Shown here: positions 1 through 64,000 of the stretch, piece by piece
Layout of the letters: each line of letters starts with the position of its first letter
Position numbering within the stretch: the stretch's first letter is position 1
Source of the DNA: Bryobacteraceae bacterium
GTDB taxonomy: Bacteria; Acidobacteriota; Terriglobia; Bryobacterales; Bryobacteraceae
Assembly: GCA_026129905.1 (NCBI GenBank)
Contig: JAHCHE010000002.1
Location: 310,001 to 374,000, forward strand
Length of the DNA stretch: 64,000 bases
Direction: 5' to 3'
Program-made: the position numbers and the translations under genes
The notes under the pieces: model-generated
Database searches by the model: none
The model's input: only the letters and a program-made list of their open reading frames with translations
What the model was told of the DNA's origin: nothing

Positions 1-2
1 CA

Positions 3-608
3 GGCGAGGGTTCCACCCGTGTGCGTAATCGACCCGGTGACCTGGGAGGCATCATGTTCGTGCGGCCGCCGCCCGACTGCGCCATGCAGGAATTGCGTGG
101 CAGCGACGTCGGCCAGGACCTTTCGATCCAAGTCGAACTGCGCGTACCGCCGGGCCCTGGGGGCGAGGTCACGGAAGCCGGACCGTATTTCCGCTGCCGG
201 CGGTCGGCGCCTGGCGATGGCATCGTTGGAGGAACCAGCGCAGGTTACTGGGTGCAGCTTCGCAGTACCGGGCAGGTGCGCGTCAGGCGTTTGCACCCGG
301 TAGCAATCGTGGCGTACAGCGAGACTCCGCAGCAGTTCGATCCAACGGTCTTTCACGAACTCGAGATCGCCGTCAAAGGGGAGGCCCTTGAAGTAACTCT
401 GGATCGACGGCTGGTCCTGTTCGATCAAGGCGGAATCATGCGTTCCGCCGTGCACATACCGCCTGCGTGGAACACGGCGTCTCCCCCTGGCTCAAACCGC
501 GGCAGCGCCGGAATCGCCTTTGGCTCTGAACCGTACCGCAACCGCGCCGGCGGCCAGGAAGCACGGAACATCCGCCTCAAACCGTACCGTCGTCCGCGCG
601 AGGATTAG
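3..608 (+). CDS. Concanavalin A-like (LamG/DUF1080-type) protein, 5' end outside window
   Basis: The reading frame is open from the window edge, so the gene probably begins upstream; an in-frame ATG exists at 21. The visible 200 residues alternate short hydrophobic strands with glycines, as in jelly-roll sugar-binding folds: a Y-W-V-Q-L strand, then F-H-E-L-E-I-A-V-K-G with a following D-R-R-L-V-L strand, and a final G-S-A-G-I-A-F segment. This order (measured profile, ligand strand, 'relevant property' strand, closing glycine strand) is typical of LamG and DUF1080 domains of secreted acidobacterial carbohydrate-active proteins. No catalytic motif is visible. The fold assignment is inference; coding status rests on the long frame and sensible composition. 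Confidence 0.5.
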   Translation, partial: GEGSTRVRNRPGDLGGIMFVRPPPDCAMQELRGSDVGQDLSIQVELRVPPGPGGEVTEAGPYFRCRRSAPGDGIVGGTSAGYWVQLRSTGQVRVRRLHPVAIVAYSETPQQFDPTVFHELEIAVKGEALEVTLDRRLVLFDQGGIMRSAVHIPPAWNTASPPGSNRGSAGIAFGSEPYRNRAGGQEARNIRLKPYRRPRED

Positions 609-723
609 CCCCTCGCCCGGCGGACGCCGCCGCCTCGGATTCGAGGCGCAGGCCGGCAGATAGAAGGCAGCGCGCGCGGCCGGCCGGGGGGCCGCGGCGC
701 TGCAAACATTGAACGAGAACCGG

Positions 724-1707
724 TTACCCGTTGATGAGCCGCAAGGCGAGCAGTTGCTGGACGTTTGCGTCGATTCGACCGAGCGTTTCGGCCTGCTGAA
801 CGGACAGGCCGCCGGCCGGAACGGATGGCGCCGGGTTGTAGTCGGACTCCCTGTCTTTCCGGTAGACAAGCACCGCCATCGGATGGCGCAGATAAAGGGC
901 TTCCTGAGGGAACAGGGGCCGGCATGGAATGGGGATCTCGGGCCGGGGATCCTGCTCGCCGGTGTCCTGCGAGAAGCTGACCCAGCGGGGACCGGACGTA
1001 GTGATTGCCCACTCGCCCGGAGAGCCGACGCCTTCGCGGTTCCGGTCCTGAATGAGGGCCGAAGCGCTGTGAAAATCGGAACCGATCTTGATGAGCCAAC
1101 GCCGGCGAGTTTCGCTCTGCCAGTCGATCCGGAACGGACCGGCGACGAACGACTGGCCTTCAACCACTTCACCGACCTTCAATTCGGCGACGATGGCCTC
1201 GGCTTCGGCCTTGTGACAGAGCGTCGCCGGGTTCAGTGGCTGAGGCGCGCCGCCGGCGAGGTTGACGACAACGGCGGTCGTCGGCTCGACGACGTATTTC
1301 GGATAGACATACTTGCCGGGCAAGTTCGGCGACGCGGCTTCCCGGGCTGTGATTCTGAATTTCTGGAAACTCCTTGTTGCGGGATCGAAATAGTCGTATT
1401 CGACCATGCGAGTATCCGGATTCGCGACGCCATCCAGCGCCGACGTATCGGCCCAGCGCTTGATCTGGCGATTCCGGTCCCAAGCCGGCGCCTGTTCCTT
1501 GAACTGCTGTTCCCAAGTGAGCCGGTTTTGCCGGTCAAACAGGAACAGACGGTCAACTGGGTAGAACGGCTCGTCAGGCAACGTCAGGACCTTAGGCTTG
1601 CTAACGAACGACACAATAACCTCCTCAGCGCGCGCGGCGAGCCCTGCGCGCACCGTCAAATGGAAAACAATTCGTGAGTAGGGCAGCGCCTTGGACCGGC
1701 GTTGCAC
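724..1707 (-). CDS. Hypothetical protein, 327 aa
   Basis: An open frame of 327 residues with balanced composition (many D, E, K, Y, W) unlike the arginine-rich mirror frame on the other strand. I recognise no family. Visible features are a mixed-charge, globular sequence with several tyrosine/proline-rich segments (for example P-G-K-Y-V-Y-P-K-Y-V around residue 140), an N-terminal stretch that is not a convincing signal peptide, and a C-terminal helix rich in leucine and glutamine. The true start may lie some residues inside the annotated ATG, since the first 30 residues are basic and unremarkable. It stands alone, convergent with the partial gene at the left edge. No operon partner is visible. 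Confidence 0.6.
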   Translation of the reverse strand: MQRRSKALPYSRIVFHLTVRAGLAARAEEVIVSFVSKPKVLTLPDEPFYPVDRLFLFDRQNRLTWEQQFKEQAPAWDRNRQIKRWADTSALDGVANPDTRMVEYDYFDPATRSFQKFRITAREAASPNLPGKYVYPKYVVEPTTAVVVNLAGGAPQPLNPATLCHKAEAEAIVAELKVGEVVEGQSFVAGPFRIDWQSETRRRWLIKIGSDFHSASALIQDRNREGVGSPGEWAITTSGPRWVSFSQDTGEQDPRPEIPIPCRPLFPQEALYLRHPMAVLVYRKDRESDYNPAPSVPAGGLSVQQAETLGRIDANVQQLLALRLING

Positions 1708-1811
1708 ACCAGGGGCTCGCCGGCTTCCATGGTAACGCGGGACCCGGCGCCAGCCTCCGTCCGCCCGCTTTAACTCATTGAAAACATGGGGCGAAATTTC
1801 GAGAGACTGCT

Positions 1812-1967
1812 TGTGACCCGCGATTCATCACTGCGTCGGCGATGAAAGGAGACCGTGAACGCTGTCTCGAAGCCGGCATGGACGACTATCTCAGCAAGCC
1901 GCTGCACCCGGACACGCTCCACCGGATGCTGGCCCGGTGCGCTCCGTCCGCCGCCGCCGTGTCCTGA
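1812..1967 (+). pseudogene. Remnant of a response-regulator receiver domain (C-terminal end)
   Basis: Read on the plus strand, codons from about 1827 give [21 protein letters not shown] and then L-S-K-P-L before a terminal helix and TGA at 1965. This is the alpha4-beta5-alpha5 end of a receiver domain as found at the C terminus of hybrid histidine kinases: the conserved T-A, the A-G-M-D-D-Y turn and the K-P lysine are all present. The first half of the domain, including the phospho-acceptor aspartate, is absent; upstream codons lose similarity at about 1826 and meet a stop near 1776. There is no plausible start. I read it as the surviving 3' end of a deleted two-component gene. Confidence 0.6.
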
Positions 1968-1985
1968 CCGGCGCATCCGGTCCGG

Positions 1986-3437
1986 CTATTTGCGCCAGAA
2001 CGGCGGCGCCAGGATCACCAGCGCCGTGTAGAACTCCAGCCGCCCGCAGATCATGCAGGCGCACAGAATCCACTTGGAGAGCGCGGGGAGATGCCCGTAG
2101 TTGTCCACCGGCCCCACCAGGCCCAGCCCAGGCCCGATGTTGAACATCGAGGCGATCACCGCCGCGGCCGCCGTGAGGATGTCCGCGCCCATCGCCGATA
2201 TCGCCAGGCTGCCCACCGCGAACACCAGCAGCGCCAGGTACACCATGTTCAGCAGCGTCTGGAGAGTTTGTTCCGGGATCACCTGGCCTCCCAGACGAAT
2301 GGCGAAAACCCCTCGCGGCTCCACGATGCGCTGAAACTGCCGCGCCCCCACCTTGTGCAGCAACAGCAGCCGCGCCACCTTGATGCCGCCCGCGGTGGAG
2401 CCCGTGCATCCGCCGACGAACATCAGCGCCACCAGAATCGTGTGCGATACCGGATGCCACTTCTCGTAATCGTCCGTAATGAATCCTGTGGTCGTCACGA
2501 TCGAGGACACCTGGAACAATGCGGCCCGCAGCGCCCGCGCCGGCCCGTAACCGCTTTCCCACACCAGGGTCGCGCCGACCACGAGCGTCCCGACAAGAAG
2601 GATCGCCAGGTAGCCCTGCGTCTCCACGTCTCCGAAGAACTCCCGCACGCGGCGCTGCGACCACAGCCGGTAATGGCGGGTGAAATTGATTCCGGCCAAC
2701 ACCATGAACAGGATGACGATGTACTCGATCAGCGGGCTGCCGAACCCCGCGATGCTGGCCGTGCGCGACGAAAACCCCCCGGTACCCAATGTCGAGAGAG
2801 AGTGACAGGCCGCCTCGAGCGCCGTCATCCCGGCCAGCCGCAGCGCTGCGTATTCGGCCAGCGTCAGCGCCACGTAGATCCGCCACAACGACAACGCGGT
2901 CTCGGTGACGCGCGGCGTTAGCTTTTCCGAACGCGCCCCGGAAAACTCCGCCCGGTACAGTTGCATACCGCCGATGCCCAGCAAAGGCAGCACGGCGATG
3001 CCGAGCAGAACAACGCCCATGCCGCCCAGCCAGTGGGTGAAACAGCGCCACAACTGGAGCGCCTCCGGCAGGACCTCGACATCCGCCAGCACCGTCGCCC
3101 CGGTGGTGGTGAACCCCGAGATCGATTCGAAAACGGCGTCGGTAACCGAAGGGAAAAGCCCCGAAAAGATGAACGGCAGGGCGCCGAAAACCGGCACGGC
3201 GACCCAGATGGCCGCCACCACCAGCACGCCCTCCCGTACCGTGAGTTCGGATGCCGGGCGCGGCATTCGCCAAAACAGTAAGCCCCCTGCCGCGGCGGCG
3301 ATCGCGGCGCCGGCCCCCACCGCCGGCAGCGAGCCGTCCTGCTCCGCCGCCGAAACCGCCAGCGGGATCAGCATGGCGCCGCCAAGGATGAGCAGGAACA
3401 GCCCGACAACGTGGAGCACGGCGGAGAATCGAATCAC
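1986..3437 (-). CDS. trkH: Trk-type potassium uptake protein, membrane subunit TrkH
   Basis: The K+-translocating subunit of the Trk system in the inner membrane. The 483-residue length and about ten hydrophobic segments fit the family. The four pore-loop filters are visible: T-T-T-G-A-T at residues 110-115, T-L-G-T-G-G-F at 216-222, T-T-T-G-F at 315-319, and F-N-I-G-P-G near 430. A glycine-rich G-G-C-T-G-S-T-A-G-G loop near 345 is also characteristic. The start is GTG at 3437, four bases after the trkA stop, so the pair is co-transcribed and probably translationally coupled. TrkA should gate this channel. Confidence 0.95.
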   Translation of the reverse strand: MIRFSAVLHVVGLFLLILGGAMLIPLAVSAAEQDGSLPAVGAGAAIAAAAGGLLFWRMPRPASELTVREGVLVVAAIWVAVPVFGALPFIFSGLFPSVTDAVFESISGFTTTGATVLADVEVLPEALQLWRCFTHWLGGMGVVLLGIAVLPLLGIGGMQLYRAEFSGARSEKLTPRVTETALSLWRIYVALTLAEYAALRLAGMTALEAACHSLSTLGTGGFSSRTASIAGFGSPLIEYIVILFMVLAGINFTRHYRLWSQRRVREFFGDVETQGYLAILLVGTLVVGATLVWESGYGPARALRAALFQVSSIVTTTGFITDDYEKWHPVSHTILVALMFVGGCTGSTAGGIKVARLLLLHKVGARQFQRIVEPRGVFAIRLGGQVIPEQTLQTLLNMVYLALLVFAVGSLAISAMGADILTAAAAVIASMFNIGPGLGLVGPVDNYGHLPALSKWILCACMICGRLEFYTALVILAPPFWRK

Positions 3438-3441
3438 CGCG

Positions 3442-4809
3442 CTATCTCCGCCCTTCCGACAGAAAGGCGGATTCCAACTCCGGCACCACCTTCTCCGAAG
3501 CGAAGAAGATCACTCGGTCGCCCGCCTCGATCGAGGCCTCGCCGCGCGGGATCAGCACCTCGCCGCCGGGCCGCGCTATCGCGCCGACGATGGCTTCCCG
3601 CGGCAGCCGGATGTCCTTCAGCTTTTTCCCGACGTAGCGCGAACCGGCGCCCGCCACCAATTCGATCGCCTCGGCCTCTTCCTCGCGAAACGTGGTTACG
3701 GACACCACCTCGCCTTTGCGCACGAATCGAAGGATGCGATCCACCGTCGCCAGGCGCGGACTCACGCACGTGTTTATGCCGAGCCGCTGCGCCATCGGCA
3801 GGTAGTTCAGGCGGTTGATCAGCGCCACCACTTTTCTCGCCCCCAGCCTGCGCGCGAGCAGCGCCGCAATCAGGTTGTCCTCGTCGTCGTGCGTCAGCGC
3901 CAGGTACGCTCCGACGCCCTTGACATTCTCGTCGGTCAGCGTCTGCGCATCGGTTCCGTCGCCGTGGATGATGATCGTGTCTTCGAGAATCTCGGAGATC
4001 TTCTTGCACCGCTCGAGATTGGCCTCGAACAGCTTCACCGAAACGTCGCGCTTCTCCAGTTCGTCGGCCACCTGGATGCCGATCTGGTTGCCGCCGAGCA
4101 CGAACACGCGCTCCAGCCGTTCCTGCTTCTGGACGCCCATGAAGCCGAGCACGGCGTTCAGGTCCACGTCGCGCGTGATCACGTACACGTGATCGCCGGC
4201 CAGGATCTTCTCCTCCCCGTGCGGGATAATCACGTCCGCGCCCCGAAAAATCAAGGCGATCAGCGAATGCTCCGGCGGCCCCGCCTTAGTGAGCTCGATC
4301 ATCGTTTTTCCCGCGCCCCAGTGGTCCGGTTCAATCAGGCTGCCGAACAGCTTCACCTTCCCGTCGGCGAAATCGACGATGTCCGAGACGCCTGGAACCT
4401 GGAGCACCGGCAGGATCCGCGCCACCGCTTCGGACTCGGGATGGATAATCAGGTCGATGTTCAACCCGGTCTGAGCGGCGATGCGGCGCCAGTGGCCGAC
4501 TTCATGGGTCCGCACGCGGGCCACTTTGACCTTTACTTTCGATTCCGCCTGCGCGATGAGGCAGGCCAGCAGGTTCACCTCGTCGAGACTGGTTACCGCG
4601 ATCAACATGTCGGCTTCCCGGAGGCCGGCCCGCTGCATGGTTTCCACGCTGGCGGCGTTGCCGCGCACCACCCGGGCGTCCAGAGTCTCGTCAAGTTGCT
4701 CGCACCGGGCCGCGTCCTGCTCGACGATCACCACCTCGTTGCCTTCCCGGATGAGGCGCCTGGCGGTGTGCAGCGCCACCTGTCCGCCTCCCGCGATCAG
4801 GATTCGCAT
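3442..4809 (-). CDS. trkA: Trk potassium uptake regulator TrkA (two RCK domains)
   Basis: Cytoplasmic NAD(H)-binding gating subunit of the Trk channel. At 455 residues it is the full double-RCK form. The first Rossmann motif G-G-G-Q-V-A sits at residues 7-12, with the acidic residue ending strand 2 (I-V-E-Q-D) near 30. A second Rossmann unit begins at F-V-L-G-G-N-Q-I-G around residue 236. Each is followed by a TrkA-C type domain, the second ending in F-F-A-S-E-K. ATG at 4809 lies 13 bases after the stop of the upstream FG-GAP gene, so the three minus-strand genes may form one transcript. I am confident of the family. Confidence 0.95.
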   Translation of the reverse strand: MRILIAGGGQVALHTARRLIREGNEVVIVEQDAARCEQLDETLDARVVRGNAASVETMQRAGLREADMLIAVTSLDEVNLLACLIAQAESKVKVKVARVRTHEVGHWRRIAAQTGLNIDLIIHPESEAVARILPVLQVPGVSDIVDFADGKVKLFGSLIEPDHWGAGKTMIELTKAGPPEHSLIALIFRGADVIIPHGEEKILAGDHVYVITRDVDLNAVLGFMGVQKQERLERVFVLGGNQIGIQVADELEKRDVSVKLFEANLERCKKISEILEDTIIIHGDGTDAQTLTDENVKGVGAYLALTHDDEDNLIAALLARRLGARKVVALINRLNYLPMAQRLGINTCVSPRLATVDRILRFVRKGEVVSVTTFREEEAEAIELVAGAGSRYVGKKLKDIRLPREAIVGAIARPGGEVLIPRGEASIEAGDRVIFFASEKVVPELESAFLSEGRR

Positions 4810-4822
4810 ATCGTCCCGCGGC

Positions 4823-6865
4823 CTACTTCACTTCCCGCCAGCCGGGCAGCGAGACGGTGGTCCGGTAGTTCGATTCGTTGTAGTCCGGGTTGCGGACCGG
4901 CGCGTAGATCTTCTTGCCCGCGAACGGCCGGTCCTGCGTATAGATCCATACCTGCTTCGTGTCCCAGAGGACCACTTCATCCCTCGCGTCGCCCGTCAGA
5001 TCGGCGACGTAGCTCGCCAGGTCCGGATGCCCGTCGTCGGGAAACATCACCACCCGCCGGAAGTGGCCGTCGATCATCCCTCCTTCCCGAACGTTGCCCG
5101 AAAGCAGCGCAAACTCCTGCCCGTCGCCCCGCCAGTTCACCGGCAGCAGCGGACTGCCGCTGTGGATCGGTTCATCCTGGAGCAAGAGGTTGCCGTCGCT
5201 GTCGAACAGCGAGAGGATACCGGGGTTTTTCCAGTAGTTCACCGTCAGCAGTTGCAGCCCCGGCAGGTCCATACGGTACTTGCCGATACTCGGGCTTTGC
5301 GCGTGTCCGATGCGGATGTGTTTCAGCGTCCGGCCGTCCTTGTCAAACATCAGGTACCCTTCGTCGCTGCCGCAGGCGTAGACGCGCGGCGGCGCTTTCG
5401 GATCGCCGCTGAAGTTACCCATCACGATGCCGTCGGCGTGGTCGCGGTACTCTTTGTCGCGGCTCCAGATCTGCTTGCCGTCGGGGCTCCAGAGAGCATA
5501 GCCCAGCACAATCTCCTCGCGGCCATCCTGGTCCACGTCGAACGGATACGGGTAGTGTCCGGTCTGCCCGCTGCCGCTCCACAGCAACTCGAGGCGGTTG
5601 TTGTAGACCCAGAAGTACTGGTAGCGGTCCTTGATGAGAATCTCGTGACGCTTCCCCTTGCCGGACAGGTCGAAGAATGCGATCGAGTCCCCGTGATTGT
5701 ATTTGTAAGGCCGCTCCTTGACGTCCGCCGGAATCTCCGGAACCCAGACTTTCTTGAGAACCTTGCCCGTCGCCCCTTCCAGAATCTGAAGCTGGAAATC
5801 GCGGATCATCACGACCTCGTGTTTCCCATCGCCGTCGATGTCGTGAATCTGGAAAGGCGTGTCGTTGGTCAGCAGGCCGTTGCGCTCGTCCGGCCGCCCG
5901 AGTTGCCAGAGGATCTTGCCGTCCAGCGTCACCGCCGTCAGGCAACTGATGTGGTCGAAGGCGTCGCCGCGCACCCGCGGGATGTTCTGGCCGATCAGCA
6001 TGTCCATCTGCCCGTCGCCGTCCAGGTCGCCGAACCGCACGTTCCGTCCCGCCCCGAAAACGGGCGTCTCGAAACGCTTCCACACCACCGGCTTCGGGTT
6101 GGCGGCGCGCAGTTTGTCCAGCTCCAGTTGCCGCTTCTCGATCCTCCCTCGGATGGCGCCGATCTCGCCCTCGGTGGCCGTTACCCGGAAATCCATGAAC
6201 CGAGCGGGGATGTTCGCGGTGACGCCGGCCTTGCCCTTCAGAATCTCTCCGTCGCTGGCCTCGATGACGAGCTTGCCGTCGACGAACGCCCGGATCCCGG
6301 GCCCGTGATTCTCCACCCGCAGCTTGTAGTACCGCGTGACGTCGTACGGAACGGCGGCTTCCCCCAGTTCGCGCCACTCCGCGACGCGGAATTTCTTTTC
6401 GAGCGGCAGCCGCAACGCCAGGCGCGCCTTCCCTCCGCCCGTCAGCGCGAACAGATAGTAGTGCCGGTTGGTGCGATAGCGGAAAACCACGCCCGCCATC
6501 TCGTCGAGCGACAGCGGCTTCACGCTCGCCTCGACGGCGTAGCCGGACCACTCCGGGTCGCCCGTGATCAGCGTCGGGTTGAGCAGTTCCGGCTGCGGGT
6601 TCACCGTGTGCTGCTCCAGGTACGACTTGCCGTCCTCGTCGCTCACCACCCAGGCGTCGAGATGGTTGATCGGGTTCGCCCATGGCTCCAGCGGCACGCC
6701 GCGATGCGGCAGGTAGTGATACTCCTGGATGGCCGCGTTCAACAGTCCCACCGGCGTCGAAAGCCAGCCCGGCGGAAACCGCGAGAAGTCGTCGGAGAAC
6801 AGCTCCGCGCCTCGCGCAGCCGGTGCGAGGATCAGAAACAAGAAGAGCAGACTTCGTGAGGCCAT
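4823..6865 (-). CDS. Secreted LamG-like plus FG-GAP/VCBS repeat protein
   Basis: A 680-residue exported protein. It starts with a clear signal peptide (hydrophobic L-L-F-L-F-L-I-L, cleavage near A-R-G-A). Residues 25-210 form a concanavalin-like domain (D-D-F-S-R-F-P-P-G-W opening, paired beta strands). From about residue 255 come several calcium-loop repeats of the D-x-D-G-D-G type (D-L-D-G-D-G-Q-M-D, D-I-D-G-D-G-K-H-E, D-V-D-Q-D-G-R-E-E), as in FG-GAP beta-propellers. The propeller region resembles the rhamnogalacturonan-lyase-like proteins of polysaccharide degraders, but I see no catalytic signature that decides this. It lies immediately upstream of trkA on the same strand, an unusual partnership. 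Function beyond carbohydrate binding is unproven. Confidence 0.82.
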   Translation of the reverse strand: MASRSLLFLFLILAPAARGAELFSDDFSRFPPGWLSTPVGLLNAAIQEYHYLPHRGVPLEPWANPINHLDAWVVSDEDGKSYLEQHTVNPQPELLNPTLITGDPEWSGYAVEASVKPLSLDEMAGVVFRYRTNRHYYLFALTGGGKARLALRLPLEKKFRVAEWRELGEAAVPYDVTRYYKLRVENHGPGIRAFVDGKLVIEASDGEILKGKAGVTANIPARFMDFRVTATEGEIGAIRGRIEKRQLELDKLRAANPKPVVWKRFETPVFGAGRNVRFGDLDGDGQMDMLIGQNIPRVRGDAFDHISCLTAVTLDGKILWQLGRPDERNGLLTNDTPFQIHDIDGDGKHEVVMIRDFQLQILEGATGKVLKKVWVPEIPADVKERPYKYNHGDSIAFFDLSGKGKRHEILIKDRYQYFWVYNNRLELLWSGSGQTGHYPYPFDVDQDGREEIVLGYALWSPDGKQIWSRDKEYRDHADGIVMGNFSGDPKAPPRVYACGSDEGYLMFDKDGRTLKHIRIGHAQSPSIGKYRMDLPGLQLLTVNYWKNPGILSLFDSDGNLLLQDEPIHSGSPLLPVNWRGDGQEFALLSGNVREGGMIDGHFRRVVMFPDDGHPDLASYVADLTGDARDEVVLWDTKQVWIYTQDRPFAGKKIYAPVRNPDYNESNYRTTVSLPGWREVK

Positions 6866-6920
6866 ACTTCCTCGATGCCCGCCAGTTTGTCAGAGTGCGG
6901 GCGCGCGCCGCAAGCCTGGA

Positions 6921-6926
6921 TACAAT
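6921..6926 (+). promoter_or_regulatory. -10 box (TACAAT) for the serine hydrolase gene
   Basis: TACAAT ends four bases before ATG 6931 and seven before ATG 6934. No Shine-Dalgarno is present. A TTGTCA at 6888-6893 is too far (27 bases) to be its normal -35. A leaderless transcript beginning at or near the second ATG is the simplest reading. Confidence 0.45.
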
Positions 6927-6930
6927 CGAC

Positions 6931-8100
6931 ATGATGATCACTCGGAGGGTCGTTCCGTACGCTTTCGTTTTTGTCGCAGCGGCCGCTTTCGCCCAGTTGC
7001 GAACCGCGGAGCCTGCCGCCGCCGGCTTCGCGCCCGATCGCCTCGCCCGCGCCGCGGACCTGCTGGATCGCGAAGTCGCCAATGGCCGGGTTCCCGCCGC
7101 CTCGATCCTGGTCGCGCGCCGTGAGCGCATCGTATTGCGCAAGAGCTTCGGCCGGATGGGTCCCGCGTCCGGCGCTCCTGCGGTGGATCCCGATTCGGTC
7201 TTCTTGCTGGCCTCCATCACCAAGCCGGTGACGGCCTGCGCGGTCATGCTGCTGGTCGACCGGGGCCTGATCTCCCTGGACGACCCGGTCTCGCACTACC
7301 TGCCGGAATTCCGGGGCGACGACCGAGCCGGGGTCCGCGTCCGCGACCTGCTGAGCCACACCTCCGGCCTCCCCGACATGCTGCCCGAGAACACCGAATT
7401 GCGGCGCGCCAACGCCCCGCTAAGCGAATTCGTGCGCCATACGTTCACGACGCCTCTCCTGTACAAGCCCCGGACTAGCTTCACCTACCAGAGCATGGGC
7501 ATCCTCCTGGCCGGAGAAATCGTCGAACGCGTCTCGGGCATGCCCCTTCGCGATTTCGAGAGGAAGGAAATCTTCCAGCCGTTAGGCATGAAGGACAGCT
7601 CGCTGGGACTCGGCGGCCGCCGCATCGCCGACACCGTCTGGTGTTGCTCGCCGGAGGGCGGCGACCGGGCGGACGTCGAGCGCTTCGGCCCCAACACCCA
7701 ATACTGGCGCGACATCGGCCACCCCTGGGGCGGCATGCACAGCACCACGGACGACCTCGCGATCCTGCTGCAGACGATGCTCAACGGCGGCGTCTACGCG
7801 GGCAAGCGCGTGTTCAGCCCGGCGGCGGCCCGGGCGATGGTCACCGACCAGAACGCGAGGCTGGGGGCGCCGTGGGGCCTCGGTTGGGCGCTGGCGCACT
7901 CGCCCGTCTGGAGCTTTTTCGGCGAACTCGTTTCGCCGGCGGCCTTCGGCCATGTCGGCGCTACCGGAACCGTGGCCTGGGCCGACCCCGAAACCGGCGT
8001 GCTATGCGTCATTCTCACGAACCGCAATGTTTCCGAGGACCGCGGCCGCCTGCTTCGCCGCGTCTCCAACGCCGTCGCCGCCGCGGTGGAAGAGCGGTAA
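6931..8100 (+). CDS. Exported serine hydrolase of the class C beta-lactamase family
   Basis: Serine beta-lactamase / D,D-peptidase-like hydrolase (beta-lactamase family, Pfam PF00144). The three active-site motifs are present: S95-x-x-K98 (S-I-T-K), Y186-Q-S188 as the Y-x-N/S element, and H341-V-G343 as the K-T-G equivalent. A hydrophobic leader (A-F-V-F-V-A-A-A-A-F) with an A-x-A cleavage point suggests export. Such proteins are usually esterases or peptidases acting on small esters or amides; true antibiotic resistance should not be assumed. Two ATGs (6931, 6934) are possible; the promoter box favours 6934. The enolase-family gene starts 12 bases after its stop, so the two probably share a transcript. 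Confidence 0.9.
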   Translation: MMITRRVVPYAFVFVAAAAFAQLRTAEPAAAGFAPDRLARAADLLDREVANGRVPAASILVARRERIVLRKSFGRMGPASGAPAVDPDSVFLLASITKPVTACAVMLLVDRGLISLDDPVSHYLPEFRGDDRAGVRVRDLLSHTSGLPDMLPENTELRRANAPLSEFVRHTFTTPLLYKPRTSFTYQSMGILLAGEIVERVSGMPLRDFERKEIFQPLGMKDSSLGLGGRRIADTVWCCSPEGGDRADVERFGPNTQYWRDIGHPWGGMHSTTDDLAILLQTMLNGGVYAGKRVFSPAAARAMVTDQNARLGAPWGLGWALAHSPVWSFFGELVSPAAFGHVGATGTVAWADPETGVLCVILTNRNVSEDRGRLLRRVSNAVAAAVEER

Positions 8101-8112
8101 GCTGACGCATAT

Positions 8113-9345
8113 ATGAATCGCCGCCGATTTTTCGAACGCTCCGCCGGCGCCGCGGTCCTGGCCGCATCCGGCGCCCACGCCGCCGACAAGCCGTCCATCG
8201 AGCAGTTTGACCAAGCCGCCGCCCAGCCCGTGTTGAAGCTGGACGCGCTCAAGTCGCCGGTCGTCATCGACTCGATCCGTCTGCTCAGGAAAGGCCGCGA
8301 CTACTTCGTTCACGTGCGGTCGAAGGACGGCGCGGAAGGCGTTTCCCTCGACAACGGCCGGGCGCAATACCTGAGTCCGATTCTCCGGCAACTCATCGTT
8401 CCGCACTTCATCGGCAAGGACGCCCGCGATCTGGAGAATCATCTCTGGCAGCTTTACCGCGACAACTACAAGCTCCAGGGGCTTGCCTTCTGGTCCCCGC
8501 AGGCGTGGGTGGAGTTCGCCATCCTGGACATGCTCGGCCGCGTCGCGAACAAGCCCATCGGCGACCTGCTCGGCGGCGTGATTCGCCGCGAGGTTCCGTT
8601 TTACGTCGCCAGCGGCCGACGCGACACGACGCCGCAGCAAGAAGTGGAATACCTCCGGAAGCTGATCGACGAAACCGGCGCCAAAGCGGTGAAGTACCGC
8701 ATCGGAGGCCGTATGAGCCGGAACGCCGACGCCATGCCGGGCCGTACTAAGGCGCTCATCCCGCTCACCCGCAAGGCGCTGGGCGACGCCATCGATCTGC
8801 ACGCCGATTCCAACAGCTCGTACGATCCTCCGCAAGCGATAGAGGTGGGCCGGATGCTCGAGGAGATCAAGGCGGTCTATTACGAGGAACCCTGCCCGTT
8901 CGATCACCTCGAGGACACGAAGAAGGTGGCCGACGCCCTCACGATTCCCGTCGCCGGCGGCGAGCAGGAGTTCAGCGAGCGCCGCTTCCGCTGGATGATC
9001 GCCAACCGCGGCGTCGACATCGTCCAGCCGGACCTGCACTACTACGGCGGCTTGATTCGCTCGATCCGCGTCGCGCGCATGGCAAAGCTGGCCGGCATGT
9101 CCACCACGGTCCACATCTCCGGCGGCTTCGGCTTTGTCTACATGCTCCACTTCGCCTCCTGCGTGCCGGACATCGGCAAGTACCAGGAGTTCAAGCAGGA
9201 AATGGCGCGCTACCGCGACTGGTTCAACCCGCCCCTTTCGAGCAAATCCGGTTCGCTGATTGTCCCCGAAGGACCGGGCGTGGGGATCGCCGATATTACC
9301 GCCGTGTTGAAAGGCGCCTCCGAAGCGCCGGTCTCCGACGGGTAA
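8113..9345 (+). CDS. Tat-exported mandelate racemase/muconate lactonizing enzyme family protein
   Basis: Member of the enolase superfamily, which abstracts a proton alpha to a carboxylate of a sugar acid or similar substrate. Residues 1-24 are a Tat leader (N-R-R-R-F-F then A-x-A). The barrel carries candidate general bases K194 (K-Y-R), metal ligands D232, E258/E259 (Y-Y-E-E-P) and E284 (A-G-G-E-Q), and a D307...H334 pair resembling the Asp-His dyad of mandelate racemase-type enzymes. Length (410 aa) is normal once the leader is subtracted. Secretion of an enolase-superfamily enzyme is unusual outside this kind of organism. It follows the serine hydrolase by 12 bases. The substrate cannot be told from sequence. 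Confidence 0.88.
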   Translation: MNRRRFFERSAGAAVLAASGAHAADKPSIEQFDQAAAQPVLKLDALKSPVVIDSIRLLRKGRDYFVHVRSKDGAEGVSLDNGRAQYLSPILRQLIVPHFIGKDARDLENHLWQLYRDNYKLQGLAFWSPQAWVEFAILDMLGRVANKPIGDLLGGVIRREVPFYVASGRRDTTPQQEVEYLRKLIDETGAKAVKYRIGGRMSRNADAMPGRTKALIPLTRKALGDAIDLHADSNSSYDPPQAIEVGRMLEEIKAVYYEEPCPFDHLEDTKKVADALTIPVAGGEQEFSERRFRWMIANRGVDIVQPDLHYYGGLIRSIRVARMAKLAGMSTTVHISGGFGFVYMLHFASCVPDIGKYQEFKQEMARYRDWFNPPLSSKSGSLIVPEGPGVGIADITAVLKGASEAPVSDG

Positions 9346-9848
9346 TGTGAGAGCCTGCCGGGGAGTCTCAGTCCGCTTCTGGAGGTTGTACATCCCGCGA
9401 GCGGTGTTGGTCTCAGATCAGAGGTGGGGCAAACCCCTTGTCGCCGCCGCACAACGAGGGCGATGGGTGTTCCAACAAAGGCCGTCGACGGCGCCGCGTC
9501 GGCGGCGAAAACCGCAGTCGCACCAACGTCCGGGGGACTTCTGGTCGCGCGCATGTTGACCCGGTAGATCGTAACCCGGGGGACCGCTCCCTCGCGGTCG
9601 CGGCTCGGAAAGAGGCTCGTACGGAGCCAGAGAGCGGTGCTCGCCAGGGCATGAATACGTGAGCGTATTTGAGCGGAACTACGGTGACGCAATCGGGAGG
9701 ACCGCGCGGTCGCCGAAAGAGCCTCGGCGCAGAGGCCGCAAACGTGAGTTCCTACGCCGGCGGCCGCCAATGGCGATAAAGGCGCTCGGGACGGGCCACG
9801 GAGGCGGCGTGGCGGTATCCGCGTGACGTCCAGAGGGCGGGTCCGAGC
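9346..9848. other. Gene-free region with decayed repeat-like DNA
   Basis: About 500 bases between a plus-strand gene end and a minus-strand gene end. No frame here looks coding. It contains small palindromes (GGGG-CAAA-CCCC near 9425; CCGCTCCCTCGCGG near 9588) and the motif GGAACTACGGTGACG at 9675-9689 that recurs, with one substitution, at 39412. The sequence looks like residue of dispersed intergenic repeats, not a promoter, because both flanking genes point into it. Confidence 0.5.
9675..9689 (+). repeat. Dispersed 15-mer GGAAYTACGGTGACG, copy 1
   Basis: GGAACTACGGTGACG. The second copy at 39412-39426 has T in place of C at the fifth base. Both copies sit in non-coding DNA downstream of a plus-strand gene. 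Confidence 0.55.
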
Positions 9849-10634
9849 CTACTTGCGCCGCTCGTCGGCGTGATTCAGCTCTTCGGGGAAGACGACGTAG
9901 CCTTCCGGCGGCGGGAACATGGAATGCAGCAGTTCGAGCCTCCGGCGCAGGTGGCGGCTGGCGATCTGGCGGGGGCCCGTATCCACGTCGATGTCGCAGC
10001 AGATGCCGTGCAGGTAGAGGGTCAGCGTGTCGGCGAGCGCCTGGCGCGCGTAGCGTTCGAAGCCCTTCGTCCGGCGGCCGACGCGGCCCTGCCGGCGGAG
10101 CAGCGCCTGCTTGAGCTGCCAGCTCTGGTCGTCCACTTCGCCGTGGACGCCGCCGTTCAGCTCTTCGCGCAGCAGGGTCCGGAATTCCTCGAGCGGCCGG
10201 TCCGGGCAAAGCTCGGAAGCGATCTCCGCCACCAGGTGATAAAACCGGTAGTGGTAGTCGGCCACTTCCAGGTCCTTCACGGCGAGCACCAGCACCGCTT
10301 CGTCGTCCGTCACCAGCTTGGCGCTCCAGATCTGCGACTTCTCGTCCGGCTTCTCGAATGAGACCAGCGCGCCCGATTTGTGCGTCTGCGCCGTCCGGTT
10401 GCCCGCGCGCTCGAGGTACGGGACGAGGAACACGCTCGCCGCCGGAAGCGAGGAGGCCAAGCCGGGCGGGAGCGCCGCAACGGGCTCCTCCAGGTACTCC
10501 TTGACGTCGTCTTCCGTCATCGGCAGCGCCGTGAAGAAATAAGAGAACCGGTTGCTGAGCGGGATCATCTGGCTGCGCATCTGCTGCGCAAACGCTTCCA
10601 CGCTCACTTTGCCTTGGTCGGAATGAAGGGACAT
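9849..10634 (-). CDS. Hypothetical protein, 261 aa, divergent from korA
   Basis: Not a family I recognise. The protein is soluble, with no leader or membrane segment. Its middle is rich in acidic and aromatic residues (V-A-D-Y-H-Y-R-F-Y-H-L-V-A-E around 155). The last 90 residues are strongly helical and basic, including a run of paired arginines (L-R-R-R-L-E-L) and one C-C pair in L-H-G-I-C-C-D-I-D. The C terminus has a P-P-P-E-G-Y segment. ATG at 10634 follows a weak AT-rich stretch. It is transcribed away from the korAB operon, about 130 bases apart, so a shared control region is possible. No function is proposed. Confidence 0.72.
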   Translation of the reverse strand: MSLHSDQGKVSVEAFAQQMRSQMIPLSNRFSYFFTALPMTEDDVKEYLEEPVAALPPGLASSLPAASVFLVPYLERAGNRTAQTHKSGALVSFEKPDEKSQIWSAKLVTDDEAVLVLAVKDLEVADYHYRFYHLVAEIASELCPDRPLEEFRTLLREELNGGVHGEVDDQSWQLKQALLRRQGRVGRRTKGFERYARQALADTLTLYLHGICCDIDVDTGPRQIASRHLRRRLELLHSMFPPPEGYVVFPEELNHADERRK

Positions 10635-10710
10635 CGAGAGGGCTGCACCTTCGATTATTCCACTAAATCGCAGCTCCGCTCAACCCGGCAGGCGGCGCGC
10701 GGCGTTCAAG

Positions 10711-10716
10711 TATAAT
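10711..10716 (+). promoter_or_regulatory. -10 box (TATAAT) for korAB
   Basis: Perfect TATAAT, 46 bases upstream of the chosen korA start. No good -35 hexamer is seen 16-18 bases upstream. An in-frame ATG at 10715 overlaps this box and is therefore unlikely to be the start. Confidence 0.5.
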
Positions 10717-10762
10717 GTTTGGGAAGAGGGGCCGTCACCCTCCCATCACAACCAAAACACGC

Positions 10763-12607
10763 ATGTCGACTATTGAAATAAGCCCTAGTCCCGCCGACGA
10801 AGGCATCGCGCAGCAGCAGGTCGTCAACGATTTCAGCATCCAGGTGGCGACCGTCAACGGCTCCGGCAGCCAGACGGCGAACCTGGTGCTGATGCGGTCG
10901 ATCTTCCAGATGGGGATTCCCGTCTCGGGCAAGAACCTGTTTCCGTCCAACATCCAGGGCCTGCCCACGTGGTTCACGATCCGGGCCAGCAAGCACGGTT
11001 ACACCGCCCGGAAGAAGGAGATCGACTTTCTCGTGGCCATGAACACGGAAACGGCCAACGAGGACGTGATGAATCTCGAAAGCGGCGCGGCCGTGGTTTA
11101 CGACGAACCGCTGAAGCTGAACCAGTTACGCTCCGACCTGCACTTCTATCCGGTTCCGTTCGACAAGCTGGTGGCGCCGGTCTGCCCGCAGCCCAAGCTC
11201 CGCAAGCTGGTCCGGAACATGATCTACGACGGCGTGGTGGGCCGTCTGCTGGGCATCGATCTCGAGGAGATCCGCAAGGCGCTGTTCAAGCAGTTCGGCG
11301 CGCGCAAAGTGAAGGCCGCGGAGCTGAACTGGGGCGCGGTGCTCGCGGGCGCCGAGTTCACGGACAAGAACCTGCGCAAGAGCGATCCGTGCCGCGTCGA
11401 GCGCATGAACGCCACCGCCGGCAAGATCATCATCGACGGCAATGCAGCCAGCGCGCTGGGCGCGGTGTTCGCGGGCGTCACGGTGGTCACCTGGTATCCG
11501 ATCACGCCATCCTCCTCGCTGGTGGAAACGATGATCGATTATTTGCGGCGGCTGAGGATCGATAAGGAGACCGGCAAGCCGACCTACGCGGTAGTGCAAG
11601 CCGAGGACGAACTCGCCGCCGTCGGCATGGTTATCGGCGCCGGCTGGGCGGGGGCGCGCGCCATGACCGCCACCGCCGGACCGGGCATCTCGCTGATGTC
11701 GGAATTCGTCGGCTTGGGCTACTACGTCGAGACCCCGGCGGTGATTGTCGACGTGCAGCGCGTGGGGCCGTCCACCGGCCTTCCGACGCGCACGCAGCAG
11801 GGCGACATGCTGGCGACCGCCGTACTTTCCCACGGCGACACGCGCCATCCCATGCTGATCCCCTGCAACCCGAAAGAGTGCTTCTCCATGGCCAGCGAAG
11901 CGTTCGAGCTGGCGGAGCAGTTCCAGACGCCCGTGTTCATCATGAGCGACCTGGACCTGGGCATGAACAACTGGATGTCGGATCCGTTCGACTATCCGAC
12001 CGAGCCCATCTGCCGGGGAAAGGTGCTTTCGGCCGAGGACCTGGACCGGTTGGGCGGTTTCGCGCGCTACAAAGACGTGGACGGCGACGGCGTCGGCTAC
12101 CGCACGCTGCCCGGTACCCGTCACCCGGCGGCCGCCTACTTCGCCCGCGGCAGCGGCCACAACGAGCGCGCGCAGTACAGCGAACGGCCCGACGATTACG
12201 TCAACAACATGGACCGGCTGGCGCGCAAGTTCGAAACGATGCGGCGGTTCGTTCCCAAGCCGGAAACCGAAATCAACGAGAGGGCCTCGATCGGGGTGAT
12301 CTGTTACGGCACGTCGCGCGAGGCGACGCTCGAAAGCCGGGACCAGTTGCGCAACGAGTACGGCGTCGAGACCAGCTACCAGCGGCTGCGCTCCTATCCG
12401 TTCACTCCCGAGATGACGGAGTTTCTGGAGCGGCACGCGCGCGTTTACGTGATCGAGCAGAACCGCGACGCGCAGATGCTCCAACTGATGCGCATGGAGC
12501 TGTCGCCGGAGCTGATCGGGAAGCTCCGCAGCGTGCGGTACTACGGCGGGCTGCCCATCGACGCCCGCACCATTACCGACGAGATCGTTCTTCAGGAGGG
12601 TTTGTGA
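10763..12607 (+). CDS. korA: 2-oxoacid:ferredoxin oxidoreductase, fused gamma-alpha subunit
   Basis: Part of a thiamin- and ferredoxin-dependent enzyme that interconverts a 2-oxoacid (2-oxoglutarate or pyruvate class) and its acyl-CoA. The first 190 residues are the gamma-type domain (V-N-G-S-G-S-Q-T-A-N near 35, G-I-P-V-S-G-K-N-L-F-P-S-N). The alpha domain follows, with W-Y-P-I-T-P-S-S-S-L-V-E, G-A-G-W-A-G-A-R-A-M-T-A-T-A-G-P-G, and T-G-L-P-T-R-T-Q-Q-G-D. The start at 10763 is chosen because the earlier ATG at 10715 lies in the promoter box. Length (614 aa) is right for the fused form. korB overlaps its stop. Whether the substrate is 2-oxoglutarate is inferred from subunit layout. Confidence 0.92.
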   Translation: MSTIEISPSPADEGIAQQQVVNDFSIQVATVNGSGSQTANLVLMRSIFQMGIPVSGKNLFPSNIQGLPTWFTIRASKHGYTARKKEIDFLVAMNTETANEDVMNLESGAAVVYDEPLKLNQLRSDLHFYPVPFDKLVAPVCPQPKLRKLVRNMIYDGVVGRLLGIDLEEIRKALFKQFGARKVKAAELNWGAVLAGAEFTDKNLRKSDPCRVERMNATAGKIIIDGNAASALGAVFAGVTVVTWYPITPSSSLVETMIDYLRRLRIDKETGKPTYAVVQAEDELAAVGMVIGAGWAGARAMTATAGPGISLMSEFVGLGYYVETPAVIVDVQRVGPSTGLPTRTQQGDMLATAVLSHGDTRHPMLIPCNPKECFSMASEAFELAEQFQTPVFIMSDLDLGMNNWMSDPFDYPTEPICRGKVLSAEDLDRLGGFARYKDVDGDGVGYRTLPGTRHPAAAYFARGSGHNERAQYSERPDDYVNNMDRLARKFETMRRFVPKPETEINERASIGVICYGTSREATLESRDQLRNEYGVETSYQRLRSYPFTPEMTEFLERHARVYVIEQNRDAQMLQLMRMELSPELIGKLRSVRYYGGLPIDARTITDEIVLQEGL

Positions 12608-13653
12608 GTACGACGGTAGCGCCCCCGCCCAAGCGGCCGAATGTGAACCGCATCGGCCTGGAGGTTGCCAACTACAAGGGGGGCAAAACAACGCTGTGCG
12701 CCGGCTGCGGCCACAATGCCATCTCGCAGCGGATCATCGAATGCTTCTACGAGATGGGCGTGGCGCCCTGGAGCGTGGCCAAGTTCTCGGGCATCGGCTG
12801 CTCGTCGAAGTCGCCGGCCTATTTTCTGAACCAGGCGCACGGCTTCAACGGCGTGCACGGACGCGCGCCGGCCCTGAGCACCGGCGCGGTTCTGGCCAAC
12901 CATCACATGATCGGGATCGTGACGTCGGGCGACGGCGACACGGCGTCCATCGGACTGGGCAATTTCATGCACATGCTGCGCCGGAACGTGCCGATGATCT
13001 ACATCATCGAGAACAACGGCGTCTACGGACTGACGAAGGGGCAGTTCTCGGCGACGGCCGATCTGGGCTCGACGCTGAAATCCGGCGCGCCGAACGATCT
13101 GCCCCCGATCGACTGCTGCCTGATGGCGATCGAGATGGGCGCGTCCCTGGTGGCCCGCTCGTTTTCCGGCGACAAAGACCAGGTGGGCAAGGTGCTCAAG
13201 GCGGCCATCGCTCACCGCGGGCTATCGCTGCTCGACATCATCTCGCCCTGCACTACGTTCAACGATCACGAAGGCTCCACCAAGAGCTACGCCTACATGA
13301 AGGAGCACGACCTGCCGCTGCACGAACTCGACTTCGTGCCTTTCTTCGAGGACATCCAGGTGGAGATCCCCGAGGGCGCGTTGCGCGAGGTGGAACTGCA
13401 CGACGGCTCGAAACTGCGCCTGAAGAAGCTGGACCGCGATTACGACCCGACGGACAAGTTCGGCGCCATGGGCGCGATTCACGAATCGAACGCAAAGGGC
13501 GAGGTGCTGACCGGGATCATCTACGTCGAGGCCGCGAAGAAGACCTTCGCCGATATGCTGAACCTGGGAGACGAGCCGCTGGCCACGCTGCCCGAATCGA
13601 GGACCCGCCCGCCGCGGGAAGCCCTCGAGCAGATCATGGAAGAACTTCGCTGA
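12604..13653 (+). CDS. korB: 2-oxoacid:ferredoxin oxidoreductase, beta subunit
   Basis: Thiamin diphosphate and iron-sulfur binding partner of KorA. Visible are C32-A-G-C35 and C66 in G-I-G-C-S-S, three of the cluster cysteines, and the TPP motif G109-D-G followed by N-F-M and a second N-N. The start is GTG at 12604, overlapping the korA TGA by four bases (GTGA) and preceded by a good Shine-Dalgarno (AGGAGGG) inside korA. At 349 aa it is slightly long, with a charged C-terminal tail (residues 270-349). A fourth cluster cysteine is expected at C-T-T-F after S-P (S-P-C-T-T-F-N), which is present. Confidence 0.93.
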   Translation: MSTTVAPPPKRPNVNRIGLEVANYKGGKTTLCAGCGHNAISQRIIECFYEMGVAPWSVAKFSGIGCSSKSPAYFLNQAHGFNGVHGRAPALSTGAVLANHHMIGIVTSGDGDTASIGLGNFMHMLRRNVPMIYIIENNGVYGLTKGQFSATADLGSTLKSGAPNDLPPIDCCLMAIEMGASLVARSFSGDKDQVGKVLKAAIAHRGLSLLDIISPCTTFNDHEGSTKSYAYMKEHDLPLHELDFVPFFEDIQVEIPEGALREVELHDGSKLRLKKLDRDYDPTDKFGAMGAIHESNAKGEVLTGIIYVEAAKKTFADMLNLGDEPLATLPESRTRPPREALEQIMEELR

Positions 13654-14444
13654 GCGGACCTGTCGCCCCGGTAGAAGCCGACTCTTTTCCTTACGACGGC
13701 CTTCGGATCGTCCTGGTCTCGCCGCGCAACCCGCTGAACATCGGCGCGGCCGCCCGCGCGATGAGCAATTTCGGCTTCACGCGGCTGCGGCTGGTGAACG
13801 CCTACGACGTCGCCTACCAGGAAGCTCGCTCGGCCGTTGGGGCATCGCCTATCCTCCAGGAGGCCCGAAACTTCGGCCTGCTGGCCGAGGCCATCGCCGA
13901 TTGCGGTCTCGTGGTGGGCGCGACATCGGTTGGTCATCGCGAACTGAAACACTCGCTGCGCCGGCTGGAGTACGGCGCCCGCGCACTGCGACAGCATCTG
14001 CGCGAGGGCCCCGCGGCGCTGCTGTTCGGCTCCGAGAAGTACGGGCTCAGCAACGAGGACCTAAGCTACTGCCACTGGCTGGTGCGGATCCCGGCGCGGC
14101 GCGACCGCGGTTCCATGAACCTTGGGCAGGCGGTGGCGGTCTGTCTCTACGAGTTCGTGCGCAGCTCCGCGGCGGCTTCGGCCCGGCCGGCCCGCCCCAC
14201 GCCCGCACCGGGCGGAGACCTCGACCGCCTGACGGAATCCTGGCTGGAAGCGCTCACGGAAAGCGGCTACGTCAACCCGGTAACTTCCCACTCCACCCGG
14301 CTGAAGCTGCGCCGCCTCTTCCGCCGTCTGCGCATGGGCGCCGAGGACTGCGAACTCATGCTGGGCATGCTCCGCCAGATTCAATGGAAGCTGGAATCGG
14401 CCCGCGGCGAGCCGGCTTCGCGCGACGCCGAGCCGCGCAGGTGA
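13650..14444 (+). CDS. TrmJ/SpoU-like RNA 2'-O-methyltransferase, CTG start proposed
   Basis: SPOUT-class AdoMet-dependent ribose methyltransferase of tRNA or rRNA. All three knot motifs are present: S-P-R-N-P-L-N-I-G-A-A-A-R-A-M-S-N-F-G near the N terminus, L-L-F-G-S-E-K-Y-G-L-S-N in the middle, and G-S-M-N-L-G-Q-A-V-A-V near residue 150. A helical tail follows, as in TrmJ (264 aa, slightly long). No ATG, GTG or TTG lies in frame between the end of korB and the first conserved strand. CTG at 13650 overlaps the korB stop (CTGA) and gives a sensible N terminus. Translation is therefore likely coupled to korB. TrmJ (position 32 of tRNA) is the most likely subtype, not proven. Confidence 0.82.
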   Translation: MSGPVAPVEADSFPYDGLRIVLVSPRNPLNIGAAARAMSNFGFTRLRLVNAYDVAYQEARSAVGASPILQEARNFGLLAEAIADCGLVVGATSVGHRELKHSLRRLEYGARALRQHLREGPAALLFGSEKYGLSNEDLSYCHWLVRIPARRDRGSMNLGQAVAVCLYEFVRSSAAASARPARPTPAPGGDLDRLTESWLEALTESGYVNPVTSHSTRLKLRRLFRRLRMGAEDCELMLGMLRQIQWKLESARGEPASRDAEPRR

Positions 14445-14655
14445 ACCGAGTTGAAAACGGCCGGTGCGAAAACCTCAAGAGGTAAGCGGCCCGTTGTGCT
14501 GCCGGTAAAGGGGAAGGCTGCGAGGTAGATGTGCTCCATATTCGGCACGGCGCTCGTCAGAAGTTCAAGCGCGCAGGATCTTAAGTGACCAACGCCTCGC
14601 TCTTCGGTCAGCCGTGCGGATCGCTCCGGGCTGTCAGCGGACGCGCGGCGCTCGT

Positions 14656-14661
14656 TACAAT
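14656..14661 (+). promoter_or_regulatory. -10 box (TACAAT) for the ABC exporter operon
   Basis: TACAAT ends eight bases before ATG 14670. A CTGTCA at 14631-14636 is a possible -35 with a 19-base spacer. GGGAG touches the ATG too closely to work as a Shine-Dalgarno, so a leaderless message is likely. Confidence 0.45.
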
Positions 14662-14669
14662 ACGGGAGT

Positions 14670-15614
14670 ATGGCTGCTCCCTCAAGCCAGCCATCCCTCT
14701 CGGTTCGGGGACTGCGAAAAGCTTACAAGGATGTGGTTGCCGTCGACGGCGTCGACCTGGAGGTGTACGCGGGCGAGTGCTTCGGACTGCTCGGGCCTAA
14801 TGGCGCCGGAAAAACCACCACGATCGAGATCTGCGAAGGGTTGCTCCCGCCCGACAGCGGAACGGTCGAGTTGTTTGGCCTCACCTGGAACGCTCACGCC
14901 CCGGCGCTGCGGCAGCGCCTCGGCGTCCAACTCCAGGAAACGCAGCTTTCCGAAAAACAGACCGTGGAAGAAACGATCCACATGTTTCGGAGCTTCTACC
15001 GCTCAGGTCTCGCGCCGGCCGAAGTGATCGCGATGGTGCAGCTTCGGGAAAAGCGCGCGGCTCGGGTGGGCAACCTTTCCGGAGGACAACGGCAGCGGCT
15101 GGCGGTGGCCTGCGCCCTGGTGGGCGATCCCGACCTCCTTTTCTTCGACGAGCCCACCACCGGCCTCGATCCCCAAGCGCGGCGGCAGCTTTGGGACCTG
15201 ATCGAACAACTGAAAACCGCGGGCCGCACCATCATTCTTACAACGCACTACATGGACGAGGCGGAAAAGCTGTGCGGACGGATCGCCATCATGGACTATG
15301 GGAGGGTGATTGCCCAGGGAACGCCGCGCGAGCTGATCGCCTCCATCGGCGTCGAGCATATGGTCGAGTTCGCCGTAGGCAATGGCGCGCCCCGTCCGGG
15401 CCTGGATGAGCTCGAGCGCCTCGACGGCGTCAAGGCCGCTCGCCTGGAGGACGGAACCTACCAGCTACAGGCGGCGGAACTGCACACCGCGGTGCCGGCG
15501 CTGCTGGCCGAACTCGACCGGCGGGGAGTTTCCGTGACGGAGCTTCGCACGCATTCCGCGACGCTCGAGGACGTTTTTGTAACGCTCACCGGGAGGCATC
15601 TGCGCGATGAATGA
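14670..15614 (+). CDS. ABC transporter ATP-binding protein
   Basis: ATPase of an ABC-2 type export system. Motifs in order: Walker A G-P-N-G-A-G-K-T-T (residues 44-52), Q-loop at V-Q-L-Q-E, signature L-S-G-G-Q-R-Q-R (near 135), Walker B D-L-L-F-F-D-E-P-T-T-G-L-D-P, and the switch histidine in T-T-H-Y. The 80-residue C-terminal extension is of the DUF4162 type seen in drug and daunorubicin exporters. ATG 14670 follows the promoter box directly. The permease gene overlaps the stop by eight bases, so the two are one unit. The exported substrate is unknown. Confidence 0.95.
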   Translation: MAAPSSQPSLSVRGLRKAYKDVVAVDGVDLEVYAGECFGLLGPNGAGKTTTIEICEGLLPPDSGTVELFGLTWNAHAPALRQRLGVQLQETQLSEKQTVEETIHMFRSFYRSGLAPAEVIAMVQLREKRAARVGNLSGGQRQRLAVACALVGDPDLLFFDEPTTGLDPQARRQLWDLIEQLKTAGRTIILTTHYMDEAEKLCGRIAIMDYGRVIAQGTPRELIASIGVEHMVEFAVGNGAPRPGLDELERLDGVKAARLEDGTYQLQAAELHTAVPALLAELDRRGVSVTELRTHSATLEDVFVTLTGRHLRDE

Positions 15615-16686
15615 GATTGCGGGCGCCGTCGCGTCGCGCGTCCGGATGGAGCGACGCCGCTTTTCGGAACGGTCGCTGGTGCAACTCACGCTGGTGCGTT
15701 ACCGGGAGTTCTGGCGCGAGCCGGAGGCCATCTTCTGGGTCTTCGTCTTTCCGATTCTGCTAGCCACCGGGCTGGGAATCGCTTTCCGCAATCGTCCGCC
15801 GGAAATGATGCGCATCGGCGTCTCGGACCGGCATCTGGCCGCCGCTCTCTCCGCGGATCCGAACCTGTCCGTGCAGGTGATGGATGCGAGCGCGGGCGGA
15901 GAAGCGTTGCGGCTGGGACGGATCGCCCTGTTCGCCGCGCCGGGCGCCGAAGGCGGCGTTACATTCCGCTACGACGACACGAATCCGGAAGCGCGGACGG
16001 CGCGAGTCCTGGCCGATCGCGCCGTCCAGAGGGCGGCGGGGGTTCGTGACGCCGTCCCCGTAGCCGCGGACGTTGTGCGGGAGCCGGGCAACCGCTACAT
16101 CGATTTTTTGATCCCCGGTCTGCTCGGGATGAACCTGATGGGCAGCGGCATCTGGGGCCTGGGATTCGCCATTGTCGACGCGCGCCGGAAGAAGCTGCTC
16201 AAGCGGCTCGTGGCCTCGCCCATGTCGCGTTCGGAATACCTGTTGTCGTTCGTGTTGTCGCGGATCTCGATGCTCTTTATCGAAGTGCTGGCGCTGGTGG
16301 GATTCGGCGTGCTGATTTTCGGAGTGCCGCTGCGCGGCCCCATCGGGGAACTCATGGCGCTCTGCCTTCTCGCCTCCCTCACGTTCAGCGCCCTCGGCCT
16401 CCTGATCGCCTGCCGCGCGCAAACCATCGAGGCGGCGTCGGGTCTCATGAATTTCGTCATGCTGCCGATGTGGGTTTTCTCCGGGGTGTTCTTCTCCTCG
16501 GAGCGATTCCCGGCGATGCTGCAACCGTTCATCCAGGCGCTGCCTCTCACGGCCGTAATCCGGGCGTTCCGGGGCAACATGCTGCAGGGCGAACACCTGG
16601 GCGCGATGAGCCTTCCCATCGCGGTCATGATCGCGTGGCTCGTAGGCTGCTTTTTCATCGCCCTCAAGCTGTTTCGCTGGCGCTGA
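15607..16686 (+). CDS. ABC-2 family permease
   Basis: Membrane partner of the preceding ATPase. Residues 1-60 carry a basic N terminus and a first membrane segment (A-I-F-W-V-F-V-F-P-I-L-L-A). A large soluble loop of about 120 residues follows, then five more membrane segments, the pattern of ABC2_membrane_3-like permeases. The conserved loop around S-P-M-S-R-S-E-Y-L sits before the second membrane segment group, as in the DrrB-type family. The ATG at 15607 overlaps the ATPase gene. A P-M-W-V-F-S-G-V-F-F motif near residue 290 is also typical of ABC-2 permeases. Confidence 0.9.
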   Translation: MNEIAGAVASRVRMERRRFSERSLVQLTLVRYREFWREPEAIFWVFVFPILLATGLGIAFRNRPPEMMRIGVSDRHLAAALSADPNLSVQVMDASAGGEALRLGRIALFAAPGAEGGVTFRYDDTNPEARTARVLADRAVQRAAGVRDAVPVAADVVREPGNRYIDFLIPGLLGMNLMGSGIWGLGFAIVDARRKKLLKRLVASPMSRSEYLLSFVLSRISMLFIEVLALVGFGVLIFGVPLRGPIGELMALCLLASLTFSALGLLIACRAQTIEAASGLMNFVMLPMWVFSGVFFSSERFPAMLQPFIQALPLTAVIRAFRGNMLQGEHLGAMSLPIAVMIAWLVGCFFIALKLFRWR

Positions 16687-16703
16687 GTTGTGAGACACGG
16701 CTG

Positions 16704-17219
16704 ATGGCCCGACTGGCGGAGGAGATACGTGAGGATCACCGGCCGCTGCTTGAGCGGCTAAAGGCTCAGGCCATCGACGTGAATCGCCTAGCGGAAGGGC
16801 TGACGGAGCAAGAGTTGTTGCGGCGCGTCGATCCCGACAGGTGGTCGCTGAAGGAATTGGCCTGCCATCTGATGGTCATTCAGGCCGTCTTCTCCCGGAG
16901 AGTAGCGGCGATGCTCGAGCAGGAAGATCCCATCCTGGCCTCCTACGATCCGGACGAAGACGCGGAGTTCGACCGCCTCAAAAAGCGACCGGCCGCCGCC
17001 ATACTAAGCCAGTTTCAAGCCGACCGCGCCGCTTTCATCCGGCTGCTGGACTCTCTCGGGGCGGCGCAATGGCGCCGCTCGGGGCAACATCCGGAATTCG
17101 ACCGGTACGACATTCGCTTCCTCGTCGAATACCTGCTTTACCACGAGGCGCATCACATCTACCAGATGTTCTGGCTGCGAAAGGACCTGGCGGCATTCGC
17201 GCTCGACGGTCGAGTCTGA
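16704..17219 (+). CDS. DinB_2 family putative metal-dependent protein
   Basis: A four-helix-bundle DinB-like protein of 171 residues. Three metal-binding histidines are recognisable: one in L-A-C-H-L-M-V (near residue 53), and two in Y-H-E-A-H-H-I-Y-Q-M near 153. W-S-L-K-E-L before the first histidine is the usual DinB_2 context. Members transfer small thiols or are of unknown activity. The frame continues upstream into the permease, but ATG 16704 begins the family-like sequence (L-A-E-E-I-R). It lies 17 bases after the permease stop, so it is likely on the exporter transcript. Confidence 0.85.
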   Translation: MARLAEEIREDHRPLLERLKAQAIDVNRLAEGLTEQELLRRVDPDRWSLKELACHLMVIQAVFSRRVAAMLEQEDPILASYDPDEDAEFDRLKKRPAAAILSQFQADRAAFIRLLDSLGAAQWRRSGQHPEFDRYDIRFLVEYLLYHEAHHIYQMFWLRKDLAAFALDGRV

Positions 17220-17256
17220 GAGAGCTCGCGGCGCCTCCGCTTCGGCTCACGGGCGT

Positions 17257-17262
17257 TATACT
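17257..17262 (+). promoter_or_regulatory. -10 box (TATACT) for rhaB
   Basis: TATACT ends 11 bases before ATG 17274. There is no Shine-Dalgarno between them, so the message is predicted to be leaderless or nearly so. Confidence 0.45.
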
Positions 17263-17273
17263 ACGGCTTCGCG

Positions 17274-18755
17274 ATGAAACACTACCTCGCAGTGGATCTG
17301 GGCGCCGAGAGCGGCCGCGCGATCCTGGGCACAATCTCCGGCGGGCGGCTGCAGCTCGAAGAGCTTCACCGGTTCTTGAACAGTCCCGTCCGCATTCCGA
17401 CAGGGTTCTATTGGGACACGTTTCGCCTCTGGCACGAGATTCAGCAGGGCGCGGCCGTCGCGGGGCGCGAACGCAAGCTGCGCATCGAGGGGATCGGCGT
17501 CGATACGTGGGGAGTGGATTTCGCCCTGCTGAGCGCCGACGGCGCCCTGGCGGACAACCCGCGCCACTACCGGGACAGCCGGAACAACGGCATGGTTGAG
17601 GCGATCTGCGCCGCGGCGCCGCGGGAGGAGATCTTCGCCCACACCGGCATTCAGTTCATGCAACTGAACACGCTGTGCCAGCTTTACGCTATGAAACTGG
17701 CGAACGCTCCGGCGCTCCAGACCGCAGCGAAGCTGCTGTTCATGCCGGATCTGTTCAACTACTGGCTCACCGGGGTAGCCAAAGCCGAGGTGACAATTGC
17801 CAGCACGTCGCAGATGTACGACCCAGCGCGCAAGCGCTGGGCCACCGAGTTGCTCGACCGCCTCGGGCTGCCTGTGGCGCTGTTGCCGGAGATCGCTCCT
17901 TCGGGAGCGCGGCTTGGCGAGATCCGGACGGAGGTCGCCGAGACGACAGGTCTGGAACCGGGCACGCCTGTGTACACGACCGGCTGCCACGACACCGCGT
18001 CGGCGGTAGCCGCGGCGCCGGCGGAGGGCGACGACTGGTGCTACATCAGCTCCGGCACGTGGTCCTTGATGGGCGTCGAACTGGATGAACCGGTCATCAA
18101 CTCCGCTTCGCTGGCCCAGAACCTCACAAACGAAGTCGGCGTGGGGGACAAGATCCGGCTGCTGAAGAACATCTCGGGCTTGTGGCTCTTGCAGGAATGC
18201 CGCCGCGCGTGGCGGGCCGCGGGGCGAGATTACTCGTATGCCGAACTGACGGAGTTGGCCGCGCGCGCAACGCCGTTCCGGGCGATCATCCATCCGGATG
18301 TCTTCATAACGCCGGGACGCCTTCCGGAACGGATCGCGGCCTACTGCGAAGCCACCGGGCAGCGGGCGCCGGAGGGACCCGGTGAGATGTGCCGCGCGAT
18401 CCTCGAAAGCCTGGCCTTCCGTTACCGTCAGGTCCTCGAGGGTTTGGAGGCGTTGCTGGGACGCGCGATTCGGGTGATCCACATTGTCGGTGGGGGTTCG
18501 CAGAACCACGTGCTGAACCAGTTCGTCGCGGATGCGACTTCACGGCCGGTGACGGCGGGTCCTACCGAAGCGACGGCGGCGGGCAACGTGCTCGTTCAGG
18601 CGGTTGGCGCGGGTATACTTTCCGGATTGGCGGAGGCTCGCTCGATCGTCAAAACGTCGTTCCCGCTGCGACATTTCGAACCCGAGCATAATGAAGGCTG
18701 GGATGCGGCTTACCGGGCGTTCACGGCCTTGCCGCAAAGGGAAGGGGGATTCTGA
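17274..18755 (+). CDS. rhaB: Rhamnulokinase
   Basis: FGGY-family sugar kinase that phosphorylates L-rhamnulose. The N-terminal phosphate loop D-L-G-A-E-S-G-R (residues 8-15) is the rhamnulokinase form. Also present are G-V-D-T-W-G-V-D-F (near 80), the substrate loop C-H-D-T-A-S-A-V-A (near 238), G-T-W-S-L-M-G-V-E (near 262), and the nucleotide-binding H-I-V-G-G-G-S-Q-N-H (near 402). The length of 493 is normal. No other rhamnose genes are adjacent, so in this genome the pathway is either scattered or the kinase serves another deoxysugar. The predicted start is supported by the box above. Confidence 0.93.
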   Translation: MKHYLAVDLGAESGRAILGTISGGRLQLEELHRFLNSPVRIPTGFYWDTFRLWHEIQQGAAVAGRERKLRIEGIGVDTWGVDFALLSADGALADNPRHYRDSRNNGMVEAICAAAPREEIFAHTGIQFMQLNTLCQLYAMKLANAPALQTAAKLLFMPDLFNYWLTGVAKAEVTIASTSQMYDPARKRWATELLDRLGLPVALLPEIAPSGARLGEIRTEVAETTGLEPGTPVYTTGCHDTASAVAAAPAEGDDWCYISSGTWSLMGVELDEPVINSASLAQNLTNEVGVGDKIRLLKNISGLWLLQECRRAWRAAGRDYSYAELTELAARATPFRAIIHPDVFITPGRLPERIAAYCEATGQRAPEGPGEMCRAILESLAFRYRQVLEGLEALLGRAIRVIHIVGGGSQNHVLNQFVADATSRPVTAGPTEATAAGNVLVQAVGAGILSGLAEARSIVKTSFPLRHFEPEHNEGWDAAYRAFTALPQREGGF

Positions 18756-18760
18756 TTCCG

Positions 18761-19492
18761 ATGGCGCGGACCTTCGCTACGGTTTTCTCGATACTGGCGG
18801 CGTGGCTGCCGGCAGCCGGGCAGGATCGGAATGTCTTGCTGATGGACGCGGTTTCCCGAGGCGATGCCGCCACGGTCCGCTCGCTGATCACGAAGGGGGC
18901 AAGAGCCAACTACCAGGATCCCGAAGGTTCTACGCCGCTGATTCTGGCCGCGCAGGGCGGGCATTTCCAGGTTGTCCAAGCCCTGCTGGACCACGGCGCG
19001 ATCGTGAACGTGGCGCGCCAGGACGGGTGGACTGCCCTTGCCGTAGCCTCCCGTGAAGGGCATGGGGACGTCGTCGAAGCGCTGCTGGCAAAGGGGGCCG
19101 ACCACGGGGTGCGCATCGGCGGGCGGAAGCCCATTCACCTGGCGGCCGAAGCGGGCTGCGACCGGTGCCTGAATGCGCTGCTGCTGGCCGGCTCGGGCGT
19201 GGGCGACCGCTCCAGCGACAAATGGACGCCTCTGCTCCTGGCCGCCAAGGAAGGTCACGCCGGCTCGATAACCGTGCTGCTAGCCAGCCGCGCCCAGTGG
19301 AAGGACCGGCGCGACGGTTTCACCCCGCTGATGCTCGCAGCGCAGGGCGGGCACGCCGAGGCCGTGCAGGCGTTGCTCGATGGCGGCGTCAAGGTGAATG
19401 AGACTCGTCAGGGAGTCACCGCCATGACGATGGCGGAGATGGCTGGTCACACGCGAATCGTCGAGTCAATTCGGGCCGCGGGGGGGCGATGA
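18761..19492 (+). CDS. Exported ankyrin-repeat protein
   Basis: A 243-residue protein with a signal peptide (F-S-I-L-A-A-W-L-P-A-A-G) and then six to seven ankyrin repeats of about 33 residues. Repeat cores read G-S-T-P-L-I-L-A-A-Q-G-G-H, G-W-T-A-L-A-V-A-S-R-E-G-H, R-K-P-I-H-L-A-A-E-A-G, K-W-T-P-L-L-L-A-A-K-E-G-H, and G-F-T-P-L-M-L-A-A-Q-G-G-H. Ankyrin stacks bind partner proteins; here it should act in the periplasm. It starts five bases after rhaB and is followed by a strong terminator, so it closes that transcript. No partner is evident. Confidence 0.92.
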   Translation: MARTFATVFSILAAWLPAAGQDRNVLLMDAVSRGDAATVRSLITKGARANYQDPEGSTPLILAAQGGHFQVVQALLDHGAIVNVARQDGWTALAVASREGHGDVVEALLAKGADHGVRIGGRKPIHLAAEAGCDRCLNALLLAGSGVGDRSSDKWTPLLLAAKEGHAGSITVLLASRAQWKDRRDGFTPLMLAAQGGHAEAVQALLDGGVKVNETRQGVTAMTMAEMAGHTRIVESIRAAGGR

Positions 19493-19664
19493 CCCACAAC
19501 GGTTGGGTCAAACTGCACGGTCGGGTGAGAATTGCCCCACAGGGTTTCCGTCGCCCGATTTCTAACGCTATGAAATTCGGAGTAAACGGGTCTTTACGGC
19601 TTTGGTACAACGCGTGCAGTATGTAAGGACAACAAAGTCGTCATTGACTTAATTAGCATCCCCG

Positions 19665-19686
19665 GCGGCGAGACCCAGCTCGCCGC
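19665..19686 (+). ncRNA. Hairpin preceding the terminator; possible small RNA 3' part
   Basis: GCGGCGAG (19665-19672) pairs perfectly with CTCGCCGC (19679-19686) around ACCCAG. Together with the terminator just downstream and an AT-rich stretch upstream (19583-19625, with TACAAC and TATGTA as weak -10 candidates), this could be a small RNA of roughly 90-130 bases. It may equally be a read-through structure of the ankyrin mRNA. Confidence 0.3.
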
Positions 19687-19698
19687 TTGCCCCTCCGA

Positions 19699-19741
19699 AC
19701 GGGCCTCGGAATCCCCTCCCCGAGGCCCGTTTTTCCTTTTT
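19699..19741 (+). terminator. Strong intrinsic terminator after the rhaB/ankyrin unit
   Basis: An 11-bp perfect stem ACGGGCCTCGG (19699-19709) with CCGAGGCCCGT (19720-19730) is followed by two T-runs (TTTTT, CC, TTTTT). It is oriented for plus-strand transcription; no T-tract serves the opposite strand. Confidence 0.9.
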
Positions 19742-19861
19742 CGGTCATGGTGTCACGGAAATCAAGCCGCTGGCGGGACTGGGAGTCCCGCGCAGCCTAC
19801 GAGGCGCCTACGAGGCTGCCCACTGGATTGTCAGGCCAGGCTTCCAGACTGAGGCCTCGGA

Positions 19862-22150
19862 TCAGAAAATCCGTTCCTGGCGCCGCAGCGTTCCGAACGA
19901 TCCGATGTTGGCGATGGCGAAAGCGAGTCGGAACTGGTTTTCATTGCGGGTCCCGAAGGAGAACCGCCGGTACTGGACGCTGAGGCCGCAGCAATCGCTG
20001 TTGTAGGTGAGTTGAATTGTGCCGAACTGCATCACGTCCTGACGGAAGTCGTAGATCGCGCTAAAGGCCGCGTTCCAGCCTCGCTTGTTCTGGTCGCCCA
20101 CGACCACCAGGCCGCGAAACTGATTGGCGTTGGCCGTCAGCGCCGGCGCGCTTCGGACGTAGTTGTGGCCGAGGGAAACGAAGTATCGTCCAATCCGGCC
20201 GTCGGCGGTTAGGCCGTTGTTCACGAACCTGTGGCGGTAAGGATCATAATCGGCGCGCCACCCGATGCCCAGCGAGCCGATCGGGCTGACCCGCAAATTA
20301 GAGGCGATCGGAGAGTATCGCCGCGACGCGTCGATGAATGCGTAGCCCGTCAGGTCCAGCGAGCTGATGAGCACATTCCGCCGGCCGGGAATGACGGCGC
20401 CGCCGAAGCTGGGATCGAAGAAATAGCGCTGTTGGAGTTCCCAGCTTAACGCCTCTTTCACGGCGCCGTTGCGCTTGGCGAGCAAGCGGTTCGCAACAAG
20501 CATCGTGGCTTCCGACGTATTGGACAACAGTTCGGCCTCGTCGAAACGGACGTAGTCGTGGAAATTGTCGATGCCATCCACGACGCGGACGCCGGCACGG
20601 GTCTCAACGACGTGCTTCACCTGCTCGCCGAGCCACTTTGGGGCCGCAAAAACGCGGGCGAGCGACGGAAGGATCAGGTCGGCCGAGAACTCGCCGCTGG
20701 CGCGGAACGCTCCTTCGCCGGTGATCTGGCCTTCTCTCCAGCGCGAACCGTAGTGCGTGCCGCGGAGGGTCATGGCCGGCAGCAGGTGAAAGTCCTTCCA
20801 GCGAAGCGCGGTCATCACCGTCGGCGCCACGTCGGCGCGATGGACGAACGGCCGCGTCTGAAACAGCGGCTGGTCCTCGCGGGCGGGCTGGTCGCGCGCG
20901 AGGAACCCGAGACTCGAATCGAGGGTAACCCACACCGGCAACCCGCGGGACCATACCTGGCGGTCGCGGCTGTTGAACTCCAGCGACGGCAACTTCCGTA
21001 TCTGGACAACGTCGCCCGGCTCGCCGCTGTTGAAGTTCTCATTTTGGCGAAAGACGATATTGAAGCCGTAGGTCGACCAATTGCGGGTGGCGAAGGCGAC
21101 GGAGTGGACTTCGGAAAAGACGGCCTCGTTGAACGACTCCGTGAACTCCTGGCGAAATCGGAACGAACTGAGATAGTTGATATCCGCCCGGCCATAGAAG
21201 CCTCTGCCGAGGTCGGCGTTGGCCGTTACGGTGAGCAGACCTCCTCCGGCCTTGAACCTGCGGCCGTCGTCCAGCGGGAGCCCCTTGTCGTTGACGCCGT
21301 AGAAGAAGACGTAGACGTCGGATGACTGGGTGGGGCGTCCACGGAAGTCCACGTGGTGAGCGAAGCCGCGCTGCGTGAAGTACTGCGTCCGGTACATCAA
21401 GTCGTAACTGCGGTTGACCGCCCAGTAGTAGCCGGTACCCGCCATGTACCCCCGCCGGGAGCTGGTTCCCGCGTTTGGGGTCAGAAAACCGCTTTTGCGC
21501 GGGCGCTCGGTGAGCGGCTTGTAAAAAGCCGGCACGTACAACACGGGGATATTGCGTACACGAAACGTGGATCGCTGGATGATGGCCCGCTGGTTCGGCA
21601 CGATGTCAAAGCGCGGTCCGTTGAGCGTCCAGACCGGTTTGGGCAAGCGGCAGTTTGTCAGAAAGCCGTTGTGGACGATATAGCGATCCTTAATCCGCTC
21701 AGCCCATTCCCCTTTGAAAATGAAAGGATTCTCCGTAGTCAGGAGGCCGGGCCGCGGATCGAACTTGCCGCTGGCTTCCCCGACAACCTGGTAGAACCTG
21801 CCGGTCTCGTCGCGAACGTTGTACTCGACGCGATCCGCCTCCAGTTGCTCGCCGGTCACCAGGTTCTTGTATTTCACGGAGCCTTCGGCCTTGGCTTCGC
21901 CGGTGGCTTCGTTGTATTCGATCAGGTCGGCGCGAATGAGCGTTTCCGTGGTTTGGATCTCAGCCGCGCCGATCAGGCGGTAGAGGCGACCCTCCGCCTC
22001 CTGCCGGACCGCGCTGATGAGCACTTCCCGTGGCCCGGGCATCCTTGCCTGGATGGGCGGCGGCTGGGATTCACCTCCCCGGCAAGGTCGGTGGCAGAGA
22101 AATAACGCCGCCGCCAACACTATAAAATTCAGTGAAATAGAAAATACCAG
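19862..22150 (-). CDS. lptD: LPS-assembly outer membrane protein LptD
   Basis: Outer-membrane beta-barrel that inserts lipopolysaccharide into the outer leaflet. After a hydrophobic leader (L-N-F-I-V-L-A-A-A-L-F-L) comes the OstA-type N-terminal domain (residues about 45-175: L-I-R-A-D-L-I-E-Y-N, A-E-G-S-V-K-Y-K, A-D-R-V-E-Y-N). A barrel of alternating strands follows and ends in aromatic-rich C-terminal strands (L-A-F-A-I-A-N-I-G-S-F). The frame is open up to ATG 22444, but that start runs through DNA used by the divergent gene and gives no leader. CTG at 22150 gives a normal signal peptide; the start remains uncertain. Acidobacterial LptDs are of this size. Confidence 0.85.
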   Translation of the reverse strand: MVFSISLNFIVLAAALFLCHRPCRGGESQPPPIQARMPGPREVLISAVRQEAEGRLYRLIGAAEIQTTETLIRADLIEYNEATGEAKAEGSVKYKNLVTGEQLEADRVEYNVRDETGRFYQVVGEASGKFDPRPGLLTTENPFIFKGEWAERIKDRYIVHNGFLTNCRLPKPVWTLNGPRFDIVPNQRAIIQRSTFRVRNIPVLYVPAFYKPLTERPRKSGFLTPNAGTSSRRGYMAGTGYYWAVNRSYDLMYRTQYFTQRGFAHHVDFRGRPTQSSDVYVFFYGVNDKGLPLDDGRRFKAGGGLLTVTANADLGRGFYGRADINYLSSFRFRQEFTESFNEAVFSEVHSVAFATRNWSTYGFNIVFRQNENFNSGEPGDVVQIRKLPSLEFNSRDRQVWSRGLPVWVTLDSSLGFLARDQPAREDQPLFQTRPFVHRADVAPTVMTALRWKDFHLLPAMTLRGTHYGSRWREGQITGEGAFRASGEFSADLILPSLARVFAAPKWLGEQVKHVVETRAGVRVVDGIDNFHDYVRFDEAELLSNTSEATMLVANRLLAKRNGAVKEALSWELQQRYFFDPSFGGAVIPGRRNVLISSLDLTGYAFIDASRRYSPIASNLRVSPIGSLGIGWRADYDPYRHRFVNNGLTADGRIGRYFVSLGHNYVRSAPALTANANQFRGLVVVGDQNKRGWNAAFSAIYDFRQDVMQFGTIQLTYNSDCCGLSVQYRRFSFGTRNENQFRLAFAIANIGSFGTLRRQERIF

Positions 22151-22284
22151 GTGACAAGTTACACGAAATGTGCTATGAAGAAGATCGGGGCTCCCGGCGC
22201 ACGGTTGTTCACCGCTCAAGCGAAAACCGTAGCACGGCGTTGAGGCCGGGCGCAACTGAAAGCCAGCTTCGTGGCGATTCGAGC

Positions 22285-23205
22285 ATGAACTGTTACTACT
22301 GCGGCGCTGCGACCGAAGAGGACGACCATCGTTGCCGCCGCTGTGGACGCCGATTGGACGGTCGCCATACTCCCGCCGCCCCGTCATCGTTTCCCGCCGC
22401 CCGCACGTCGCCCGTCTGGCAACCCGCTCCGGCGAGGCCCACACCGAAGGCGAGCCCCGCCTCGCCTCCCTTGAAGCCCCCTGGTTCTTCTCCGGGGCGA
22501 CTCCCGACGGTCAACCGTCCAAGCACTGGACCGCAGGGACGTCATCGCCCGCGGCAGGGACAGCTATTTCCCAGTTCGGTCGTGCGATTCGACGAGTACA
22601 GTAATGTCCCCACCGAGGCCAAACGAAAAGCGCCCGCGCCCCCTCCGTCACCGGCCGCAAAAACAGACCGCAAGGCGGCGCCAAGACGAAGGGTAATTCC
22701 AGGCCAACGATCGTTGTCGTTCGATCCACCGCCACCCGCCGAACAGCCGCTCGGGCGAAGCCGGCCGGAGCCGCCTACCGCCCGGTATTCCCAATACCGG
22801 GTTGCGCAGCCGATTCATCGGATCATGGCGGCGTTCATGGATCTGGGTCTCGTCTCCGGCGGACTAATACCGGTGTTTCTGTTCTTCCGGGCCGCGGGCG
22901 GCGAACTGCTCCTGGGCAAGGCGGAGATGGCTGTGTATATCGCGGTGGCCTGCCTCGTGGCGTTTTTCTACAAGGCGTTGTGGCTCCTCGCCGACCGAGA
23001 CTCGCCCGGTATGGTCTGGACGAGCCTTCGCCTCGTGAACTTCGACAACCAACCTCCAACGCGGAAGCAGCGCGTCTGCCGGCTGGCCGGGGCGTGTCTC
23101 AGCTTCGCCTCCGCAGGACTCGGATTAATCTGGGCGCTGGCGGACCAGGAAAAGCTGACCTGGCACGACCACATTTCCAAAACCTTCCCAACGCCCTCAA
23201 GGTAG
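22285..23205 (+). CDS. Zinc-ribbon plus RDD-family membrane protein
   Basis: The first 20 residues form a four-cysteine zinc ribbon (C-Y-Y-C ... C-R-R-C). A 160-residue low-complexity linker rich in proline, serine and basic residues follows. From about residue 175 an RDD domain is seen: R-I-M-A-A-F-M-D-L-G with the conserved arginine and aspartate, two membrane helices, and a third after R-L-V-N-F-D. The last stretch W-H-D-H-I-S-K-T is typical of RDD proteins. RDD proteins are linked to solute or ion balance, but their role is poorly known. ATG 22285 is chosen because the ribbon starts there. It is divergent from lptD. Confidence 0.85.
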   Translation: MNCYYCGAATEEDDHRCRRCGRRLDGRHTPAAPSSFPAARTSPVWQPAPARPTPKASPASPPLKPPGSSPGRLPTVNRPSTGPQGRHRPRQGQLFPSSVVRFDEYSNVPTEAKRKAPAPPPSPAAKTDRKAAPRRRVIPGQRSLSFDPPPPAEQPLGRSRPEPPTARYSQYRVAQPIHRIMAAFMDLGLVSGGLIPVFLFFRAAGGELLLGKAEMAVYIAVACLVAFFYKALWLLADRDSPGMVWTSLRLVNFDNQPPTRKQRVCRLAGACLSFASAGLGLIWALADQEKLTWHDHISKTFPTPSR

Positions 23206-23322
23206 ATCGCGACGACCACGATCTGCTGAACCCGCTGCGTTCATTCTTACCACCCACGCGCCGCTCGACACTATTCTTGTACTCCTCGGCAAAAGCAGGG
23301 AGCATGGCCCCGCGTTGGGAGG

Positions 23323-23328
23323 TATAAT
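23323..23328 (+). promoter_or_regulatory. -10 box (TATAAT) upstream of the repeat protein gene
   Basis: Perfect TATAAT, predicting an mRNA leader of about 80 bases before ATG 23415. No clear -35. Confidence 0.5.
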
Positions 23329-23338
23329 ACTAGCCGCA

Positions 23339-23376
23339 TCCCGCTTGATGGTCATCTTATCCGGAGGCGAGCGGGA
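23339..23376 (+). promoter_or_regulatory. Leader hairpin in the 5' UTR of the repeat protein gene
   Basis: TCCCGCT (23339-23345) pairs with AGCGGGA (23370-23376), enclosing a loop that holds a CCGGAGGCG purine stretch. It lies just after the predicted transcription start. It could stabilise the message; I see no known riboswitch. Confidence 0.4.
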
Positions 23377-23414
23377 CGTGGTGAATATGAACATGGGAGG
23401 AACATAGAACCAAG

Positions 23415-24356
23415 ATGAACAAGCACATACTTTGCTGCCTAGGGCTGCTTGCAGTAGTGCTGATGGTTACCCCCGGGCCGGCGCAAGCTCAACCGGTGCG
23501 AATCGGGGACTTCGACGGGGACCTCAGGACTAATGCGGCCTTTTGGCGGCCGTGGGAAGGGAACTGGTACGTCGATTCGGACGTCGTCGCCGGCGGGATC
23601 GTGCAGCAGTTGGGGATAGGGGGCGACACTCCCGTCCCTGGCGATTACGATGCCGATGGCAAGACGGATTTCGCCGTTTGGCGCCCCAGCGACGGAACCT
23701 GGCACGTGATCCTCAGTTCAGACGGAAGCACCGTCACCGCAACACTCGGCGTGGGGGGCGATATTCCTGTACCCGCCGACTATGATGGCGATGGCAGGAC
23801 CGACTTTGCCGTCTGGCGGCCGAGCACCGGGCAGTGGCGCTGGTTCAGCAGCCAGCTCGGCGGCGGCGTCAGGGTCTTTCCAGCTAGCGCAGGTGCGTTT
23901 AGCCGCGCGGGGGACGTTCCCGTGCCCGGCGACTACGATCGCGATGGCCGGGCCGACTTCGCCTACTGGCGGCCAAGTGACGGGATGTGGCACGTCAGGA
24001 GCAGTCTGACCTCAGCAGTCAGTACGATGCAGTGGGGGTTTGCAGGCGATATTCCGGTGCCATGCGATTATGATCGGGACGGCAGAACCGACATGGCGGT
24101 GTGGCGGCCGAACGACGGCTTCTGGTACATCATCAACAGCCTGGACTTCACGGTCCGGTTCCACCATTGGGGTAATCCCGGCGATATCCCGGTACCGGCC
24201 AACTACGGTGGGGATGTGAGGTGCGACTTGGCGGTGTGGCGGCCCAGCGATGGGACTTGGTACATCGTCAGCACCCAGGATTTCGCTACCGTTACCACCA
24301 TACAATGGGGGTTCGGCGCAGACATTCCTGCCAACGTCAAACTGATCAAGCCATAG
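23415..24356 (+). CDS. Secreted protein of six 45-residue VCBS/FG-GAP-like calcium-loop repeats
   Basis: A signal peptide (C-C-L-G-L-L-A-V-V-L-M-V, cleavage after A-Q-A) precedes six tandem repeats that make up the whole protein. The consensus is P-x-D-Y-D-x-D-G-R-T-D-F-A-V-W-R-P-S-D-G followed by a W-Y/H-V strand and ending G-D-I-P-V. Each repeat carries a D-x-D-x-D-G-x-x-D calcium loop; the sixth is degraded (N-Y-G-G-D-V-R-C-D). Six such blades could close a small beta-propeller. The repeats also keep high identity at DNA level around GATTACGATxxxGATGG, indicating recent duplication. A weak GGGAGG lies 14 bases before the ATG. The function is unknown, probably surface binding. Confidence 0.88.
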   Translation: MNKHILCCLGLLAVVLMVTPGPAQAQPVRIGDFDGDLRTNAAFWRPWEGNWYVDSDVVAGGIVQQLGIGGDTPVPGDYDADGKTDFAVWRPSDGTWHVILSSDGSTVTATLGVGGDIPVPADYDGDGRTDFAVWRPSTGQWRWFSSQLGGGVRVFPASAGAFSRAGDVPVPGDYDRDGRADFAYWRPSDGMWHVRSSLTSAVSTMQWGFAGDIPVPCDYDRDGRTDMAVWRPNDGFWYIINSLDFTVRFHHWGNPGDIPVPANYGGDVRCDLAVWRPSDGTWYIVSTQDFATVTTIQWGFGADIPANVKLIKP

Positions 24357-24503
24357 CGTGATACGGTAAGAGCCCACTTGGGCTTCTCACGGGTGCTTCG
24401 GATCGGGCCCGCCGCGGCGGACTCGCATCCGGAGCACTCGATTTCCTCGCGCAGCGGTTTTCCTTCTCGTCAGCGGCATCACCCTGCCCGGGTCCTTCTA
24501 TCG

Positions 24504-25633
24504 CTACCGGCCGCGAAATTCCTCGAACCAGTTGTGAACGACATGTAGCGAGAGCGGCGGTTCGCCGGCCGGCTTGTCAAGGACGACGAGTCGTTGGCCG
24601 TCCGCCGAGACATCGTACTGCGAGTTCATCGCCGCCAGCGACCGCCTTACAAACAGCGGCGCCGGCGGCCCGGCCGAAAAGACCGGCCGCGTCGCGACGC
24701 TCACCGCCATCAGCCGGGCCAGCTCGACATAGAAGAGTTCCTGGCCGTCCGGCCGCCACCGAGGCGCGGTCCCTCCCTTGGCCGAGATTTGCAGTTTGCC
24801 GCCGCCGCTCGGAAACTCGCGGACATAGATCTCGTTCCTGCCTTTCAACGAAGCGATGCCCCGATTCTCGCCCGAATTCGTTCAGCGGCGTAGCCGCCAG
24901 GGGGTGCGCTTCGCCGTTCCCGCTCGCCGCTTTCGAGAGGATGTCGACGTTTCCGCCGCTCACCGAGACGTATGTAATCTCGTCTCCCGATGCGGTCCAG
25001 GCGCTAGGCCGCTCCACCGCCGCGTCCGACGTGAGCCGGGTCTTGATTCACCGGTCGAGGTCATACACCCACAGGTCGCTGTCCCCGTCCCGCACCTCGA
25101 CGGCCAGGCTGCGGCCGTCCGGCGACAACAAGGGGCTGCGTTGGCGCTGAGGTTCGCCGATCAGCGAAAGGATCTTGCCCGAACGGTCGACCCACGCCAA
25201 TTGCTGGCGGTCCGACGGCACGTCGCTGTACACCAGCGTGCCCGTGGCGGACACCTGCGGCGACGAGCCGCGCTCCGCGATCCGGAACGCTTTGCCGCGT
25301 GGCTCCAGCGTGTCAAGCGAAAACGGAAGGGCCCAGATCGCCACCGAATCGCCCGTGCCGTCCACGTAAACGATATGTCCGCTCGGACTGTAAGCGGGGT
25401 AAGGATTGCTTGACGACGACGACGCGACCAGGCGCCGCCGGTCCTCGCCCGCCGCCTGAACAAAGATGGCATGGTTGGGCGGGCTGTCCACCGCCTGATA
25501 CAGGAACGCCCGGCGTCCGTTCGGCAGATCGAGCAATGACGGATGCTCGATGTGCGGGTGCTCGACGATCCACGTCGCCGGGCCGCCGTTGGCGGGAATC
25601 GTGTACATCCCCGTCGTATCGCAGTAGACCCCT
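24504..25633 (-). pseudogene. Decayed PD40/TolB-like C-terminal half of a serine/threonine kinase-type protein
   Basis: Three same-strand pieces add up to one beta-propeller tail. Codons 25633-25048 read V-Y-C-D-T-T-G-M-Y-T-I-P-A-N-G-G ... V-Y-D-L-D-R and meet TGA at 25050-25048. The same frame then continues I-K-T-R-L-T-S-D-A-A-V-E-R-P-S to A-T-P-L-N-E-F near 24880, so that TGA is a nonsense mutation. Near 24870 the sense shifts frame and resumes as L-K-G-R-N-E-I-Y-V-R-E-F to the end, H-V-V-H-N-W-F-E-E-F. The ending and the P-D-G repeats are those of PD40 tails on acidobacterial Ser/Thr kinases. The kinase half is missing, and the fragment abuts the aceE stop. Confidence 0.8.
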
Positions 25634-25635
25634 CG

Positions 25636-28326
25636 CTAGGCGAGGACGGGATCGGCCTTTTCCGGGTCGATCCCTAACTCTTCGAAGGCCTTCACCGTTC
25701 GGGCAGGGTCGAATTCTCCGGCCCGGGCCAGCCGGGACAGAGCGGCCGCGGCGATCGCCTCCGCGCCGACTTCGAAGTGGCGGCGCAGGTGTTGCCGGTT
25801 GTCGCTACGGCCGAAGCCGTCCGTGCCGAGCGACGTCAGCCGTCCCGTCAGCCAGGGCGCGAGCTGATCCGGTACCGCCTTCATGTAATCGGTGGCCGCG
25901 ATCACCGGCCCTTCATGGCCGTCGAGGACCTGCTGGATATGCGGCCGCCGCTCCGGTTCCCCCGGATGCAGGCGGTTCCAGCGCTCCACGCCCAGCGCTT
26001 CGCGGCGCAGTTCGTTGTAGCTGGTGACGCTCCAGACGTCCGCCGCCACCTGGTAGCGGTCGCGCAGAATCTCCTGGGCCCGGAGCGCCTCGTTGAGGAT
26101 CGGACCGCTGCCGAACAACTGCGCCCGCGCGGATGCTTCCTCGGCCGGCCGGAACCGGTAAATGCCCCTGAGAATGCCCTCCTGGACGCCTTCGGGCATC
26201 GGCGGCTGAACGTAGAATTCGTTGTAATGCATGATGTAGTAGAAGCGGTTGTCCATTTCCGCATACATCCTCCGAATTCCGTCCTGGATAATTACCGCCA
26301 TCTCGTAGGCGTACGCCGGATCGTAGCTTGCGCAGGTCGGAACCGTCGAGGAAAGGACGAGGCTGTGCCCGTCCTGGTGCTGCAATCCTTCGCCCGCCAG
26401 CGTCGTGCGGCCGCCGGTGCCGCCCATCAGGAAACCTTTGCCCCGCGAATCGGCGAACGCCCAGATCAGGTCGCCCACCCGCTGGAAGCCGAACATCGAG
26501 TAGTACGCGAAGAACGGGATCATCGGGACCCCGTAGTTGGCGTAGGAGGTCCCCGCCGCTGTCAGCGACGCCAGTGAGCCCGCCTCTGTAATGCCCTCTT
26601 CGAGAATCTGTCCGTCCTTGGCTTCCTTGTAGTAGAGGAAGATGTCGCTGTCCACCGGTTTGTAAAGCTGGCCGCGGCTGGCGTAAATCCCGGCCTGGCG
26701 GAACAGCGACTCCATGCCGAACGTCCGCGCCTCGTCCGGAATAATCGGCACGATCAGCTTGCCGATGTCCGGGTCCCTTAGCAGCGATCGGAGAATGCTC
26801 ACGAAGCCCGCGGTGGTCATCGCGGGCCTGCCTTTCGACCCGCCGATCGCGTCCGCAAACAGTTCCAGCGGAGGCGTCTTGATCTTGATCGCCTTCGCCT
26901 CCCTTGCCGGCAGATAGCCGCCCAGTTCCTTGCGCCGGCGGTGGAGATACAGCATTTCCGGGCTGTCGTCCGGGGGCCGGTAGAACGAGGCGGTGTGCAC
27001 CATCTCTTCGGGGAGCGGGACGTCGAACCGCTGCCGGAAGTACGCCAGTTCCTGCTCGTTCAGCTTCTTCTGCTGGTGGGTGATGTTGCGGCCTTCCCCC
27101 GCCTCGCCCAGGCCATAGCCTTTGATGGTGAACGCCAGAATCACGCTCGGGGCGCCCTTGTGAGCGACCGCGCGTTTGTAGGCGTTGTACACCTTGCCCG
27201 GATCGTGCCCGCCGCGCCGCAGCCGCGCCAGTTGATCGTCGCTCATGTCGGCCACCAGGTCGCGCAGTTCCGGGTATTTGCCGAAAAACTCCTTGCGGAC
27301 GTAAGCGCCGCCCTTGGCTTTGAAGTTCTGGTACTCGCCGTCGACGCACTCGCCCATCCGCTTGATGAGCAGGCCGCTCTTGTCCTTGGCCAGCAGAACG
27401 TCCCAATCGTCGCCCCAGATCACCTTGATGACGTTCCAACCCGCGCCTCGAAAGGCCGCCTCCAGTTCCTGAATGATCTGCCCATTACCCCGCACCGGGC
27501 CGTCCAGGCGCTGGAGATTGCAGTTGACCACCCAGATCAGGTTGTCGAGATGCTCGCGGGCGCCGAGCGTGGTGGCGCCCAGAGTCTCCGGCTCATCCGT
27601 CTCGCCGTCGCCGACGAAAGTCCACACTTTTCGCAGCGTCGGCTCGATGATCCCCCGGTTCTCGAGGTACCTCATGAACCGCGCCTGGTAAATCGAGTTA
27701 ATCGGCCCGATGCCCATCGAGACGGTGGGAAACTGCCAGAAGTCCGGCATCAGCCACGGGTGCGGATAGGAGGAAAGCCCCGGCCGGTCGCGCAACTCGT
27801 GCCGGAAGTTCTCCAAGTGTTTTTCCGAAAGCCGCCCTTCCAGGTACGCCCGCGCGTATATGCCCGGCGAGGCGTGCCCTTGGAAATACACCAGGTCGCC
27901 CGGCTGATTGCCGTAGGAGGCCCGGAAAAAGTGGTTGAAGCCCACTTCCACCAGCGTGGCCAGGGAGGCGTAGGTGGAGATGTGTCCGCCGATGCCGTCG
28001 TCGTACTTGTTGGCGCGGACGACCATGGCGAGCGCGTTCCAGCGCGCGTAGCTCTTGATCCGCCGCTCGATCTCCCGCTCGCCGGGATACGGTTCTTCTT
28101 CTTCCGCGGGAATCGAGTTCAGGTACGGCGTGTTCAGTACGTAGGGAGACTTAATTCCGTAGAACGCGGCCCGGTCGATCAGCCGGGTCAGCAGAAAATT
28201 GGCGCGGTCCGGCCCCGCGGAGTCCACCACCTCGTCGAGCGCCTCCAGCCACTCCGCCGTTTCTTGCGGATGCAGGTCGTCCGACTCTTCGCGCTTTTGT
28301 TTCAGCATCTTCGCCGCTGTACTCAT
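25636..28326 (-). CDS. aceE: Pyruvate dehydrogenase E1 component, homodimeric type
   Basis: Thiamin-dependent decarboxylase that starts pyruvate oxidation to acetyl-CoA. The 896 residues match the homodimeric E1p family. Landmarks are G-I-G-G-H-I-S-T-Y-A-S-L near 112, Y-F-Q-G-H-A-S-P-G near 145, and the TPP motif V-G-D-G-E-T-D-E-P-E near 232 followed by N-L-Q-R-L-D-G-P-V. Further on are G-Y-G-L-G-E-A-G-E-G-R-N (near 390), and the C-terminal G-T-D-G-F-G-R-S-D that recognises the E2 partner class. The start is ATG 28326, because the 19 residues before it are not family-like. The E2 and E3 genes are not in this window. It is divergent from the next gene over about 130 bases. Confidence 0.96.
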   Translation of the reverse strand: MSTAAKMLKQKREESDDLHPQETAEWLEALDEVVDSAGPDRANFLLTRLIDRAAFYGIKSPYVLNTPYLNSIPAEEEEPYPGEREIERRIKSYARWNALAMVVRANKYDDGIGGHISTYASLATLVEVGFNHFFRASYGNQPGDLVYFQGHASPGIYARAYLEGRLSEKHLENFRHELRDRPGLSSYPHPWLMPDFWQFPTVSMGIGPINSIYQARFMRYLENRGIIEPTLRKVWTFVGDGETDEPETLGATTLGAREHLDNLIWVVNCNLQRLDGPVRGNGQIIQELEAAFRGAGWNVIKVIWGDDWDVLLAKDKSGLLIKRMGECVDGEYQNFKAKGGAYVRKEFFGKYPELRDLVADMSDDQLARLRRGGHDPGKVYNAYKRAVAHKGAPSVILAFTIKGYGLGEAGEGRNITHQQKKLNEQELAYFRQRFDVPLPEEMVHTASFYRPPDDSPEMLYLHRRRKELGGYLPAREAKAIKIKTPPLELFADAIGGSKGRPAMTTAGFVSILRSLLRDPDIGKLIVPIIPDEARTFGMESLFRQAGIYASRGQLYKPVDSDIFLYYKEAKDGQILEEGITEAGSLASLTAAGTSYANYGVPMIPFFAYYSMFGFQRVGDLIWAFADSRGKGFLMGGTGGRTTLAGEGLQHQDGHSLVLSSTVPTCASYDPAYAYEMAVIIQDGIRRMYAEMDNRFYYIMHYNEFYVQPPMPEGVQEGILRGIYRFRPAEEASARAQLFGSGPILNEALRAQEILRDRYQVAADVWSVTSYNELRREALGVERWNRLHPGEPERRPHIQQVLDGHEGPVIAATDYMKAVPDQLAPWLTGRLTSLGTDGFGRSDNRQHLRRHFEVGAEAIAAAALSRLARAGEFDPARTVKAFEELGIDPEKADPVLA

Positions 28327-28420
28327 GATAGCGTTTTTCCCAGCAACGGAGCCGCGAGCATGAAGCGAACAGTCCGCCCCCATCAGGGCGCGTCGCCCAT
28401 CCCACTCCGCATTTCAGGTC

Positions 28421-28439
28421 CTTTACTATAATTGTAAAG
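28421..28439 (+). promoter_or_regulatory. -10 box inside a perfect 6-bp inverted repeat
   Basis: CTTTAC (28421-28426) and GTAAAG (28434-28439) flank a TATAAT at 28427-28432. A regulator bound here would block the promoter of the gene starting at 28460, which has a good AAGGAG at 28449-28454. Confidence 0.45.
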
Positions 28440-28459
28440 AATCGATTAAGGAGCCGTAC

Positions 28460-29668
28460 ATGAGCGCAGAGTGGATCCCGATGCGTTGGCCCGCCGAATG
28501 GACCGACGCCTCGAGGCTGGACCTGATCAAGGGCACCCCGATCAACTGCCTGACCGGCGACGCGCCGCCCGTAATTCCCCTCGGCGACATCGCCTTCACC
28601 CCGCTGGATAGCGCCTCGCCGCCAAGAGGAATCGTTCTGCTGGAAGGCGTCTGGCCTCACGTGAAAATCACCCGGACCGAAGCGCGGAACACGGCGGAGA
28701 CGGGGCCGACCGGCGCGCCGTGGGTGGATTCCAACGGCTGGCGCACGAAGCTGGCCCGGGCGATGGAACCGGAAAAGACCGTCTGGCTGGTCTACGATCC
28801 ACCCAAGGAGTCTGAAGTCGTCCCGCCGGACTACTATCCCCTCCCGGTGGCGGAAGCCGAGGCCTACGGAGCGCATTGGGTCATTTCGCTCGACCAAAAC
28901 TTCCGCAAGGGGCTGGAATCCGGCAGCGACGCCGCGCTGGGCGGATGGAAGAAAGCGATCGCCGCGCTCGAGTTCGCCCGGAAACACAAAGAGTGGCGCG
29001 CCTTCGAACCTGTCGCGGCGCTGGGCGTCGTATCCGACTTCGAAGGTGAAAACGAGTTTATGGCCGGCGAATTCCTGAACCTCGCCGCCCGGCGGCACCT
29101 GGCCTACCGCATCGTCCCGAACGCCAAAGCCTCCGCGGCTTCGTTCGCCGGGCTGAAAGCTATCCTGTATGTGGACGCCGAGCCCCCCCAGGGCGATCTG
29201 CGCAAAGACCTGCTTGCGTTCGTGGAAGGCGGGGGGCTTCTGATCGCGCCCCAAGCGCTAACAAAAACCGAACCGGCCGAGTCCAAGCTGGGCTACGATC
29301 TGCGGGCGCATGGCAAGGGTCGAATCGCCACGCCCCGGGAGGAGTGGTCGGACCCCTTCGTGCTCGCCGCCGAGGCGCACCTGCTGTTGAGCCATCGCGA
29401 GGACGTCGTGCGCATCTGGAACGGAGGCACGATGGACTCCTATTACGCCGCTTCCCGGGACGGAAAGAAGGCGGTGGTTCACCTGGTGTCGTACAGCCGG
29501 CGCGGCCGGCTGGATACCGTGACGCTCGGACTGCCGCGCCCGTACGCTTCGGCCGGATTCTACACCTTGGAGTCCGCCGCGAGGGTGAAGCCCGTCAAAA
29601 GCCGACTGGGAACCGAAGTGCCGTTGCCGCCGTTCGAGACCTATGCTGCAATCGAATTAGAGGGGTAA
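28460..29668 (+). CDS. Hypothetical protein with a class I amidotransferase-like domain
   Basis: A 402-residue protein without a signal peptide. The N-terminal 180 residues look like the middle of an alpha/beta hydrolase-type or TIM-barrel protein (V-W-L-V-Y-D-P-P, G-A-H-W-V-I-S-L-D). Residues 185-270 resemble the flavodoxin-like glutaminase-type domain found beside glycoside hydrolases (A-L-G-V-V-S-D-F-E-G, L-K-A-I-L-Y-V-D, F-V-E-G-G-G-L-L-I-A-P). A C-terminal beta domain with V-H-L-V-S-Y-S follows. I do not recognise the family. It lies three bases before the DUF362 gene, so the two are co-expressed. A carbohydrate role is a guess based on the domain pattern. Confidence 0.75.
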   Translation: MSAEWIPMRWPAEWTDASRLDLIKGTPINCLTGDAPPVIPLGDIAFTPLDSASPPRGIVLLEGVWPHVKITRTEARNTAETGPTGAPWVDSNGWRTKLARAMEPEKTVWLVYDPPKESEVVPPDYYPLPVAEAEAYGAHWVISLDQNFRKGLESGSDAALGGWKKAIAALEFARKHKEWRAFEPVAALGVVSDFEGENEFMAGEFLNLAARRHLAYRIVPNAKASAASFAGLKAILYVDAEPPQGDLRKDLLAFVEGGGLLIAPQALTKTEPAESKLGYDLRAHGKGRIATPREEWSDPFVLAAEAHLLLSHREDVVRIWNGGTMDSYYAASRDGKKAVVHLVSYSRRGRLDTVTLGLPRPYASAGFYTLESAARVKPVKSRLGTEVPLPPFETYAAIELEG

Positions 29669-29671
29669 CGC

Positions 29672-30820
29672 ATGGGAATTCATCTCAGCCGCAGAGACTG
29701 GCTCGCCGCCGCCGCGGGGCTTGCCGTAGCGCGTCCGGCGAAGTCCGCGCCGACCGCGCCGGTGGCCATTGCGCGGTGCGACTCCTATGGCCCGCCCGTG
29801 CATGCGGCATTGGCCAAACTGTTCGATCAGATCGGAGGACTGGGGAAGATCGTCGCCGGCAAGACCGTCGCCGTGAAGGTAAACCTTACCGGCGGCGCGG
29901 GGATCCGCCTGTGGCACGAGCCGGCGGAACTGGCGCACTGGACCCATCCGGACGTCATCACCGCAACCATCCAGTTGATGTCGAGGGCCGGCGCCCGGCG
30001 CATCCGCATCCTGGAAAGCTTTGTCCAGGACGTCGATCCGCTCGAAGAGCACATGTTGCAGGCCGGCTGGGACCCGGCCGAGATGCTGAACGCCGGCTCG
30101 AAAGTCGAGATGGAGAACACCGGATCGCTCGGCTACGGCAAGCAGTACCACTACTTCGCCGTGCCGAACGGCGGCCACACGTTCAAAGGGTTTCGGCTCA
30201 ACCACTCCTACGCGGATTGCGACGTGTTCGTCTCCGTCGCCAAGCTCAAGGAACACGTCACCGCCGGCATCACGCTGGCGATGAAAAACTGCTTCGGCAA
30301 CACGCCCGCGACCATCTACGGCGAAGGCGCGGGCATCGACGAACCGGCCCGCGTGCCGAACGGCGGCCGCTCGATGCTCCACTTCGGCCACCGCCAGCCT
30401 TCGAAAATCGCCCCTTCGGAAAACGACCCGTCCTCGTCCCGCGACGACGGCTACCGCGTCCCGCGCATCGTTGCGGACCTGGTCGCCGCACGTCCCATCC
30501 ACCTCTCCATCGTCGAAGGCATCGAGACCATGACAACGGGCGAAGGACCGTGGGTCGCCGAGGGGCGCGCCCGCCGGATCCATCGCGTGAAGCCCGGCTT
30601 GTTGATCGTGGGCACGAACCCCGTGACGACGGACGCCGTAGGCGCGGCGGTGATGGGTTTCGATCCAATGGCCGACCGCGGAACCGCGCCCTTCGAAACC
30701 TGCGACAGCACGCTGAAGCTGGCCGAGATGCACGGCGTCGGCGCGCGCGACCTGAAAAACATCGAGGTGATCGGCGAACGGATCCGGGACGTCGTGTTCC
30801 CGTTCAGGAACTACTCGTAG
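29672..30820 (+). CDS. Tat-exported DUF362-domain protein
   Basis: A twin-arginine leader (S-R-R-D-W-L-A-A-A-A-G-L) precedes a DUF362 domain. Family marks are V-A-V-K-V-N-L-T near 67, the L-K-E-H-V-T-A-G-I-T-L-A-M-K-N segment near 190, and G-T-N-P-V-T-T-D-A-V-G-A-A-V-M-G-F-D-P near 310. DUF362 proteins often carry iron-sulfur ferredoxin modules; none is present here, so this is the stand-alone form common in Acidobacteria and Planctomycetes. Its biochemical role is unknown. It overlaps the convergent DinB gene by 17 bases at the 3' end. Confidence 0.88.
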   Translation: MGIHLSRRDWLAAAAGLAVARPAKSAPTAPVAIARCDSYGPPVHAALAKLFDQIGGLGKIVAGKTVAVKVNLTGGAGIRLWHEPAELAHWTHPDVITATIQLMSRAGARRIRILESFVQDVDPLEEHMLQAGWDPAEMLNAGSKVEMENTGSLGYGKQYHYFAVPNGGHTFKGFRLNHSYADCDVFVSVAKLKEHVTAGITLAMKNCFGNTPATIYGEGAGIDEPARVPNGGRSMLHFGHRQPSKIAPSENDPSSSRDDGYRVPRIVADLVAARPIHLSIVEGIETMTTGEGPWVAEGRARRIHRVKPGLLIVGTNPVTTDAVGAAVMGFDPMADRGTAPFETCDSTLKLAEMHGVGARDLKNIEVIGERIRDVVFPFRNYS

Positions 30821-31439
30821 CGGTCTGGGCCGGCGCCCTTTGCTGCGCATGGGGAAAACGGCGGTCTTGCAAGACTTGGCGCGCCTGCCACAAATGACGC
30901 CGGTCGTGCGCCGTCAGCAGCCAGAACGCCATCCCAAGGCTGTACCGGATCAGCGACGTAACCGGGGATGGAACTTTGATCCGGACCAGGTCCAGACCGT
31001 CGGCCTGCCGCACGAGGTCCTCAATACGCTCGTGGAGGGAGAGAAACGGCGGCAGCACTTCGTCGACCGACCGCTCCGCGGCAGGGCGAAACTTCCGCGG
31101 CGCCCCCACCCGGCGGGTGACCGGAGGCTCCATCGTCTTCAGAAACCAGCGGGAGAGAAAACCGTACGCGTAAGGTCCGTCCTTGAGCATCGCTTTCCGC
31201 CGGCCTTCCGCGACGGCGCGTTCCAAGAGCGAAGCCGAGGCGGCGTTGATCGCGTTCAGGTGATCCAGGCATTGCGCCACCGACCAACGCCCGGGGCCGG
31301 GACTCCAGTTGAGCTGTTCCCGCGTCAGCCCCTCGGCCAGCCCCTTGGCATCGATTTTGATGACATGCACCTGGTACAGCAACCGGTCGATCTCGGCATT
31401 CTTGATGCGGTCAGGCTGTCTTGACGGCAGTGAAACCAT
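30804..31439 (-). CDS. DinB_2 family protein (second copy)
   Basis: A 211-residue DinB-like helical protein. The family pattern is G-R-W-S-V-A-Q-C-L-D-H-L near residue 57, giving the first metal histidine, and L-T-A-H-D-R-R-H-L-W-Q near 177, giving the other two. A basic linker between them is longer than usual. A Shine-Dalgarno TAGGAG stands before ATG 31439. The last residues (Q-T-A-T-S-S-S) are encoded across the end of the opposite DUF362 gene. It is unrelated in position to the DinB gene at 16704; the two share little beyond the histidines. Confidence 0.85.
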   Translation of the reverse strand: MVSLPSRQPDRIKNAEIDRLLYQVHVIKIDAKGLAEGLTREQLNWSPGPGRWSVAQCLDHLNAINAASASLLERAVAEGRRKAMLKDGPYAYGFLSRWFLKTMEPPVTRRVGAPRKFRPAAERSVDEVLPPFLSLHERIEDLVRQADGLDLVRIKVPSPVTSLIRYSLGMAFWLLTAHDRRHLWQARQVLQDRRFPHAQQRAPAQTATSSS

Positions 31440-31574
31440 ATTCTCCTATCAGGGTACCCGGAATGAAGGCATCACGATGGCGGCGCCCGCCCCGTGGCAT
31501 TGCCGCAAGAACTCCTAAGCAGGGGGCGACTCGTCAGGACGAGCTACTTACCGGCGCAGGCCACGTTTGGGAGA

Positions 31575-32945
31575 TCAACGGTAGCCGAACACGGGCGGGA
31601 AGATGACAACCACCAATGCCGCCCACATGGAGTATACGGGCAGATACGAAACCTGCCATCGCTCCAGGGCGGCAAACGAGCCCTGGTGAAGCAGGAAGCG
31701 CGCATAGAGCCAGGCCGACCACCCCAGGTTGACCAGCAGAATGAGATTCTCGCCAAGAGCTGCCACTCGGTTCGGAGTCAAGCCAAACTCGGAGATGCGG
31801 GCTGCGATCGCCGTGAGCGCCACCCCATCGACGATGAGCGCACTGACGACGAGCAGCAGTTGCATGCCGTCGAAGAAGTCGGGCGGCGCTTGCGGGTCGC
31901 GCGCGGAGGCGGCATAGAGCACCAGCCCTACGACCAGCGCCAGCAACAGGTCGAAGCCGATGAGTACCTCCCGCTGCACGTTGATGGGCCTGCCTGTCCA
32001 CGCCATCGTGGCCAGAAACGCCAGGAGCAGAACAGTGAACAGCGGCGTGAACAGCCTGGTTAGAACCGGCGCCATGTTCTCGATGACGCTCTGCTTCGCC
32101 TCTACGAGCCAGGACCCGATAATGACGGCCCCCATCGCCCCGCACGGGATCAGCCAATCCTCTGCCAACCACTGAGCGTTCATCTCGATGGCCTTGAACA
32201 TCATCATCGTCAGGGCGGTAAAAACGCCCCCGCCGAGCGCGATCAGCGCGTAGTAGATGACCAGTTCGCCGGAGAACCGCACGAAGTTCATGCGCCCGCC
32301 GTCGGCGAACCAGCGGCTTCGGACGTATGCGAAGCCGACGGCCAGCCATAGCGCGATTGGCAGGTGCAGAGCGGTCAGCGCCTCGGTGTCGCTACCCTTG
32401 CGGAAGGGGAAGACGTTGGCGAAAACAGCCCCGGCCGCGAAGGGGAGCGCCAGCCAGAGGCCGCTTACAACCCCCGCTCCGCGCTTCCACGCGAAGTAGA
32501 GGGTGAGCAGCGGCAGGACGAACAGGCTGGCGTTCCGCGCGTAGAACCGCTCGTCACCACCGCCGAGCCGAAGACCAAACAGCGCCGGCGCCTTGATGGC
32601 CAACGCCGCGGCGATCGCAAGGATCAGGACGACGAGCGTCTCGGCGCGTGGGCTGTTTGCCGTCTCATTGGGGCCGTCTGGGGCGATGACCAACTGCTTC
32701 CAGAGCCGCTCGGAGTGCGCGCGCGCAAACTCGCGTGACAGCGCATCGAGGCTGCCCATGCGCTTGACGGCGACCAGGAAAGCTTCTTCCGCGGCCAGGC
32801 CGGCCTCGGTGAGCGCCACCAGTTGGTCGCGCAGATGTCCCTCGAGCTCCTCCACGTCGGAACCGGTAATGGCTTGCCGGCGGCGGACGTACGCCCGCCA
32901 CTGCGCGATTTGTTCCTCCAGCGGTAGATCGGCGAACATCGTCAT
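31575..32945 (-). CDS. Polytopic membrane protein with permease-prefix domain, PadR-linked
   Basis: The first 80 residues match the soluble 'permease prefix domain 1' found before many acidobacterial ABC-type permeases: L-P-L-E-E-Q-I-A-Q-W-R, then E-E-L-E-G-H-L-R-D-Q and A-F-L-V-A-V-K-R-M-G. About ten hydrophobic segments follow, resembling DUF4153-type membrane proteins, not MacB. No ATPase or MacB periplasmic domain is present. ATG 32945 overlaps the padR stop (ATGA), so the two are coupled. Longer frames upstream lie within padR and are discarded. PadR control of an adjacent permease-like protein is the usual arrangement. The transported substrate is unknown. Confidence 0.85.
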   Translation of the reverse strand: MTMFADLPLEEQIAQWRAYVRRRQAITGSDVEELEGHLRDQLVALTEAGLAAEEAFLVAVKRMGSLDALSREFARAHSERLWKQLVIAPDGPNETANSPRAETLVVLILAIAAALAIKAPALFGLRLGGGDERFYARNASLFVLPLLTLYFAWKRGAGVVSGLWLALPFAAGAVFANVFPFRKGSDTEALTALHLPIALWLAVGFAYVRSRWFADGGRMNFVRFSGELVIYYALIALGGGVFTALTMMMFKAIEMNAQWLAEDWLIPCGAMGAVIIGSWLVEAKQSVIENMAPVLTRLFTPLFTVLLLAFLATMAWTGRPINVQREVLIGFDLLLALVVGLVLYAASARDPQAPPDFFDGMQLLLVVSALIVDGVALTAIAARISEFGLTPNRVAALGENLILLVNLGWSAWLYARFLLHQGSFAALERWQVSYLPVYSMWAALVVVIFPPVFGYR

Positions 32946-33280
32946 GCCGTGCACGCCTTCAGCCAGATACTCCGAAGGGCGCCGTCCACCACCTGCCACT
33001 GTTGCCGCTGGGATGCGAGCTGCGTGCGGCCTTCTCTCGTGATGCGGTAGTACTTACGCCTGCGGCCGTTCTCGGACGCGGACCACCTCGCCGCGACATA
33101 ACCTTGGCGCTCAAGCCGGTGCAGCACAGGATAGAGCATCCCGTCGGTCCACTGTAAGCGCCCGCCTGACAATTCGGCCACTCGCTTGATGATGGCGTAG
33201 CCGTAGCTATCGCCTTCGGCAAGGATGGCGAGCACAAGCGGCGTGGCAGAGGCGGCAACCAGGTCCTTACCCATCGCCAT
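32942..33280 (-). CDS. PadR-family transcriptional regulator
   Basis: A 112-residue winged-helix repressor. Typical elements are L-V-L-A-I-L-A-E-G-D-S-Y-G-Y-A-I-I-K near 20, then L-Q-W-T-D-G-M-L-Y-P-V-L-H-R-L-E near 42 (recognition helix), then G-R-R-R-K-Y-Y-R-I-T near 72 (wing). It has a short single C-terminal helix (PadR-s1 subtype). Two starts are possible, ATG 33280 or 33274; the promoter and operator sit right against them. It likely represses its own operon, including the membrane gene that follows. Confidence 0.93.
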   Translation of the reverse strand: MAMGKDLVAASATPLVLAILAEGDSYGYAIIKRVAELSGGRLQWTDGMLYPVLHRLERQGYVAARWSASENGRRRKYYRITREGRTQLASQRQQWQVVDGALRSIWLKACTA

Positions 33281-33319
33281 ACGTAGAAGTATTATACATA
33301 ATTGTTCTACGTATGCAAA
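33280..33319 (-). promoter_or_regulatory. padR promoter overlapped by a 9-bp inverted repeat operator
   Basis: On the minus strand, TTTGCA (33319-33314), a 17-base spacer and TATAAT (33296-33291) form a near-consensus promoter. TACGTAGAA (33280-33288) and TTCTACGTA (33305-33313) are perfect inverted arms with a 16-base gap that straddle the -10. This is the expected geometry for autorepression by PadR. Confidence 0.7.
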
Positions 33320-33380
33320 TGTAACGTTCGGTAACGTGGCTAGAGTGGAGCGTCCGGCCGAGTCCGCCGCCGGTCTCTCG

Positions 33381-33905
33381 TCAGTAGCCCAGCGAGTGGC
33401 AGAAGTGGCAGTCGTTGGAAACCTCGCGCGCCGCGTGGCAGTTCATGCACGAGGTCATGGTGGTCGAGACCTCCTTGGCCACTTCGTCACGCGTGGCCAC
33501 GGGACCGTGGCACGTCTCGCACGCCTCGCCCGCCTTTCCATGGTTGGCATGGCTGAAAAACACGAACTCCGGGACGCGATACACCCGGACCCAGGCAATT
33601 CTTTTGCCCTCGCGCTGGTACTTCGCCAATTCCTGGACTGCCGGGCTGTCGGCCTTCACCGTCCGGTGGCAGAGCATGCAGCGGTCGGCCTGCGGCAACC
33701 CGGCGCGCTCTTTGGTCGCGGCCGTCGTGTGACAGTCCTTGCAAGCCGAACCAGCCTCGGCGTGGACCTTATGACTGAACGGAACGGGCTGCGGCGCCAC
33801 GCGTTGGGGAAGTTCTTCCTCTTTGCTCTTGTAGACCGGCTGGTCCTGGCCGCCCGCGACGGCGGCCGCCAGCCAGATGACGGCGATTCCGGCGTTGCGC
33901 AACAA
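33381..33905 (-). CDS. Periplasmic pentaheme cytochrome c
   Basis: An exported c-type cytochrome of 174 residues with five C-x-x-C-H haem sites: C55-K-D-C-H59, C76-M-L-C-H80, C129-E-T-C-H133, C153-M-N-C-H157 and C166-H-F-C-H170. Extra histidines (H45 and H48 in F-S-H-K-V-H; H119 and H122 in F-S-H-A-N-H) are candidate distal ligands, as in cytochrome c7 and ActA-like proteins. A short leader precedes the mature part. The gene starts 21 bases after the stop of the PQQ dehydrogenase gene on the same strand, so it is the likely electron acceptor of that enzyme or passes its electrons onward. Confidence 0.9.
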   Translation of the reverse strand: MLRNAGIAVIWLAAAVAGGQDQPVYKSKEEELPQRVAPQPVPFSHKVHAEAGSACKDCHTTAATKERAGLPQADRCMLCHRTVKADSPAVQELAKYQREGKRIAWVRVYRVPEFVFFSHANHGKAGEACETCHGPVATRDEVAKEVSTTMTSCMNCHAAREVSNDCHFCHSLGY

Positions 33906-33926
33906 CCATCAGGTTAACCCACGGAC

Positions 33927-35801
33927 TCAGGGCAGCGAGAATGCCACCAGCTTGCCGGTGAACGTAAGGTCGTACTTGTTGCCGCCCCCGGCCGCGATCA
34001 CCACGAACTGCTTCTTCGACTTCGGCCCGAGGTAGGTTGCCGGCGTGGCCATGCCGCTGGCCGGCAGCCTGGTCATCCACAACTCCTCGCCGGTGTCCTT
34101 GTCGAACGCCCGGAACTTCCGGTCGTTGGTGGCGCCGATGAAGACCAGCCCGCCCGCGGTCACAATGGGTCCGCCGATGTTCGGCGCACCCGTCTTCGGA
34201 ACGCCTTTCGCCGTCAGTTCGTCGAATTCTCCAAGCGTCACGCGCCAGCGGAACTCGCCGCTGTTCAGATCGATGGCCGTCAACGAACCCCACGGCGGCT
34301 TTTGGCACGGATACAATTTCGAATCCCAGAAGAACTCGTACTTCACCGCGCGGAGGCGGTAGGGCAGCGTCGCCTCCTCGTCGCGCCGCACCATGCGGAA
34401 CAGGCCGCCCACGTCCATCGAGTTGATGAACAGCAGCGTGCTCCGGGGATCGAAGGCCGCGCCGCCCCAGTTGGCGCCGCCGTTCAAGCCGGGAAACAGC
34501 ACCGTCGGCTTCTCGTGCATCGGGTGGAACAGCGGTTCTCCGAACACCGCGCCCTTCGTCATCTCGAGACACTCGGCTCGCGACTCCGGCGTCACCTCAG
34601 TGATCTCGTCCTCGTCCATCGCCTGGCGCGCGAACGGCGGAGGCTTGAGCGGGAACGGCTGCGTCGGCCAGGAGTGCTCGCCCTCGAGTTCGCTCGCGGG
34701 CACTTCCCGCTCCTCGACCTCGAACAACGGCTTGCCCGTCGTCCGATCGAGCAGGAAAAGGAATCCCTGCTTGGTTACCAGAGCCACCGCCGGCGTCTCC
34801 CGCCCGTCGCGCTGCACCGTGACCAAGGCCGGCTGCGCCGGCAGGTCCCAATCCCAAAGGTCATGGTGGATTGTCTGGTAGTGCCACACGCGCTCGCCCG
34901 TTTCGCAGTTGAGCGCCACGACGCTGTTACCGAACAGGTTGGCCCCTTTGCGGTCGCCGCCGTAGAAATCGTACGCGGGCGAGGTGATCGGCAGGAAAAC
35001 CATCTTGCGCTTCTCGTCCACGCTCAGCACGGACCAGGCGTTTGTCCCACCGCGCTTTTCCCACGACTTGCCCTCCCACGTGTCGTTGCCGAATTCGCCC
35101 GGTCGGGGCACGGTATGGAAGCGCCACAGAAGCTTGCCCGTCCTCGCGTCGAGCCCCCGCACCTGGCCGCTGGGACCTTGCGGCTCGCCGTCCGGCACCA
35201 GGCCTCCCGCCACCACGACGTCGCCGCAGACCGCCACCGGCGATGTTAGCCGGTAGTAACCGCGCTCGAAACCCTCGACCACGTCCTTGGCCAGGTCCAC
35301 CATTCCTCCCGCGCCGAAGGAGGCGTCCGGCGTTCCCGTCCGCGCGTCGATGGAATGCAGCCGCCCCTCCAGGTCACCCAGGAAAAGGCGCCGCCGCTTC
35401 CCGTCGCTCCAGTAAGCGACGCCGCGGTTGACAAAGAGGTTGAGCCGGACGTTCCGATCGATCTTCGGATCGAAAACCCAGAGCTTGCGCCCCGTCTCCG
35501 GATCGAGCGCGAACAGCCGCGAGAACGGCGAGGTCACGTACATCACTCCGTCCACTACCAGCGGCGTCGCTTGAAACGCGGAGCGGCTCGGATAGGTTTT
35601 TCCGTCGCTGAGATCGCCCGTGTCGAACTCCCAGGCTACGCGCAACGAGCCGACGTTCTTTTTCGTGATCTGGTCGAGCGGCGAGTATTTCATGCCGCCG
35701 CTATCGCCGCCCCAGTGTCTCCACTCCTGTCCTTGAGCGCATTCGTTCGCTGGACCAAGCCAGGCGATCGACAGCAACGCCCCCGCCAGAGTTCTTCGCA
35801 T
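33927..35801 (-). CDS. PQQ-dependent dehydrogenase (glucose/alcohol type quinoprotein)
   Basis: A periplasmic quinoprotein of 624 residues with a signal peptide. It has the eight-bladed propeller of PQQ enzymes: W-x-x-W-G-G-D near the start, then Y-S-P-L-D-Q-I, A-T-P-L-V-V-D-G, L-F-A-L-D-P-E-T-G, H-D-L-W-D-W-D (near 300), L-D-R-T-T-G-K-P-L-F, and late blades G-G-L-V-F-I-G-A-T and F-R-A-F-D-K-D-T-G. No cytochrome c domain is fused, and none of the membrane helices of Gcd are present. ATG 35801 is chosen for its GGGAGC Shine-Dalgarno; the earlier ATG is not a leader. Its co-transcribed pentaheme cytochrome should accept the electrons. The substrate is undetermined. Confidence 0.92.
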   Translation of the reverse strand: MRRTLAGALLSIAWLGPANECAQGQEWRHWGGDSGGMKYSPLDQITKKNVGSLRVAWEFDTGDLSDGKTYPSRSAFQATPLVVDGVMYVTSPFSRLFALDPETGRKLWVFDPKIDRNVRLNLFVNRGVAYWSDGKRRRLFLGDLEGRLHSIDARTGTPDASFGAGGMVDLAKDVVEGFERGYYRLTSPVAVCGDVVVAGGLVPDGEPQGPSGQVRGLDARTGKLLWRFHTVPRPGEFGNDTWEGKSWEKRGGTNAWSVLSVDEKRKMVFLPITSPAYDFYGGDRKGANLFGNSVVALNCETGERVWHYQTIHHDLWDWDLPAQPALVTVQRDGRETPAVALVTKQGFLFLLDRTTGKPLFEVEEREVPASELEGEHSWPTQPFPLKPPPFARQAMDEDEITEVTPESRAECLEMTKGAVFGEPLFHPMHEKPTVLFPGLNGGANWGGAAFDPRSTLLFINSMDVGGLFRMVRRDEEATLPYRLRAVKYEFFWDSKLYPCQKPPWGSLTAIDLNSGEFRWRVTLGEFDELTAKGVPKTGAPNIGGPIVTAGGLVFIGATNDRKFRAFDKDTGEELWMTRLPASGMATPATYLGPKSKKQFVVIAAGGGNKYDLTFTGKLVAFSLP

Positions 35802-35899
35802 CCGTTGCTCCCGTTCAGCCGGCCGCGCTGGAATTGTCGATTCCGTCGAGGATCGGACAGCGGCCACGCCGGCGGGCCTTGCGACCCGCTAACGTAGAA

Positions 35900-36820
35900 T
35901 CATAACCCGCTGAACAGGGTCTTCAGGCTCTCGCGGAACTGGATGACCGCCGGACCGAGCGTCACCAGCAACACGACGGGAAAGATCAGAAAGAACACCG
36001 GCAGTACAAGCTTCGCGCCCAATTTCCGCGCCGCTTCCTGGGCCCGGTGCCGGTTGCGCGTCCGCAGATAGCGGCTGTGCGTGCGCAGCGCGGGGCCGAG
36101 GCTGGTCCCGAAGCGCTCCGCGTCGATCAGCAGCGCGGTCAGTTTCCCGAGTTCCGCGTCGGGGCTCCGCGCGGCGAGATGGCGCAGCGCTTCCTGACGG
36201 CTTTTTCCGGCTCGCATCTCCAGCCGCGCGAACAGGAACTCCTCGCACAGGTCCGGATAGGCCATCCCCAGCGCCTTCGCCACTTCGTGCAGCGACTGAT
36301 CCAGCGATTGCCCCGCCTCCAGCGCCAGTACCAGCAGGTCGAGCGCCGGCGGAATGCCTCGGCGGATGCGCCGGGCGCGCGCCCGTATCCGGGCCTCCAG
36401 CGCCCGGTCCGGCAGCAGGTAGCCGAACCCCGCGCCGCAAAGCACGGGAATCAGGGTGGAGACCGTCTCCCCGTGGGCGAGCAGGACGGTCCATCCCACG
36501 ATCCCGGCTAGCGCCAGACCGCTGGCCACGCGAATGCCGTGGAACATCGTCACCGCCGAGGGCCACCGATAGCCGGCCAGCAGCAGACGTTTCCGCAGCG
36601 TCGCCTGTTCGGCAACCGGATTCGGGATCGCCTCGCCGATCCGGTTGAACGCCCGCGAGATGATTGCCCGCGGCGCCTCAGTCGGCGCCTCCGTGCTCTC
36701 GAACTCGGTCCCGGCCCCGGCGCGCCGCGGCTTTCGATACACCGCCAGGTAGCCTGCCACCACCGTGGCGAACATCACGGTAGCGAAAAAAACGCCCGGC
36801 AGCCAGTGCGCCCAGTTCAT
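35900..36820 (-). CDS. tadC: Tad/Flp pilus inner-membrane protein TadC
   Basis: Type II secretion F-domain protein of the tight-adherence pilus platform (306 residues). It has an N-terminal membrane segment, a pair of helices near 100-140 and a C-terminal helix pair. The cytoplasmic domain around residue 155 reads R-R-G-I-P-P-A-L-D-L-L-V-L-A-L-E-A-G, with S-L-D-Q-S-L after it, the TadC hallmark. ATG 36820 overlaps the tadB stop (ATGA). The long frame upstream lies inside tadB and is not used. It pairs with TadB, but the rest of the system is absent here. Confidence 0.92.
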   Translation of the reverse strand: MNWAHWLPGVFFATVMFATVVAGYLAVYRKPRRAGAGTEFESTEAPTEAPRAIISRAFNRIGEAIPNPVAEQATLRKRLLLAGYRWPSAVTMFHGIRVASGLALAGIVGWTVLLAHGETVSTLIPVLCGAGFGYLLPDRALEARIRARARRIRRGIPPALDLLVLALEAGQSLDQSLHEVAKALGMAYPDLCEEFLFARLEMRAGKSRQEALRHLAARSPDAELGKLTALLIDAERFGTSLGPALRTHSRYLRTRNRHRAQEAARKLGAKLVLPVFFLIFPVVLLVTLGPAVIQFRESLKTLFSGL

Positions 36821-37803
36821 AGGCTGATGTCCACCAGTTTCCGGATCAGCAGGTGCGCCGCCGCCACGCTCATGCCAGCGGCCACCGCCAGGTCCTTGCC
36901 CAGCGGGTGAGCCAGAAATGAATCGAAGTAACCGGGGTTCAACGTCAACATGAGCGCGCAGATCAAAATCGGAATGACAGTCAACAATCGCCCCGTGAAT
37001 CTGCCGTGCGCCGCGATGGAACGCACCTCGCTGCGCAGCGATTCGGAATCCCGCAGCGTCTCGGCCAGCCGCGCCAGCACTTCGTTCAGTCTCCCGCCGG
37101 CCCGGTTCTGGAGTTTGATCGCCGCCGCGAAGATGCTGACTTCGACCAACGGCGCCCGCGCCACCAGGTTGTCCAGCGCCTCTTCCCACGAACGGCCGAA
37201 TCGCCGTTCCTCCACCAGCGTCCGCAACTCGCCCGCCAGCGGCTCCGGGCATTCCGACGCCACGATCTCCAGCGCCGCCGCAAGCGTGTTGCCCGCCCGC
37301 ATGGCGCGCGCCAGCGAGTCCAGCGCGTCGGAAAACTGGTCCTCCATCCGGTCGAGCCGTCTACGCCGCGCTTGCAAAACGTAGCCATAAGGCAACAGCG
37401 TTCCCCCTACGCTTCCCGCGGCGCTCACCAGAAACGACGTCCCGGCCACGTGCGCCAGGCAGGCGTAACTCACCGCGCCCGCCAGCAACATCGATGCGGT
37501 CAGCCGCCCTACCGACCACCGGATCCCAGCCTGCCGTAGCCGGGCCTTCATCACGTTCACGTAATCCACTTTGGCCAGCAGACGCGCCCACACGGAAATC
37601 GTGCTCAGGGAATCGGTTTTCAACAGCCGGTTCGGTTCTACCCAGTCGATCACCGCCGCGGCGTTTGCCCGTCCCTCGCCTAGCCCGGAGTTCCATGAAC
37701 TTCGGCCTAGCAGCGTGCGCCGTCTCAGCAAGAGCCAACATCCCACCATGGCCGCCGACGTCAGCGCCAGCGTCGCCAGGAAGAATAACAGCGTCAGAAG
37801 CAT
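36817..37803 (-). CDS. tadB: Tad/Flp pilus inner-membrane protein TadB
   Basis: A 328-residue T2SSF-domain membrane protein. It has an N-terminal helix, a charged region, two helices near 100-140 and two at the C terminus. The F-domain core is L-D-S-L-A-R-A-M-R-A-G-N-T-L-A-A-A-L-E near 170, a typical TadB sequence, followed by S-L-R-S-E-V-R-S-I-A-A-H-G-R near 265. It starts 22 bases after cpaB and overlaps tadC. With TadC it forms the inner-membrane platform that the TadA ATPase normally drives; no TadA gene lies in this window. Confidence 0.92.
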   Translation of the reverse strand: MLLTLLFFLATLALTSAAMVGCWLLLRRRTLLGRSSWNSGLGEGRANAAAVIDWVEPNRLLKTDSLSTISVWARLLAKVDYVNVMKARLRQAGIRWSVGRLTASMLLAGAVSYACLAHVAGTSFLVSAAGSVGGTLLPYGYVLQARRRRLDRMEDQFSDALDSLARAMRAGNTLAAALEIVASECPEPLAGELRTLVEERRFGRSWEEALDNLVARAPLVEVSIFAAAIKLQNRAGGRLNEVLARLAETLRDSESLRSEVRSIAAHGRFTGRLLTVIPILICALMLTLNPGYFDSFLAHPLGKDLAVAAGMSVAAAHLLIRKLVDISL

Positions 37804-37825
37804 CGGCGTCGTCCCGCCTCAGCGT

Positions 37826-38392
37826 CTAGCGGCGCGCCGCCGCCGCCGGTTTCTCGTCCGGCCTCGCCGCTGTTAACGCGGTCAATTCGAGGCTTTTGCG
37901 CTCGGAAATCTCGGCGTCCTTGGGATGCCTCAGCAGCAGCCGGATTCGCGCCGCGGTGTCCGCCAGCCCCAACGCGTCGGCTTCATCGGGCCGGGCCAGC
38001 AGCGTCACCACCGGCGCGGACGGCCGTTCCCCAGGCGCGCCGTCGTCGGACCGGAATACTTCCAGGTTCTGCGCTACGGTCCGAAGCGCCGTGCCCGGCG
38101 GGTTTCCCGCCAGCGAGTAGACCATCTGCACGTCTACGCGATGCCCCGGCCTCAACAGCCGCACCACGCCGCTCGAATCGACGACGTGTACCGATACCGC
38201 CCGCATGCCGCTCGGAATTCCGAGGGCGTCGCCCGGCCGCTCCGCCTGCGCCTCCGCCGTCTCCGCGCTCTCCTGGAGCCGGTTCACTACCAAGCCGTAG
38301 AACAGCCCGGTCGATAACACGGCGACTGCCGCGGCCACTCCAAGCAAGGTGAACAGTTCTTTCCGCGTGCCCATTCGCCTTCCTATCGTCAT
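37826..38392 (-). CDS. cpaB: Flp pilus assembly protein CpaB
   Basis: A single membrane helix near the N terminus (T-L-L-G-V-A-A-A-V-A-V-L-S-T-G-L-F-Y) leads into a periplasmic SAF-like domain. The conserved segment is G-M-R-A-V-S-V-H-V, followed by V-V-R-L-L-R-P-G-H-R-V-D-V, the RcpC/CpaB signature. At 188 residues it is shorter than the usual 230-280, lacking most of the first SAF subdomain. It heads the three-gene minus-strand unit. A further ATG seven codons inside (M-G-T-R-K) is an alternative start. Confidence 0.88.
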   Translation of the reverse strand: MTIGRRMGTRKELFTLLGVAAAVAVLSTGLFYGLVVNRLQESAETAEAQAERPGDALGIPSGMRAVSVHVVDSSGVVRLLRPGHRVDVQMVYSLAGNPPGTALRTVAQNLEVFRSDDGAPGERPSAPVVTLLARPDEADALGLADTAARIRLLLRHPKDAEISERKSLELTALTAARPDEKPAAAARR

Positions 38393-38418
38393 CTTTTCGC
38401 CGTTTCAGTAGTGCGTGG

Positions 38419-38424
38419 TACAAT
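38419..38424 (+). promoter_or_regulatory. -10 box (TACAAT) for the metallo-beta-lactamase-fold gene
   Basis: TACAAT lies 27 bases upstream of ATG 38452, with a clear Shine-Dalgarno GGAGG at 38442-38446. Unlike many genes here, this one has a normal leader. Confidence 0.5.
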
Positions 38425-38451
38425 CGACCCACTCTGATCCCGGAGGACCTG

Positions 38452-39399
38452 ATGAAACCCCGAAGAACCTGGCTCCTGCTCGTGTTTGCGACGCTCGCCC
38501 TCGTGCCGCTCCTCTCCCCGCAGCCGGGGACGCTCAAGGAGATCGCCCCCGGCGTCTGGTTCCGCGAAGGTGAAATCGAGGACCAGGGCCACTGCAACAA
38601 CGTCATCATCGAGATGAAGGACTACCTCGTCGTCATCGACGCCAACTTCCCTAGCGGCGCCCGTCTCGTGCTGGCCGACGCGAAGAGGGTCTCGAAGAAG
38701 CCGGTGAAGTACGTCTTCGACACCCACCACCACGGCGACCACGCGTACGGCAACCCCGTCTGGACCAAAGCGGGCGCTACGACCCTGGCCCACGCCGGCG
38801 TGGTCGACGAGATGAAGCGGTACGAGCCCTCGCGTTGGCGCGACGCCGCCAAGGAGCGCAAGGACGTGGGTGAACTCGGCCTCTCCGAAGCCGAGCCTCC
38901 CCGGCAGACCTTCGACCGCAGCCCCTACGTGCTCGACGACGGGTCGCGCCGGGTCGAATTCCACCACTTCGGCTGGGCGCACACCCGCGGCGACGGCTTC
39001 GCCTACCTGCCGAACGAGAAGATCCTCTGCACCGGCGACGCCATCGTCAACGGCCCGTGGAACTACACGGGCGACGGCAACGTCGGCGGCTGGCCGAAAG
39101 TGATCGAACAGGCGCAGAAGCTGGAGATCGCCCGCGTCCTTCCCGGCCATGGCCCCCCCGCCGGCAGGGAGGTCATGGAAGGGCAAAAGCAGTTCTTCAT
39201 CGAACTGCGCAAGGCGGCCTCGAAAGCAACGAAGCTGCAAGACCTGGTAACGCTGAAGGACGGCAAGCCCGGCGAAGCCGTGGCGAAACTCCCCGCGAAC
39301 GTCCAGAAATGGGTCGGCCCCTTCCATGCCGACCAGCTTCGCGACGCCTTCGAGGAAGTCCGCCAGGGCAAGCCCCGCGGCGACCTGAAGCTCGACTAA
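38452..39399 (+). CDS. Exported metallo-beta-lactamase-fold hydrolase
   Basis: A signal peptide (W-L-L-L-V-F-A-T-L-A-L-V) precedes an MBL-fold enzyme of 315 residues. The zinc motif T-H-H-H-G-D-H (near 92-98) is present, along with the later ligands in W-A-H-T-R-G-D (H near 178), C-T-G-D-A-I (D near 198) and P-G-H-G-P-P (H near 232). Family members act as lactonases, glyoxalase II-like or quinoprotein-linked SoxH-like hydrolases. The early E-I-A-P-G-V-W segment resembles the last group. It is divergent from cpaB. The substrate cannot be assigned. Confidence 0.9.
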   Translation: MKPRRTWLLLVFATLALVPLLSPQPGTLKEIAPGVWFREGEIEDQGHCNNVIIEMKDYLVVIDANFPSGARLVLADAKRVSKKPVKYVFDTHHHGDHAYGNPVWTKAGATTLAHAGVVDEMKRYEPSRWRDAAKERKDVGELGLSEAEPPRQTFDRSPYVLDDGSRRVEFHHFGWAHTRGDGFAYLPNEKILCTGDAIVNGPWNYTGDGNVGGWPKVIEQAQKLEIARVLPGHGPPAGREVMEGQKQFFIELRKAASKATKLQDLVTLKDGKPGEAVAKLPANVQKWVGPFHADQLRDAFEEVRQGKPRGDLKLD

Positions 39400-39411
39400 G
39401 TACTCTTGTTC

Positions 39412-39426
39412 GGAATTACGGTGACG
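39412..39426 (+). repeat. Dispersed 15-mer GGAAYTACGGTGACG, copy 2
   Basis: GGAATTACGGTGACG, matching copy 1 at 9675-9689 at 14 of 15 positions. It stands 13 bases after the stop of the metallo-hydrolase gene and 11 bases before the hairpin cluster. Confidence 0.55.
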
Positions 39427-39437
39427 TATCCAGCACC

Positions 39438-39533
39438 GTGGGGCAGCTCCTTGAGCTGCGGCGGGCCCTCGGCCCGCCTCCGTGTGGGCGGCCTGAGAGG
39501 CCGCCGCAGGCCGCGGGCCTGCCCCCCCACATC
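39438..39533 (+). repeat. Four-hairpin cloverleaf-like palindrome cluster
   Basis: Consecutive perfect stems: GCAGCTC/GAGCTGC (39443-39459), GGCGGGCC/GGCCCGCC (39460-39478), GGCGGCC/GGCCGCC (39487-39505) and GCAGGCC/GGCCTGC (39506-39522). An outer pair is formed by GTGGGGCAG at 39438 and CTGCCCCCCCAC ending near 39530, with three extra Cs. Such compact cloverleaf elements resemble REP/MITE-like intergenic repeats. Confidence 0.7.
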
Positions 39534-39731
39534 ACATGCGAATCGGATACGCAGCCGTATTTGTGAAACTCTGTACTGAGCGCCCTCCGGCCACGAATGG
39601 GGACGTATTCCCCGCGGCGTTGAGATACTGGCCGGTGTGATCGCGAACTACCGCTCGCCGGGATCGCGGGCGCGTGACGCGCTCATGGTCGCGTCTCGGA
39701 TCACCATGAGAAGGCCAGGCCACTCAATCCG

Positions 39732-39980
39732 TCAGCGGCCCAGAGCCGACAGCGGCGTCACTTGCTCCTCGGCCAACTCGGCGGCATAGTCGAGGCAAGC
39801 CATGATATCCGCGCGGTCGAGCGAAGGATACTCGGCCAGCAGGTCTTCCACGGCGTCGCCATTCGCCAGCATGCGGACGATCTGGTGGACGGGAATCCGC
39901 GTGCCCTTCACGCACGCCTGGCCGTGGCAGATGTTTGGGTCGATTGATATCCTCTCGAACAGCGCCTTCGTGGCCTCCAC
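39732..39980 (-). CDS. DUF433-family antitoxin-like protein, orphan
   Basis: An 82-residue DUF433 protein: R-I-S-I-D-P-N-I-C-H-G-Q-A-C-V-K-G-T-R-I-P-V is the signature, followed by V-E-D-L-L-A-E-Y-P-S-L-D and an A-C-L-D-Y-A-A end. Such proteins are VapB45-like antitoxins, usually followed by a DUF5615 PIN-type toxin gene. GTG 39980 is the chosen start because TAAACT (39990-39985, minus strand) sits directly before it. The following DNA (39400-39731) has no toxin frame, so it is an orphan or the toxin has been lost. Confidence 0.82.
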   Translation of the reverse strand: MEATKALFERISIDPNICHGQACVKGTRIPVHQIVRMLANGDAVEDLLAEYPSLDRADIMACLDYAAELAEEQVTPLSALGR

Positions 39981-40058
39981 AATCAGTTTACTCCAGGGCA
40001 GCCTTTGCTCCTGCACGGCTTCCCCGCCCGCCAACCGCGCCCCGCGAAGGTCGCGTGG

Positions 40059-40064
40059 TAAACT
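40059..40064 (+). promoter_or_regulatory. -10 box (TAAACT), extended TGG form, before nuoA
   Basis: TGGTAAACT ends six bases before ATG 40071, so transcription should start at the ATG itself. The divergent DUF433 gene has the same TAAACT in the same relation to its GTG. Confidence 0.45.
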
Positions 40065-40070
40065 GGCTCC

Positions 40071-40427
40071 ATGCCGGAAGGCTACGTCCCGTTTTTCATC
40101 TTCGTCGCGGCGGCCGTCGGGTTCGTCCTGACGATGCTGCTGGTGGCCAAGATCCTGCGCCCGTCCTCTCCGTTCGCGACAAAACTGGAGGCGTACGAGT
40201 GCGGCATCCGGGCAGCCACCACCGCGCGCGGGCGATACGCCGTCCGGTACTACATCATCGCGATCCTGTTCGTGATTTTCGACGTGGAGACGGTATTTCT
40301 TTTCCCATGGGCGGTACGCTACAAAGTTCTCGGCTGGTTTGGCGTCGTGGAAGTCGCCGTTTTTCTCGCCATTCTGATCGTCGGCTACATCTGGGCTTAC
40401 AAGAAGGGCGCCCTCGAGTGGGTGTGA
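40071..40427 (+). CDS. nuoA: NADH-quinone oxidoreductase subunit A
   Basis: Small membrane subunit of complex I, 118 residues with three transmembrane helices. The conserved middle reads K-L-E-A-Y-E-C-G-I, then R-Y-Y-I-I-A-I-L-F-V-I-F-D-V-E-T-V-F-L-F-P-W-A, which is diagnostic. The gene stands alone, with no nuoB-N in the window; the next gene is an unrelated secreted protein overlapping its stop by four bases (GTGA). Either the complex I genes are split in this genome, or this is a second, isolated nuoA copy. Confidence 0.95.
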   Translation: MPEGYVPFFIFVAAAVGFVLTMLLVAKILRPSSPFATKLEAYECGIRAATTARGRYAVRYYIIAILFVIFDVETVFLFPWAVRYKVLGWFGVVEVAVFLAILIVGYIWAYKKGALEWV

Positions 40428-42154
40428 GCTTCTCGCGCCCGCTGGTCCTGACATCCCTCATCGCGGTTCTGGCAGGTACGGCATTCGCCGCTCCCAAGCT
40501 CCGCCTGTCCACCGCGGCGGTGGGGCCGGTTTCCGTCGCCGTCGGCGCCAACGGTCCGCGCCAAGTGGTGGAAGCCTACAATGCCGGCGACGGCAGCCTC
40601 ACGCTGAGGGTGGCGGCGGCGGATTCGTGGCTGGTTCCGGCGGTGGGCGGAGCGGCGCCCTGCACGACCCGCGCCGGCTCGTGCTTCCCCATCAACATCG
40701 AACTCCAGACCGCCTCCCTCAGCCTGGGCCTTCACACCGGAACTGTCATCGTCACCGCGGCCGATGCGCTGGACGCTCCGCAAACTATCACCGTCACCGT
40801 CCAGCCCGGCGGCGGAGTCCCCGCCAAGGCCGACCTCTTCGTGGCCCCGAACGGATCCGCCGACTCCGTCCGCTTTGCAACCAACAGTGAACTGCGCAGC
40901 GCGGTGACGACGCAAAGCGGCGGGCGTTGGCTCTCGTTCGGCATCGACGGCTTCGGCAGCTTCCGCTTCGTCTGGCCCTACCTCCTTGAAGCGAGGCACC
41001 TGCCCGGCCTGGCCGAGGGAAGCTATAGCGGATCGGTGAACATCACCGGGTCCAGCTTTCAGCCCGACAACAAGAACGTGCCGGTCACCCTGCGCGTCAC
41101 CTCCGACCCCATCGCCGCGCTCTCGCCCGACCGCGTGCAGATCCGCGTCGCGCAGAACACCATCAAGCCGCAGGCGGCGGTGGTGGTCGCCAATCGAGGT
41201 CTCGGCGCTTTGAGCATCACGGGCGCGGAGGTCTCTACCACGTCCGGCGGAGAATGGCTGGCCGCTGTGAGGGCCGAGACCGGCAACATCGTCAACGTCA
41301 ACATCGACACAGCCAACCTCGCGCCCGGGAAGTATCAGGGCGCGGTGGAGATCGCCTCCAACGCCGTCAACGGCCCGCTGCGCGTCCCGGTGGACGTCGA
41401 GGTGGTGGCGCAGGGCGTCCCGGCGGCCAGCGCCGGCGGCGTCGTCAACAACGCGATCTACGAACCCGGCGACACGATCGGCGCGGGCGGCATCGCCTCC
41501 GTGTTCGGCGAACAGTTCTCGTTTCAGGACGCGGCCGGCGCCCCGGCCACGCCGCTTCCCACCGAACTCGGCGGCGTCCGGGTTCTCGTCAACGGCCTGG
41601 CCGCGCCGCTCTACTACGCTTCTTACGGCCAGATCAACTTTCAAGTGCCCTACGAGGTCCAGCCTGGCGAGGCCCGCGTCAGCATGACGCGCGACGGGCA
41701 GGCGGGCAATACGGTCACCGTCAATGTGGCCCGGCGCGCGCCCCGTCTGCTCAGGCTCGGCATCGACGACTACGGCATCATCGTCAACCAGGACGGCACG
41801 CTTCCCATTCCCCCGACGCCGGGCATTCCCAGCCGGCGCGCCCGGTCAGGAGACGCGCTGGTGATCTACGCCACCGGCTTCGGCCAGACCAACCCGCCCG
41901 TGACCAGCGGCGCGGCCGCGCCCGCCGCCGAGCCCTTCGCGCGCATCGACCCGGTGCCCACGGTCTACTTCGGCGGCAACGTCACCGGCGGATCCCCGGC
42001 CACGCCCTTCTTCGCGGGCCTGACCCCGGGCTTTGTCGGCCTCTATCAAATCAATGTCTTCGTGCCGTCCGTCCTCCCCAGGGGAGACACCGTGCCCCTG
42101 CGGGTGGAGGGACCCGGCTACGTCAGCAACACCATCGTGATCGCCATCGAATGA
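40424..42154 (+). CDS. Secreted Ig-like repeat protein with TIGR03437 C-terminal domain
   Basis: A GTG start at 40424 (overlapping the nuoA stop) gives a signal peptide (V-L-T-S-L-I-A-V-L-A-G-T-A-F-A-A). Residues 25-320 are beta-sandwich repeats rich in valine and threonine, separated by P-V-T-L-R-V and G-S-V-N-I-T strands (bacterial Ig-like or choice-of-anchor type). From about residue 335 the TIGR03437 domain is clear: V-N-N-A-I-Y-E-P, then G-G-I-A-S-V-F-G-E-Q-F, L-Y-Y-A-S-Y-G-Q-I-N-F-Q-V-P, V-I-Y-A-T-G-F-G-Q-T-N-P-P-V, and G-L-Y-Q-I-N-V. This domain is a marker of Solibacter-like acidobacteria. It is a surface or secreted protein with unknown ligand. Confidence 0.88.
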   Translation: MSFSRPLVLTSLIAVLAGTAFAAPKLRLSTAAVGPVSVAVGANGPRQVVEAYNAGDGSLTLRVAAADSWLVPAVGGAAPCTTRAGSCFPINIELQTASLSLGLHTGTVIVTAADALDAPQTITVTVQPGGGVPAKADLFVAPNGSADSVRFATNSELRSAVTTQSGGRWLSFGIDGFGSFRFVWPYLLEARHLPGLAEGSYSGSVNITGSSFQPDNKNVPVTLRVTSDPIAALSPDRVQIRVAQNTIKPQAAVVVANRGLGALSITGAEVSTTSGGEWLAAVRAETGNIVNVNIDTANLAPGKYQGAVEIASNAVNGPLRVPVDVEVVAQGVPAASAGGVVNNAIYEPGDTIGAGGIASVFGEQFSFQDAAGAPATPLPTELGGVRVLVNGLAAPLYYASYGQINFQVPYEVQPGEARVSMTRDGQAGNTVTVNVARRAPRLLRLGIDDYGIIVNQDGTLPIPPTPGIPSRRARSGDALVIYATGFGQTNPPVTSGAAAPAAEPFARIDPVPTVYFGGNVTGGSPATPFFAGLTPGFVGLYQINVFVPSVLPRGDTVPLRVEGPGYVSNTIVIAIE

Positions 42155-43374
42155 CCCGGCGTCTCTACTACGACGACGCCTATCTCAGGACGTTCCAGGC
42201 ACGCGTTGTCGGCCGCGCATCCGACGGCCGCGACGCGTGGCTCGACCGGACCGCCTTCTACCCCGATTCGGGAGGCCAGCCCTGCGACGCCGGCGAAATT
42301 GCGGGCGTCGCCGTGACCGACGTCGCCGATGAGGGCGACCGCATCCGACACCGCCTCGCGCGGCCTGTCGACGCGGACGAAGTGGAGTGCTCGATCGACT
42401 GGCCCCGCCGCTTCGACCACATGCAGCAGCACAGCGGCCAGCATTTGCTCTCCGCCGTCCTCAACGATCTCTTCCAGGCCCCGACGCTCAGCTTCCATCT
42501 TGGCCGCGACGCCTCCACCATCGAGATCGGCGCCGCGTCCTTGTCGCCGGAACAGCTTCGCGCCGCCGAGCAGCGCGCCAACGAAATCGTCCTCGAGAAC
42601 CGGGCCGTCCGCGTCGCGTACGAGGAGGCCGGCGAAGCCCGCGACCTGCGCAAACCCTCGGAGCGCCAGGGCACGCTCCGCATCGTCTCCATCGACAACC
42701 TGGACCGCAGCGCCTGCGGCGGAACGCACGTGCGTTCCACCGGCGAGATCGGCGCCATTCTCATCCGGAAGCTCGAGAAGATCCGCGGCAACCTGCGCCT
42801 GGAATTTTTGTGCGGGGGCCGCGCGCTGCGCCGGGCGCAAAGCGACTACGACGCGTTGTCGCAAGTGGCTCGGCTGTTCTCCGCTCCCTTTGACGAGGTC
42901 CCCGCGCTGGTGGCGGCGCAGCAGGCCAGGCTCGCCGAGGCGGACAAATCGGCCAAACGCCTCTCGCTCGAACTGGCGCAGCTTCGCGGCCGGGCGCTAT
43001 ATTTCGATACGTTCCCCGGTCCCGAGGGCGTGAAACGCGTCGTCCGCCGCCTCGCCGCCGGCCCAATCCCGGCCGACGTGCGCACAGAAGCCCAGAGTTT
43101 CACCGCCGGCGAACGAGCCTGGTTCGCCGCGCTTTTCGACGATCCGCCGTCACTTCTGCTGGCCGTCTCCGCCGACCTCGGCGCCCATGCCGGCAACCTG
43201 CTGAAGGCGGCTCTCGCTCAATCCGGCGGCCGCGGCGGCGGAAACGCCCGCATCGCCCAGGGCAGCGTGCCATCCCGGGACGCGCTGAACGCCGCGTGGA
43301 CCTGGCTCGAAGCCGCGCTGTCCCCGCCGGACGCCGCTACGGCTTCACAGGCCCCGGAATCGGCGCTGGAGTAG
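42151..43374 (+). CDS. alaX: Alanyl-tRNA editing protein AlaX (large form)
   Basis: Trans-editing factor that removes mischarged serine or glycine from tRNA-Ala. The zinc-binding H-S-G-Q-H (near 92) and C-G-G-T-H (near 193) motifs are both present. The N-terminal D-R-T-A-F-Y-P-D-S-G-G-Q-P segment is the AlaRS editing-domain hallmark. The C-terminal half (residues 230-400) has a helical coiled stretch followed by a DHHA1-like domain ending in G-G-R-G-G-G. ATG 42151 overlaps the previous stop (ATGA). The 407-residue size is that of the AlaX-L type. It ends 38 bases inside the convergent lipoprotein-like gene. Confidence 0.92.
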   Translation: MTRRLYYDDAYLRTFQARVVGRASDGRDAWLDRTAFYPDSGGQPCDAGEIAGVAVTDVADEGDRIRHRLARPVDADEVECSIDWPRRFDHMQQHSGQHLLSAVLNDLFQAPTLSFHLGRDASTIEIGAASLSPEQLRAAEQRANEIVLENRAVRVAYEEAGEARDLRKPSERQGTLRIVSIDNLDRSACGGTHVRSTGEIGAILIRKLEKIRGNLRLEFLCGGRALRRAQSDYDALSQVARLFSAPFDEVPALVAAQQARLAEADKSAKRLSLELAQLRGRALYFDTFPGPEGVKRVVRRLAAGPIPADVRTEAQSFTAGERAWFAALFDDPPSLLLAVSADLGAHAGNLLKAALAQSGGRGGGNARIAQGSVPSRDALNAAWTWLEAALSPPDAATASQAPESALE

Positions 43375-44623
43375 GCGCGGCAGCGATCCGCTTGAACCCG
43401 AGAACGTGCGCCCGAGCACTGGAGATGTGTTCTCCGCTTTGATTGTCATGAAACATCGTGGAGACGCTGTATTGCAGCTTCCCGCCCGCGCCGCCCGAAG
43501 GACGCGCGTAGCTGAATCGCTCGATCCAGGCGCCCATCACGCGGATGTGCGCATCGTCGCAGGCATAGGCCAGTTCCCATCCCGTCAGCATTGGAATGGC
43601 GTATTCGAAGGGGATCTCTTCCGTCGTGACTTCGCGCGTCGACAGAACGGCGCCTCCGATGATGCAGCCTGTGGTCGAGTCCGCGTCCTCGCGCGGGAGG
43701 ACGGTAAACGGCGGCTGGATTACGCCGACGTCGGGGCCGCCCAGCGCGGATACCAGTTCGGAGTTATGGTAATCGCGGCGCAGACCGTTGTCCTTGAAGA
43801 TGGTTTTGCTGTCCCAGCTCACGAAACCCTCCGCATAATTCGCCGCTGCCGGCAGCGCAGGATCCGCGCTGTTGCAGCAGGCAGTTCCGGAAATCCGCGA
43901 ATACTTCTTCTCGTGCTCGACGAATTTTTCGCTGTAATCCAGGTTATACGCAAGTTGAAGCAGGTGATGGTCGGCGTCGCCCAGATACGCCGTCATGTAG
44001 CCGCGCGGCAGGACGGCGATCGGAGACCGGGCCGGCAGCGCGCTCACGGGCAGGAAACCCTTCATTTCCTTCAGCGCGGTCGTGTTGTCCTGAGCGACAG
44101 GTCTCATGACGTGGTCCTCGTCAGCATGATCGACCACCGCCTGCAACGCCGTGGGATTCCATCCGATCGCGGTGTACCGATAGCACCATCCGTACGCGTC
44201 GTCGAAGTTTTTATCCGACAGCCTGCCCGAGGCGTTCCACCTCAGGATGTTTCGCTCGAACGAGATCCCATAGATCACCGTGGCGAAATCCGCCACGTGG
44301 TGGTCGTCGTGGAGATATTTCACCTGCCAACCGTTCAGTATGACGGTCGCCGATCCCACGTACTGCGGCAATTTCAGCTCATGTCGCACCCGCAGCCTGA
44401 CTTCAGCTCCCGGCTGATCGGATTCCGCGCACGCATGCCCGTGATATACCACAATCGTGCCCGGGTCTTCATACACAATGCTCTCGGCTTGTTCCGTGGG
44501 CGTCGCGATCGGCGTGGTTTCCGGCGGAATGAGGTCAAACGGGACTGTGATTGAGAACCCACAGCCGTTCATCGCGCATAAGGAAACAGCGGCGACCAAA
44601 AAAGCTAAGGTCCCAGCGCGCAT
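43337..44623 (-). CDS. Exported lipoprotein-like protein of unknown function
   Basis: A 428-residue protein with a hydrophobic leader (L-A-F-L-V-A-A-V-S-L-C-A-M-N-G-C) that could be a lipoprotein signal, though the -1 to -3 residues N-G are not ideal. The mature part is rich in histidine and aspartate (Y-L-H-D-D-H-H-V-A-D, V-D-H-A-D-E-D-H, Y-L-G-D-A-D-H-H), a possible metal-binding theme, and contains paired cysteines late (C-N-S). The C terminus is a proline-rich tail. I recognise no family. ATG 44623 has a strong AAGGAGG Shine-Dalgarno. Its end overlaps alaX in antisense by 38 bases. Confidence 0.75.
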   Translation of the reverse strand: MRAGTLAFLVAAVSLCAMNGCGFSITVPFDLIPPETTPIATPTEQAESIVYEDPGTIVVYHGHACAESDQPGAEVRLRVRHELKLPQYVGSATVILNGWQVKYLHDDHHVADFATVIYGISFERNILRWNASGRLSDKNFDDAYGWCYRYTAIGWNPTALQAVVDHADEDHVMRPVAQDNTTALKEMKGFLPVSALPARSPIAVLPRGYMTAYLGDADHHLLQLAYNLDYSEKFVEHEKKYSRISGTACCNSADPALPAAANYAEGFVSWDSKTIFKDNGLRRDYHNSELVSALGGPDVGVIQPPFTVLPREDADSTTGCIIGGAVLSTREVTTEEIPFEYAIPMLTGWELAYACDDAHIRVMGAWIERFSYARPSGGAGGKLQYSVSTMFHDNQSGEHISSARAHVLGFKRIAAAPTPAPIPGPVKP

Positions 44624-44797
44624 TGTAAGCTCCTCCTTGTTGCTAATTCTGCGCCTACGCGAACGGTGCCGCAACTCCCCGGCGCCTCAAATGGGCTCCG
44701 CGCCGGCGCCGGATACGGCGGAAATCCCGGGCCCGGCCCCATCCCCCGCCTTCGGGTGTTAGAATCCAAGGTATGGCCGCTGGGAGGACAGCGGCGA

Positions 44798-44803
44798 TAT
44801 TCT
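44798..44803 (+). promoter_or_regulatory. -10 box (TATTCT) before the response regulator gene
   Basis: TATTCT ends 11 bases before ATG 44815. A second TAGAAT lies at about 44759. Only GGGG stands before the ATG, so the message may be nearly leaderless. Confidence 0.35.
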
Positions 44804-44814
44804 AGTAATCGGGG

Positions 44815-45393
44815 ATGTCGTTTCCGTTCATCAGAGAATCCGCCCGCTCTGAGCAGGCGCTCCCCCTCCGTCTGGGAGGTGGACCCTCGAGCGCGCCCGA
44901 TGAGGAGTCCGGGGCCGCCCCGGCGCGGGCCAAACAAGCCCCGGCGGCTTCGCTGCCCGAGCAGGCCGGCCGCCGCAACGTCCGCCTTCTGATCGTCGAA
45001 GACAATCCCACCGATATCGTGCTGATCCGGCAGGCGATTCAGCTTCACGACGTGCCGGTGGAGATCACCCTCGCCGAAGATGGCGAAGCCGCCCTCCGGC
45101 TCATCGACGAGGCGGAGCGGAGTCCGGAAGCGGCTTGCCCGGAAGTCATTCTCCTGGATCTCAACTTGCCTCGAAGAGACGGCCACGAGATTCTCCGGCG
45201 CGCCCGCGCCTCCGAACGCTGCAAACGCATCCCGATCGTCGTCTTCACCTCGTCGGATTCGCAGCGGGACCGCGCGCTCACCGCCTCCCTTGGCGCCACC
45301 CGCTATTTCCGCAAGCCTGTCGATTACCTCCAGTTCCTTGAAATCGGCTCCATCCTCCGCGACGTCATTGAAGAGTACCGGCGAACCAACTGA
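44815..45393 (+). CDS. Rcp1-like single-domain response regulator with N-terminal extension
   Basis: A receiver domain occupies residues 56-185: acidic pair V-E-D-N at the end of strand 1, phospho-acceptor aspartate in I-L-L-D-L-N-L-P near 116, threonine in V-V-F-T-S-S, and lysine in F-R-K-P. The R-R-D-G-H-E loop is typical of the Rcp1-like (phytochrome-partner) branch. The first 55 residues are a disordered, alanine-proline-rich extension; the start could therefore be later. It ends seven bases before the acyl-CoA carboxylase gene, so it is on the same transcript. No histidine kinase is adjacent. Confidence 0.9.
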   Translation: MSFPFIRESARSEQALPLRLGGGPSSAPDEESGAAPARAKQAPAASLPEQAGRRNVRLLIVEDNPTDIVLIRQAIQLHDVPVEITLAEDGEAALRLIDEAERSPEAACPEVILLDLNLPRRDGHEILRRARASERCKRIPIVVFTSSDSQRDRALTASLGATRYFRKPVDYLQFLEIGSILRDVIEEYRRTN

Positions 45394-45400
45394 ACTGCGC

Positions 45401-46972
45401 ATGCGCGAACGGGTCGAGCGGCTCCGCGCGATGGAGCGGCAGGTACGCGCCGGCGGCGGCCCGGACAAGATTGAGAAGCAGCACAAGGCCGGCAAGCTGA
45501 CCGCCCGCGAGCGCATCCACCGCCTCCTCGATCCTGGCTCGCCTTTCTTCGAGGCCGGCCTGCTGCTGGCTTTCGATAAGTACGAAGGCAAAGCGCCGGC
45601 CGCCGGCGTGGTAACCGGCGTCGGGAAAGTTGAAGGCCGGCCCGCCGTTGTGGTCGCCAACGACGCCACCGTCAAGGCCGGCGCATGGTGGCCGGAGACC
45701 ATTGCCAAGATCCTCCGCGCCCAGGAAATCGCCATGCGGAACCGCATCCCCATCGTCTACCTGGTGGATTCCGCCGGCGTCAATCTTCCGCTTCAGGACG
45801 GCATCTTCCCCGGCCAGTACGGCGCGGGCCGGATCTTCTACTACAACTCGCTCATGCGGCGGAAGCTTCTCGTGCCGCAAATCGCCGCCGTCATGGGACC
45901 CTGCATCGCCGGCGGGGCCTACCTGCCCGCCCTCAGCGACGTCATCGTGATGGTGGAAGGCGTCAGCTTCATGGGCCTCGGCGGTCCCAACCTGGTGAAG
46001 GGCGCCACCGGCGAGGTCACCGACCAGGAAACCCTCGGCGGCGCCGCCCTCCACACTCGGGTGAGCGGCGTCGCCCATTACATGGCCCCGGACGACGAAG
46101 CTTGCCTGGAATTGATCCGCCGCCAGTTTCATCACCTGCCGGCGCCGGTTCAGCCTCCCTCGGGACCTCCTCCCGCACGCCCGCCCGAGGATCTCTACGA
46201 CATTCTCCCGGACGACCACCGCCTCCCCTACGACATGCAAGCCGTCCTCGCCGCTCTGTTCGACGCGGGCGAGTTGATCGAGTTTCAGCCCGAGCACGCT
46301 CCCGAGATGCTCTGCGCCAACGCGCGCCTCGAGGGCCGCCCCGTAGCCGTCATCGCCAATCGCCGCGGCTTCGTCAAGACCGCGTCCGGCCCCCGCGTCG
46401 GCGGCATCGTCTACACGGAATCCGCGCGCAAGGTCTCCTACTTCGTCGAGACGGCCGAACGGCGTGGCCTGCCCCTGCTCTATTTCCAGGACGTCTCGGG
46501 CTTCATGGTCGGCACGGAAGCCGAAAGCGAAGGCATCATCCGCGCCGGCGCCGAGATGGTGGAATCCATGGCCTGCGCAGCCGTCCCGAAGATCGTCCTC
46601 ACCGTCAATCACGCCAGCGGCGCCGGCTACTACGCCATGGCAGGACAGGGCTTCGACCCCCACTTCACCTTGTCCTGGCCCACCGCCCGCATCGGCGTCA
46701 TGGAAGGCGACTCGGCAGTCCAGGCCGTCTACGGCCCCGAGATACAAAAGTACCGCGCCGCCCGACAGCCGCTGCCGGAGGAACTGAAGGCTTCCATCGA
46801 GCGGACCCGCGCCGACTACGAGCGCTGGCTCGATTTTTCTCACGCCGCCGCCCGCGGGCACGTCGACGCCGTCATCGATCCCGTCGAGACGCGGCCGACG
46901 CTCTCGTTCCTGCTCGAAGTGGCGGCTGCGAATCCGCGCCCCGCGCACCTGGCGCTCGAAACCCTCTCATGA
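45401..46972 (+). CDS. Acyl-CoA carboxylase carboxyltransferase (beta) subunit
   Basis: Biotin-dependent carboxyltransferase of the methylcrotonyl-, geranyl- or propionyl-CoA carboxylase type, 523 residues. Both halves of the crotonase-like fold are visible: G-K-L-T-A-R-E-R-I near 32, then I-A-A-V-M-G-P-C-I-A-G-G-A-Y in the first half. The second half has Y-F-Q-D-V-S-G-F-M-V-G near 360, followed by H-A-S-G-A-G-Y-Y-A-M, as in MCC/GCC beta. The ATG at 45401 begins the family sequence (R-E-R-V-E-R-L-R-A-M-E). No biotin carboxylase (alpha) gene is in the window. With AtuA downstream, the geranyl- or methylcrotonyl-CoA type is favoured. Confidence 0.92.
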   Translation: MRERVERLRAMERQVRAGGGPDKIEKQHKAGKLTARERIHRLLDPGSPFFEAGLLLAFDKYEGKAPAAGVVTGVGKVEGRPAVVVANDATVKAGAWWPETIAKILRAQEIAMRNRIPIVYLVDSAGVNLPLQDGIFPGQYGAGRIFYYNSLMRRKLLVPQIAAVMGPCIAGGAYLPALSDVIVMVEGVSFMGLGGPNLVKGATGEVTDQETLGGAALHTRVSGVAHYMAPDDEACLELIRRQFHHLPAPVQPPSGPPPARPPEDLYDILPDDHRLPYDMQAVLAALFDAGELIEFQPEHAPEMLCANARLEGRPVAVIANRRGFVKTASGPRVGGIVYTESARKVSYFVETAERRGLPLLYFQDVSGFMVGTEAESEGIIRAGAEMVESMACAAVPKIVLTVNHASGAGYYAMAGQGFDPHFTLSWPTARIGVMEGDSAVQAVYGPEIQKYRAARQPLPEELKASIERTRADYERWLDFSHAAARGHVDAVIDPVETRPTLSFLLEVAAANPRPAHLALETLS

Positions 46973-48303
46973 TCCGCATTGCCAACGGGCAGGGCTTCTG
47001 GGGCGACTGGCTCGAAGCGCCGGTCCGGCTGGTCGAGCAGGGGCCGCTCGACTATCTCACGCTGGATTACCTGGCCGAGGTCACCATGGCCATCCTCCAG
47101 AAGCAGCGCCAGCGCGATCCGTCGCTCGGCTATGCCCGAGACTTCCCGCCGCTCATTGGCAGGCTCGCGGCGAGCCTCCGCGAACGCGGCGTGGCCGTGC
47201 TCGCCAACGCCGGCGGCCTCAACCCGGTGGCCTGCGCCCGCGAGGTCCTCAGACTCGCTCCCGGCCTCAAAGTCGCCGTCGTGCTCGGCGACGACCTCAC
47301 CCCGCGCGTTGGCGAACTGCTCGACAAGGGCCACCCCATGACCAACATGGATACCGGCGAGCCGATCGAGGCTATCCGCGACCGCATTCTCAGCGTCAAC
47401 GCCTATCTCGGCGCCTTCCCGCTCGCCGAGGCGCTGGCCACCGGGGCGGACGTCGTGATCTCGGGCCGCTGCGCCGACGCGGCGCTGGTCTGCGCCCCCG
47501 CTATTCACCGATTCGGCTGGCGTCCCGGCGACTGGGACCGGCTCGCCGCCGGCATGGTGGCCGGTCACATCGTCGAATGCGGCGCCCAGGTCACCGGCGG
47601 CAATACGCAGGCCGGTTGGGAAGGCCTGGAGAATCTCGATGAAATCGGCTACCCCATCGTCGAAATGGACCCGGACGGCTCGTTTCAGATCACCAAGCAC
47701 CCACGCACCGGCGGCCTGGTGAACGCGCACACGGTGAAGGAGCAGTTGCTCTACGAAATCGGCGACCCCTCCGCGTACCACACGCCCGACTGCATCGCCG
47801 ATTTCACCAGCCTCCGCGTGCGCGACGCCGGCCCGGACCGCGTGCGCGTCACCGGCGCCAGCGGCGCTCCCGCCACCGAATTCCTCAAGCTCTCCATCAA
47901 CTACTCGGCCGGCTGGAAAGCCATTGGGACGCTCGTCTACACGTGGCCGCAAGCCGTCGAGAAAGCGCGCGCCGCCGATCGCATCGTCCGGAGGCGCCTG
48001 GAAACGCTCGGCCTCCGCTTCGACGAAATCTATACGGAGTTCCTGGGTCTGGATGCCTGCCATGGCCGCGCGGCGCCCCGCGTCGCGGACCCGCCGGAGG
48101 TGCAGTTGCGCATCGGCGTGCGGGGTCCGGACCGAGCCGCCGTCGACCGGTTCACCCGCGAGCTGATCCCGCTTGTCCTCTCCGGCCCGCCCGGCGCCAC
48201 AGGTTACGGCGAAGGCCGCCCCGCCGTCCGCGAAGTGGTCGCCTACTGGCCCGCCCTGCTGCCGCGGACCGAAGTGCAGGCGCGCATCGAGGTGGTGGAA
48301 TGA
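46969..48303 (+). CDS. atuA: AtuA/DUF1446 family acyclic terpene utilisation protein
   Basis: A 444-residue DUF1446 (AtuA-type) protein. The N terminus I-A-N-G-Q-G-F-W-G-D carries the family's conserved start; later come V-L-A-N-A-G-G-L-N-P near 80, V-V-I-S-G-R-C-A-D-A-A near 165, G-H-I-V-E-C-G-A-Q-V-T-G-G near 205, and T-K-H-P-R-T-G-G near 245. AtuA is essential in acyclic terpene (citronellol/geraniol) degradation clusters, but its reaction is not established. ATG overlaps the carboxylase stop (ATGA), and the next gene does the same, so the unit is tightly coupled. Confidence 0.9.
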   Translation: MIRIANGQGFWGDWLEAPVRLVEQGPLDYLTLDYLAEVTMAILQKQRQRDPSLGYARDFPPLIGRLAASLRERGVAVLANAGGLNPVACAREVLRLAPGLKVAVVLGDDLTPRVGELLDKGHPMTNMDTGEPIEAIRDRILSVNAYLGAFPLAEALATGADVVISGRCADAALVCAPAIHRFGWRPGDWDRLAAGMVAGHIVECGAQVTGGNTQAGWEGLENLDEIGYPIVEMDPDGSFQITKHPRTGGLVNAHTVKEQLLYEIGDPSAYHTPDCIADFTSLRVRDAGPDRVRVTGASGAPATEFLKLSINYSAGWKAIGTLVYTWPQAVEKARAADRIVRRRLETLGLRFDEIYTEFLGLDACHGRAAPRVADPPEVQLRIGVRGPDRAAVDRFTRELIPLVLSGPPGATGYGEGRPAVREVVAYWPALLPRTEVQARIEVVE

Positions 48304-48632
48304 AGGTCCCCCTCTCCCGCCTCGCCCATACGCGCTCCGGAGACAAGGGCGACGCCGTCAATATCGGCGTCATCGCCTGGCGCGACGAACACTACGCGCT
48401 CCTGCTTCGCGAACTTACCCCGGAGCGCATCCTCGACTTCTTCCGCGACCGCGTCCGAGGCCCCGTCGAGCGCTACGAACTGCCGAACCTCGCCGCGCTG
48501 AATTTCCTCATCCACGGCGCTCTCGGGGGCGGCGGAACCGTCTCGCTCCGTACGGACGCCCAGGGTAAAACCTTCGGCGCCGCGCTGTTGGCGCTCGACA
48601 TTGAAGTGGCGCCGGACGACCCGCCCCTATAA
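48300..48632 (+). CDS. AtuA-like ferredoxin-fold small protein
   Basis: A 110-residue partner that is often fused to the C terminus of AtuA elsewhere. The family start L-A-H-T-R-S-G-D-K-G-D-A-V-N-I-G is unmistakable, followed by an alpha/beta fold ending in N-F-L-I-H-G-A-L-G-G-G. ATG 48300 overlaps the atuA stop. It is probably a required subunit for AtuA. The stop TAA overlaps the TATAAT that precedes the next gene. Confidence 0.9.
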   Translation: MKVPLSRLAHTRSGDKGDAVNIGVIAWRDEHYALLLRELTPERILDFFRDRVRGPVERYELPNLAALNFLIHGALGGGGTVSLRTDAQGKTFGAALLALDIEVAPDDPPL

Positions 48633-48633
48633 T
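48628..48633 (+). promoter_or_regulatory. -10 box (TATAAT) overlapping the preceding stop codon
   Basis: TATAAT shares its TAA with the end of the AtuA-like gene and sits 29 bases before ATG 48663, which has a GGGGGAG Shine-Dalgarno. It could give the dehydrogenase an extra, independent promoter. Confidence 0.45.
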
Positions 48634-48662
48634 AAGAGCAGCGCTACGCGCCCGAGGGGGAG

Positions 48663-49838
48663 ATGATCGTCACCGAAACGACGCCGGCCGTTCACCCGCC
48701 GTATCCTTATTTCACCGAAGAACACGAACTGATCCGCCGCACCGTCAAGCAATTCTGCCTCGACGAGATCGCGCCCCGCGCCCAGGAATGGGAAGAGGCC
48801 CGCGCCTACCCGAAGGAGCTTTTCAAACGCGCCGCCGAACTCGGCCTCTTCGGCATTCGCATCGACCCGGAATGGGGCGGCGTCGGCATGGACTGGTGGG
48901 CCGTCGCCGCCATGTACGACGCGCTGCGCTACACCGATTTTCCCAGCCTCAACATTGGCTTCATGGTGCAGTCCGACCTGACCATCCCCCTGATCGGCGA
49001 CCTCGGCACGGACGAACAGAAACACGAGTTCATGAAACCCGCCATCGCCGGCGACCGCATCGCCGCCCTCGCCATCAGCGAGCCCGGCTGCGGCTCCGAC
49101 GTCGCGGCGATGCGCACCACCGCCCGCGAAGACGGCGGCGACCTGGTGATTACCGGGCAGAAGCTTTGGATCACCAACGGCGTCATCGCGGACTTTCTGC
49201 TGCTCGCCGTCCGCACCTCGGAGCACCGGCACCGGGGCATCTCGCTCGTTTTGCTTCCCACCGATGTGAAAGGTTTCTCCGTTGGCAAACGGATCGCCAA
49301 GGTGGGGCACGTCGCTTCCGACACCGCCCACTTGTACTTCGATGAGTGTCGCATCCCCGCCAGCTACGTGCTCGGCCGCCGCAACCACGGCTTTTACTAC
49401 ATCATGGAGCACTTCCAGGGCGAGCGACTCGCTACCTCGCTGCTGGTGTTGTCGTTCATGGACCGGTCGCTCGAACTCGCCATCCATTACGGCAAGGAGC
49501 GCCACGCCTTTGGCCATCCCGTGATCAAAAACCAGGTCTGGCGGCACCGCTTCGCCGAACACCGCGCGAGCGTCGAAGCCGCCCGCTGGCTGATTTACCG
49601 CGCGCTCGATCTGATGAACCGGAAGAAAAGCGCCAATCGCGAAATCTCCATGGCGAAGCTCTTCGCCACCGATCTGTCCCAGCGCGTCACCTACGACTGC
49701 ATGCAGATGTTCGGCGGCTTCGGCTACACCACCGAATACCCCATCGGCCGCATCTGGCGCGACATGCGCCTCTACACCATCGGCGCCGGAACGTCGGAAA
49801 TCATGAAGGAAATCCTCGCCAAGCAGGACGGCTTGTAG
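48663..49838 (+). CDS. Acyl-CoA dehydrogenase
   Basis: FAD-dependent dehydrogenase of 391 residues. Family marks are [10 protein letters not shown] near 140, W-I-T-N-G near 174, and the C-terminal [13 protein letters not shown] near 355 with [14 protein letters not shown] after it. This end resembles isovaleryl- and citronellyl-CoA dehydrogenases more than fatty-acid ones. A catalytic acidic residue is likely within the A-G-T-S-E-I stretch. Its place after atuA suggests a substrate of the branched acyl-CoA pathway (inference). Confidence 0.93.
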
Positions 49839-49920
49839 TTACTCCCCGACCTGCTCCCGGCTTGAGGCCGCCCCGCGGCGTAGTCGCCGCATCCGCCCCA
49901 CCGCATCTACGGAGAGAGAG

Positions 49921-49949
49921 TTGCGGATAAAAGTATCTTATAGTATTAA
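49921..49949 (+). promoter_or_regulatory. Promoter (TTGCGG-17-TATTAA) for the metalloprotease gene
   Basis: TTGCGG at 49921-49926 and TATTAA at 49944-49949 are separated by 17 bases inside an AT-rich island; an overlapping TATAGT sits at 49939. Transcription would start near 49957, about 80 bases before the gene. Confidence 0.45.
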
Positions 49950-50036
49950 ATGCGGCGCGCGAGGTCATGCGGCTTTGCGCGCCGGGGTTCAGAGCAGGCG
50001 GCGACGACGGCCTCACCGGGACAGGGAGGTGAGGAC

Positions 50037-50741
50037 ATGGTGGTTGGTAGTCGAGTTCTACTCGCGGCGGGCGCCGCTTGCGTATTGGGACTGTTCTCCG
50101 GCCGGGCCGCGGCGGAGAAGGTAATCAAGGTTCACGTCTGCAACCTTGCGGATGTACCGGCCCCCATCCTCGCCAAAGCCATCAAGGAAGCCAGGCGCGT
50201 ATTCGCGACGGCGGAGATCACGCTGACGTTCCGCGACAGAGGTCCGTCGCAGAAGTTCATTTTCGACCCGCACAAGGCGCCGACCGATCTCTTTGTGCGT
50301 ATCCTGCCGGAATCTCTCAGCGCGCGCTTCAGCAAAGACCGCACCGTCCTCGGCTTCGCGCAGCCTGTGGGCGAGCGCGAGTTCCCCTACGTCGTCAGCA
50401 TCTTCTACGCGCGCGTTTGGGCGAGGGCGAAGGAGGCCGGCCTCAATCCCGCCATTATCCTCGGACATGTGATAGCGCACGAACTCGGCCATCTGCTCCT
50501 GGGAGCGGAGGCGCACTCACTACGGGGGATGATGCGCTGTCGATGGTTCGCCGACGAACTCACGGCCGCCGTTCAGGGCCGTCTCCTTTTCCGTCCCGAG
50601 GAAGCCGAGCGGATGCAGGCGCAGGTGGCCGAGCGAGTCACCGCGGCCCGCGCCAAACCGACGCGGACGCTGTTGCCCGCGGCAACTACGAACCGGCCCG
50701 CCGGAGCGCCCCCCGTTTCGCTCTTTCACGGCGAGCGCTGA
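50037..50741 (+). CDS. Exported zinc-metalloprotease-like protein with modified HExxH motif
   Basis: A 234-residue exported protein (leader G-S-R-V-L-L-A-A-G-A-A-C-V-L-G-L-F-S-G). The active-site helix reads I-A-H-E-L-G-H-L-L-L-G-A-E-A-H near 145-157: the HExxH zinc motif is intact. The third histidine is eight residues after the second rather than six as in metzincins, so the ligand spacing is unusual. The strands before it (I-T-L-T-F-R, D-L-F-V-R-I-L, V-V-S-I-F-Y) fit a small metallopeptidase domain. The tail is disordered and proline-rich. ATG 50037 follows a strong AGGGAGGTGAGG. The substrate is unknown. Confidence 0.8.
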   Translation: MVVGSRVLLAAGAACVLGLFSGRAAAEKVIKVHVCNLADVPAPILAKAIKEARRVFATAEITLTFRDRGPSQKFIFDPHKAPTDLFVRILPESLSARFSKDRTVLGFAQPVGEREFPYVVSIFYARVWARAKEAGLNPAIILGHVIAHELGHLLLGAEAHSLRGMMRCRWFADELTAAVQGRLLFRPEEAERMQAQVAERVTAARAKPTRTLLPAATTNRPAGAPPVSLFHGER

Positions 50742-50841
50742 GCGCCTGTCCGGTCAGAAAGCAACAGTTCCAGACCGCGATTGTGACGGCAACCTGCGGG
50801 AGGAGTGGCGATCAGCCGGGCGGCGGTGGGACCGCCGCGCA

Positions 50842-50865
50842 GGATGAGATCCTGGATGAGATCCT
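50842..50865. repeat. Two tandem copies of GGATGAGATCCT
   Basis: A perfect 12-base direct duplication. Each unit contains the inverted pair AGGAT/ATCCT around GAG. It lies just before the end of the convergent beta-helix gene. A small terminator role is possible but no T-tract is seen. Confidence 0.4.
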
Positions 50866-50876
50866 GCCCCACCCAA

Positions 50877-53800
50877 TTATCGGATAGCGATCGTCACTCC
50901 GTCCTGACTCTGGGCGCTGCCGACGCTAACCCGCACAGGAACAGCGTCGCCCGTCGGAGCGTTGTCGGGAATCAGGAGGTTGAACTGCATCACGCCCGTC
51001 ACCAAGCCTGGAGTCGAGCCGGCGTACGTGACCGTGGCCGGCGCGTCGCCAACGGTGGCGGAGAGCGGCAACTGAAGATGGCGTGGCTCGGGAACGATGA
51101 CGCCGTCCTCGCACGCCGGAGAGGTGGCCCCGCCCGACGTGCCGAACGCCGTCACAACGCTCCCCCTGGGGGCGGGATTCGTGGGGCTGTTTACGGAATT
51201 GTCGGGCCAGTTGAGGATGACGCCCTGGCCGCGGCCGTCGCCACTGACAGTGAATATTCCGGGGTTTGCGGATGCGACGGCCAAGACAACCGGCCCTGAG
51301 GGCTGTCCTTTATATTCCACCCGCACTTCCGTGAGTTGGCGCTGGGCAACCGCGGCTGGGACTACCGCGTTGATTTGGGTCGACGAGACAAACAGCAGCG
51401 GCGCCGCGTGGCCATCGAACAAGACGCGGGTGTCCGCAAGTTGGTTCGTCACCGATTTGCCGTCGGGAGTGAGTTGGAGGGAGACCGGATCCACGGGGCC
51501 GAGGTTCGCTCCGAAAAACGATATGAGCTGGCACGGCGCAGCGCCGCCGCTGAGGAAACTCGCGCTGTTCACCGTGTCGCCGGAGGTGAATTTGGGTTGG
51601 GGAAGAATCACAACGCCCGGGTCCGCCGAGACTTGCATCGGGGAACGCGCGATGACGTTCCGGTTCTGATCGAGATACAGGAAGCGGTAGAAAGAAATGG
51701 CGCCCGCTTCCAGGCTGTAGCCGACTTCGCACGACGAGCCGGCCGCGCATGCTACCTGCGCGGTGTAAGACGGTCCGATGAGCGTATCGGTGGAACCGTC
51801 GTACCGGTTGGAGTATTCGACAATCACCGATACGACCCCCTGGGCGTCAGGCGTGGCGCGCAGGGTTACCTGGCGCGTGCCCGATCTCGCGGCCTTTGTC
51901 GTGAACGAGCCTTCGGACGCGTCGCCGCCGCAGTGCAGCCGGTACCAATACGTCGTGCTTGCAGAAAGCGGTACGTTTCCGCCAATGCGAATGGTTCTCG
52001 TTCGCCGCTGACTATCGACGATGCTGTCGGACTGGCGGTCGCTCCCGGGCCTGGAGAACAGGCTGGGGTTGAGATCCGGGATCGACGTCGAGAGATCGCG
52101 CTGGTCGCTCACTTCGACGACGCAGGGGATTCGCTGGATAGGCTCGGTGAGCCGGTACTTGAACAGCGCCTGGCGATCGGTGGTTTCAATCACCAGGTCC
52201 CGGATTTGGGGGAGTTGGTTGAAGTCGGCGCCGATGTCCGCGCCGTCGGTTCCGCCGCGTTTGGCGAAATTGCCTTCACGCACGCTGTAGTCGCCGCCGG
52301 AGTAATTGGCAAACAGCCTGCCGTACCGGGGATCGTCAAAATCCCAGTCGATTCCGCAACCGGTATTGGTGGAACACAAGTTATAAGTCTCTCCCGTGCT
52401 GTATCGGCGCAGATCGACGCCCGCGATGATGTTCTTGTTAAACTGCGTCACCGGACAAGGCTTGCCGCCGCACAGGAGGTTGTCGAGGGAAGAGGAACCT
52501 TCGGTGTGAGACGCGCCTCGGATACCCCCTTGATTGCCTCGGGGGAAAATGTTGTTAAGGAGTTCGGCGTCGCCTGCGTGCAGATCTCCGCGGCCTTCCA
52601 GTTGAATGGCCGTGACGGGCGCATTGCGGCCGAAGATCGTATTGTTGTGAATTCTGACCCGGGGCGGCAACGTTCCGAGAAAGAGGTAATTCCTGGTGTT
52701 GACGCAGCCGCCGCCCACGGCGCTCCACTTCCGGCAATCGAGGTCCTCCATCAGATTATTACGAACAAGGATGTCGCCGATTTGCCCAATGACGCCATTG
52801 GTCCACTGCGCGATGGTCAGGCCGACAGGTCCCCCGCGGATGACGTTGTTCGTGAACGTGATCTGGTGATCCCACGCGGACCGGCAGCCTCGTTGGCCGT
52901 AAGTATAGGGAACTCCAGTTTGCGTGCCCGCATCGGTTGTCAACGTAAGCCGGAGGTGGTCGCCCGGCTCGAAAGAGGCGATCCTATAGTCCACTCCGTT
53001 GATCTTGATGTTGAATGGATCGACGTTATTCCAGGTCAGAGGTTGATGCAGGTTGGGCAGCGGTCTGCCGTCTCGCGCGCGCACGGATGCGCCAGTTACG
53101 TCGACCACGCCCGAATACTCCGGCACGCACTGGCAGTTTGCCGTCCCCTCGACGCAGTTGGAGAGCTTGAACACAACGTTGTTATCCTGCCCGTCGATCC
53201 AATGACGGGCAAAAACATTGTGCTGTATCTGCATGCGGCGAGCGCTTTTGATTTCGAGATTATTCTTGGCCACCAGGTGGGCGTTGGAACTGGACACGCA
53301 GGCCCATGTGATGCCGTTATCCACCACGGTTCCGCCGACGCTTTCGGGCCAGGCCGGTTCCATGTTGCCGGTAATTCCAGAGTTCCGCGCTACGTACGTG
53401 TAACCGGTGTTTCTCGACGGACGGATCACGCGTCCTCGGAAAACGACCATTCCTCCCGACCAGGGGCTGAAGCGCATCCTCTCTTCCATCCGCGGAAAGT
53501 AATTGAAGCGGATCATGCCCTCGATCGCGCCATCGAAGTAGGTTCCGATCCCGCCAAGCAGGAGATTCTCCGCGGCGCCGCCCAGATAGCAATTTTCAAT
53601 GATGAGAGGACCGACGCCCTGGACGGCGTTGATTGCCTGCGTGTCCGCGTTTAACTCCCGTATTCCGTCAATGTAGGAATTCCTGATTGTCACGTGGCGT
53701 CCATGGACGGAGATCATGCGCCGAACGATGTAACTATAGTCCTGCTCGAAAAGACACTGGTCGACGACGATGTTATCCGGCTGCTGGAGAGGAGATCGCA

Positions 53801-54302
53801 GCGTCGTTCCGAAATAGGAACCGCTGTTGCCGATTAACAGCGGACCTTCTCCGGTGACGGCAACGATCGTCGAAAAACGCAGACCCCAGAGCCGAATATA
53901 CGTCGCGGGCGTATCGTTGCCGGCGATGCCAAGCGCCCACGGTCCCGTTGCCGCAATGGTGGGCATTAACGGGGCGTAGGCGGGCGTAACGCGAGCATCC
54001 GGGGCGGGGAGTCTCGCGTCCTGGGTAGTCGTAATGGTCAGGTAGCCGCTCGAACCCGGGCGCGCGGTGATGACCAGCGATCGGTTGCTCCGGAAGAGAC
54101 GGCCGGCTTCCAGTTTGATGGTATCGCCCCGGTGCGCATCGTCAAGGGCGGTCTGAACCTCGCCGACTTCCGCCTGCGTGCAGGTGCTTGCCGCGCACCG
54201 GATGGTGTAAGTGCATGGCCGGCTGGAACAGTTTGAAGGTTCTTTCTGCGTGGCGCCGAACACAACAACGACGGAGAACAACCCGGCGGTTATCCACTTC
54301 AC
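50877..54302 (-). CDS. Giant secreted right-handed beta-helix protein with TIGR03437 domain
   Basis: 1141 residues starting at GTG 54302 with a strong GGAGGAT Shine-Dalgarno. A leader (L-F-S-V-V-V-V-F-G-A) is followed by a parallel beta-helix of about residues 45-690, recognised by short repeated strands (N-I-V-V-D-Q-C-L-F-E, V-T-I-R-N-S-Y-I-D, L-I-I-E-N-C-Y-L, I-T-F-T-N-N-V-I-R, V-R-I-H-N-N-T-I-F-G) typical of pectate-lyase-like proteins. A fibronectin-like stretch follows (about 700-860). The last 235 residues are the TIGR03437 domain (V-N-S-A-S-F-L-S-G-G, F-F-G-A-N-L-G-P, Q-I-N-A-V-V-P). A polysaccharide lyase or surface adhesin role is plausible; I could not pick out catalytic residues. 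Confidence 0.88.
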   Translation of the reverse strand: MKWITAGLFSVVVVFGATQKEPSNCSSRPCTYTIRCAASTCTQAEVGEVQTALDDAHRGDTIKLEAGRLFRSNRSLVITARPGSSGYLTITTTQDARLPAPDARVTPAYAPLMPTIAATGPWALGIAGNDTPATYIRLWGLRFSTIVAVTGEGPLLIGNSGSYFGTTLRSPLQQPDNIVVDQCLFEQDYSYIVRRMISVHGRHVTIRNSYIDGIRELNADTQAINAVQGVGPLIIENCYLGGAAENLLLGGIGTYFDGAIEGMIRFNYFPRMEERMRFSPWSGGMVVFRGRVIRPSRNTGYTYVARNSGITGNMEPAWPESVGGTVVDNGITWACVSSSNAHLVAKNNLEIKSARRMQIQHNVFARHWIDGQDNNVVFKLSNCVEGTANCQCVPEYSGVVDVTGASVRARDGRPLPNLHQPLTWNNVDPFNIKINGVDYRIASFEPGDHLRLTLTTDAGTQTGVPYTYGQRGCRSAWDHQITFTNNVIRGGPVGLTIAQWTNGVIGQIGDILVRNNLMEDLDCRKWSAVGGGCVNTRNYLFLGTLPPRVRIHNNTIFGRNAPVTAIQLEGRGDLHAGDAELLNNIFPRGNQGGIRGASHTEGSSSLDNLLCGGKPCPVTQFNKNIIAGVDLRRYSTGETYNLCSTNTGCGIDWDFDDPRYGRLFANYSGGDYSVREGNFAKRGGTDGADIGADFNQLPQIRDLVIETTDRQALFKYRLTEPIQRIPCVVEVSDQRDLSTSIPDLNPSLFSRPGSDRQSDSIVDSQRRTRTIRIGGNVPLSASTTYWYRLHCGGDASEGSFTTKAARSGTRQVTLRATPDAQGVVSVIVEYSNRYDGSTDTLIGPSYTAQVACAAGSSCEVGYSLEAGAISFYRFLYLDQNRNVIARSPMQVSADPGVVILPQPKFTSGDTVNSASFLSGGAAPCQLISFFGANLGPVDPVSLQLTPDGKSVTNQLADTRVLFDGHAAPLLFVSSTQINAVVPAAVAQRQLTEVRVEYKGQPSGPVVLAVASANPGIFTVSGDGRGQGVILNWPDNSVNSPTNPAPRGSVVTAFGTSGGATSPACEDGVIVPEPRHLQLPLSATVGDAPATVTYAGSTPGLVTGVMQFNLLIPDNAPTGDAVPVRVSVGSAQSQDGVTIAIR

Positions 54303-54325
54303 TTACTATCCTCCAGATGACCGCT

Positions 54326-54334
54326 ATTATACCA
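54326..54334 (-). promoter_or_regulatory. Extended -10 (TGGTATAAT) for the beta-helix gene
   Basis: On the minus strand TGG precedes TATAAT (54331-54326), giving an extended -10 element that needs no -35. Transcription should start about 17 bases before the GTG start. Confidence 0.55.
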
Positions 54335-54358
54335 ACCGGACCGCGGCGGACCCGCGGT

Positions 54359-55858
54359 TCACCTGCTGCGCCGGAAGCTTCGCAGAAGCTCGCGATAGCG
54401 CAGGACGCGCTTGCGGAACGCCACCATCAGCACCGCGGCGTAGACCACGGCGCCAACCGCGACCTCAATCAACAGCCTGGTCAGATGAGGCCAGTTGCCG
54501 GGGAGCGCGTGGGCGACGGCGAGTACGGCGCCCAGCATCGCGAGGGACGCCACCAGGGGCGGCGCGATCGCGTTCAGATACTCCTTCGCGCTCAGGTCGA
54601 TCGACCGGAACACGCGCACGTACATCGGCATCACCATGATCGGATAAGCAAACGTCCAGGCGGCCCCAAGGCCGGTTGGGCCCCAGTGACTGCCGGCATA
54701 GAAAGCGAAGGGCATTACCACGAGGGTGGCCAGATAGACGCGCATGGTGAACGCCGTCTGCCGGAGCGCCGTCAGCACTTGCGGCATCAGCGTAGCGATC
54801 GTGCGCAGACCGGTGTAGAACGCCAACCAGCGCAGCGGCGCCGCTACGCCGCCCCATTGTTTCCCCAGCGCGACGGCGACGAATTCCTCGGCCACCGCCG
54901 CGAGCCCCAGAACGGCCGGGAAGGTGAGAAAGGACAGGCTCTCGGTTGTGGCCACCAGGTACCGGCGCATCGCCGCCGGATCCTGCTGAATCCGCGCAAA
55001 GAGGGGACCGGTGACCCGCATGATGACGGCGGTGATCTTCTCGCCGGGCATGCTGGCCAGGTTCAGCGCGAAGGTGTATGCGCCAAGAGCCGAAACCGCC
55101 AGAACGCGGCCGCCCACGATGATGTCGGATTGCGTATAACCGTACCAGGCCACCCGGGCCGTCACCATGTGAGACCCGAACCGCAAGGCCGCGCCGATGT
55201 CCCGAAGCCGGGGCTTGGCGTACGGCGCCCGGACCCAAACCATCGCCACCACGGCCGCCGCGGCCGTGCCGCACAGCCCGCCCGCCACCAGCGACCAGTA
55301 TCCGAGCCCCAGAAACGCGCAGACCAGCGTCGTCAGGGCCTGAACCACGGATTGCAAACCCTCCGCCAGCGAAAGCAGCTTGTAGTTCATGTCCCTCTGG
55401 AGAACGCCCATCTGCACAACGCGTAGGGCGGTCATGAAGAAGCCGATGCTGGTCACGATCACCACCGGCTCGAGCTTTGGGGAGCGAAAAAAAGCCGCTA
55501 CGAGCGGCGCCACCGCCGCCGAGAATCCGAACGCCGCGACGCCAAGCAGCAGGCAGACCGTGTTAAGCTGCGCCAGCGCATGCCGCTGGAGTTCCCGCAT
55601 GTTCACGACGGCCGTGCCGATGCCGAACTCGGCCAGCACGTTCATCAGGCCGAAATAGACCGTGGTTGGCGCCACGGTGCCGAAGTCGGAGGGCGACAGG
55701 AGCCGGGCGATAATGAGGAGCGAGGCCCACGAGAGCACTTGCGTAAACCACTTGGCGCCGGCCGTCCAGGCGATGCCGCCGACGAAGGCGACGTCCAGTT
55801 TCTTGCGATCGATGGAATCCACAGGCGGGCTAAGGTCTGCCTTAGGCACTCGATCCAT
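54359..55858 (-). CDS. Oligosaccharide flippase (Wzx-type, polysaccharide biosynthesis family)
   Basis: A 499-residue integral membrane protein with about 14 hydrophobic helices, of the MOP superfamily branch that flips lipid-linked sugars. Family marks are W-T-A-G-A-K-W-F-T-Q near 35, A-R-L-L-S-P-S-D-F-G-T-V near 55, then M-N-Y-K-L-L-S near 155. The V-V-N-M-R-E-L-Q-R segment also fits. It is divergent from a glycosyltransferase with only 13 bases between the start codons, so both likely serve one exopolysaccharide or O-chain pathway. GTG at codon 4 is an alternative start. Confidence 0.9.
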   Translation of the reverse strand: MDRVPKADLSPPVDSIDRKKLDVAFVGGIAWTAGAKWFTQVLSWASLLIIARLLSPSDFGTVAPTTVYFGLMNVLAEFGIGTAVVNMRELQRHALAQLNTVCLLLGVAAFGFSAAVAPLVAAFFRSPKLEPVVIVTSIGFFMTALRVVQMGVLQRDMNYKLLSLAEGLQSVVQALTTLVCAFLGLGYWSLVAGGLCGTAAAAVVAMVWVRAPYAKPRLRDIGAALRFGSHMVTARVAWYGYTQSDIIVGGRVLAVSALGAYTFALNLASMPGEKITAVIMRVTGPLFARIQQDPAAMRRYLVATTESLSFLTFPAVLGLAAVAEEFVAVALGKQWGGVAAPLRWLAFYTGLRTIATLMPQVLTALRQTAFTMRVYLATLVVMPFAFYAGSHWGPTGLGAAWTFAYPIMVMPMYVRVFRSIDLSAKEYLNAIAPPLVASLAMLGAVLAVAHALPGNWPHLTRLLIEVAVGAVVYAAVLMVAFRKRVLRYRELLRSFRRSR

Positions 55859-55871
55859 TCTAACGTTCGCG

Positions 55872-56984
55872 ATGCCTGACCCCGTCCGCGTTCTGTTGAT
55901 GGTCCGGACGCTCGATCTCGGCGGGAGCGAACGTCAACTCAGCGTGCTGGCTCAGAATCTCGACCCGGCGGCATTCGAGGTCCACGTCGGTTGCTTGCGA
56001 GCCGGCGGGGCAAGGTTCCGCGATCTGCGTTCGGCCGGCGTGCCAATCGTGGAGTTCCCGGTTTCGTCGTTTGTCCGGCCCTCGGTAGCCGGCGGGGCGC
56101 TCCGGCTGATTCGATACCTGGCCGAGCATCGGATACAGATCGTCCACACGTTTGACTGGCCGATGAATCTGTTCGGCGCCTCCGTGGCCCGGGCCGCAGG
56201 CGGCGTCATTGTCGTCACGAGCCAGCGGGCGCACCGGGAACTCTCACCGGGGCTGCCCCGCCACCTGCTTCGCGTGACGGACCAGTTCTCCGACGCCATC
56301 GTGGTGAACAGCGACTTCGTAAGACGGCATCTGGTGAACGAGGAACGGGCGCCGGCCGGCAAAATACGTCTCTGCTATAACGGCATCGATCTCGCGGCTT
56401 TCTCTCCGGAGCCGCGTGAAAAGCCGGCGGAGTTCGGCGGAGCGGCATTGGTGGTCGGCGTCGTGTGCGCGCTGCGTCCGGAAAAGGGGCTCGCCTGCCT
56501 CCTGGATGCGTTCGGCAGAGTGGCCCCGCGGCGCCCCGGCATCCGGCTGGCGATCGTCGGCGACGGCCCGTCCTTGCCGGACTTGAGGAATCAAGCCGAT
56601 GGCCTTGGCATCGCCGATCGCTGCGTATTCGTGCCCGCCGCCGGCTTCGTTGTACCCTTCCTTCGCGGCATCGACATCTTTGTACTGCCGTCGCTATCGG
56701 AAGCGTTCTCGAACGCGCTGATGGAAGCGATGGCGTGCGGCTGTTGCGCCATCGCTTCGCGGGTGGGAGGCAATCCGGAATTGGTCTCCGACGGCGAAAC
56801 CGGACTTCTGTTTCCCGCCGGCGATCCGGAGGCGCTGGCGGATCGCATTCGGTCGCTGGCTGACGATGCAAGTGTTCGCCAGCGGCTGTCCGGAGCCGGC
56901 GCCCGATTCATCCACGCGAATTTTTCGCAGGAAGCCTCCGCACGGACCATGGCGGAGATCTACCGGTCGCTGCTCGAACGGTAG
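55872..56984 (+). CDS. Family 4 glycosyltransferase
   Basis: A GT-B fold glycosyltransferase of 370 residues. The N-terminal G-G-S-E-R-Q-L motif (near 17) and the donor-binding V-C-A-L-R-P-E-K-G-L near 200 are GT4 hallmarks. So are L-P-S-L-S-E-A-F-S-N-A-L-M-E-A-M-A (the E-x7-E element, near 277-290) and S-D-G-E-T-G-L-L-F-P-A-G-D-P near 310. It probably adds a hexose to a lipid-linked oligosaccharide later moved by the divergent flippase. ATG 55872 is chosen because it begins the family sequence (V-R-V-L-L-M-V-R-T-L). Confidence 0.92.
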   Translation: MPDPVRVLLMVRTLDLGGSERQLSVLAQNLDPAAFEVHVGCLRAGGARFRDLRSAGVPIVEFPVSSFVRPSVAGGALRLIRYLAEHRIQIVHTFDWPMNLFGASVARAAGGVIVVTSQRAHRELSPGLPRHLLRVTDQFSDAIVVNSDFVRRHLVNEERAPAGKIRLCYNGIDLAAFSPEPREKPAEFGGAALVVGVVCALRPEKGLACLLDAFGRVAPRRPGIRLAIVGDGPSLPDLRNQADGLGIADRCVFVPAAGFVVPFLRGIDIFVLPSLSEAFSNALMEAMACGCCAIASRVGGNPELVSDGETGLLFPAGDPEALADRIRSLADDASVRQRLSGAGARFIHANFSQEASARTMAEIYRSLLER

Positions 56985-57018
56985 CAACTCGTCAGCGAGC
57001 CACGCCGGGCATTCCCGA

Positions 57019-60000
57019 TCAGTCGCGGCTTCTTCTGCCCCTGCCGATGACCTGGCTAAGCTGGCGCAGCGCCTCGATTTCACTCTTCGTCGGCAGATCG
57101 GCGGCGTACCACGCGTCCACCTTCTTCTTCACCTCGGCGACGGAATTCCGCCGCGGATGGTCGCCCCAGAACGCGCCGATCCGTTCCAGCGCCTTTTGCG
57201 CTTTCGCCTGCTCGCCCGACTTCTCATAGGCCACCGCGAGCAGATACTCCTGAATTCGGTAGTCCGGATTGTGCGGCTTGCCCGTGCCGAGACGCTCCGG
57301 GTATTCCTTCGATTTCTCCAGCCACTCGACGGCTTTCGGATACCGGGCCTGCTTCATGTCCGTCAGCGCGAGCGAAACCTGGCACTGCATGTACAGGTCG
57401 TGCACGTCGCGCTGGCCTTCGAACGGCAGAACGGTGGCGTGCTCCAGCAGGCCATAACAATCCTGGTAGCGGCCGTTGTTGAGATAAGTCCGGGCCAGCA
57501 GAATCTTCATCAGGTCGGCGTCGGGGAAGCGTTTGGAGGTTTCGACGGCCACCTTCAACGCCTTTTCGTGCTGGCCGCGGTCAGTGTAGAAGCGGCCCAG
57601 GTGATAGGCGCTCCGCCAGCTATCCTTGTCCAGGGCGTAGGCCCGTTCGTAGTCCTTCTGGGCCCTCGCCGGCTCGGAGTCTTGCCGCAGGTACGCGCGG
57701 CTGACGTAGAAGGTCGGATAGTCGGGCTGGTCAGCCTGCCCATCCCAAGTGGATAGCGCGTCCGCGCGGCGATTGATGCCCCAGTAGATCAGCCCGAGGT
57801 AGTATTTCGGCTTCCAGTCGCCGGGCCGCGCCTGGTTCGCCCACTGAAATACCGGAATCGACTCTTCCCGGAACGGGAACACCAGGAACGGCGACATTCG
57901 GTTGGCTTCCTCGAGAAGCTGCCGGCTCTTGTCCGGCGCCTTCTCCCGCTGCAAGTAGGCAAGCCAGTACAGAATTTCCGCCTGCTTCGGCCCTGCGCCG
58001 AGCAGTCGCAGCGCTTCGGCGGGCAGCCCCAGGTTCACGTAGTACATCGCGAGTTCGAGATACGTTTCGTGAGGCAGTTCGTTGCGGATGAGAGATTTGA
58101 ATTCGTCGAGCTTTGCCTGGTCCTGCGTCAGCAGATAGCGCTCGAACCGAGCCAGGTGATCGAGCGGATCGATCTCCAGGATCTTATCGAGCGTCTTTCC
58201 CGCCGCTTCTCTCTCGTTCCGCAGCCTGTATAACGTGCTCAGCGACTGGAGGGCCTTGATGTTCTGAACGTCGTAATCGAGCGAGCGCGTCAGAAATTCC
58301 AGCGCGCGGTCGTACTTCTTGTCCACCAGGTAGACCTCGCCCAGCAGCGCGTTGGCCGACGAGCGGTACTTCATCGAGCGGGCTGCCCAGCCGAACGTCT
58401 CCTTGGCGTCGGTGAGGTTGCCCATCTTCCGAGCGATGACGCCGTAGATGTAATTCGCGTCGGCGTCGTACATCGCGTAGTCGAGCGCCTTTTCGGCGTA
58501 TTCCAGCGCTTTCGGGTACTCGGCCCGGCGCGTGTAAAGCTCCGCCACCCGCGTCAGCGCCCGCATGTGGAGCGGCTCCTTCTTCAATAGCTGAAGGTAC
58601 TTCTCCAGCGCGAGATCGTAATTGCGGCCCTTCTCCAGCCGCTCCGCCGACTGGTAAAGGCCCTCGAGGGTGTTCTCCTCGTAATTGCGGAAGTTCAGAG
58701 GACGCCGCAGGAGGTTCGCTTCCGGATCGTCCGCGTAGGAGATCTTGTCGCCGATCTTCACTTCAAGCGCGCCCTTCTTCACCGTCGCCGGCAGGGTCTT
58801 CTGGAACACCTCCATCGGCTTAAGGCTCACGCGCTCGCGATGGACTTCCTTGCCGCCGGCCAGCAGCACCAGGTCGTCGTCGATCTTCTGCAACGCGGAA
58901 AATCCGACGGTGACGCCGCTGCCGGTATTCTTCACGTTCAGCGCGCCGTACGGCGAGGCCTTCACCATCGGGCCGATTTCCTTGAACGGGAACCAGAGTT
59001 CGCTCCATTGATCGGTGGTGTACGGGGCGAAGAACTCGTGGTCGTCCTGGTCCAGCAGCCGGCCGGTCTGCGGCTCAAAGTACGGTCCGTCGGAATCGGT
59101 GAGCAGGTTCTCCCAGATTCCGCCCGCGCGGGACAGCGGCCAGCGGAAGAACTTCCGCCCCGGCATGTCCTGCGGCAATGCCCAGTGGCCCGAGCCGAAC
59201 TTCGCGTTGTGCCAATAGCTTGCCATGAACTCGTCCAGAACGCCGTGAATGAAGTAGCTGCCCTGGTCCGAGTCGCTGTGCTCCTTGTACAGCGCCAGGT
59301 TTCGCCCGTCTTCGGTCATCGGCCACGGCGCTTCGTCCACGCTGTAGTCGTGCCCGATGTACCGGTTGCCTGGAAAGACGAATTCCAGATCGTCCGACAG
59401 CCGGTTCGCCGCATTCATCCAGACATAGTAGGACTGGTTCAGCGGCTGCGGGTTGTACCAGAGCCCCTTCGATTCGAAGTACGCCTTGTCCGGTGGAACG
59501 GTGAACGTCACGCGCCAGAATGTGCGCGACGGCAGATCCAGGTTCCCCACGATGCAGCTCACGCTGCCGTCGGGGTTCCTGCGCGTGAGGTAATCTACCG
59601 GCGTGGCCGTGGCCGGCGTGTGGCCGACGATGCCGAAGTTCAACTCGATGCCTCCCGACGTCCATGGGCCGCGCAGCGCGATGTGACGGAACTTCCGCAC
59701 CTTGTTGTAGTAGATGAACTCCTTGCCCGTGCTCTTTTCGATGGCGGCGAAGAGCTTCCCCCCTTCCTCCGGCATGACGAGCGCCTCGATGTAGGGGTTC
59801 TCCAGCTTGACCACGTTCCACGCCTGGTCGACCGGTTCGTAGCTCAGCTTGTCAAAGAAGAAATACGGGTACAGCCGCGGCCCGCGCCCCCACATGCTCG
59901 ATCGCGTCATGATCGGCATCGGGTCGGGCCCCGAGAATGGATAGGTCTTGAAGACCTGTTTCTCTTCCTTTACGGTAGCGGTATCGCCGGCCAGCAAGGC

Positions 60001-60051
60001 GCCGGGGGCGAGCAGGAGAATGATAACTACGGCGAAGCGAATTCTGGGCAT
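57019..60051 (-). CDS. Exported DUF5107 plus TPR-repeat protein
   Basis: A 1010-residue exported protein. The leader R-F-A-V-V-I-I-L-L-L-A-P-G-A-L-L-A-G is followed by a DUF5107 domain (residues about 35-400) with the marks Y-P-Y-F-F-F-D, L-E-N-P-Y-I-E-A-L-V-M-P-E-E-G-G-K-L and R-G-P-W-T-S-G-G-I-E-L-N-F-G. From about residue 460 to 950 a long TPR superhelix follows (A-L-E-K-Y-L-Q-L-L-K-K, A-L-E-Y-A-E-K-A-L-D-Y-A, A-Y-A-L-D-K-D-S-W-R-S-A-Y). DUF5107 proteins resemble galactose-mutarotase-type sugar-binding domains and often stand with glycoside hydrolases. ATG 60051 fits the -10 box just upstream. Confidence 0.88.
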   Translation of the reverse strand: MPRIRFAVVIILLLAPGALLAGDTATVKEEKQVFKTYPFSGPDPMPIMTRSSMWGRGPRLYPYFFFDKLSYEPVDQAWNVVKLENPYIEALVMPEEGGKLFAAIEKSTGKEFIYYNKVRKFRHIALRGPWTSGGIELNFGIVGHTPATATPVDYLTRRNPDGSVSCIVGNLDLPSRTFWRVTFTVPPDKAYFESKGLWYNPQPLNQSYYVWMNAANRLSDDLEFVFPGNRYIGHDYSVDEAPWPMTEDGRNLALYKEHSDSDQGSYFIHGVLDEFMASYWHNAKFGSGHWALPQDMPGRKFFRWPLSRAGGIWENLLTDSDGPYFEPQTGRLLDQDDHEFFAPYTTDQWSELWFPFKEIGPMVKASPYGALNVKNTGSGVTVGFSALQKIDDDLVLLAGGKEVHRERVSLKPMEVFQKTLPATVKKGALEVKIGDKISYADDPEANLLRRPLNFRNYEENTLEGLYQSAERLEKGRNYDLALEKYLQLLKKEPLHMRALTRVAELYTRRAEYPKALEYAEKALDYAMYDADANYIYGVIARKMGNLTDAKETFGWAARSMKYRSSANALLGEVYLVDKKYDRALEFLTRSLDYDVQNIKALQSLSTLYRLRNEREAAGKTLDKILEIDPLDHLARFERYLLTQDQAKLDEFKSLIRNELPHETYLELAMYYVNLGLPAEALRLLGAGPKQAEILYWLAYLQREKAPDKSRQLLEEANRMSPFLVFPFREESIPVFQWANQARPGDWKPKYYLGLIYWGINRRADALSTWDGQADQPDYPTFYVSRAYLRQDSEPARAQKDYERAYALDKDSWRSAYHLGRFYTDRGQHEKALKVAVETSKRFPDADLMKILLARTYLNNGRYQDCYGLLEHATVLPFEGQRDVHDLYMQCQVSLALTDMKQARYPKAVEWLEKSKEYPERLGTGKPHNPDYRIQEYLLAVAYEKSGEQAKAQKALERIGAFWGDHPRRNSVAEVKKKVDAWYAADLPTKSEIEALRQLSQVIGRGRRSRD

Positions 60052-60061
60052 GACGCCCATG

Positions 60062-60091
60062 AGTCTAATGAACCCGCGCCCTTCAATGCAA
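60062..60091 (-). promoter_or_regulatory. Promoter (TTGCAT-18-TAGACT) for the DUF5107-TPR gene
   Basis: Minus strand: TTGCAT (60091-60086), an 18-base spacer and TAGACT (60067-60062). The predicted start of transcription is about 60055, four bases before ATG 60051, so the message would be leaderless. This rejects the ATG at 60060. Confidence 0.5.
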
Positions 60092-60104
60092 CCCGGCGGC
60101 GCCG

Positions 60105-60110
60105 TACAAT
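60105..60110 (+). promoter_or_regulatory. -10 box (TACAAT) for the gene starting at 60134
   Basis: TACAAT, 23 bases before the proposed TTG start, with a GGGGAGGGG Shine-Dalgarno between. Confidence 0.45.
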
Positions 60111-60133
60111 ACATTGCACAGGGGAGGGGTGAG

Positions 60134-60691
60134 TTGTCCATCGACGCAAACCATCCTTTACGCAGGCTGTTCGCGGGATTGGTCGAACGGCGGCTGTTCC
60201 AGGACGCCCAGCTAAGCGATACCCAAGCCGTCACCTACATCGCGGAGCTGCTCGCCGAGTTCACCCACGTTCGGAAACTGTATCGCATCCGCAACGCGCG
60301 CGGCCAACGGCTGCAAGACGTCGGGGAGATGCTGATCGAGTCGAACCCGTTGCTGGAGGGCCGCTCGTTCGACTACGAGCGGGCGGTGCGAAAGCACATC
60401 GGCGACTACACCTTGTTCCTATCCGGCCTGTTTCCGGAGTACGTGGCTTCGCTGCCGCGCCGCGGCTTGCGGCTGGACGCGCTGGTGGATTACGTCAAGG
60501 CCGGCAAGGAGTCCTACCGCATCGTGGCCGCCTTCGACCAGTTCGAGTACCGGTTCGAAGCCCCGCTGTTCCGGCGGCTGTCGGATTCGTTCGAACTCTG
60601 CGTCTACGGGTTGAACCTGGTCAAGACGGATCTCGAGCGCTTCCAGCAGGGATACTATCGGGGGCTCCGATCAGCCCTCGGTTCCGAATAA
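60134..60691 (+). CDS. Hypothetical alpha-helical protein, 185 aa
   Basis: A soluble, mostly helical protein with no leader. TTG 60134 is chosen because it follows a purine-rich Shine-Dalgarno (GGGGAGGGG) and begins the sequence S-I-D-A-N-H-P-L-R-R-L-F. The middle is dense in tyrosine and arginine (Y-E-R-A-V-R-K-H-I-G-D-Y), and it has repeated S-Y-R-I-V-A-A-F and F-E-L-C-V-Y-G-L-N-L segments. I recognise no family. The last 21 bases overlap the convergent Trm112-like gene. Confidence 0.7.
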   Translation: MSIDANHPLRRLFAGLVERRLFQDAQLSDTQAVTYIAELLAEFTHVRKLYRIRNARGQRLQDVGEMLIESNPLLEGRSFDYERAVRKHIGDYTLFLSGLFPEYVASLPRRGLRLDALVDYVKAGKESYRIVAAFDQFEYRFEAPLFRRLSDSFELCVYGLNLVKTDLERFQQGYYRGLRSALGSE

Positions 60692-60952
60692 GCGGCCCAG
60701 TTGGCCTGTTGGGATCGATTCGTCCACCAGCATCACGGGTATGCCGTCCCGGACGGCGTAGATCCGCTGTCCGTCCACGGTGATCAGGCCCTCCTGAAGC
60801 GGGTCCTTCACCACCGCGCCGCTCTCGTACTTTACCTGGCCGGCGCCGATCCGTTCGTTGATGTCCCGGATGGCGTCGTCGTCGAGCGCCTTTAACGGGG
60901 TTTTGGTGAGCGGGCAACACAGAATTTCGAGCAGGTCGGGTTTCACGGGCAT
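60671..60952 (-). CDS. Trm112-family zinc-ribbon-like protein
   Basis: A 93-residue Trm112/UPF0434 protein. The N-terminal strand L-L-E-I-L-C-C-P-L-T-K-T-P-L holds the typical C-P pair, and the late segment R-I-Y-A-V-R-D-G-I-P-V-M-L-V-D-E is the family signature. Trm112-like proteins activate methyltransferases, and the bacterial ones are often subunit-like partners. The second zinc-ligand pair is lost, as in the UPF0434 forms. Its end overlaps the gene at 60134-60691 by 21 bases. Confidence 0.88.
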   Translation of the reverse strand: MPVKPDLLEILCCPLTKTPLKALDDDAIRDINERIGAGQVKYESGAVVKDPLQEGLITVDGQRIYAVRDGIPVMLVDESIPTGQLGRLFGTEG

Positions 60953-60991
60953 CTTTTCTCGGCGGTCCTTGCCGGTCTCTCAAAGGATAAC

Positions 60992-62566
60992 TCAAGGCTC
61001 GGCGGTTGCGGCGACCGCCCGGTATTTCTCCAGGGCGGAGCGGTATTCGGCGATGGCTTCGGCCGGGAGAACGCTTTCGCTCCGCTTCATCTCCGTCTGG
61101 ACCCGCTCGATGAGATACTCGATCTCGGCTTTCCGCGGGCGCGGCGGCCGGCCTTCGATGTCGATGAAGACGGGGCTCGAATGGGCGAACCGGATGCGGC
61201 CGCCCGGCAGCTTTTGGATTGCCCGTACAGCGACCCAGCACGACGCCGGCGGGCGAATCGCCGTCTTCGCCGGAGACTTGCCGAGTGCCGTGACCTTGCC
61301 GTTCACCACCAACTCGATCCGATCGACGGGAAGATGACTTTCGACGGTCGCCTCGATCGCCGCCTCGATGGGGGCTTTCACGCGAAACGTGTGGCCCGGC
61401 GGCTGCCCGTTGACCGTGACGAACAGCAGCGGACCGGTGGTGATGAAGCTGCGCCCTTCGTTCAGCCCCTTCAGCCATGTCTGGGGCGTCAACTTGCCCT
61501 CGACCTTGACATAAGCTCGGCCAAATCCCAGCGGAACCGGATGCACGCCGGAAGCGGTCCCGGCCGTCGGCCTCATCCGGAACCCCGCGTTGAGCAGAGC
61601 GTAGTAATTCTGGAAGGTGTAGTCGATCCAACCCCACTCGGTCCAACCGCCGCGGCTGTCCTTTTCGATCTCCATGTACGGCGCCGAGGGCTCGCCCCAC
61701 TCGGGAAAGCCGAACCCGGCGGGCCACATGTGGTTGTTTGCAAGTTCGTACAGGTGGACGTTCAGCAGCGGCGGCAGCGCCATCGACCAGGGCCACGCGT
61801 GCTTGTCGAGCTCCAATAGCGCGCCTTCGTCGGCCGCCTGGCGCGCCACCGGCCCGAGCGGCGGAACTCCCGCCCGGTACTCGGAGCGGTGTCCGATGAT
61901 GAACAGCGCCCCGAGCGTGTGCGGCTTCCCGCTCACGGTGAAGATCTCGTACTCGGTATTGCGCGGCCAGATCAGGTGGGCGTCGTCCACGCGGATCGTT
62001 TCGGCCGGGATCTCCCCGGCCATGCTCTTGTCGCCCTGGCTTGGCGGCTGAAACGCGTGCGTCACCCAGTAGACGAGCGGGAAGGAGACGTTCAGGTCCT
62101 CCGCCAGCGCGAGCGTGCGCAGTTCGTCGAGCGTGCGGTGGACGTGGGTGTCGCCGGAATACCAGCCTCGGGCCGCCATGTCCGTGAAGCGCTTCAGCGC
62201 CAAAGTGACTTTCGCCGGCGCGCTCTCAAGCCGCACCGTCGTCTCCGCCGGAACGTACTCTTTGCCCCGCTCCGCCATCAACCGGTAGCTGCCCGGCGGC
62301 AACTCGGCCACGAACGGGCTCGCCGTGAGCGCGGTGTGGATCTCCGTGACGCTGCCCCGCTGCTTTTCGTACGGGACGGCCGCGCCGCCGGCCTGCGCGG
62401 ACCTGACCAGATGCCACTTGCCCGGAGGACCCTCCACGTAAAGGCGGCACGGCAGAAGCCGGCCGGTGGCGCCATCGATCACCTGGCCATCCAGCCGCAC
62501 TTTCGTCTCCTGAGAGTACGCCATCGGAATCGATACGAGCAGAACAAGCACGCAGGTCCGGATCAT
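60992..62566 (-). CDS. Exported CehA/McbA-type metallohydrolase
   Basis: A 524-residue exported protein (leader V-L-V-L-L-V-S-I-P-M-A-Y-S). An N-terminal beta domain with carboxypeptidase-regulatory-like repeats (R-L-D-G-Q-V-I-D-G-A-T-G-R) precedes a PHP-type metallohydrolase domain. Its metal site begins at G-W-Y-S-G-D-T-H-V-H near residue 138-145, and further histidines occur in L-F-I-I-G-H-R, V-H-L-Y-E and N-N-H-M-W-P. This matches the CehA/McbA family of polymerase-histidinol-phosphatase-like proteins. The substrate is unknown. It is divergent from the MFS gene, with 47 bases between the starts. Confidence 0.85.
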   Translation of the reverse strand: MIRTCVLVLLVSIPMAYSQETKVRLDGQVIDGATGRLLPCRLYVEGPPGKWHLVRSAQAGGAAVPYEKQRGSVTEIHTALTASPFVAELPPGSYRLMAERGKEYVPAETTVRLESAPAKVTLALKRFTDMAARGWYSGDTHVHRTLDELRTLALAEDLNVSFPLVYWVTHAFQPPSQGDKSMAGEIPAETIRVDDAHLIWPRNTEYEIFTVSGKPHTLGALFIIGHRSEYRAGVPPLGPVARQAADEGALLELDKHAWPWSMALPPLLNVHLYELANNHMWPAGFGFPEWGEPSAPYMEIEKDSRGGWTEWGWIDYTFQNYYALLNAGFRMRPTAGTASGVHPVPLGFGRAYVKVEGKLTPQTWLKGLNEGRSFITTGPLLFVTVNGQPPGHTFRVKAPIEAAIEATVESHLPVDRIELVVNGKVTALGKSPAKTAIRPPASCWVAVRAIQKLPGGRIRFAHSSPVFIDIEGRPPRPRKAEIEYLIERVQTEMKRSESVLPAEAIAEYRSALEKYRAVAATAEP

Positions 62567-62591
62567 GGCCCGTAGTTTAACCGGTTTGTCG

Positions 62592-62597
62592 TATCAT
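62592..62597 (+). promoter_or_regulatory. -10 box (TATCAT) of the MFS gene
   Basis: TATCAT overlaps the first in-frame ATG (62596) and lies 16 bases before the second ATG (62614), which it supports as the start. Confidence 0.4.
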
Positions 62598-62613
62598 GCG
62601 AGCATTCGCACTC

Positions 62614-63942
62614 ATGCCAGAAACACGCTTCCGGCTCACGTTCACGCAATGGCTGATCTGCTTTGTCGCCGCCCTGGGATTCGCCTTTGACATCTACGAA
62701 CTGCTGGTGCTGCCGCTGATTGTACGGCCCGCCATCATGGAACTGGGCGGCTTCGCGCCCGGCTCCCCGGAATTCAACCAGTGGGTGGGCATGCTGTTCT
62801 ACGTGCCGGCGCTGTGTGGCGGCGTGTTCGGACTGCTGGGCGGCTACATGACGGACCGCCTGGGACGGCGGCGCGTCCTGGTCTGGAGCATCCTGATCTA
62901 CGCCGGCTCGGCTTTCGCCGCCGGCTTCGCCACGTCCCTGCCGCAGTTGCTGTTCTTCCGGTGCACCACCTTCATCGGCGTCTGCGTCGAGTTCGTGGCG
63001 GCGGTGGCATGGCTGGCTGAGCTGTTCCCGCACCCCAAGCAGCGCGAGGCGGTCCTCGGCTACACGCAGGCTTTCTCGTCGCTCGGCGGACTGCTGGTCA
63101 CCGGCGCCTACTACCTCGCCGTCACGTACGCGGGTTCCCTCCCGGCGGTGCATGGCGGGCACGAAGCGTGGCGCTACACGCTGATGTCCGGCGTGGTGCC
63201 TGCCATACCGCTGATCATCATCCGGCCGTTCCTGCCGGAATCGCCGATGTGGCGGGAGAAGAAGGCGGCCGGCACGCTGAAGCGACCGAGCTTCGCCGAG
63301 CTGTTCCGCCCGGCGTACCGGCGGACGACGCTGGTGACGGCGCTCATGGTCGCCTGTAGCTACGGCGCGGCGTTCGGGGCGATCCAGCACGTGCCGCGCA
63401 TCGTCCCAGGGCTGCCGGAACTCGCCGGGATGGCGCAGGCGCGGGTGGAGCAAACCGTCAGCGCCGTCCAGTTCGCCCAGGAGATGGGCGGTCTGTTGGG
63501 CCGGATCATTCTCGCCGCCCTGGCGGTCTGGATGGTGGGCCGCCGGCGGCTGCTGCGGACCTTCCAGGTCCCGGGCCTGATCGTCATGCCCGTGGTGTTT
63601 CTGTGGGCCGCGCCGCACGACCTGACGCTGCTGAAGATCGGGATCTTTCTGGTCGGCATGCTGACGGTGGCCCAGTTCAGCTTCTGGGGCAACTACCTGC
63701 CGCGCGTCTACCCCACGCACCTGAGGGGTACCGGCGAGAGCTTCGCGGCCAACGTCGGGGGCCGGATGATCGGAACCTCGGCGGCATACGTGACGACGCA
63801 CCTGGCCAACGTGACGCCCGGCGCCACCGCGCCAATCCAACTGGCGTACGCGGCGGCCATCGTGGGAACGGCGGTCTACGTGATCGGCTTCATCGCCAGC
63901 TTCTGGCTGCCGGAGCCGGAGCGGCAGGCGCTGCCGGAATAG
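62614..63942 (+). CDS. MFS transporter (metabolite:H+ symporter type)
   Basis: A 12-helix major facilitator of 442 residues. The loop 2-3 motif G-G-Y-M-T-D-R-L-G-R-R-R is intact (near 78-89). The F-D-I-Y-E-L-L-V-L-P segment near 24 resembles sialate, aromatic acid or shikimate transporters of the SP/AAHS groups. The last conserved loop is R-V-Y-P-T-H-L-R-G-T-G-E (near 365), also typical of that group. ATG 62614 is preferred to ATG 62596, which overlaps the TATCAT promoter box at 62592-62597. The substrate is likely a small organic acid or sugar acid, inferred from the family only. Confidence 0.9.
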   Translation: MPETRFRLTFTQWLICFVAALGFAFDIYELLVLPLIVRPAIMELGGFAPGSPEFNQWVGMLFYVPALCGGVFGLLGGYMTDRLGRRRVLVWSILIYAGSAFAAGFATSLPQLLFFRCTTFIGVCVEFVAAVAWLAELFPHPKQREAVLGYTQAFSSLGGLLVTGAYYLAVTYAGSLPAVHGGHEAWRYTLMSGVVPAIPLIIIRPFLPESPMWREKKAAGTLKRPSFAELFRPAYRRTTLVTALMVACSYGAAFGAIQHVPRIVPGLPELAGMAQARVEQTVSAVQFAQEMGGLLGRIILAALAVWMVGRRRLLRTFQVPGLIVMPVVFLWAAPHDLTLLKIGIFLVGMLTVAQFSFWGNYLPRVYPTHLRGTGESFAANVGGRMIGTSAAYVTTHLANVTPGATAPIQLAYAAAIVGTAVYVIGFIASFWLPEPERQALPE

Positions 63943-63951
63943 CGGCGGCGC

Positions 63952-64000
63952 CTACGGGCGGAGGTAGAGGATCAGCGTCCGGCCGTCGGAGTGGAACTCG
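63952..64000 (-). CDS. 3' end of an unidentified gene running off the window
   Basis: On the minus strand the last codons read E-F-H-S-D-G-R-T-L-I-L-Y-L-R-P before TAG at 63954-63952. Only 15 residues are visible. They are sensible in composition, but no family can be named. The gene is convergent with the MFS transporter. Confidence 0.45.
   Translation of the reverse strand, partial: EFHSDGRTLILYLRP

Follow-up and report, generated by a model that had tools for sequence, protein, structure and literature searches.

A carboxyltransferase-AtuA gene unit of a Bryobacteraceae bacterium in which AtuA and a small partner protein appear to take the place of HMG-CoA lyase

We describe a stretch of five genes in a window of 64,000 nucleotides (the whole stretch of DNA that was analysed) from a genome akin to those of soil Acidobacteriota, and read it, with a probability of about 0.6, as a unit for the catabolism of 3-methyl-branched acyl-CoAs, in the likeliest case those of leucine or isovalerate and possibly those of longer 3-methyl acids, in which AtuA and a partner subunit replace HMG-CoA lyase and a response regulator is a chance neighbour. 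We infer a route in which the acyl-CoA dehydrogenase (ACAD) would form a 3-methyl-2-enoyl-CoA and the carboxyltransferase (CT) would carboxylate its gamma carbon, with a biotin carboxylase and carrier acting in trans, in this genome probably AccC and AccB of acetyl-CoA carboxylase. Water would be added by a hydratase whose gene lies on another contig (C34). AtuA and the small protein would then cleave the product, of the 3-hydroxy-3-methylglutaryl-CoA type, probably to acetate and a 3-oxoacyl-CoA.

Concerning the layout of the locus, coordinates and domains confirm the gene order given by an earlier reading made from the sequence only, head to tail on the plus strand at 44815-49838. A response regulator consisting of a receiver only (44815-45393; PF00072, E 7.5e-17, residues 59-171, its sole Pfam domain) is followed after 7 bases by the CT beta subunit (45401-46972; PF01039, E 3.5e-137, placed by alignment and tree). 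CT overlaps by ATGA with the gene of AtuA, predicted to be the large subunit of a C-C lyase resembling citramalate lyase (46969-48303; PF07287, E 1.1e-147). A second ATGA overlap leads to the AtuA ferredoxin-like small protein (FER), the predicted partner subunit of AtuA (48300-48632; PF23544, AtuA_ferredoxin, E 9.1e-30), and after 30 bases ACAD follows (48663-49838; PF00441, PF02770 and PF02771). Gene maps of relatives were made with a codon-model caller, those of L115, L118 and other loci in the range L037-L130 resting on longest open frames and homology; the caller predicted no gene at all in L161 or L266, and in L191 its predictions did not include CT; the counts over 78 loci exclude L161 and L191. 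AtuA starts at most 150 bp downstream of CT in 53 of the 80 named CT loci, so the pairing exceeds chance, and was not seen in the available CT flank in 26 of the 80; these counts are not independent, as many of the mapped loci are second copies of named ones (e.g. L262/L136, L265/L145, L278/L146) and the 80 named ones may share genera.

The reaction of AtuA has, to our knowledge, been assigned only tentatively so far. The protein of the window belongs to its family (PF07287, 492.8 bits against a curated cut-off of 22.8), and 134 of 396 sampled Acidobacteriota genomes encode AtuA-like proteins. In other AtuA proteins the ferredoxin-like domain is fused at the C-terminal end; here this domain (PF23544) forms a gene of its own, the "AtuA-like protein" of the sequence-only reading. 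The sequence profile of AtuA reached 9erq (E 4.3e-9) and its predicted model matched 9evf_A (Foldseek E 8.5e-23; VIA-align Z 29.2, 411 aligned residues, rmsd 3.8). Structures ranked after 9evf_A were rejected as relatives, since they cover only about residues 313-425, a common domain. For the small protein, a search of the PDB by sequence profile yielded nothing below E 0.3, only weak chance matches; it was the fold search with its predicted model that gave 9evf_B (Foldseek E 1.7e-5, TM 0.66/0.69). Both subunits are thus predicted to fold as the two chains, A and B, of a single citramalate lyase entry, 9EVF. That enzyme (PDB 9ERQ/9EVF; chain A named as AtuA family, cmlA) has chains of 456 and 105 residues, as compared to 444 and 110 here, but identity is only 17% and 21%, and the present pair is set among acyl-CoA carboxylase and dehydrogenase genes, where a CoA-thioester substrate would be expected. 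PMC12016498 names "AtuA-like lyase" genes in the context of naphthalene degradation, and PMC4682846 describes, next to mesaconase genes, a DUF1446 gene whose function was unknown. For Acidobacteria, no paper was found that connects AtuA with citramalate or HMG-CoA lyase, a weak negative with most subscription journals outside the search.

The distribution of AtuA among genomes points to its role. In 80 genomes picked from 200 of the family, mostly the more complete ones, AtuA is present in 57 of 63 genomes with CT versus 1 of 17 without (Fisher p 4e-11); in the single exception (G466), a CT of MCC type adjoins a biotin-carboxylase protein of 662 aa. HMG-CoA lyase above the cut-off of 246 bits, searched for in 45 of the 63 CT genomes and in those lacking CT, was found in 4 of 6 CT genomes without AtuA, in 0 of 39 with AtuA and in 0 of 17 without CT. 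The two remaining CT genomes without AtuA have neither enzyme (G571) or a lyase match of 163.6 bits, under the cut-off (G586). Genes for 3-oxoacid CoA-transferase A and B directly follow two of the four lyase genes, which fits acetoacetate and hence a C5 substrate. Counted as fewest changes on the CT tree, AtuA changed three times and the lyase twice, the swap being seen about twice; independent pairs agree and none opposes, too few for significance. Outside the family, four genomes (G374, G097, G361, G368) have both AtuA and a lyase above the cut-off and a fifth (G257) has AtuA with a lyase match of 218.5 bits, so AtuA does not always exclude HMG-CoA lyase. A classical lyase above the cut-off was found in 0 of 7 Gemmatimonadota genomes tested. 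From this pattern and the predicted folds, AtuA and its small partner appear to substitute for the classical HMG-CoA lyase.

CT gives its highest scores against sequences of MCC type (MCC beta 407.7 bits, AccD1 407.5, GCC 295.5) and forms a clade of its own beside the MCC and GCC beta subunits, grouping with the MCC and GCC rows in a tree rooted on three PccB-like rows. According to the accessible passage of PMC4673880, MCC beta carries Phe191 with a preceding three-residue insertion and GCC carries Gly, and swapping F and G changes substrate preference. We read position 191 as human MCC beta numbering (chain 8j4z_J, counted by hand), a numbering that is inferred; Phe191 then falls in the DHFG motif right after the insertion, where GCC-type rows have a deletion and Gly, and we accept it because the position matches that passage, directly after the insertion. 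CT keeps the insertion of MCC; in place of Phe it has Ala, as do all 108 rows of orthologues (at least 58% identity), so that it also differs from GCC/AtuC beta subunits, which have Gly and lack the insertion. Counted from the predicted start codon, the first residue of CT aligns with index 42 of 3u9r_B, and the protein is without the N-terminal stretch of MCC and GCC, including the helical extension that MCC beta has and PCC beta does not. Compared to the Liu system of leucine and isovalerate breakdown (MCC and HMG-CoA lyase), the unit would follow the same logic of carboxylation, hydration and cleavage, but the AtuA pair apparently replaces the lyase, the gate residue is Ala and a biotin carboxylase is encoded elsewhere or was not found.

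The gate alanine, smaller than the Phe of MCC, could also speak for a unit nearer to the true terpene (Atu) pathway, in which CT would carboxylate longer 3-methyl-2-enoyl-CoAs of the geranyl-CoA type and AtuA would cleave a longer homologue. The unit shares AtuA, a carboxyltransferase and ACAD with the Pseudomonas Atu (acyclic terpene utilisation) genes; ACAD scores best with long-chain dehydrogenases (270 bits, above 227.5 for isovaleryl-CoA ones), and fuller Atu-like operons in the relatives G257 and G483 include ACADs 63% like that of the window, along with AtuA, an AMP ligase, a biotin carboxylase and a CT of GCC type. Against this, CT lies outside the GCC-type clade and retains the MCC insertion, the CoA-transferase genes beside two lyases fit acetoacetate, and AtuA is split into two genes. 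Nor does the unit hold both carboxylase subunits and a hydratase as an Atu cluster does; no hydratase, ligase, alcohol dehydrogenase or TetR regulator is among the four neighbouring proteins scanned for domains. We therefore regard a terpene route as rather unlikely. That CT is an alpha-carboxylase of the propionyl-CoA type feeding methylmalonyl-CoA mutase, with AtuA in another role, is improbable. In its favour, CT is immediately preceded by a gene of the cluster of the mutase B12-binding subunit (one member domain-scanned), often with an overlap, in the 22 named loci of Gemmatimonadota type; 10 loci carry the cluster of the mutase large subunit and 14 carry MeaB; and 9tps, which ranks third among the PDB matches of CT (394.7 bits), bears the name propionyl-CoA carboxylase beta. 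Against it, CT groups with MCC and GCC and apart from the PccB-like paralogues of G423 and G463, two genomes that also carry this CT. A propionate route moreover has no place for a hydratase or for the HMG-CoA lyase pattern.

There is no biotin carboxylase in the unit, as the sequence-only reading had pointed out, and its suggestion to look elsewhere was followed. The genome (98.2% complete, 71 contigs) holds two proteins with a biotin-carboxylase C domain, one AccC-like (447 aa) and one pyruvate-carboxylase-like (1145 aa), and three PF01039 matches, namely this CT and two partial ones in frames of 282 and 286 aa, taken as accA and accD. A dedicated biotin carboxylase or carrier for CT was not found in this assembly; AccC and AccB are present. 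The absence holds for this assembly and for the available locus flanks of relatives, but not for the relatives' genomes, since 58 of 63 CT relatives tested have a second biotin carboxylase (BC2) elsewhere. G440, whose CT pairs with that of the window in a 37-row tree, is likewise without BC2. This could mean that CT works without biotin carboxylase, e.g. as a decarboxylase or transcarboxylase, and the best NCBIfam match of CT is indeed TIGR01117 (mmdA); its 354 bits, however, lie far under the cut-off of 999, a score on which alone a sodium-pump decarboxylase was rejected, and mmdA also comes first for a GCC-type CT that adjoins a biotin carboxylase. With AccC and AccB at hand here and BC2 so common in relatives, such a mode of action is highly improbable. 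If supply in trans is true, it would show that a carboxyltransferase can be retained in a genome in which a dedicated biotin carboxylase was not found.

A hydratase lies at most 4 kb downstream of CT in 37 of the 78 named loci having a CT gene model, and homologues of ACAD (69-70%) follow the hydratase in two of the 80 named loci (L146 and L184). In this genome the nearest hydratase (54% identical) is on contig C34, flanked by relatives of c13 and c12, genes that occur in the orders c13-c4-CT-hydratase-two genes-c12 (L176) and CT-one gene-hydratase-c12 (L143). As the usual downstream hydratase sits elsewhere, the CT-AtuA-FER block has probably moved, the evidence for which comes from these two loci, and the regulator would have become its neighbour by this move.

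The response regulator looks incidental, a chance neighbour and not a conserved part of the unit. Its adjacency to CT recurs in 0 of the 80 named CT loci (five with less than 600 bases upstream), and its closest matches among those listed from 200 family genomes reach at most 51% identity, none of them adjoining CT; membership in the unit was rejected for its absence beside CT in relatives. In L183 and L178, receiver-domain matches lie upstream of CT but not next to it, at distances of about 2 and 5 kb. Control of the unit by the regulator in this lineage is very unlikely: the two genes share a strand with a 7-base gap, and no terminator- or promoter-like site was seen between them (the scan as a whole gave 0 promoter-like sites of sigma-70 type, the type covered, versus 0.4 expected, and 5 terminator-like sites versus 3.5 expected), but a lone receiver domain and its absence beside CT elsewhere argue against it. 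Thus the proposed variant leucine or terpene acyl-CoA pathway gains support from the CT tree, the predicted AtuA fold and the AtuA/lyase pattern, while the signalling input of its own that had been attached to it lacks support.

We tentatively suggest, as a possibility short of even odds, that AtuA and its partner form a widespread CoA-retaining HMG-CoA:acetate lyase with a fold unlike that of the classical lyase, which it would replace in the breakdown of leucine throughout the Bryobacterales and perhaps also in Gemmatimonadota; acetate and acetoacetyl-CoA would be formed, making an acetoacetate CoA-transferase unnecessary, and CT would be a third gamma-carboxylase lineage able to use the biotin subunits of acetyl-CoA carboxylase. 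The lyase swap and the two-chain structure match make the function of AtuA open to a simple assay. If true, this would explain how leucine breakdown is completed without the textbook enzyme in these bacteria.

The five-gene layout described in the sequence-only reading proved real, with the genes at the positions described. A receiver-only response regulator gene (44815-45393) ends 7 bases before the start of a carboxyltransferase beta subunit gene (CT, 45401-46972), which is followed by AtuA (46969-48303), a small AtuA ferredoxin-like protein (48300-48632) and an acyl-CoA dehydrogenase (48663-49838). ATGA overlaps join CT, AtuA and the small protein, and 30 bases separate the small protein from the dehydrogenase. 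Contig C12 of a draft genome (G000), 8.57 Mb in size and 98.2% complete, contains the window. Elsewhere in the window, a large protein (50877-54302) carries at its C-terminal end the Solibacter C-terminal domain TIGR03437, and a solitary gene at 40071-40427 resembles, by eye, NADH-quinone oxidoreductase subunit A.

In family genomes, CT homologues of about 70-78% identity are common; a CT-type match at E 1e-10 is present in 175 of 200 genomes, a count which takes in weaker paralogues. A scan of named genomes retained 80 of 103 CT loci. At 53 of these the start of AtuA is no more than 150 bp from CT, at one AtuA is 5.4 kb away, and at 26 it was not seen in the covered flank (L152 and L166 having less than 600 bases downstream). 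Of the 78 loci with a modelled CT, 37 have an enoyl-CoA hydratase/isomerase (PF00378, assigned to the cluster from a scan of one member) no more than 4 kb downstream. Directly upstream of CT in 22 Gemmatimonadota-type loci (L192-L210, L212-L214) is a gene of the methylmalonyl-CoA mutase B12-binding subunit cluster; the mutase large-subunit cluster is found in 10 loci and the MeaB cluster in 14. The adjoining B12-binding subunit gene points to a setting in branched-chain amino-acid metabolism or else in propionate metabolism. By eye, the small gene next to the unit, upstream of CT in L166, L169 and L171 and of AtuA in L323, is NIPSNAP-like. The titles Bordetella parapertussis, Acidimicrobiia and Gammaproteobacteria misfit the CT relationships of L160, L164, L207, L208, L210 and L212, bins which may be mislabelled or mixed.

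The proposal that the unit has its own signalling input is not supported, the regulator adjoining CT in none of the 80 named loci (L157, L171, L177, L192 and L207 have less than 600 bases upstream). It consists of a receiver domain with about 56 additional N-terminal residues, and a domain scan revealed nothing besides the receiver. The best matches listed from 200 family genomes reach at most 51% identity, and none of those listed adjoins CT. The closest relative of the operon hydratase in this genome (54% identity) lies on contig C34, flanked by relatives of the genes labelled c13 and c12. Gene order is c13, c4, CT, hydratase, two other genes, c12 in L176 and CT, one gene, hydratase, c12 in L143. 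From these two loci, the simplest inference is that CT, AtuA and the small protein left a c13/c12-type site and landed by the regulator.

CT scores 407.7 bits against Pseudomonas 3-methylcrotonyl-CoA carboxylase (MCC) beta, 407.5 against AccD1, 394.7 against 9tps (named propionyl-CoA carboxylase beta) and 295.5 against geranyl-CoA carboxylase (GCC) beta. In a 37-row tree, rooted on three rows named PccB-like from a motif and with one long row, L091, attaching near the base with a warning, it falls into a separate clade of 12 rows (SH-aLRT 99) beside a clade of 21 MCC-type and GCC-type rows. At the substrate gate, the rule published in PMC4673880 gives Phe for MCC and Gly for GCC. Ala occupies the position taken as Phe191 in all 108 CT rows that reach 58% identity, of which some share a genome and three were read off a printed motif. 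CT is therefore not a clear-cut example of either MCC or GCC. Compared with Pseudomonas MCC beta, the C domain of the window CT has 13 inserted residues around the stretch FVKTASGPRVG.

The distribution of HMG-CoA lyase was compared with that of AtuA in 80 genomes chosen from the 200, 63 with CT (about 70% identity or more) and 17 without. AtuA was present in 57 of the 63 as against 1 of the 17. The lyase model NF004283, applied to 45 of the 63 CT genomes and to all 17 without CT, gave no match above cut-off in the 39 CT genomes with AtuA or in those 17, and scored above it in four of the six CT genomes without AtuA (G443, G558, G574, G579); of the other two, G586 gave 163.6 bits and G571 nothing beyond the weak scores that related enzymes give. 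3-Oxoacid CoA-transferase A and B are encoded after the lyase gene in G443 and G574, and in G579 the lyase gene is preceded by ligase-like and MaoC-like genes (named by eye). Fisher tests gave p of 4e-11 and 1e-4, both ignoring kinship; the CT tree requires at least three changes of AtuA state and at least two of lyase state, and its independent pairs are concordant with none opposed, their number being too small for a sign test to reach significance. Outside the family, AtuA and the lyase occur together in G374, G097, G361 and G368, AtuA occurs with a lyase match below cut-off in G257 (218.5 bits) and without the lyase in G228, G124 and G074; none of seven Gemmatimonadota-type genomes exceeded the lyase cut-off.

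AtuA and the small protein resemble citramalate lyase. A profile of 21 AtuA proteins matched its subunit A (E 4.3e-9), and the predicted AtuA model (mean pLDDT 81.7) matched chain A of structure 9evf with a Foldseek E of 8.5e-23 (next best 1.9e-3) and Z 29.2 over 411 residues (next best 10.1). The small-protein model (88.4) matched chain B (E 1.7e-5; next best 0.039), so that two chains of one enzyme correspond to two separate genes here, as judged from predicted models. Acetate release is common to both systems, citramalate lyase yielding acetate and pyruvate (PMC4682846) and the proposed AtuA reaction also releasing acetate (PMC4847356). 9evf is an enzyme-ADP-pyruvate complex, and, speculatively, its ADP may mark a CoA site.

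No biotin carboxylase match was found in the covered flanks of the 80 named loci. Across the genome itself, the matches detected were AccB-AccC and a 1145-aa pyruvate-carboxylase-like protein; further PF00364 matches are frames of 421-478 aa, taken as lipoyl proteins. Another biotin carboxylase (BC2; the G187 copy has 494 aa) is present in relatives, adjoined by a carrier-type gene in 9 of 10 loci examined (one pair domain-scanned). At 60% identity or more BC2 was detected in 58 of the 63 CT genomes, twice as a partial match, and not in G000, G440, G492, G537 and G548. Since 8 of the 17 CT-less genomes also have it, BC2 probably serves other carboxyltransferases too. The CT of G440 pairs with the window CT in the 37-row tree, their placement being unresolved in a 45-genome tree, and its order CT-hydratase-dehydrogenase shares the dehydrogenase with the window unit; the absence of BC2 may thus be common to the two genomes rather than due to a gap in the assembly.

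The unit may act on longer substrates, given the Ala at the CT gate, the long-chain type of the window dehydrogenase and related GCC-type operons resembling the acyclic terpene utilisation pathway in G483 (L344:7870-15258) and G257 (L115:4907-13352). Both operons encode a GCC-type CT, biotin carboxylase, AMP ligase, AtuA and a 63% homologue of the window dehydrogenase, and that of G257 encodes a hydratase and the small protein as well; the G483 operon is a second locus, separate from that genome's orthologue of the window CT. Leucine or isovalerate is the favoured substrate, because of the CoA-transferase genes and the MCC-like CT scores. Of the variant breakdown pathway with its own signalling that had been proposed, the metabolic part is sharpened to a specific claim, namely that AtuA and its partner act in place of HMG-CoA lyase, after a gamma-carboxyltransferase of a third kind.
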